A stretch of 20,293 bases of DNA from a virus, in IMG/VR virus record IMGVR_UViG_3300042542_000857, positions 1-20,293 of that record; one strand, 5' to 3'. The position numbers and the translations under genes are program-made. Positions 1 through 20,293 of this stretch are shown piece after piece; within the stretch, counting starts at the first letter, position 1; each line of letters begins with the position of its first letter. A model generated the notes under the pieces. The model was given only the letters and a program-made list of their open reading frames with translations. It was not told the DNA's origin and ran no database searches.

Positions 1-153
1 ACACATCACAATGATGTTAGAAGGCTCGTGGCGGGCTTTTGAACCGCCCATGCCTCGGTTTATCCTGTGGTGAGGTATGAGGTCTGTATCAGCCCCACAA
101 TGCCAGCAGGATTGGTCACGGTCAAGAAACTTTTGAAACTGTTTTGGAGTCAC
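1..153 (-). CDS. HNH endonuclease, partial (runs off left edge)
   Basis: Reading the minus strand from a GTG at 153 gives 51 codons open to the window edge. The peptide has a C16-x2-C19 zinc knuckle, then an HHRINRGMGGS block (H28, H29, G34 to S38), then PSNIIVMC with N46 and C51. This is the usual layout of small phage HNH nucleases: zinc-binding cysteines, the first histidine of the betabetaalpha-metal fold, then the Asn. The last His should lie beyond the window. The GTG overlaps the TGA stop of the preceding gene by four bases (GTGA), and a GGAAG Shine-Dalgarno sequence sits about five bases upstream. Phage HNH proteins often support packaging or act as homing nucleases. Which applies here cannot be told without the rest of the gene. 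It closes the recombination block of the window. Confidence 0.85.
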   Translation of the reverse strand, partial: MTPKQFQKFLDRDQSCWHCGADTDLIPHHRINRGMGGSKARHEPSNIIVMC

Positions 154-488
154 GCATGCTTCCAAGTCAGTTCGATCTGTTTAGCGATCACCGCAGTCAA
201 AGTTCCGGCATCCGAAAGCTGCTTCATTTTGATCTTGACACGATTCATTTCAGCCTTAGCCAAATCAACCTCAAAACGCAACTGAGCCGTCTGCAACTTA
301 GCCACCGCAGTCCGATCAGCTACGGTGCCGCCCGCCTCAATAAACTTCTTCTGATACTCAGTATCGTAAGCAATCTCAGCCTCAGCCACACGAACCTCAG
401 CCTGGTAAAGCGCATCCACACCCTTAGCCGATTCCGCCATGATGTGACGCAACGACTGAATTACTGAATCAGGATTTTCCTGCGACAT
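150..488 (-). CDS. Small helical hypothetical protein of the recombination block
   Basis: This 112-residue protein is not recognised as a named family. Apart from a short N-terminal stretch it looks almost entirely alpha-helical, rich in Ala, Lys, Glu and Gln with heptad-like spacing from about residue 15 to 95, so a coiled-coil or adaptor role is plausible. I chose the ATG at 488 (MSQENPDS) over the longer open frame starting at 584. A strong AAGGAG lies eight bases before 488, and the extra 32 residues would run over the coding end of the preceding gene. It overlaps that gene by 20 bases, and its stop overlaps the next start by four. The position beside an exonuclease and an annealing protein suggests an accessory role in DNA replication or recombination, by context only. 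Confidence 0.8.
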   Translation of the reverse strand: MSQENPDSVIQSLRHIMAESAKGVDALYQAEVRVAEAEIAYDTEYQKKFIEAGGTVADRTAVAKLQTAQLRFEVDLAKAEMNRVKIKMKQLSDAGTLTAVIAKQIELTWKHA

Positions 489-984
489 TAGCCCACTCCT
501 TGATCGCAAGCAGAACATCATTACCAGCCTTAGCTGCCTGAGCATCCGCATACAAAACACGCAAAGCGTCAATGTTGTAGACAAGAGCCAAAGCCTCGGC
601 CTCTTTCAGCCAGTCACGATTTGGTTTAGGAGTGACACCAGTCGCAACCTTAGCCATCTCAGTTTGACTAGGGCCTTTCGAACCACCCAAAGCCCACCTC
701 AAGGCTCTGCCCAGGGCCGAGGTGCTTGCGTTCTCCAACGCACTCGTCTTATTTGCCATGCCCTGACCATCAACCTCAAACGCCCAATCAGTAGCCTTCG
801 GCAAATCAGCTTCCTGATCAGCAGCATCCAAATACACGCGAGCCTCAACAACCCACACACCGGAAGCCCTATCCTGCGGAGTCGTGTGATTCACAGTCAC
901 ACAACGCAAATCAGGATGCAACGCCAACGCTCTAGCGTGACGCTCCTCAACAGTTTCATAATCGTTCAAATTGAACTGAGCCAT
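469..984 (-). CDS. Erf/Rad52-like single-strand annealing protein (probable)
   Basis: This 171-residue protein carries the block SALENASTSALGRALRWALG at about residues 81 to 100, followed by GPSQTEMAKV. The pattern of a small-residue helix plus GRAL resembles the core signature of Erf/Rad52-superfamily annealing proteins of phages. Such proteins coat single-stranded DNA and pair complementary strands. The N-terminal half (residues 20 to 75) looks like alternating beta strands, which fits the fold. The start at 984 has a GAAGGGA Shine-Dalgarno sequence at suitable distance. The neighbouring upstream gene is a YqaJ-type exonuclease, the classical partner of an annealing protein, and that context supports the call. 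The alternative is a plain single-stranded DNA-binding protein. The family assignment rests on pattern and context, not a search. Confidence 0.65.
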   Translation of the reverse strand: MAQFNLNDYETVEERHARALALHPDLRCVTVNHTTPQDRASGVWVVEARVYLDAADQEADLPKATDWAFEVDGQGMANKTSALENASTSALGRALRWALGGSKGPSQTEMAKVATGVTPKPNRDWLKEAEALALVYNIDALRVLYADAQAAKAGNDVLLAIKEWANVAGKS

Positions 985-996
985 TACATTTCCCTT

Positions 997-1869
997 CTAT
1001 TTTTTGATAGTCAAAAACGGTGTGCCACCATTACGGGCAGACCTTGTAGCAACAACATGATCATCCACAACAGCAGTCTTAGCATTACCCATTGCGTCAA
1101 GGGTTCTTGACTTCAACTCGGTAAGCAAAGCCTGAGCTGCATCAGCATCAGATTGAGCGTTCACTAACGCTACACCCAACTCACCCAAATCTACAACACC
1201 ATCAGCGTCAATGTCTGGATGCAAAACACGCACAGTTTCGTAAGTCGAAGTAGAACCATCCCATTCAGGTTGTTCACCGGAACCGACACAATCCCACCAA
1301 CGCTTTACCGTAGTGAACTGTGCGTCAGCTTCAAACTGATCCCATTCGATGTCATACTCGTGAAACTCGCTACCTGACACCCAGGCAACAAGCTTGCCCT
1401 TGTGGATGCCCAACACGGCCATATACCAAAGCACCTGAGCCTTGTAGTGAGGCGGAATCTCATTCCACGGGTAACGGCTCGTCTTGATCTCCAAAATGCT
1501 TAGAGAGCCGTCAGCGGCCCGAAGGATGCCGTCAGGGTTAGCGTGAGCAAACTCGTGAACCTTCGACTGCCAAGTTCCCGTTTCCAAAATCTCAAAACCA
1601 GGGTTCTCCTGAAGCCAAAACTCTTTGATAGGTCGCTCAAAAAAAGAACCAGCCCGCATCGCCAAAGACGATTCACGATCGTCTAACAACCCACAAGTCT
1701 TAGCCCACAAAGTAAACGCAGACTCCCACGGGTTCAACCCAAGAACAGTCCCAACCTGCGAACCACCAACACCCTGCGAACGCAGCTCATGCCACTCCGG
1801 TGAGCCAGAAACAAAAGTCCCCAACAAGCGAGCCGAAGGTAAATCCGTAACATCCCAATCAGTAATCAT
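997..1869 (-). CDS. YqaJ-type viral recombinase exonuclease (PD-(D/E)xK fold)
   Basis: This 290-residue protein matches the YqaJ/lambda-exonuclease family, which chews one strand of double-stranded DNA ends to feed recombination. Visible motifs in order are SPEWHELR (residues 23 to 30), GGSQVGTVLGLNPWES (35 to 50) for the conserved GxS/V-x-G-xNP entry block, GSFFERP with E78, NPDG with D113 and EIKTS with E127 and K129, followed by a helix with KAQVLWYM. E78, D113, E127 and K129 are the expected metal-binding and catalytic set. The remainder (about 200 to 290) is a helical tail. The ATG at 1869 has GAAAGGGC upstream. Twelve bases separate its stop from the annealing protein start, so the two are probably co-transcribed as a recombination pair. 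The start faces the divergent WhiB gene across 52 bases. Confidence 0.92.
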   Translation of the reverse strand: MITDWDVTDLPSARLLGTFVSGSPEWHELRSQGVGGSQVGTVLGLNPWESAFTLWAKTCGLLDDRESSLAMRAGSFFERPIKEFWLQENPGFEILETGTWQSKVHEFAHANPDGILRAADGSLSILEIKTSRYPWNEIPPHYKAQVLWYMAVLGIHKGKLVAWVSGSEFHEYDIEWDQFEADAQFTTVKRWWDCVGSGEQPEWDGSTSTYETVRVLHPDIDADGVVDLGELGVALVNAQSDADAAQALLTELKSRTLDAMGNAKTAVVDDHVVATRSARNGGTPFLTIKK

Positions 1870-1921
1870 TATTGCCCTTTCAGATTTGCAGAAACCATAA
1901 CCACATCAGTAAGGTAACTGT
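1870..1921. promoter_or_regulatory. Divergent intergenic region between exonuclease and WhiB genes
   Basis: These 52 bases separate two diverging genes, so they probably hold at least the WhiB promoter and possibly one for the recombination block. On the plus strand a TAAGGT (1910 to 1915) fits an actinobacterial TAnnnT -10 element and lies six bases before the WhiB ATG, with a weak TTGCAG 18 bases further upstream. If used, that promoter would give a leaderless WhiB mRNA. The same bases contain a TAAGG that could instead be a Shine-Dalgarno sequence, so the two readings compete. No clear promoter was seen for the minus strand. Confidence 0.4.
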
Positions 1922-2263
1922 ATGACAATCTACAGACATTTAGCTGAAGCAGCAAGCTCTAAGTTACAAGCACTACACGAAGCCATTGAAGAACAAGGAT
2001 CGGTGGCGTGTCAAAACTTCCCAGACGAAATGTATGAAGAAGAAGACAACGCCGATTCACGAGCCATGCAACACATCATCAAAAAGATTTGTGGTGACTG
2101 TCCCCTACGCTTTATGTGCCTTGACTATGCAATGACCGCCCGTGAACAGCACGGTATTTGGGGTGGACTAACCACTCGTGAACGCAACGACATTCACCGC
2201 GAAAAATACAACGCTCGCCGTCGCGTAGCCTACAAAAAAGAAAACCCCCAACCAGAAGCGTAG
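1922..2263 (+). CDS. WhiB-family iron-sulfur transcription regulator
   Basis: This 113-residue protein has the diagnostic WhiB arrangement: C30, then C57-x2-C60-x5-C66, which bind a 4Fe-4S cluster, followed by the GIWGG turn (residues 78 to 82) and a basic tail (R93-x-x-A-R-R-R region) typical of the DNA-binding end. WhiB-like proteins occur only in actinobacteria and their phages. They bind the region 4 domain of the principal sigma factor and change promoter choice. A mycobacteriophage WhiB (from phage TM4) is known to interfere with host septation and to exclude superinfection. This is the only plus-strand gene in the window, set convergent to the holin candidate and divergent from the exonuclease, which suits an independently expressed regulator. 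The stretch between C30 and C57 is acidic. Confidence 0.95.
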   Translation: MTIYRHLAEAASSKLQALHEAIEEQGSVACQNFPDEMYEEEDNADSRAMQHIIKKICGDCPLRFMCLDYAMTAREQHGIWGGLTTRERNDIHREKYNARRRVAYKKENPQPEA

Positions 2264-2289
2264 ATCCGGTCAGGGGCAATACAGCAAGT

Positions 2290-2568
2290 TTACTTCTTTT
2301 CGCGAGCCTGTTCTTCAATAGAATCAGATGCTTTGATAAATGCTCGCTGAATGTCATCCACCATAATCTTCATACGGCGAATCATCGTGCGGCCCAACTC
2401 GCCAAACACAAGCAACATTGCACCACCGAACATGACGATTACACCATTAGCCCAGTTACCTGTGACTGCACCGACAGCGGCACCAGCCGAAACTGTGACC
2501 AGCAATAAAGCAACGGTGAACCAGGCGAACCAGCCGACAAGTTTGAGAATAAGTTTGACGCGATCCAT
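2290..2568 (-). CDS. Holin candidate, two membrane helices
   Basis: This 92-residue protein has two clear hydrophobic segments, about residues 7 to 35 and 42 to 58, separated by a short loop (TGNWAN), followed by a charged C-terminal helix of about 30 residues rich in Lys, Arg, Asp and Glu. That is the topology of a small class II-type holin. It directly follows the endolysin, sharing the bases TAATG with the endolysin stop, and a GGAGAG ribosome site lies inside the end of that gene. Holins open the membrane at a set time to release or activate the endolysin. The family has little sequence conservation, so the call rests on topology and position. A general membrane protein of unknown role is the alternative. 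Confidence 0.7.
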   Translation of the reverse strand: MDRVKLILKLVGWFAWFTVALLLVTVSAGAAVGAVTGNWANGVIVMFGGAMLLVFGELGRTMIRRMKIMVDDIQRAFIKASDSIEEQAREKK

Positions 2569-3008
2569 TACTTCTCTCCAAATAGCGTTAGTGGGTCAAT
2601 CAGGTCGCTGTAAGCTGCTAGATGCCCGTTTACTTTTTTAGACACTTGCATGTGTAGATGGCTGCCCGTGCTTGCCGATCCACTTTTTGTGTTCTTACCG
2701 CCACCAACTTTGCCAATGACCTGACCAAGCTTGATCTTGTCACCCTTCTTGACAGCAACCGTGTCCGGTGCAACATGGGCATACTGCACAAAGATCTTCT
2801 CTTCCTGCACCCACAACTCAATAACCCAACCAAGCACATCAGTCCAAAACACATTGTGAACCTTAGCGTCACAAATAGCGACCAGCGGAGCTAGTTCTTT
2901 CGGTGACCAGTCTTGGCCACGGTGAGGTCTACCATTACGATACGGGGCAAGGTTGCCAAACTCGTCACCACGAAGCTTCTTCGGGAATGGTTCTTTGAAA
3001 ACGGTCAC
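2568..3008 (-). CDS. Endolysin, M23 (LytM-like) metallopeptidase
   Basis: This 146-residue protein is a compact M23 peptidase. The zinc and catalytic residues are visible as H29-x3-D33 (in PHRGQDW), H78 (in YAHV) and H117-x-H119 (in GSHLHMQ). The VKKGDKIKLGQVIGKVG segment (86 to 102) is the usual strand pair of the family. M23 enzymes cut peptide cross-bridges or stems in peptidoglycan. There is no signal peptide, no transmembrane segment and no separate wall-binding domain, so the protein is little more than the catalytic core and needs a holin for export. It starts with GTG at 3008, which overlaps the stop of the preceding membrane-protein gene (GTGA), with GAGAGTG upstream. Membrane-protein genes on both sides support a lysis role over a tail-associated one. 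Confidence 0.88.
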   Translation of the reverse strand: MTVFKEPFPKKLRGDEFGNLAPYRNGRPHRGQDWSPKELAPLVAICDAKVHNVFWTDVLGWVIELWVQEEKIFVQYAHVAPDTVAVKKGDKIKLGQVIGKVGGGKNTKSGSASTGSHLHMQVSKKVNGHLAAYSDLIDPLTLFGEK

Positions 3009-3220
3009 GCAAACACTCTCACAATCATGTAAACAATCGCAGACGCTAACGCAGATGACAAGATCGAAGTGATCCAGGCTGACTGATAGCGGGCTTTCTC
3101 CAACTCACGCAAACGATCCTCATGGTCAGCAAGTTGGTCAATCTTAGACTCAATCACAGTCAATCGGCTTTCAATACGAAGTAAGAGAGCTTGGTTAGTT
3201 GGGTGGCGTTCGTCACTCAT
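3005..3220 (-). CDS. XhlA-like coiled-coil membrane protein of lysis cassette
   Basis: This 71-residue protein has an N-terminal coiled coil (about residues 10 to 45, with repeated leucine and isoleucine heptads in LLLRIESRLTVIESKI and LRELEKA) and one C-terminal membrane helix (about 48 to 70). The topology matches XhlA-type proteins, which work with a holin and a wall hydrolase in host lysis. The ATG at 3220 has a good GAGGAG seven bases before it. Its start lies eight bases inside the zinc-ribbon gene, and its stop overlaps the endolysin GTG. It may be a second holin component or an anchor. Sequence family membership was not tested. Confidence 0.75.
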   Translation of the reverse strand: MSDERHPTNQALLLRIESRLTVIESKIDQLADHEDRLRELEKARYQSAWITSILSSALASAIVYMIVRVFA

Positions 3221-3362
3221 CAGTAGACTCCTCGCTCAACTCATTTGCCTCAAGCAAAGCTCCACAGCCACCACATGTAGTGATCGGCATAGGATCGGTC
3301 AGAACAAACTCAACAGAGAACTGAGAACACGACTCGTTCTGGCAAATAAACATTTTTTGCAT
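3213..3362 (-). CDS. Zinc-ribbon microprotein, 49 residues
   Basis: This small gene was found by translating the gap between the fibre and lysis genes. From ATG 3362 the peptide begins MQKMFICQNESCSQF and has C7-x4-C12, then TTCGGCGALLE with C30-x2-C33, then an acidic tail ending ELSEESTDE. Four cysteines in two knuckles indicate a zinc ribbon. The ATG overlaps the stop of the preceding fibre-like gene (TAATG), with AGGTGG at proper spacing, and the stop overlaps the start of the next gene by eight bases, so the reading frame fits neatly into the operon. An alternative ATG lies nine bases further in at 3353. The role is unknown. Small zinc ribbons are common in phage operons and may bind nucleic acid or stabilise a protein complex. 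Confidence 0.8.
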   Translation of the reverse strand: MQKMFICQNESCSQFSVEFVLTDPMPITTCGGCGALLEANELSEESTDE

Positions 3363-3976
3363 TAGGCCACCTGGTATTGGACATTGAAACCAATACGGTC
3401 GCCAACAGCAAAGGCGGCACCGAACGGAATCGTGCTGGAAAGGTTTGTGCGTGATAAGTAAGTTGTTGAAGAATCAGAGGCGCGAAGAGTTGCAGTCGTA
3501 GAGTTAGTAGCGATGTCTACCGTGCCTTGAAAAGTTGCGCTTGCTGAAGTGTCAAAGAAGAAAGCTGCTCCAGCAGTAGTAGAAATAGCTGTGGTCGCAC
3601 TTGTTACAGGCATAGTGACAGTAACAGAGCCGGATACTGCACCGCTTGTGCCAAGAGTCAATGAACCATGAGCAATAACTATTTTGCCCAAACGAATGTA
3701 AGCGTAAGTTTCAGTTGGCCCTGTGCCTTTAGTGACATTTGTCCAAGTTGGAGTCCAAGACTTCCAAGTGTTGTCGTAAGCGATCCAGCTACCGTTGTAA
3801 ACAAAGAAACAGTCATCAGCTGTCGAATAGCAAAACTGACCTTCAGTTGGCGCAGTTATAGCTGCATCACGAGCTGTAGTTGTAGCAAAAACAGGAATGG
3901 ACTGCTCCATAAGGTAAGAGTTCACATCAGACGCAGTAAGCTTCTCGCCAACCACAAAAGTTTTGAATCCAGCCAA
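3362..3976 (-). CDS. Tail fibre or receptor-binding-type minor tail protein
   Basis: This 204-residue protein begins with GFKTFVVGEKLTASDVNSYL, then SIPVFATTTARDAAITAP and EGQFCYSTADDCFFVYNGSW (about 27 to 64). These short modules are familiar from the tips of phage tail fibres and appendages. The rest (about 70 to 204) is Ser/Thr/Gly/Ala-rich beta sequence that probably folds as a jelly-roll or similar distal domain. It starts with TTG at 3976. No ATG is close, and TAGGAG lies seven bases before the TTG. It follows the minor tail protein in the usual place for host-recognition proteins. Function in receptor binding is inferred from position and composition. Confidence 0.75.
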   Translation of the reverse strand: MAGFKTFVVGEKLTASDVNSYLMEQSIPVFATTTARDAAITAPTEGQFCYSTADDCFFVYNGSWIAYDNTWKSWTPTWTNVTKGTGPTETYAYIRLGKIVIAHGSLTLGTSGAVSGSVTVTMPVTSATTAISTTAGAAFFFDTSASATFQGTVDIATNSTTATLRASDSSTTYLSRTNLSSTIPFGAAFAVGDRIGFNVQYQVA

Positions 3977-3985
3977 AATAAACTC

Positions 3986-5755
3986 CTAATAACCCAACAA
4001 GTTATAGTCTAACAAACCCGTAACATCGCTATCCAAAGTGAAAGCCTCGTTATCAAGCGTTGCCAGCTTGAAAGTGATCATGTATGAATCAACATTCATC
4101 TCTTCAGTAACACCAATGATTCGCGCATACTTACTAATGCGAGTGCCAACACCGTTAGGTTGAAATTTGACCTGCACTATTGAGCAAATGTCCAAAGACA
4201 AAACACGGTTTATTTGTGTATTTGTCAAAGGATTCAACATGACCGTTACAGACTCAAAACGATACTCCGGCTCACCATACTTTGCTACATACATCAAAGC
4301 TGCTGAGATCATTGACGCATCATCCACATACAACAATCCACTATCGGCAAAAGCACTATTACCGTATAGCGCAATGGACTCAAGGTTTTTTTCCGTCACC
4401 GAAGCGGTGCCGCCCAAACGCTCAAAAGTCACCTGGTTGTAAAGAAGCTCAGTTCCATAAACAATGTTGATGCCCTGATAAGCAATGTCACTACCATCAT
4501 CAGTAAACACAACATCAGAAAGCAACTCGTAACCACGAGCTTGAAATTGAATAGTCCCACCATTGTCAAGAAAGAAAAAGCCTTTCTCTGTGCGTTCCAC
4601 AAGTTGAACATACTCAAGAATGTTTGTGCCAGCTGCGATCGTGTGCGACTGCACTTCATCAGTATTAGTAACATCCAAAGTCCACTCTGGCCCACCATAC
4701 GGCCAAGTCACTTCAGGCTGACTCAAAACATAGCCAATACGGTTACCAGCTGTTTGTTGAGCCGGAGTCAAAGCCGAAATGGTTTGCTGTTGAGCCAAAA
4801 ATGAGAAAGCATCAACACCCGTAGCGGAAGCTGTTGAGTCACCACTAATGTCGTAACTCAAATTCCAGTCTTTTACAAAACCCCAAATACGGCCATAACC
4901 TTCTGACAAAATTTGCACACCAAGATTAGGAATGATCAAACCGTAGTAAGGGTTAGCGTATTGAACAAAAGTAGAAGTAGATGCCTCTGCTGTGCCTGAC
5001 CACGAATAGATTTGATAATTAGTATCCGTAGTGTTGCCACTAAAGTATGTGCCAACAGTCGAAGCTTGTTCAACCATTGCATAACGCCATGTCATTGTGC
5101 TGTTTAGTGGTCTGATGATTGAACCAGTAGTGTTACCGCCATACATTCGAACAGACACAGCACCAGCAGGAGCGGTATAAGTGCCAACCAACCTGGTTTC
5201 AACACCAGCAGTCAAGGTTTGACCTACACCAACCGCCACATCACCTAAAGAAGTTCCGCCCGTATCATAGAAAGTAGCCGCCAAACGGCGAACATCATTG
5301 ACGCTGGAAGTGACATACATCGAAAATGCATAAGTCAAACCAGCAGTAACTTGAATTCGTGCAGCGGTCGTGCCACCAGTAACGCCAAACGAGTAGACAA
5401 CTGTGCTTGCTGCTGTAGTGACAGTATCTACCGCACCATTAGCTGTCAAAGTAGTAGTTCCAGCACCACCAGTTCCACGGTTCAACATCTGCCAAGTTTC
5501 CTGCGGTGACACAGGAGCAGAAGTAGACGGAACAGGATTCTTTACTAAGTTAGTGCGAGTAGTCGAATCTGTGTATTGCGGATCAAAATAACGCAAACGG
5601 TTATCAAACTCGACTGCAAAACTGCCAGCTTCAAACTTATCTAACTCACGACTCCGCCCGCGATCTATTGTCACGGATCTTACATACTGACTCACATCGT
5701 AAGTAGTTACACCATCAGCAGCTACAAAATTGACTTGATAACTAGGAACAGGCAT
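3986..5755 (-). CDS. Minor tail protein with inserted carbohydrate-binding-like domain
   Basis: This 589-residue protein follows the tape measure, where distal tail and baseplate hub proteins lie in siphoviruses. Residues 5 to 62 (VNFVAADGV to YFDPQY) look like the start of a distal tail or hub protein. Residues about 69 to 245 (from TNLVKNP to YFSGNTTDT) form a Gly/Thr/Val-rich beta domain resembling a carbohydrate-binding module, and residues 246 to 589 return to the tail-protein body. I chose ATG 5755 because it shares the TAATG stop-start overlap used at many junctions here. The open frame reaches back to 5776, but no ribosome site precedes that ATG. The likely role is a tail-tip structural protein that touches host surface sugars. 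Confidence 0.82.
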   Translation of the reverse strand: MPVPSYQVNFVAADGVTTYDVSQYVRSVTIDRGRSRELDKFEAGSFAVEFDNRLRYFDPQYTDSTTRTNLVKNPVPSTSAPVSPQETWQMLNRGTGGAGTTTLTANGAVDTVTTAASTVVYSFGVTGGTTAARIQVTAGLTYAFSMYVTSSVNDVRRLAATFYDTGGTSLGDVAVGVGQTLTAGVETRLVGTYTAPAGAVSVRMYGGNTTGSIIRPLNSTMTWRYAMVEQASTVGTYFSGNTTDTNYQIYSWSGTAEASTSTFVQYANPYYGLIIPNLGVQILSEGYGRIWGFVKDWNLSYDISGDSTASATGVDAFSFLAQQQTISALTPAQQTAGNRIGYVLSQPEVTWPYGGPEWTLDVTNTDEVQSHTIAAGTNILEYVQLVERTEKGFFFLDNGGTIQFQARGYELLSDVVFTDDGSDIAYQGINIVYGTELLYNQVTFERLGGTASVTEKNLESIALYGNSAFADSGLLYVDDASMISAALMYVAKYGEPEYRFESVTVMLNPLTNTQINRVLSLDICSIVQVKFQPNGVGTRISKYARIIGVTEEMNVDSYMITFKLATLDNEAFTLDSDVTGLLDYNLLGY

Positions 5756-8085
5756 TACGCAATACCTGCTCTCCATGAAGTGCCATTCATGCGTTCATAA
5801 TCTTTCAAAACCTTTACGATCGAGCGGCCCACAGCCACACCATCAGTTCCGATACCAGCGTTCACAGTAACATTTATGTTTGTTTGAGAGCCAGGGTTGT
5901 CGTAAGCCGAGCCGATAGCTGCCTCGCCAAACATCATGTCCACTAGAGGCGCAAGAAACGACTTGTTTGTTCCGGCAACACCAACAATGCCATCCATAAA
6001 CGCTGTCTTGAACGACTTAGCCAAAGTCTTAGCAGCTTTTACAAGCTCCGAGTCAGCTTGCAAAATACCCTCAATAAGACCCTTAGATAGATCTAAGCCA
6101 GCACCATACATAACCTGAGCTGCTTCTTCACCTATACCAGCACCCGTATTAGCTAAATCACCAAAAAGACCATTCAATTCATTTACGGCCGCTTGACCAC
6201 CTTGAACAAGAGCCTCAGCAACAGCGGCACCCTGCTCAATACCGCCACCTAGAATCTGCTGATACAACTCAGAAGAAATGTTCATTGCGCGCAAAGCTTC
6301 AAGGTTCTTAGCAAAGTCTTTAGTCTTACTGAGAATGTCGCGGAACTTACCAATGATGTCAGCAGCCGAAGCTACACCCTTGACAGTTGAAGTCAAAGTA
6401 GTCTGAAACTTACCAACCATGTAAGTAACAGTCTTAGTTATTTCTCCGGCAGAGTCACTAAGCAATGAAGACAAGTTTCCAAAACCGATAACAGCAGCCT
6501 TAGTGTCAGCGATCAGAGCCTTACCAAGCGAATACTTCTTGAGAAGGTTGTCACGCTCACGACCAATCTGCGCCATCTCGGTCTTGACCGTATTCGCATA
6601 ATCTGTAAAAGCCTTAGCTGCCGATTTAGTAATAAAGTTTTTATCCAAGCCTTCTTGGACAAGATCAGTAATTTTCTTGAAAGATTCAACAACAGCAGAT
6701 TCAAACTTGCCAAGTTCACGCTGAACAAAAGTCGCAGGAAAAATGTTTTGCAAAGCTGCGCGAATTGCTCTAATCCAATCAAACATGCCATTATCAACGC
6801 TTTTAGGATCTGGCTTTGGAATAGTTAGATCAACCTCGAAATCCCACTCCCAGGCTTCGCTCTCAAGCTTGAATCCATAAATCTGTTCGATAAGTTCATT
6901 GAGTTTTGCGTCAATACCATCAACGCCCTCGCCAAATGTTTTAGTGAACCAATCAAACATGGATCCGGCAGGGCCGAACATCCACTCAAATAGTTCACCA
7001 AGTTTTTTCATCAACAAACCAATAAGAATGGCAACAATCTTGATCGGCATAAGGATCATTTTGACGATTGTTCCAATAGCTCCGAGAGCTTTGATAATGA
7101 TGTCAAAAACAGGCTGTATCATTGCCCACAAACCATAAAACAACGGTGCAATCGTAGTGAACAAGTAATACATCACATCAGCGACAGGTTGCATCAAGTT
7201 ACCAACCATAGTGATGACTTCGCCAAGAATCTTACCCATTGGTGCAAACAACATTTGCAAAGATTTACCCAAAGTGTTGAACACAGGTTGCCAAGCTTTT
7301 TGAATACCTGGCATTGCTTGCCGGAAATACGCAATAAAGTTTGCAACAGGCTTTAGAAGCGGCTGACCAAACGCAGCTTGAGTATCTTTCAAAGCACCAT
7401 TGAGTTTTGCTTGCTGTGCAAAGAGGTTGTCTGATTGCCTACCAAACGCACCCATAGCGTCACCAGCACGAGAATAGAGCAACTCCATACGGGCAACCAT
7501 TTGAGCCTGAAGCAACTCAACACCAGTTAGATGACTCAAACCCTTAGAGGCCACAAGAGCGTTTACTTCAGCCTGTTTCATGGCAACACCGAACTTTTCA
7601 ATCGGGTCATACTCACCACGGAACAAAGCGGTCATAGCAACAAGAGCTTCAGAAACATCGTAACCATAAGTAGCCGCAAGGTCAGAACCCAAAGTCGTAA
7701 GACGCTGTGACTCTTCCGAAACCTCACCCATTTCGAAGCCAGCTTGTTTCAGCACCGAACCAATAAAGGTAATAGATTTAGCCGCATCAACCTGCGACAA
7801 ACCAATCTTGTTAGCGTTCTCAATAAACTTTTCAACTGCAGCTGAAGCGTCACCAAAAATAGTTTCAACAGCGATCATTCCACGCTGAAGATCACGAGCC
7901 TGGTTGATAGCTTCTTCCATAAAGTTGCCAGCTGACATACCCCCCAAGCCACCGCCAACACCGCCACCAATACCACCAGCCATGTCTTTCATAGAAGCAC
8001 CAAGTGCTTTTATAGAACGACCAGCATCATCAACGCCCTTAGAGCTAAAAGCCGACAGAATCGGAACAATAATCTTTCCAGCCAT
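5755..8085 (-). CDS. Tape measure protein
   Basis: This is the longest gene in the window (776 residues), and its sequence is mostly helical with Ala, Gly and Lys richness, as expected for a tape measure that sets tail length and carries proteins to the host membrane. A glycine-rich linker (about 37 to 53) follows the N-terminus. Residues 60 to 240 resemble the conserved N-terminal region of phage tape measures (AAKSITFIGSVLKQAG, then YGYDVSEALVAMTALFRGEYD). A long hydrophobic stretch, about 276 to 360, could insert in the membrane. At about 1.5 angstrom per residue the tail would be near 116 nm, an inference from other phages. The ATG overlaps the preceding stop as TAATG. AAAGGA lies rather far upstream, so translation may depend on coupling. 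Confidence 0.93.
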   Translation of the reverse strand: MAGKIIVPILSAFSSKGVDDAGRSIKALGASMKDMAGGIGGGVGGGLGGMSAGNFMEEAINQARDLQRGMIAVETIFGDASAAVEKFIENANKIGLSQVDAAKSITFIGSVLKQAGFEMGEVSEESQRLTTLGSDLAATYGYDVSEALVAMTALFRGEYDPIEKFGVAMKQAEVNALVASKGLSHLTGVELLQAQMVARMELLYSRAGDAMGAFGRQSDNLFAQQAKLNGALKDTQAAFGQPLLKPVANFIAYFRQAMPGIQKAWQPVFNTLGKSLQMLFAPMGKILGEVITMVGNLMQPVADVMYYLFTTIAPLFYGLWAMIQPVFDIIIKALGAIGTIVKMILMPIKIVAILIGLLMKKLGELFEWMFGPAGSMFDWFTKTFGEGVDGIDAKLNELIEQIYGFKLESEAWEWDFEVDLTIPKPDPKSVDNGMFDWIRAIRAALQNIFPATFVQRELGKFESAVVESFKKITDLVQEGLDKNFITKSAAKAFTDYANTVKTEMAQIGRERDNLLKKYSLGKALIADTKAAVIGFGNLSSLLSDSAGEITKTVTYMVGKFQTTLTSTVKGVASAADIIGKFRDILSKTKDFAKNLEALRAMNISSELYQQILGGGIEQGAAVAEALVQGGQAAVNELNGLFGDLANTGAGIGEEAAQVMYGAGLDLSKGLIEGILQADSELVKAAKTLAKSFKTAFMDGIVGVAGTNKSFLAPLVDMMFGEAAIGSAYDNPGSQTNINVTVNAGIGTDGVAVGRSIVKVLKDYERMNGTSWRAGIA

Positions 8086-8831
8086 TAGCGGGTCTTCATC
8101 CTTTCGTTGATGAACTTATTAGCCTGACGAATCACATCATTTATCTGATAACGAACATTTGGCAAATGCTTGTTTGCTGTAGGCCAAATCCAACGCGACG
8201 CATCGCCCTTCAAAACACCTTTACCTCGGTTCAAAGCTTTGATCATGCCCATACCCTGACCGTTGATCCGGTGACGGCGTTTCACACGCACACCACGCTG
8301 ACTGTATTCATACTCACGAGTAACAGGTCGCTTATTGACCCATTTCTTGCTACGACCAGCCATGTCAGCCATAACCACAGCTGCGTTATCCACATCAACT
8401 TTGACAATAGACATTTGCCCATACTGCCCAATCTTTTTGAACGATCGAGCCTTCGTCAAACGAATCGTAGTATGACGAGGTTGAATGTTTCCATTTTGAG
8501 CATTAGCTGACCATGACAGACGACCAGGCACGACAACAGGCGCAAAACCTGAAACATTCTTAGCCCCACGCACATGCACACCAGAAGTCGGATGCGTCTT
8601 AGGAATAGCCCTAGAAATAGCCGTTCGCATCGGTGAAGCAATCTTTTTGAAGTTGCGCTTCATGTCACGAGCATATTGCGGTTCAATCTTGTTGATCTCA
8701 CGCAACAAATCACGCCAATCAGTAAAAGCAATGTAACCAACAACTGACGGCTTTTTGTTATCGTCAAGCGCACCACGAATGATCTGTCCGGCAACAAGCC
8801 TAAGAACCGCCGCAGCAAGTGGTGCAACCAT
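8085..8831 (-). CDS. Basic tail protein, possibly HK97 gp10-like tail completion
   Basis: This 248-residue protein is strongly basic, with many Arg and Lys from residue 50 to the end. It has a hydrophobic N-terminus (about 1 to 20), a helical region (38 to 75) and a middle part with short beta strands. Its length and basic character recall gp10-like tail completion proteins, but those normally lie before the major tail gene, and here the gene sits between the chaperone and the tape measure. The ATG at 8831 has a clear TAGGAGA, and a terminator hairpin lies just upstream of it (8865 to 8894), so readthrough or a separate promoter must supply it. I cannot assign a firm function. A tail-shaft or tape-measure-associated structural role is the most likely reading. 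Confidence 0.55.
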   Translation of the reverse strand: MVAPLAAAVLRLVAGQIIRGALDDNKKPSVVGYIAFTDWRDLLREINKIEPQYARDMKRNFKKIASPMRTAISRAIPKTHPTSGVHVRGAKNVSGFAPVVVPGRLSWSANAQNGNIQPRHTTIRLTKARSFKKIGQYGQMSIVKVDVDNAAVVMADMAGRSKKWVNKRPVTREYEYSQRGVRVKRRHRINGQGMGMIKALNRGKGVLKGDASRWIWPTANKHLPNVRYQINDVIRQANKFINERMKTR

Positions 8832-8864
8832 GATTATCTCCTACCGCACAATTCTACCCAAAAT

Positions 8865-8894
8865 AAAGAAAGCCCCCCGAAGGGAGCTTTCTTT
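8865..8894 (-). terminator. Intrinsic terminator after the tail assembly chaperone
   Basis: A nine-base-pair stem (8865 to 8873 with 8886 to 8894), one mismatch and three G-C pairs close a four-base loop, which reads UUCG on the minus strand, an exceptionally stable tetraloop closed by C-G. On the minus strand the stem ends in UUU followed by AUUUU. On the plus strand five T follow as well, so it could stop transcription from both sides. It begins directly at the stop codon of the frameshifted chaperone (8895 to 8897) and precedes the gp10-like gene. It probably lowers expression of the tape measure and later genes relative to the major tail protein. Confidence 0.8.
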
Positions 8895-9298
8895 TTACTG
8901 CGGTCGCTTCTGGTTACGGGACACTAAATAACGGCCCATAGTCCACAACATTCGTTCGCTCTCCTGCAAAAGCACAGAAGGTGCGATACCTGTTTCACAA
9001 GCAACTGACGCAATGAACCAATGAACTGACTCATCGCCCAGACCTACTATTTTGGGTCTGTGTCACTCGCCCCAACAGTTGAAATGGTTTCCATCCAAGA
9101 ATCGAAATCCTTGTCAGTAGCCTTAGAGCGAGTTTCACTTGCCCAAGCCAAGAAACACAAATGCGTGAACTTCAAGTTCTTTTCCAAAGTAGCAACCGAA
9201 AGGTCATACTTAGCTTCGAACTTGACGAGATCTGCAGCTGAACAAGAAACTTCCTTGCTCTCACCGGATAGAAACTCAATGCGTAGGTTGATTTTCAC
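8895..9298 (-). CDS. Tail assembly chaperone, long form by -1 frameshift
   Basis: Ribosomes that slip back one base at 9050 to 9056 read past the short-form stop and continue for 51 residues to a TAA at 8895. Base 9050 is read twice. The added part runs from IVGLGDES through ETGIAPSVLLQE to SRNQKRPQ and contains WTMGRYL, like the C-terminal parts of other phage chaperones. The fused product is 134 residues. In many long-tailed phages a G/GT-type pair is made this way. Both forms bind the tape measure and recruit major tail subunits, and neither is in the finished virion. The extension has no good start codon of its own near its beginning, which supports frameshifting over a separate gene. Confidence 0.85.
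9047..9298 (-). CDS. Tail assembly chaperone, short form
   Basis: This 83-residue protein is the zero-frame product. It starts with GTG at 9298, preceded by AAGGA, and ends at a TAG directly after the slippery heptamer. The N-terminus (KINLRIEFLSGESKEV) looks like a beta hairpin and the rest is helical, as in short chaperones of siphoviruses. It lies just downstream of the major tail gene and before the tape measure, the standard location. The ratio of short to long form matters for tail assembly in known systems, where the long form is a minority product. Confidence 0.85.
   Translation of the reverse strand: MKINLRIEFLSGESKEVSCSAADLVKFEAKYDLSVATLEKNLKFTHLCFLAWASETRSKATDKDFDSWMETISTVGASDTDPK
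9050..9056 (-). promoter_or_regulatory. Programmed -1 ribosomal frameshift site CCCAAAA
   Basis: The zero-frame codons are GAC CCA AAA TAG, so the heptamer is C CCA AAA, a perfect X XXY YYZ slip site placed immediately before the stop. After slippage the anticodons re-pair on CCC and AAA, and reading continues with ATA GTA GGT. A stop codon next to the site is known to favour slippage. No obvious long stem-loop or pseudoknot was recognised in the next 40 bases. Confidence 0.88.
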
Positions 9299-9312
9299 TT
9301 TTTTTCCTTAGA

Positions 9313-9726
9313 TTAGGCTGTTGCGCGTGATACGGTGCCGCTGGTAGGCCATGTGACCGACAAGGTAGCGATGTCGCCAACCGAAGCCGAGTATGGCTGA
9401 TACTGCGAAACCAAGCATACAGCGGTGTAGGCAGGGTTAGTTGCCGATACTGCGGTGCTAGTCGGGGTGATAACAACAGTAGCGTATGAGCCACCGCTGA
9501 AAAGAGGGTAGAGGGTTGCATCAACAGCTGCAGCACCAAAGTCCTGGAAGAAGTTTAGGGTTACAGAACCCGACTTCAAGCCAGCAACGCGAGTGCGCCA
9601 TCCGCCACCAAAAGCGGTGGTTTCAAGTTCATCTGATGATAGGTCAAGAGTTGCCGACTGAAGAGAACTCGAAAGGTTCGTTCCGTTTACGGTAATCTTG
9701 TGGTCTGTGGCTGCGTAAACTGCCAA
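9313..9726 (-). CDS. Major tail protein
   Basis: This 137-residue protein is beta-rich with the familiar beginning HKITVNGTNLSSSLQSATLDLSSDELETTAFG (residues 9 to 40, described by its parts), followed by WRTRVAGLKSGSVTLNFFQDF and a C-terminal SVTWPTSGTV. This pattern of a short N-terminal strand set, an ELETTAFG loop and a GSVTL strand is typical of small phage tail tube proteins. It forms the rings of the tail tube. The start is TTG at 9726 with AAGGAG five bases upstream. No ATG is close by, and an upstream stop limits the frame. It lies between the tail terminator and the chaperone, as expected. The TTG start on a highly expressed gene is notable but well supported by the ribosome site. 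Confidence 0.9.
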   Translation of the reverse strand: MAVYAATDHKITVNGTNLSSSLQSATLDLSSDELETTAFGGGWRTRVAGLKSGSVTLNFFQDFGAAAVDATLYPLFSGGSYATVVITPTSTAVSATNPAYTAVCLVSQYQPYSASVGDIATLSVTWPTSGTVSRATA

Positions 9727-9735
9727 TTTGACTCC

Positions 9736-10143
9736 TTAGTTAGCTTGGACAACACAGGTAAACTCTGCTGCCAAATAGGTTGTTTCTCCGATGGTGGTTG
9801 AGCCGTAGTTTCTCATGTCAGTCACGATCAGGTCAAAAACTTTTCCCGATAATGTCCTATTTGATTCTATCGCACTCTTGATACTAGACGATCCCGTTGG
9901 TGAACAGTAGTCGTCAAGCTTGTTTTGTGCCGTTCTGGAATCAGCCATGCCCACAACCAGGGTGATTGTGAAGCTGTATGTGTTGAGTCCGTTGTTGAAC
10001 GATTTGTGATACTCCACATTTTCTGGAGTAATGATTGCGTAAGGCGGATTGACTTGAGCAGGGATCACTCCGCTGGAACGCAAACCTAGAACTGTCAAAA
10101 GGTTCGTGGCAATGCCATCACGGATCTCTGTAAGAGTAGGCAT
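9736..10143 (-). CDS. Tail terminator-like protein (gpU role)
   Basis: This 135-residue protein starts MPTLTEIRDGIATNLLTVLG and continues with alternating beta strands (YSFTITLVVGMADSRTAQNKLDDY at about 56 to 79) and a final strand TYLAAEFTCVVQAN. The layout of an N-terminal helix, a beta sheet, a middle helix and a last strand fits the tail terminator fold of siphoviruses, which caps the tail tube and joins it to the head. Its location between the head-tail connector and the major tail protein supports this. The ATG overlaps the preceding stop as TAATG, and TAAGG lies somewhat far upstream. Sequence conservation in this family is low, so position carries much of the weight. Confidence 0.72.
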   Translation of the reverse strand: MPTLTEIRDGIATNLLTVLGLRSSGVIPAQVNPPYAIITPENVEYHKSFNNGLNTYSFTITLVVGMADSRTAQNKLDDYCSPTGSSSIKSAIESNRTLSGKVFDLIVTDMRNYGSTTIGETTYLAAEFTCVVQAN

Positions 10144-10754
10144 TAGTAATACTGCCTTAGAGTCCGGTAAGGATCTACCAGCATTGCTACATCAGGGTCA
10201 ATGCGTGTGCCGACACGAATAAAGCCGAGATCAGGGCTTGATAGAACGCCTAGAGGCGATTCGTTGCGTTTGAACACGCGAGCAGCTTGCAAAATCGTTG
10301 CCTGTTTGATCGCAATAGGCACAGCAGACCAGCCCCAAGTGCCTGTGATTCTCACGCAAGCTTCTTGAACATTTATAGGGAACAGTTTGTCATCTACGGC
10401 TCGCAAAGCAGTCGTAGGCCATCCGGTAATGCCACCAGACACATTGTTGAGTGGTTCTTTCTGATAATCAGTAGAAGTCCACACATTGTCGTAAACAGCG
10501 TCAAGATCGTCAGCGGTAGCCACTTCAGTAATCGTGATGGCATCGTCAATAACCGTGTAGTAGTTGGTGTCTGCAACAAAGTAGCGTGTGGCAGTTCCGG
10601 CGTTGTAAAAGTAACGCCCTGCGTAAGTGTCTAATGCCCGCGACGAAGATTCGATTGCCAACTCTATGAGAGTGTCGTCAATAGTGTCAGCGGATGGGAT
10701 GCGTAAAGCAGCTTTGACCTCAGCCAAAGTTGCATAACCGTTAGTGATTGCCAC
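10143..10754 (-). CDS. Head-tail connector (gp6/gp15-like adaptor)
   Basis: This 203-residue protein begins ITNGYATLAEVKAALRIPSA and DTLIELAIESSSRALDTYAGR (about 3 to 22 and 28 to 48), the usual opening of phage connector proteins that dock under the portal. The central part is beta-rich (YFVADTNYYTVIDDAITITEV). The end is helical, with PIAIKQATILQAARVFKRNESPLG near 146 to 169. It starts with GTG at 10754 with AAGGAG five bases upstream. In most siphoviruses this gene follows the capsid gene directly. Here three carbohydrate genes stand between them. Confidence 0.82.
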   Translation of the reverse strand: MAITNGYATLAEVKAALRIPSADTIDDTLIELAIESSSRALDTYAGRYFYNAGTATRYFVADTNYYTVIDDAITITEVATADDLDAVYDNVWTSTDYQKEPLNNVSGGITGWPTTALRAVDDKLFPINVQEACVRITGTWGWSAVPIAIKQATILQAARVFKRNESPLGVLSSPDLGFIRVGTRIDPDVAMLVDPYRTLRQYY

Positions 10755-10772
10755 AAAAACTCCTTACCAAGT

Positions 10773-11201
10773 CTATTTTACTTGCTCAACAATACGCTTC
10801 TTCAGATCGGTCGTAGAGATGCCTGAAGTGTAGGGAATGTAGCACAAGCTAATGTCACGCTCGTCAAGCCAATCCTGATCAAACTGCATCTGTTTGTAAT
10901 AGTCACGCCTAGCCCAATCTGAGCCAATGATCACAAAGTCTGGTGCCGCTAACTCAATCGCAATCTTAGAATCCGCCCCGCCAACATTCGGCACAACGGC
11001 ATCCACATACTTGCAACCCAACAACACAGCCTCACGCTCTGCATACGACATGACAGGCGAACGACCCTTATAGGCTTTGATGAACTCGTCAGTATTGAGC
11101 GAAACAGTCACAGAGCCGACTAGCGCACATTTCCTCAGAAACGCTACATGGCCTGAGTGAAACAGGTCGAATGTCCCGCCTGTGTAAACTTTCAGTCCCA
11201 T
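10773..11201 (-). CDS. TagD-like nucleotidyltransferase (cytidylyltransferase family)
   Basis: This 142-residue protein has the complete catalytic layout of the small cytidylyltransferase family: YTGGTFDLFHSGH at residues 6 to 18 with the HxGH motif (H15 to H18), and GISTTDL at about 127 to 133, the ISTT signature that binds the nucleotide phosphates. Family members join CTP (or another NTP) to a phosphorylated alcohol or sugar, such as glycerol-3-phosphate or a heptose phosphate, to give an activated donor. The exact substrate cannot be read here. The ATG overlaps the end of the glycosyltransferase gene by ten bases and has AAGGGA at six bases. Together with two glycosyltransferases it probably supplies an activated precursor for virion or host surface modification. 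Confidence 0.9.
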   Translation of the reverse strand: MGLKVYTGGTFDLFHSGHVAFLRKCALVGSVTVSLNTDEFIKAYKGRSPVMSYAEREAVLLGCKYVDAVVPNVGGADSKIAIELAAPDFVIIGSDWARRDYYKQMQFDQDWLDERDISLCYIPYTSGISTTDLKKRIVEQVK

Positions 11202-11839
11202 CGGTTATCCCTTCGCACTTGCAAACTCCAGACACCTTCGGAGTAATCTTCTTCTTCGGTTTTTTTGTGAAGAAGAGCTTGATTCTTTCCATAAGTGCGA
11301 CCATTAGCTGCCTCAAATCCTGAGTTCAAAGTTGAACTGTTGTCATGGTTTACTTTAGCGTCAATCCATTTAGGTTCGAACCCTGCGTGTTTGATCCGGC
11401 GTTCCATGTCGTTGTCATCGAAATACAGCGGATAGAAACGCTCGTCATACAGCCCAACCTTAGCGACTACTTGCTCGCCAAAGATTGCACAAGACCAATG
11501 CGGAATAATGCTTGGAAAGCTGATCGTTTCAGGCGAAGCTTCCTGACTGATTTTTTCTAACGATCCAGGTGCAAACCATGCGTCATCGTTCACTAGCACC
11601 CAATACGGAGCATAAGGCGTGGACTTGATAATGAGATTCCATGCACCGACAAGACCCAAGCCAAACGGGATAGGCAACACCCACACATGGGTGACATTCT
11701 CGTTCTCTGGTGGTAGGTATGTTCCTGTGCCAGAGTTGTCAATAATGACGAGATGCTCCACAGGATAGTCAATAGACTTCACCAAGCGATCTGCAAGGTC
11801 AAACCTATTTACTGTTGCAAAGCCGATGACCGGAATCAT
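11192..11839 (-). CDS. GT2-like glycosyltransferase (GT-A fold)
   Basis: This 215-residue protein starts MIPVIGFATVNR and shows GT-A features: a VIIDNSG strand-turn (31 to 37) for nucleotide binding, VLVNDDAWFAPGSL (81 to 94) containing the acidic DD pair that serves as the DxD metal site, and YFDDNDMERRIKHAGF (139 to 154), the usual acceptor-side acidic block. I chose ATG 11839 because it forms an ATGA overlap with the stop of the preceding glycosyltransferase. The open frame extends 14 residues further back, inside that gene, without a ribosome site. The family moves a sugar from a nucleotide donor to an acceptor. The acceptor may be a capsid or tail protein, inferred from the location among structural genes. 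Confidence 0.88.
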   Translation of the reverse strand: MIPVIGFATVNRFDLADRLVKSIDYPVEHLVIIDNSGTGTYLPPENENVTHVWVLPIPFGLGLVGAWNLIIKSTPYAPYWVLVNDDAWFAPGSLEKISQEASPETISFPSIIPHWSCAIFGEQVVAKVGLYDERFYPLYFDDNDMERRIKHAGFEPKWIDAKVNHDNSSTLNSGFEAANGRTYGKNQALLHKKTEEEDYSEGVWSLQVRRDNRWD

Positions 11840-13017
11840 GCAAGCAACGCATCCAGAGCAGGAATCCAATGCTTTTTCCAAACAGCCTCAACATCAAACT
11901 GTTGTGCAAAGTCAATGCAAACTTGTGAGCGACCTCTAGGTGCGTCATACGCTTTGTTCAAAGCATCCACGATAGATGGCACAAGCGGAATAGACCACCA
12001 AGCATCCTGACCACTATCCCAAGTTGGTTGCCCTTCGACAAGGAAGCAATCTTCAGCAACAAGGTCAGGGGTAGCTGCCCAATTAGAACCGATGACACGA
12101 GTTCCGACTGCCTGGGCCTCAACCGTGGGAACGCCAAAGCCTTCACCGTAAGAAGTGACAAGCATTACATCCATAGCCGTCATCAAAGCGGCCACCTGAT
12201 CGGTTTCCATACCGTAACGGTAATCAACAAGGTTAGGGAATCGCACAGAGTCTTGAGGAATACCTACAGCTTCGCAAAGCTTCAACAGATTCCAGCCACC
12301 TGCGGCACCAAGCGGATCGGTGTGTAGGTAAAGCTTGGCATCAGGGTGGTCTTTTAGAAAGATGCTAAAAGCAAGCAGGTTCTCGCTAAACGCTTTACGG
12401 TGAACAAGTCCAGATGCTTTGTTCGCAGCTACCATGCCAACCACAAAGTCATCATCGTTGAAACTTAGATACTGACGAGTAGGCACACCGCTGATCTCGT
12501 AAGTCGGTTTCATCGCTTTCGTGTCAATAGCGTGTGGCACATAAAGACAGTCAATGCCTTTCTCCTGCATTTGACGCTGACCATGCGGTGACATAGCGAT
12601 CGGTGTCACATTAGGTTTACGCAACCACGCCTCAACCTTTGGTGGCATCGTGATGTGGTCTAGTGGAGTCCATGAGGCGATCCGGCGCATCCTGTCCCAA
12701 GCTGCACCCTTCAACACCCAAACATCGTAGAGCGTGATCATTAGGTCAGTTAGACCAGGGTGCTGACTTAGGAAGTGGTGGTGGTTCATTGGCCCTACAT
12801 CGTTAGAGTAAGGTTCAAAGCCACGAGCATAGTGAGGGATGACACCGTGTGGTGTTTCTAAAGTCGTGTTGCGACCCTCAACACCATAGTTAGAAATAGC
12901 TGCGGTCGCATAGCCATCACGCACAAGACGATCAACAAGATAACCAGCCTGAACACCGTAACCCGTTGGCTGATACGGGCTATTCGACCAAACCGTTACT
13001 GCACCCTTTTTAGACAT
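11836..13017 (-). CDS. GT4-like glycosyltransferase (GT-B fold)
   Basis: This 393-residue protein has the C-terminal donor site of GT4 enzymes: SYGEGFGVPTVEAQAVG at about 289 to 305 with the E292-x7-E300 pair, preceded by VVGMVAANK and RKAF (192 to 210) holding basic residues that can contact the nucleotide phosphates. The N-terminal half (WSNSPYQPTGYGVQAGYL, 10 to 27) has the glycine-rich acceptor-domain loop. The start at 13017 has AAAGG seven bases upstream. An open frame reaches 13110, but it would cross the terminator stem and has no ribosome site, so the shorter form is right. The gene begins 42 bases after the capsid-gene terminator and overlaps the next glycosyltransferase gene by four bases. 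Confidence 0.9.
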   Translation of the reverse strand: MSKKGAVTVWSNSPYQPTGYGVQAGYLVDRLVRDGYATAAISNYGVEGRNTTLETPHGVIPHYARGFEPYSNDVGPMNHHHFLSQHPGLTDLMITLYDVWVLKGAAWDRMRRIASWTPLDHITMPPKVEAWLRKPNVTPIAMSPHGQRQMQEKGIDCLYVPHAIDTKAMKPTYEISGVPTRQYLSFNDDDFVVGMVAANKASGLVHRKAFSENLLAFSIFLKDHPDAKLYLHTDPLGAAGGWNLLKLCEAVGIPQDSVRFPNLVDYRYGMETDQVAALMTAMDVMLVTSYGEGFGVPTVEAQAVGTRVIGSNWAATPDLVAEDCFLVEGQPTWDSGQDAWWSIPLVPSIVDALNKAYDAPRGRSQVCIDFAQQFDVEAVWKKHWIPALDALLA

Positions 13018-13058
13018 TGAAGAACCTTTCGTAGTAGGTGGTTCTAGCCTAGCAAAAA

Positions 13059-13098
13059 GAACACCCCCCAGAGTCCTACGCAACTCTGAGGGGTGTTC
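13059..13098 (-). terminator. Strong intrinsic terminator after the major capsid gene
   Basis: Sixteen bases (13059 to 13074) pair with 13083 to 13098, with one G-U wobble and an eight-base loop, and on the minus strand the stem is followed by five U (13058 to 13054). It starts 15 bases after the capsid stop codon. It should end most transcripts from the capsid promoter and leave the glycosylation cassette at a lower level. Confidence 0.9.
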
Positions 13099-13113
13099 AG
13101 TCTTGGGCAAGTT

Positions 13114-14283
13114 TTAGCTTGCGCCACCCTTGAACCATACAGCGTGAGCTGAGTGGGTTAGGTTACCATCAACGCGCATCGTGACACGGAAAGTGGTCAC
13201 ATCCTTGTCGAAAGCGTAGTCGCCCGACTGAGCGACCTGGATTCCACCAGCGGTGCGAACCTTGTATGAAGGTAGGTGACCGAAAAGAACCGACTTTGCG
13301 CTGGTAGCAACAGCTGGCATAGCAGGGTTCTCAATTAGGCGGTAGCCGAGGATCTGGTCAGGCTGACCAGCGGTGGCAGGGGTGAAGATGTAGTTACCTG
13401 CACCATCCTTGATCTTGCGGATCGAAGCGATAGCCGACTTGCCAGCGAGGAAGCCCACGCCAGGTAGTAGACGAGCCTGACCGTCAAGTGCGTAAACAAG
13501 GTCTACGAGGTTCTCGTAGGTTGCTGCACCGGATACACCAGTTCCACCAGTAACAGCCGAAGCTGCAGCGGTGAGGATACCAGTAGGTTCAACAGTTCCA
13601 GTTCCGTTGGTTAGACCGTTGTTGACGGCAAAACCGATAGCGTTACCAGCTTGTTCTGCGATAAGTGCCGACAGGTCGAAACCAGCGTCAGTTAGCAGTT
13701 CGTTAGCAACAGGAACGAGGAATGAATACTTGAACGCACCTAGAGTGATCGAGCTGAAGGTTGGCTCTGACTCTGAGATTGCTGTTCCAGCACCCTTGAT
13801 GGTTGCGGTCGAACGAGCAGTCAGGGTTGGGATGGTCAGCGACTCACCAGTAGTGGTGTTGATGACATCCGAAACATCCAGCATTGGGCCAGCAAGACGG
13901 GCAATCTGGAATACCTGGTTGTAGAACGACTTTGGAACGGTGTTGTCGCTTGGAACAAGGGTGCGCTTCTCAGAAGCGAACTCGTGTCCACGCTGCTCAC
14001 CTAGTGCGATTGCACGAAGGATGTCGCTGTCATCTGCCGAACGGGTGTTCGATGGAATGAACGAAGCAGCAGCTTCAGCAGCTCGCTCTTCGCGGGCAGC
14101 TAGTTGGTTAGCCGACTCAATAAGCGCAGCACGCTCGTCAAGTTCAGCAGAGATGCGAGTGTATGACTCGTTCTCTTCTGCGGTTAGGTCACGCTTCTCA
14201 GTAGCAGCACGGTCAAGAATAACCTTTGCAGCTTCCCAAGCCTTAGCGCGAGCTTCCGCCTGAAATTTTGCAAATTCAGACAT
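13114..14283 (-). CDS. Major capsid protein, HK97 fold
   Basis: This 389-residue protein starts MSEFAKFQAEARAKAW and has a helical N-terminal region (about 5 to 70) rich in Glu, Ala and Arg, matching the delta domain of HK97-type capsid proteins that acts as an internal scaffold and is later removed. The capsid body begins around residue 95 to 115 and shows typical stretches such as FYNQVFQIARLAGPMLDVSDV, SLTIPTL and SFLVPVANELLTDAG, then a C-terminal VTTFRVTMRVDGNLTHSAHAVWFKGGA. The ATG at 14283 has TTAGGAGA at correct spacing. The frame is open to 14358, but that extension covers the repeat-bearing leader and has no ribosome site. Its protease and portal lie just upstream. Terminators flank the gene on both sides, suggesting an insulated high-level transcript. 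Confidence 0.93.
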   Translation of the reverse strand: MSEFAKFQAEARAKAWEAAKVILDRAATEKRDLTAEENESYTRISAELDERAALIESANQLAAREERAAEAAASFIPSNTRSADDSDILRAIALGEQRGHEFASEKRTLVPSDNTVPKSFYNQVFQIARLAGPMLDVSDVINTTTGESLTIPTLTARSTATIKGAGTAISESEPTFSSITLGAFKYSFLVPVANELLTDAGFDLSALIAEQAGNAIGFAVNNGLTNGTGTVEPTGILTAAASAVTGGTGVSGAATYENLVDLVYALDGQARLLPGVGFLAGKSAIASIRKIKDGAGNYIFTPATAGQPDQILGYRLIENPAMPAVATSAKSVLFGHLPSYKVRTAGGIQVAQSGDYAFDKDVTTFRVTMRVDGNLTHSAHAVWFKGGAS

Positions 14284-14317
14284 TGGATCTCCTAATTGGA
14301 ATTGAATAAAGGATTCT

Positions 14318-14335
14318 GCGGTGCTGACACTCAAC
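14318..14335 (-). repeat. 18-bp direct repeat, copy nearer the capsid gene
   Basis: On the plus strand this reads GCGGTGCTGACACTCAAC. It matches the copy at 14346 to 14363 in 17 of 18 positions, with the starts 28 bases apart. It lies in the leader between the candidate promoter and the capsid ribosome site, so it may be an operator or an element of the 5' untranslated RNA. Confidence 0.75.
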
Positions 14336-14345
14336 AGACAAGGTA

Positions 14346-14363
14346 GCGGTGCTAACACTCAAC
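14346..14363 (-). repeat. 18-bp direct repeat, promoter-proximal copy
   Basis: On the plus strand this reads GCGGTGCTAACACTCAAC, one base different from the copy at 14318 to 14335. It starts close to the predicted transcription start of the capsid gene, a place where a bound protein could block or aid initiation. Confidence 0.75.
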
Positions 14364-14373
14364 TACATGTAAA

Positions 14374-14401
14374 AGTTTACAGAACGAAAAGTATGCGTCA
14401 C
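14374..14401 (-). promoter_or_regulatory. Candidate promoter of the major capsid gene
   Basis: On the minus strand GTGACG (14401 to 14396) and TAAACT (14379 to 14374) are 16 bases apart, each matching four of six sigma-70-type consensus positions, with a TG one base before the -10 that gives an extended -10 look. It lies directly downstream of a terminator hairpin and about 90 bases before the capsid start, which is where a dedicated promoter is expected. The hexamers are imperfect, so the position carries part of the argument. Confidence 0.45.
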
Positions 14402-14411
14402 GGTAAAGAAG

Positions 14412-14446
14412 AACCCCCACAGGGAAAGGGGGTAACCTGTGGGGGT
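14412..14446 (-). terminator. Intrinsic terminator upstream of the capsid promoter
   Basis: An 11-base-pair stem (14413 to 14423 with 14436 to 14446) with a 12-base loop is followed on the minus strand by a U-rich tail, UCUUCUUU. It lies 20 bases after the stop of the 57-residue gene. It would end transcripts of the packaging and portal operon before the capsid transcription unit begins. Confidence 0.75.
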
Positions 14447-14466
14447 GAACTCGCTTTATGGGGGCG

Positions 14467-14640
14467 TTAGCGAGTTTCTTCAGACTTGACTACACGAGTT
14501 TCTTTAGTTTCCTTAGCAACGGGTGCGTCAAGTGAAATGATGGCATCAGCAAAATCTTCAGCCAAGTCTTTGATAACTCCAACAGTAGGATCTCCAGCAA
14601 CCTTCAAGATTGCTTCGATGATTTGTTCTTTGGTAGCCAT
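14467..14640 (-). CDS. 57-residue hypothetical protein between protease and capsid
   Basis: The small frame from ATG 14640 to TAA 14467 begins MATKEQIIEAILKVAGDP, is helical and acidic to about residue 36, and ends in a charged Lys/Glu/Thr/Arg tail (AKETKETRVVKSEETR). Its start overlaps the protease stop as TAATG, with a GAAGAGAG upstream. I do not recognise a family. The position beside the capsid protease and capsid gene, and the short charged helical make-up, would suit a minor scaffold, a capsid cement protein or a protease cofactor, but none of these is shown by the sequence. Confidence 0.75.
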   Translation of the reverse strand: MATKEQIIEAILKVAGDPTVGVIKDLAEDFADAIISLDAPVAKETKETRVVKSEETR

Positions 14641-15965
14641 TACACTCTCTTCAGTAGCAGGTCAAGTTGTTTCTGCTTCAAGTCTAGGATGTTGCCAGAT
14701 ACTTCCTCAACCTCTGGAGTTTTCTCAAGCTTTGAAACAACATCCTTGATGATTTGAGCGTGTTCGGCTTCTAGTTCTTCACCGGACTCTAGGCGAAGCA
14801 GAGCGTCAGCCAGAGCTTCAGCGTCAATGCCCGATGGCTGTTCTTCTGATCCTTCAGCCGAGCGAACCTGCACAGTTCCCGAAGTGGCCGTATATGCCGG
14901 ATAGCTAACGACTGAAATTTCGTGAATTCTGACTGACTCCAAAGTGCGATTACCTCTTTCATCCCAGTTGTCTTTGATGACATTGAAGCCAAAGCTCATA
15001 GCGTCAATAACTTTGCTACGGATCAGTTCGGCAACATCACGACCACGAGTAGTGTTCGCCAAAGTAGCCTCGTAAGCCAAGCCACGGTCATCTTCCCAAA
15101 GGCGTAGACTGCCACCACGCATCGAAGCCATAGGCTCACCGCTGTCGTGATTCCAAAGCAACTTGATCTCGTTACGGGACTTTAGTGAACGCTGGAAAGC
15201 ACCAGGTGCGATTCGCTCAATGAACGGTAGCGGTTCGCTATCGCTGTTGAACACAGCAGCATAGCCACTAATGGTCATGCCATCGCTCTCGTCACGAATC
15301 TCAAACTCTGAAGGCAAAGTGCGAACCTCATACTTGCCAACAGAGCGAGCCTCTGGTGTTAGACCCTCAATGCGAGCCTTGATCGCCCAAGAAGCCGAAA
15401 GCCACTTGTTGCGCTGTTCATTAGTTTCAGTCATAGTTTCTCTTTCACCACTTGCTTCTAGCCTAGCAACAACTGAGTCAGCGTATGCTTTGACGCGAAG
15501 AGCCTGACGCTTTGTTGGCCCTGATCCCCAAAGTAGATGAGCGACCAATCCGGCACCAGGGTAGGCAGGATCGGTAGCGTTCTTGTTTTTAGGGGCATCT
15601 AGGTCTGGTAGGTGGCGGGCGATCCATGCCGATAGGCGCACCCATTTATCGTCTGAAACACGACCAGCTGCCATCTCACGGGCTTCGCGGATTGTTGCAG
15701 GGACTAGACCTGCACCGCCTTTGCCTTCTTCGTAATACTTCAAACCACGGCGAGCTGCAGCTCTCATGTATTCGGGCGGGGCGACATTCAAAGCTCGCTG
15801 TTCGCTACGCTCTCCACCTGGCTCCATGTCTTCAGCGATTGACACAGCAACCATCTGATCTACAGCGGCCTGTTTAGTGGTGTGACAGCCAATAACTTCG
15901 CCATCGTCTTTGATTGTTGCCCAACCAGAGCAACCCTCAGCAGTATCGGTAATAAAGTATGGCAT
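14640..15965 (-). CDS. Capsid maturation protease (HK97 prohead protease, U35-like) with extra N-terminal domain
   Basis: The protease core lies in the C-terminal part of this 441-residue protein. It includes ISGYAAVFNSDSEPLPFIERIAPGAF in parts (about 232 to 257), LLWNHD with H273, AMSFGFNV with S324, and EISVVSYPAY (349 to 358). His and Ser in these contexts are the catalytic residues of HK97-type prohead proteases, which cut the capsid delta domain during maturation. About 180 residues precede the core: one segment (3 to 45) has GCSGWATIKDDGEVIGCH, and a second (60 to 170) has APPEYMRAAARRGLKYYEEG and AHLLWGSGP. Typical HK97 proteases are about 220 to 270 residues, so this is a fusion. The start at 15965 shares TAATG with the preceding stop. 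The tail (about 375 to 441) is acidic and helical. Confidence 0.9.
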   Translation of the reverse strand: MPYFITDTAEGCSGWATIKDDGEVIGCHTTKQAAVDQMVAVSIAEDMEPGGERSEQRALNVAPPEYMRAAARRGLKYYEEGKGGAGLVPATIREAREMAAGRVSDDKWVRLSAWIARHLPDLDAPKNKNATDPAYPGAGLVAHLLWGSGPTKRQALRVKAYADSVVARLEASGERETMTETNEQRNKWLSASWAIKARIEGLTPEARSVGKYEVRTLPSEFEIRDESDGMTISGYAAVFNSDSEPLPFIERIAPGAFQRSLKSRNEIKLLWNHDSGEPMASMRGGSLRLWEDDRGLAYEATLANTTRGRDVAELIRSKVIDAMSFGFNVIKDNWDERGNRTLESVRIHEISVVSYPAYTATSGTVQVRSAEGSEEQPSGIDAEALADALLRLESGEELEAEHAQIIKDVVSKLEKTPEVEEVSGNILDLKQKQLDLLLKRV

Positions 15966-16222
15966 TAGACCTGTTTCATCCAACTAATAGTGTGACCTGC
16001 CTTAGTCGAAATGACATGCAAGGTTTCGCCTGGGTTCATGTTCAAAACAAGTTTTTCAAGTTTGTAAAGACGCAAACCAGTAGAGGAAGTAACATCACCG
16101 TTGCCGATGTAAAGAGTGTCGGTGTTGTCATCGTTAGAAATGTGAATCTGCCAGTTGCTGTTACTTGTGCCGTCAAGTTGCACAGCAACAGTTCCCACAG
16201 TTGTTTGTCCGGTCGAAAGCAT
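15965..16222 (-). CDS. Small beta-rich hypothetical protein between portal and protease
   Basis: This 85-residue protein (MLSTGQTTVGTVAVQLDG and on) is built of short beta strands with polar turns: WQIHISNDDNTDTLYIGNGDV at 24 to 44, then KLVLNMNPGETLHVIS. It has no cysteine, signal peptide or membrane helix. The likely fold is a small beta sandwich. Its start overlaps the portal stop and its stop overlaps the protease start, both as TAATG, and GAGG lies before the ATG, so it is translated with its neighbours. A virion part such as a decoration or head-completion protein is a reasonable guess. I do not recognise the family. Confidence 0.78.
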   Translation of the reverse strand: MLSTGQTTVGTVAVQLDGTSNSNWQIHISNDDNTDTLYIGNGDVTSSTGLRLYKLEKLVLNMNPGETLHVISTKAGHTISWMKQV

Positions 16223-17562
16223 TACTGCACCTCTTCCTCTTCCATCGTTTCATCGTCAGGGCTGTCCATTTCGCCCTCTTGCATCTCAACCTCTGGGGTT
16301 TCTGCATACTCAATCTGTGGCAACTTCAGAGCTTCAAGAACCGATGACGGGTCAAAGCCACTCTTGATAAGTTTGTCAGCCATGTCTACACGCATTGCTG
16401 TTTCTTGCAAGTCTGCAGCTGGTAAGCCAACATTGGCTAGAGGCACTCGTGGAGTGTCACCACCGTCAATCGGCGGTAGATCCTCAGCCTTGCGAACCTC
16501 GTTGATTGTTTGTGCGCCCTGCTGAAGCATGATGCTGTAAGCGGTAGCACGGGATTGTAGGTCACCGCGAAGAAGAGCGTTGAAGTTGAACTTGATAAAC
16601 GCAGTCGTAGGAAGCAACTGTGAATACGACCATTCAATCTTTTCCAAGATAGGGCGTAGCGAGTGGCTAATCCATTGCAAGTTGTTTTGTTCAACCGAAG
16701 CGTAAGTGTTAGTGCCTGGAATACCCATCATGTGCAGCGGGATGTTGAACGCACGAGCCATCTCTTCGACAGCAAAACGGCGTGACTCTAAGAACTGTGC
16801 CTGATCGTTAGGAACGCTGGTCTGCTTGTAAGTTGCGCCACCGAACAGAACACCTGTCTTGTGCGCTTTGCGCCAGCCACGGTGACGGCTATCAAAGCCT
16901 TCCTGCAAAGCTCGCAACTGTTCAGGGATCAAGTTACCAGGGAACTCAATAACACCGTTCGTGGTTGCGCCCTGCTGAAAGAACCGAGCTGCAAAGTTTT
17001 GCAACGCAGTAGCCACACCAAGAGCATCCTTCAGTTTCTCTACACGGCTTGCACCGTAAAGCGATCCAGGGATAGCCAAGTCAATGATGTGCAACACTTC
17101 TTTGCTCGTTAGTGGTTTAGGCTCACCATCTACGATAAAAGTCTTACGGCCCAAAGCTGAACGCTCAATCTTGACTTTATTTGGGTCAAGAACAACAAGG
17201 TTCACCACATCGCCGTTACGGTCACGATACACACGAGTGTAGGAGTTACCGCTAACGAGCAAAGATGTTACGACCTGACCGTAATGTGCCTGACGACTAA
17301 TGTCCACATCAGGCTGATCTATCCAACTTGGTTTAGGTCGGTAAGGTTTACGGTCACCGTCTAAGCGAATGTAAGCGTCTACCGGAAGAGTAGAGATTGT
17401 GTCCGAATAGAGCGAAACAGCCGAAAAGAAAGCAACAATCTTGTAAGCGGTGTCAGCGTTGATAACAACACCAGCTTGCGTTTCAGTAGCAAAATCTTCA
17501 CCGTTAGCAAAAACTTGCTGGAACGACAAAGTGCGTGTTTCACCAAAAAGATTTCCGAGCAT
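16222..17562 (-). CDS. Portal protein, HK97 family
   Basis: This 446-residue protein matches HK97-type portals. Visible landmarks are AYKIVAFFSAVSLYSDTIST (39 to 58), HYGQVVTSLLVSGNSYTRVYRD (93 to 114), a long stretch DLAIPGSLYGASRVEKLKDALGVATALQNFAARFFQQGA (in parts, about 161 to 199), PLHMMGIPGTNTYASVEQNN, and an acidic C-terminal tail. Twelve copies form the ring through which DNA enters and leaves the head. The length is usual for the family. The ATG at 17562 shares TAATG with the upstream 45-residue membrane protein, with GGAG at six bases. It is placed directly after the large terminase block, as usual. Confidence 0.94.
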   Translation of the reverse strand: MLGNLFGETRTLSFQQVFANGEDFATETQAGVVINADTAYKIVAFFSAVSLYSDTISTLPVDAYIRLDGDRKPYRPKPSWIDQPDVDISRQAHYGQVVTSLLVSGNSYTRVYRDRNGDVVNLVVLDPNKVKIERSALGRKTFIVDGEPKPLTSKEVLHIIDLAIPGSLYGASRVEKLKDALGVATALQNFAARFFQQGATTNGVIEFPGNLIPEQLRALQEGFDSRHRGWRKAHKTGVLFGGATYKQTSVPNDQAQFLESRRFAVEEMARAFNIPLHMMGIPGTNTYASVEQNNLQWISHSLRPILEKIEWSYSQLLPTTAFIKFNFNALLRGDLQSRATAYSIMLQQGAQTINEVRKAEDLPPIDGGDTPRVPLANVGLPAADLQETAMRVDMADKLIKSGFDPSSVLEALKLPQIEYAETPEVEMQEGEMDSPDDETMEEEEVQ

Positions 17563-17699
17563 TACTTACTCCGTTCCAATGCCAAACCGAACAACACCAG
17601 TCCGACACCTGCGACTACAATGCCCGCTGGTGGATAAGCGATCCCGACACCAAACGCAACAACGCCTATGCCTATGACCTGAATGATTGTTGCAAACAT
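17562..17699 (-). CDS. 45-residue membrane protein between large terminase and portal
   Basis: From ATG 17699 a short frame encodes MFATIIQVIGIGVVAFGVGI, then YPPAG, then a second hydrophobic run to about residue 41, and a basic end (LERSK). Two membrane-spanning helices joined by a Pro-Pro turn are apparent. AGGTGG lies three to four bases before the ATG, seven bases separate it from the terminase stop, and its stop overlaps the portal start as TAATG. The fit in the operon supports a real gene. The role is unknown. Small membrane proteins at this site might tie head assembly to the membrane, or might be a lysis or exclusion factor. Confidence 0.8.
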   Translation of the reverse strand: MFATIIQVIGIGVVAFGVGIAYPPAGIVVAGVGLVLFGLALERSK

Positions 17700-17706
17700 A
17701 GTCCAC

Positions 17707-19242
17707 CTAAATGTAAAAGCCTGGCACGACTGCCTCTTCTATTCTACTGCCCGATCTGTCATACGCTATGACTGCAGCTACAGCAGCGTCAATCCGGCGA
17801 TTAGAACCACGGTTCTCTTTTACGATTCGCGGCCCCAGATTGTCCATCTTTACAACAGCGTTATCAAGGTGACGGGCAATCATCGGATTACCGTCATGCG
17901 TGATGCGTTCTTCCAACACAGCGTCATAGAAAGATGCACAAGCAACAACCATGCGTTTCGCGGAAGTAGACGGCCATTCAACAATCGGCACACCAGCATC
18001 CTGCAACACTTCCATAGAGCGTTGCCAACGGAACGGGTCACAAGCAACCTCACGAACCTTGAACCTGCCACAAAAGTCAAGAATGGCGTTTTCTGCATCC
18101 TGAATGTCCACACGCCACGAATCATCAGACTCGGCAGGTTTCTCCCAAGCCTTCACAAGAAACAGGTGCGGTTTCTCTTCCTCGTTCGTTGGAATCCGGC
18201 AACCCACAATCACAGTCGTGTCACCATTGAACGAACCGTCAAAGCCGAGAACATACTCAGCGTCAGCGTCAATCTGTTGCACCGTTTCGCAAGCATCCCA
18301 AGTGCCAGTCGGCAACCAAGACATTTGTGACGAAACCCATTGGTTGCAACGCTTCGTGCGAAACTCTGCCTCTGGCGTTCTACGCACAGACGATTCAAAG
18401 TCCGACAATGCACAAATGTCACCCAGACCAGGGTTAGCGATCTCCCAAGTTTCCTGCAACCTGTGATCAGCTTCTTGCGGAGCTTCCCACCAAGCCATAA
18501 AGAATGACGGGTCATCTATTTCGCCACGAGCAACCTTCTGCCCATACTGATATAAGGAGTAACAAATAGAGTCTTGACCCGTGCTGTCCGATTTGACACC
18601 AGCAGTAGTAATCGCAATCAAAGTAGCCATAGAGCCACGCGCACCCTGAGCAAGCGACATAACATCGAACAGTTCGCGGTTCGGCTGTGCATGCAACTCA
18701 TCGAAGATCACAGCAGTCGGTGAAAGGCCTTCCTTCGTGAAAGCCTCAGACGAAAGCACACGATACACCGAGTTCATCTCAGGAATTTCAATAGCGTCGC
18801 GGTAAAGCTTCGCCATGCTCATCAGATCCGGTGACGCTTCAACCATGCGTTTAGCTTCAGCAAACACGATACGAGCCTGGTCACGGTCAGCTGCACACGA
18901 ATACACTTCCGCACCCTTGATACCTGCAGCATACAAACTGTAAACGCCGAGCGTAGACGCAAGAGCCGACTTGCCCTGTTTGCGGGGCATGCCGATCAGG
19001 TTTATACGGTGCCGCAACCCACCATCGTCACCACGAGCAAACACATGCCTCAGCAAATCCTTCTGCCACTCACGCAACACCAACGGCGAACCTGCACGAC
19101 CCGCAATCGAATCCTTAGTGATGATGCCAAAAATCTCGGCAAACTCTAAAACAGACTCACCCTTACCAGACGCAATCGCTGGCTCAGGAACAGGAGTCAG
19201 CCAGGCAGGAGGCCAAGCCTTAGATTTCATTACCCCAGACAT
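17707..19242 (-). CDS. Terminase large subunit
   Basis: This protein of about 511 residues pumps DNA into the head and cuts it. The ATPase half has a Walker A-like GMPRKQGKSA (about 84 to 93, with the lysine at 91), and a Walker B PTAVIFDELHAQ (about 175 to 186, acidic pair D180 and E181) followed by ITTAG as a coupling motif. The nuclease half has GFDGSFNGDTT (from about 333) with the first metal-binding aspartate, and RRIDAAVAAV near the C-terminus with another. I chose ATG 19242, which has GAAGG five bases upstream. ATG 19230 is also possible, and the open frame reaches 19278. All of these overlap the end of the methyltransferase gene. The length fits Terminase_1-type proteins. Confidence 0.92.
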   Translation of the reverse strand: MSGVMKSKAWPPAWLTPVPEPAIASGKGESVLEFAEIFGIITKDSIAGRAGSPLVLREWQKDLLRHVFARGDDGGLRHRINLIGMPRKQGKSALASTLGVYSLYAAGIKGAEVYSCAADRDQARIVFAEAKRMVEASPDLMSMAKLYRDAIEIPEMNSVYRVLSSEAFTKEGLSPTAVIFDELHAQPNRELFDVMSLAQGARGSMATLIAITTAGVKSDSTGQDSICYSLYQYGQKVARGEIDDPSFFMAWWEAPQEADHRLQETWEIANPGLGDICALSDFESSVRRTPEAEFRTKRCNQWVSSQMSWLPTGTWDACETVQQIDADAEYVLGFDGSFNGDTTVIVGCRIPTNEEEKPHLFLVKAWEKPAESDDSWRVDIQDAENAILDFCGRFKVREVACDPFRWQRSMEVLQDAGVPIVEWPSTSAKRMVVACASFYDAVLEERITHDGNPMIARHLDNAVVKMDNLGPRIVKENRGSNRRIDAAVAAVIAYDRSGSRIEEAVVPGFYI

Positions 19243-19792
19243 CCCAACCTTCATAGTGATCTCTAGCGAATAACTCAATACGGCTCACATCTGGAAACAT
19301 TGTTTCAATGCGGGTTCTTACTTCTTGTGGCTTTTGAGAATGTTTTTTTCTTTCTGCTTCAACAAGTTGTCTAACATTACGGGCTTTGAGTAATTTATGT
19401 GCAGAACCTTTGGTAAACAATAAAGCAATTTCTGAGCCTTTCATTGTCCAAGTTCCCATAAAGCAAACTTGCTTATTTGTGCTAGTTTTCTTGTTCCAAA
19501 TAAAGGCAACGGTTTTGTAAGTAAATCCAGCTAAGTGGCCTAACTCAATGGCTAAAGGCAAATGTGCATCAGTTGTCCACATGATCATTACTGCATTTTC
19601 ATTAGGCAACTTTGCTACTTGATTTTCAAAAAAGGTTTTTAGCTCCAAGTCAGACATAGTTGGATACTGAAATTCTTGCAAAGACTGTTGTTCTTTGCCC
19701 GCAGTCCCAACTTTGAATTTACTGCCAAAATGCCACGGCGGGTCAGCGTAAATAACATCATATGTTTTAGTCGGAAAATTACTAATTGCCAT
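19220..19792 (-). CDS. MT-A70-family adenine-N6 DNA methyltransferase
   Basis: This 190-residue protein carries DVIYADPPWHFG (12 to 23) with the catalytic DPPW of MT-A70 enzymes, which transfer a methyl group from S-adenosylmethionine to the N6 of adenine. Further matches are VMIMWTTDAHLPLAIELGHLAGFTYKTVAFIWNKK (in parts, about 68 to 102), GSEIALLFTKG (118 to 128) and the C-terminal IELFARDHYEGWDVWGNE, where the family has its RPGW-like end. The start has GGAG four bases upstream. It overlaps both the small terminase stop and the large terminase start. A hand count gives about 38 percent G+C over 19261 to 19790 against about 50 percent in lines beside it, which suggests a recent arrival. It probably modifies phage DNA to escape host restriction. 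No cognate nuclease is seen. Confidence 0.92.
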   Translation of the reverse strand: MAISNFPTKTYDVIYADPPWHFGSKFKVGTAGKEQQSLQEFQYPTMSDLELKTFFENQVAKLPNENAVMIMWTTDAHLPLAIELGHLAGFTYKTVAFIWNKKTSTNKQVCFMGTWTMKGSEIALLFTKGSAHKLLKARNVRQLVEAERKKHSQKPQEVRTRIETMFPDVSRIELFARDHYEGWDVWGNEI

Positions 19793-20231
19793 GCTTCTCC
19801 ATAAACTCCGCCAACTTCGACTTAGCCTTCACCTCAGCCAACCCATAACGAGAACGATCCACAGGAGTCCAAGCCAACAACGACAAGTTCGCAACAATCG
19901 AACGCTCAAGGTCACGCAACTGCCTACGATCACGCCAAGCATCCTTATCCCCCACAGCAGTCCGGTCAGCAACAATACCCCGCAACTCCTCACGCTCATC
20001 AAACATCTCAGCCGTCAGCTGCACAAGCCACTTATCCGTGCGACCCAACCACAACTGACCCTTACCCCAAGCCTCATCCCAAAAGGCCAACCCCGCATCC
20101 TGCAACGGTCGCAACGGCTGAGGATTATCAACCTGAGCAATCACCACAATCGCCCCATCTTTCGGCAAAGCTCGTTTACCAGGATTACCCGTCAAGCGTT
20201 TCTGCTCCAACGGTTTCGGTGGATTAGGCAT
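19782..20231 (-). CDS. Terminase small subunit, P27-like
   Basis: This 149-residue protein has the P27-type opening with RLTGNPGKRALPKDG (about 12 to 26), then PLRPLQDAGLAFWDEAWGKGQLWLGRTDKWLVQLTAEMFDE (in parts, 39 to 79), where the LAFWDEAW and D-KW helices are typical, and a basic helical C-terminal part (95 to 149) with LERSI. It recognises the packaging site and regulates the large subunit. The ATG at 20231 has AAGGGAG four bases upstream. Its stop lies 11 bases inside the methyltransferase gene, which separates it from its normal partner, the large subunit. It is the first gene of the minus-strand block in this window. Confidence 0.85.
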   Translation of the reverse strand: MPNPPKPLEQKRLTGNPGKRALPKDGAIVVIAQVDNPQPLRPLQDAGLAFWDEAWGKGQLWLGRTDKWLVQLTAEMFDEREELRGIVADRTAVGDKDAWRDRRQLRDLERSIVANLSLLAWTPVDRSRYGLAEVKAKSKLAEFMEKHGN

Positions 20232-20293
20232 AAAACTCCCTTCACCACAAGCATAGCCCGAAAAGGTCTGAACTGCGGGAATGTGCGTTCTAT
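20232..20293. other. Upstream leader of the small terminase gene
   Basis: These 62 bases to the window edge contain the AAGGGAG ribosome site and no open frame of note. A TATGCT on the minus strand could be a -10 element, but no matching -35 is in place, so no promoter is claimed. Confidence 0.3.

Follow-up and report, generated by a model that had tools for sequence, protein, structure and literature searches.

What would a phage make with two glycosyltransferases and a nucleotidyltransferase encoded between its capsid and connector genes, and on what would these enzymes act? The question is raised by a 20,293-base virus contig fragment from IMG/VR (here called the window, meaning the whole stretch that was analyzed), which represents an incomplete genome. 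Nearly all genes in the window are on the minus strand, in the order terminase large subunit, portal, a small ORF, prohead protease, major capsid protein (MCP), terminator, GT4-type glycosyltransferase (GT4), GT2-like glycosyltransferase (GT2), nucleotidyltransferase (NT), gp6-like connector, tail terminator and major tail protein (Table 1). A first-pass annotation had described the three enzyme genes as an overlapping operon behind a capsid terminator, and this description is borne out: all three ORFs are real and lie on the minus strand, and a terminator directly follows the MCP gene. The GT4 and GT2 genes overlap by 4 nt (ATGA) and the GT2 and NT genes by 10 nt, which fits translational coupling. 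On its other side, NT is separated from the connector gene by 18 nt.

Table 1. Positions of the cassette, its flanking genes and other genes mentioned in the text
Feature	Position in window	Strand	Matches and remarks
MT-A70 family adenine methyltransferase	19220-19792	minus	PF05063, 63.5 bits vs 23.9
Major capsid protein (MCP), HK97 fold	13114-14283	minus	PF05065 7.7e-60; 49% identical to phiPsal1 MCP
Intrinsic terminator, between MCP gene and cassette	13098-13059	minus	17-bp stem and T run
GT4-type (GT-B) glycosyltransferase, 393 aa	11836-13017	minus	PF13692, PF00534, phrog_2170
GT2-like GT-A glycosyltransferase, 215 aa from own ATG	11192-11839	minus	phrog_29879
NT, HxGH nucleotidyltransferase (CTP_transf_like), 142 aa	10773-11201	minus	PF01467
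gp6-like head-tail connector, downstream slot boundary	10143-10754	minus	PF05135 8.7e-5, 23.3 bits vs cut-off 21.2; phrog_442 1.5e-17
Tail terminator	9736-10143		Follows gp6-like connector in gene order
Major tail (tube) protein, outside cassette	9313-9726	minus	phrog_4574 9.9e-30
Putative tail fibre protein	3986-5776	minus	Weak CBM_4_9 match, below cut-off
WhiB-like transcription factor	1922-2263	plus	PF02467

The glycosyltransferases and the nucleotidyltransferase

The identities that had been given to the two transferases hold, by Pfam cut-offs for GT4 and by predicted fold and PHROG match for GT2. GT4 scores above the cut-offs of two families (PF13692, 36.1 against 27; PF00534, 34.2 against 26.4), is 52% identical to the product of gene 010 of Pontimonas phage phiPsal1, and keeps the E-x7-E motif (E292/E300), of which E300 is invariant in relatives. 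GT2 falls below the cut-off of PF00535 (18.4 against 23.3), which its phiPsal1 homologue passes (24.6), and matches phrog_29879 'galactosyl transferase' at 4.7e-31. Its AlphaFold model (pLDDT 93.9) has a GT-A fold with many glycosyltransferase matches in the PDB (best E 5.7e-9). GT2 carries an NDD motif (N84, D85, D86), and D86, D142 and H165 are invariant in relatives; by analogy, the protein would hold an acidic metal/donor motif and an acidic base within the GT-A fold.

NT belongs to the HxGH nucleotidyltransferase superfamily by its score against PF01467 (CTP_transf_like; 4.6e-13, 49.9 bits against a cut-off of 21), its fold and its HxGH motif. The structure prediction that had been proposed as a check gave a confident model (pLDDT 87.9), and the folds closest to it are those of CTP enzymes. 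The best PDB matches are the cytidylyltransferase (CyTase) domain of Fom1 (5x3d, 37% identity) and GCT (1coz, 34%), followed by a second TagD-type enzyme (30%), phosphocholine and phosphoethanolamine cytidylyltransferases, and HldC (26-27%). NT had been called TagD-like, which is right at the level of fold but not of family, since NT clearly misses the curated cut-off of TIGR01518 (69.9 against 165.4 bits). Assignment to the HldE/RfaE C-domain is likewise rejected (TIGR02199, 63.3 against 181.5 bits), and the HldE-type name of phrog_7878 on NT is a mere label. Of the two TagD signatures checked, HxGH is present as HSGH, and RTEGISTT reads YTSGISTT, with a tyrosine in place of the arginine; this residue, Tyr124, is invariant among relatives.

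Among the matches listed, 83 distinct NT relatives retain the signatures GGTFDLFHxGH, YK45, R56, GxDW and YTxG(I/V)S(S/T)T, and the active-site residues are invariant across relatives. NT shares with the Fom1 CyTase domain and TagD (1coz, 2b7l) the fold, HxGH, K45, R56, GxDW and the (Y/R)TxGIS(S/T)T region. However, its identity to these enzymes is just 30-38%, and D100, Y101, Q104, M105, F107 and W111, all invariant in the alignment of the NT family, are absent from Fom1. NT is probably a cytidylyltransferase that activates a donor, as its closest structural relatives use CTP, though HldC matches too. Candidate donors are a CDP-alcohol, a CDP- or ADP-sugar, or a phosphonate, among which the predicted structure favours, short of proof, a CDP- or CMP-linked compound. 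A genome scan for cellular relatives of NT returned at least 18 loci, six of them close and some resembling phage contigs; their neighbours are sugar or sulfotransferase-like genes, which indicate no substrate.

A fixed slot with exchangeable content

Relatives were fetched from viral contigs by pattern-based retrieval with MCP, NT and GT4, and their genes were mapped with profiles built from the window proteins. Many of these contigs are fragments, their ORFs were called mechanically, and all counts in relatives are counts among the matches listed. The survey of this position, which had also been suggested, shows that at least about 130 distinct IMG/VR relatives, together with phiPsal1, carry a modular cassette there. 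The window belongs to this capsid-adjacent group, with GT4 directly after the MCP gene and terminator and ahead of the gp6-like connector.

Among the matches listed, 175 loci that extend far enough upstream have GT4 right after MCP, while in 12 an ORF call intervenes. In loci selected by MCP rather than by the enzymes and with a complete interval, GT4 is present in 55/55 and NT in 39/55 (among the matches listed). Among the matches listed there are 133 distinct cassettes complete from GT4 to connector, in which GT4 is present by construction; NT occurs in 90 of these and never without GT2, 19 have GT2 without NT, and 24 have neither. GT4 is constant in the family and the downstream part is exchanged. 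Occupants of the slot in relatives include various types of GT2, NT, NAD-dependent epimerases, a UDP-glucose-dehydrogenase-like protein, methyltransferases, extra glycosyltransferases and homing-type endonucleases. phiC31-like outgroups have an empty slot, and in phiC31 and Samora the next head gene begins 72-85 nt after MCP.

The terminator is conserved too: a strong hairpin with a T run follows MCP in 92/97 distinct relatives, compared with 4/97 shuffles and 2/296 other gene ends (among the matches listed). It probably lets only read-through transcription pass to the genes behind it, so that the enzymes would be less abundant than the capsid protein.

The homing-type endonuclease genes, of the Endonuclease-VII or HNH-like type, are found within the cassette or at its edge (L020, 6449-6979; L021, 4564-5118; L023; L030; L031; L049) and are a possible agent of cassette exchange. 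The UDP-glucose-dehydrogenase-like protein (255 aa) lacks the C-terminal part of its family and is encoded in or after the position of NT (L149, 7320-8087; L157, 10508-11275). In addition, one full MCP-GT4-GT2-NT-connector cassette (L163, JAIXXV010000018.1) is on a 34-kb contig binned into a 0.8-Mb bacterial metagenome-assembled genome, and this contig may be a pointer to the host or a misbinned phage. The host could not be read from this bin, GT4 being absent from the other 14 genomes examined of the same family.

NT accompanies specific partner transferases

The presence of NT follows a simple rule. In a first set of loci, positions 84-86 of GT2 separate the cassettes, in that 82/83 with NDD have NT and 18/22 with other motifs lack it (among the matches listed). 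All 4 exceptions carry a small protein of 168-183 aa, here called GTX, and a partner of NT was accordingly defined as either an NDD-motif GT2 or GTX. With ORF-masking removed, NT is present in 144/145 GT2-bearing cassettes that have a partner and in 0/35 that have none (180 distinct GT2s, among the matches listed). Seeming exceptions to the rule are masked ORFs or contig ends, and the sole NDD-type cassette without NT (L149) is one of those with the UDP-glucose-dehydrogenase-like protein.

As the GTX part of the rule is post hoc, it was tested on new loci fetched by GTX and by the SED type of GT2. These held-out loci fit in 75/75 cases, with NT in 58/58 that have a partner and 0/17 that lack one (among the matches listed). 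The SED group is near a clade that was already known, so its 17 loci do not count as independent. The GTX group makes a better test, since NT and GTX occur together in several gene orders (GTX-GT2-NT, NT-GTX-GT2 and GT2-GTX-x-NT) and outside capsid loci, relatives of GTX adjoining or neighbouring NT in unrelated phage loci. Loci of the latter kind, where NT is next to or near GTX without capsid genes, are L341-L348, L053, L059, L064, L070 and L075; the pair is often followed by a protein of 585-597 aa with a GT2-like start. The capsid-locus form of GTX has no PHROG match and GTX has no credible PDB match, and comparison with GT2 gives 41% probability over 47 columns. With no reliable fold or family, GTX is termed a putative transferase only.

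The motif classes of GT2 are clade-structured, so the 180 cassettes amount to far fewer independent events, about 6-9. Phylogenetically independent pairs link NT to NDD, at 6-7 against 0 on the connector tree (p 0.016-0.03) and 5-6 against 0 on the MCP tree (p 0.03-0.06). Among five trees of the same 80 GT2-bearing loci, that of GT2 needs the fewest changes in NT presence, 3; the GT4 and MCP trees need 8 each, the connector tree 9 and the tail-terminator tree 10, and shuffles give about 13. NT tracks the tree of GT2 and not those of its neighbours, so it most likely makes the donor of its partner transferase, as far as sequence comparison can tell.

These patterns also bear on whether NT is an unrelated passenger, linked to GT2 only through the joint movement of adjacent genes; we consider this improbable. 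The physical overlap of NT and GT2 eases co-transfer, and a small adjacent pair can correlate without a common function, but the connector, 18 nt from NT, shows the 9 changes where GT2 shows 3. A passenger would also not be expected to accompany GTX in differing gene orders and at non-capsid loci, or to keep its active-site residues invariant. The earlier suggestion that the phage activates its own donor is very likely correct, given the tie of NT to specific partner transferases and the presence of other donor-modifying enzymes, the epimerases and the UDP-glucose-dehydrogenase-like protein, in the slot of relatives.

Comparison with known phages

The nearest isolate is phiPsal1 (MG835450), in which genes 010-012 occupy the same slot in the same order, with MCP, GT4, GT2 (39% identical) and a neck protein. 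It differs in having a methyltransferase on the opposite strand between GT4 and GT2, an SND-type GT2 and no NT. The paper reporting it does not discuss the phage further, and the function of its cassette was never studied (PMC6106888). An overlapping GT-GT-NT operon, with NT 54-55% identical to that of the window, is found in Streptomyces phages (Faust 78-80, Jay2Jay 39-37). Its transferase is of a different family (phrog_14945) and the operon lies away from the capsid genes, which implies that NT does not depend on a capsid-side place for its function. In the Microcystis phage Mae-JY09, a GT4 (35% identical), a GT-like protein and an epimerase lie between MCP and the head-tail adaptor, although the host is a cyanobacterium and the interval contains no NT.

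Mycobacteriophages (Che8 and others) provide a precedent for function. Like the window, these actinophages encode their own glycosyltransferases, and glycans are found on their capsid and tail-tube proteins (Freeman 2023, as cited in PMC12619734 and PMC11256854). The passages of these two papers that deal with the work describe no paired nucleotidyltransferase. In the related F1 phage Maravista, according to the same passages, the transferases are encoded close to the 3' genome end, unlike the capsid-side cassette.

No paper on this cassette was found in the open-access literature searched, which speaks only weakly for its novelty. In its working the cassette would resemble the gene sets with which other phages glycosylate their virions, and phiPsal1 was deposited with a sister arrangement that drew no comment, so the system is not of a new kind. 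Two features are seemingly undescribed in that literature: the combination of a conserved terminator with a constant GT4 and exchangeable genes, and the strict tie of NT to a single motif class of GT2 or to GTX. Phage glycosyltransferases are common and mostly lack an assigned donor or acceptor. The tie of NT to two transferase types, by a simple rule that can be tested in vitro, points to a single common donor.

Function of the cassette

We lean towards reading the cassette as a modular locus, expressed late, for glycosylation of the virion. This reading fits the data best, with a virion protein as the presumed acceptor, a part of the proposal that has less support than the donor role of NT. 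Position and polarity within the structural operon favour such an acceptor, and the actinophage precedent adds plausibility. Candidates are the major tail (tube) protein, which is about 28% Ser+Thr, and the C-terminus of MCP, KGGAS, which is kept in most relatives. No analysis here separates capsid, tail tube, fibre and host wall as the acceptor.

Co-occurrence alone names neither the donor, nor the order of transfer, nor the acceptor, but a scheme can be suggested. NT would link a nucleotide to a sugar phosphate or to a small compound that is phosphorylated or a phosphonate; the nucleotide is probably CMP, taken from CTP. The NDD-type GT2 would use this activated product as its donor. GT4 would attach the first sugar to a structural protein, with the capsid and tail-tube proteins as the likeliest targets, or would build a core onto which GT2 adds the phage-made residue.

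More tentatively, the fixed capsid-side slot could be a 'surface-type' locus at which matched pairs of donor-synthesis enzyme and transferase are exchanged. NT might then feed an unusual CMP-activated compound (a phospho-alcohol, a phosphonate or a rare sugar) to the NDD-type GT2 or to GTX, giving the virion a decoration that the host cannot supply. Swapping of the GT2/NT/epimerase part might, speculatively, change the surface group, with host defences, receptors or grazers as the selecting agents. A constant capsid-side GT4 with exchangeable later enzymes suggests that cassette exchange lets aquatic phages vary the surface chemistry of their particles, in a way comparable to the variation of surface polysaccharides in bacteria.

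The main rival to virion glycosylation is that the enzymes modify host cell-wall glycans, either for superinfection exclusion or so that progeny do not stick to debris, and that their capsid-side place is a slot tolerant of inserts. This appears rather unlikely, even though wall modification is an established role of phage glycosyltransferases and has been named for freshwater actinophages too (PMC10202952). The homing-type endonucleases of relatives indicate that the slot does accept inserts, but GT4 stays beside the capsid gene across relatives. NT resembles wall-pathway enzymes such as TagD, yet the wall of the nearest host lineage has polyrhamnose in place of teichoic acid (PMC6106888). 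A late operon position would be odd for exclusion, and no integrase-type gene is seen in the window and no membrane transporter or flippase gene is recognized in the cassette. There is only a slim chance that the cassette glycosylates phage DNA in the manner of T4, as put forward for other freshwater actinophage glycosyltransferases (PMC10202952), since the enzymes sit in a virion operon and the gene content of phiPsal1 makes it unlikely, its complete genome encoding homologous GT4 and GT2 without an annotated hydroxymethylase, thymidylate-synthase-like or base-hypermodification gene, and with just an N6 methylase.

Other genes in the window

Three further genes of the window lie outside the cassette (Table 1). 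The MT-A70 family methyltransferase gene is placed between the genes of the putative small terminase and the large terminase, with overlapping ends. The match of the putative tail fibre protein, CBM_4_9, is to a carbohydrate-binding domain. The WhiB-like gene, on the strand opposite to its surroundings, is an actinophage marker and is annotated in phiPsal1 too.
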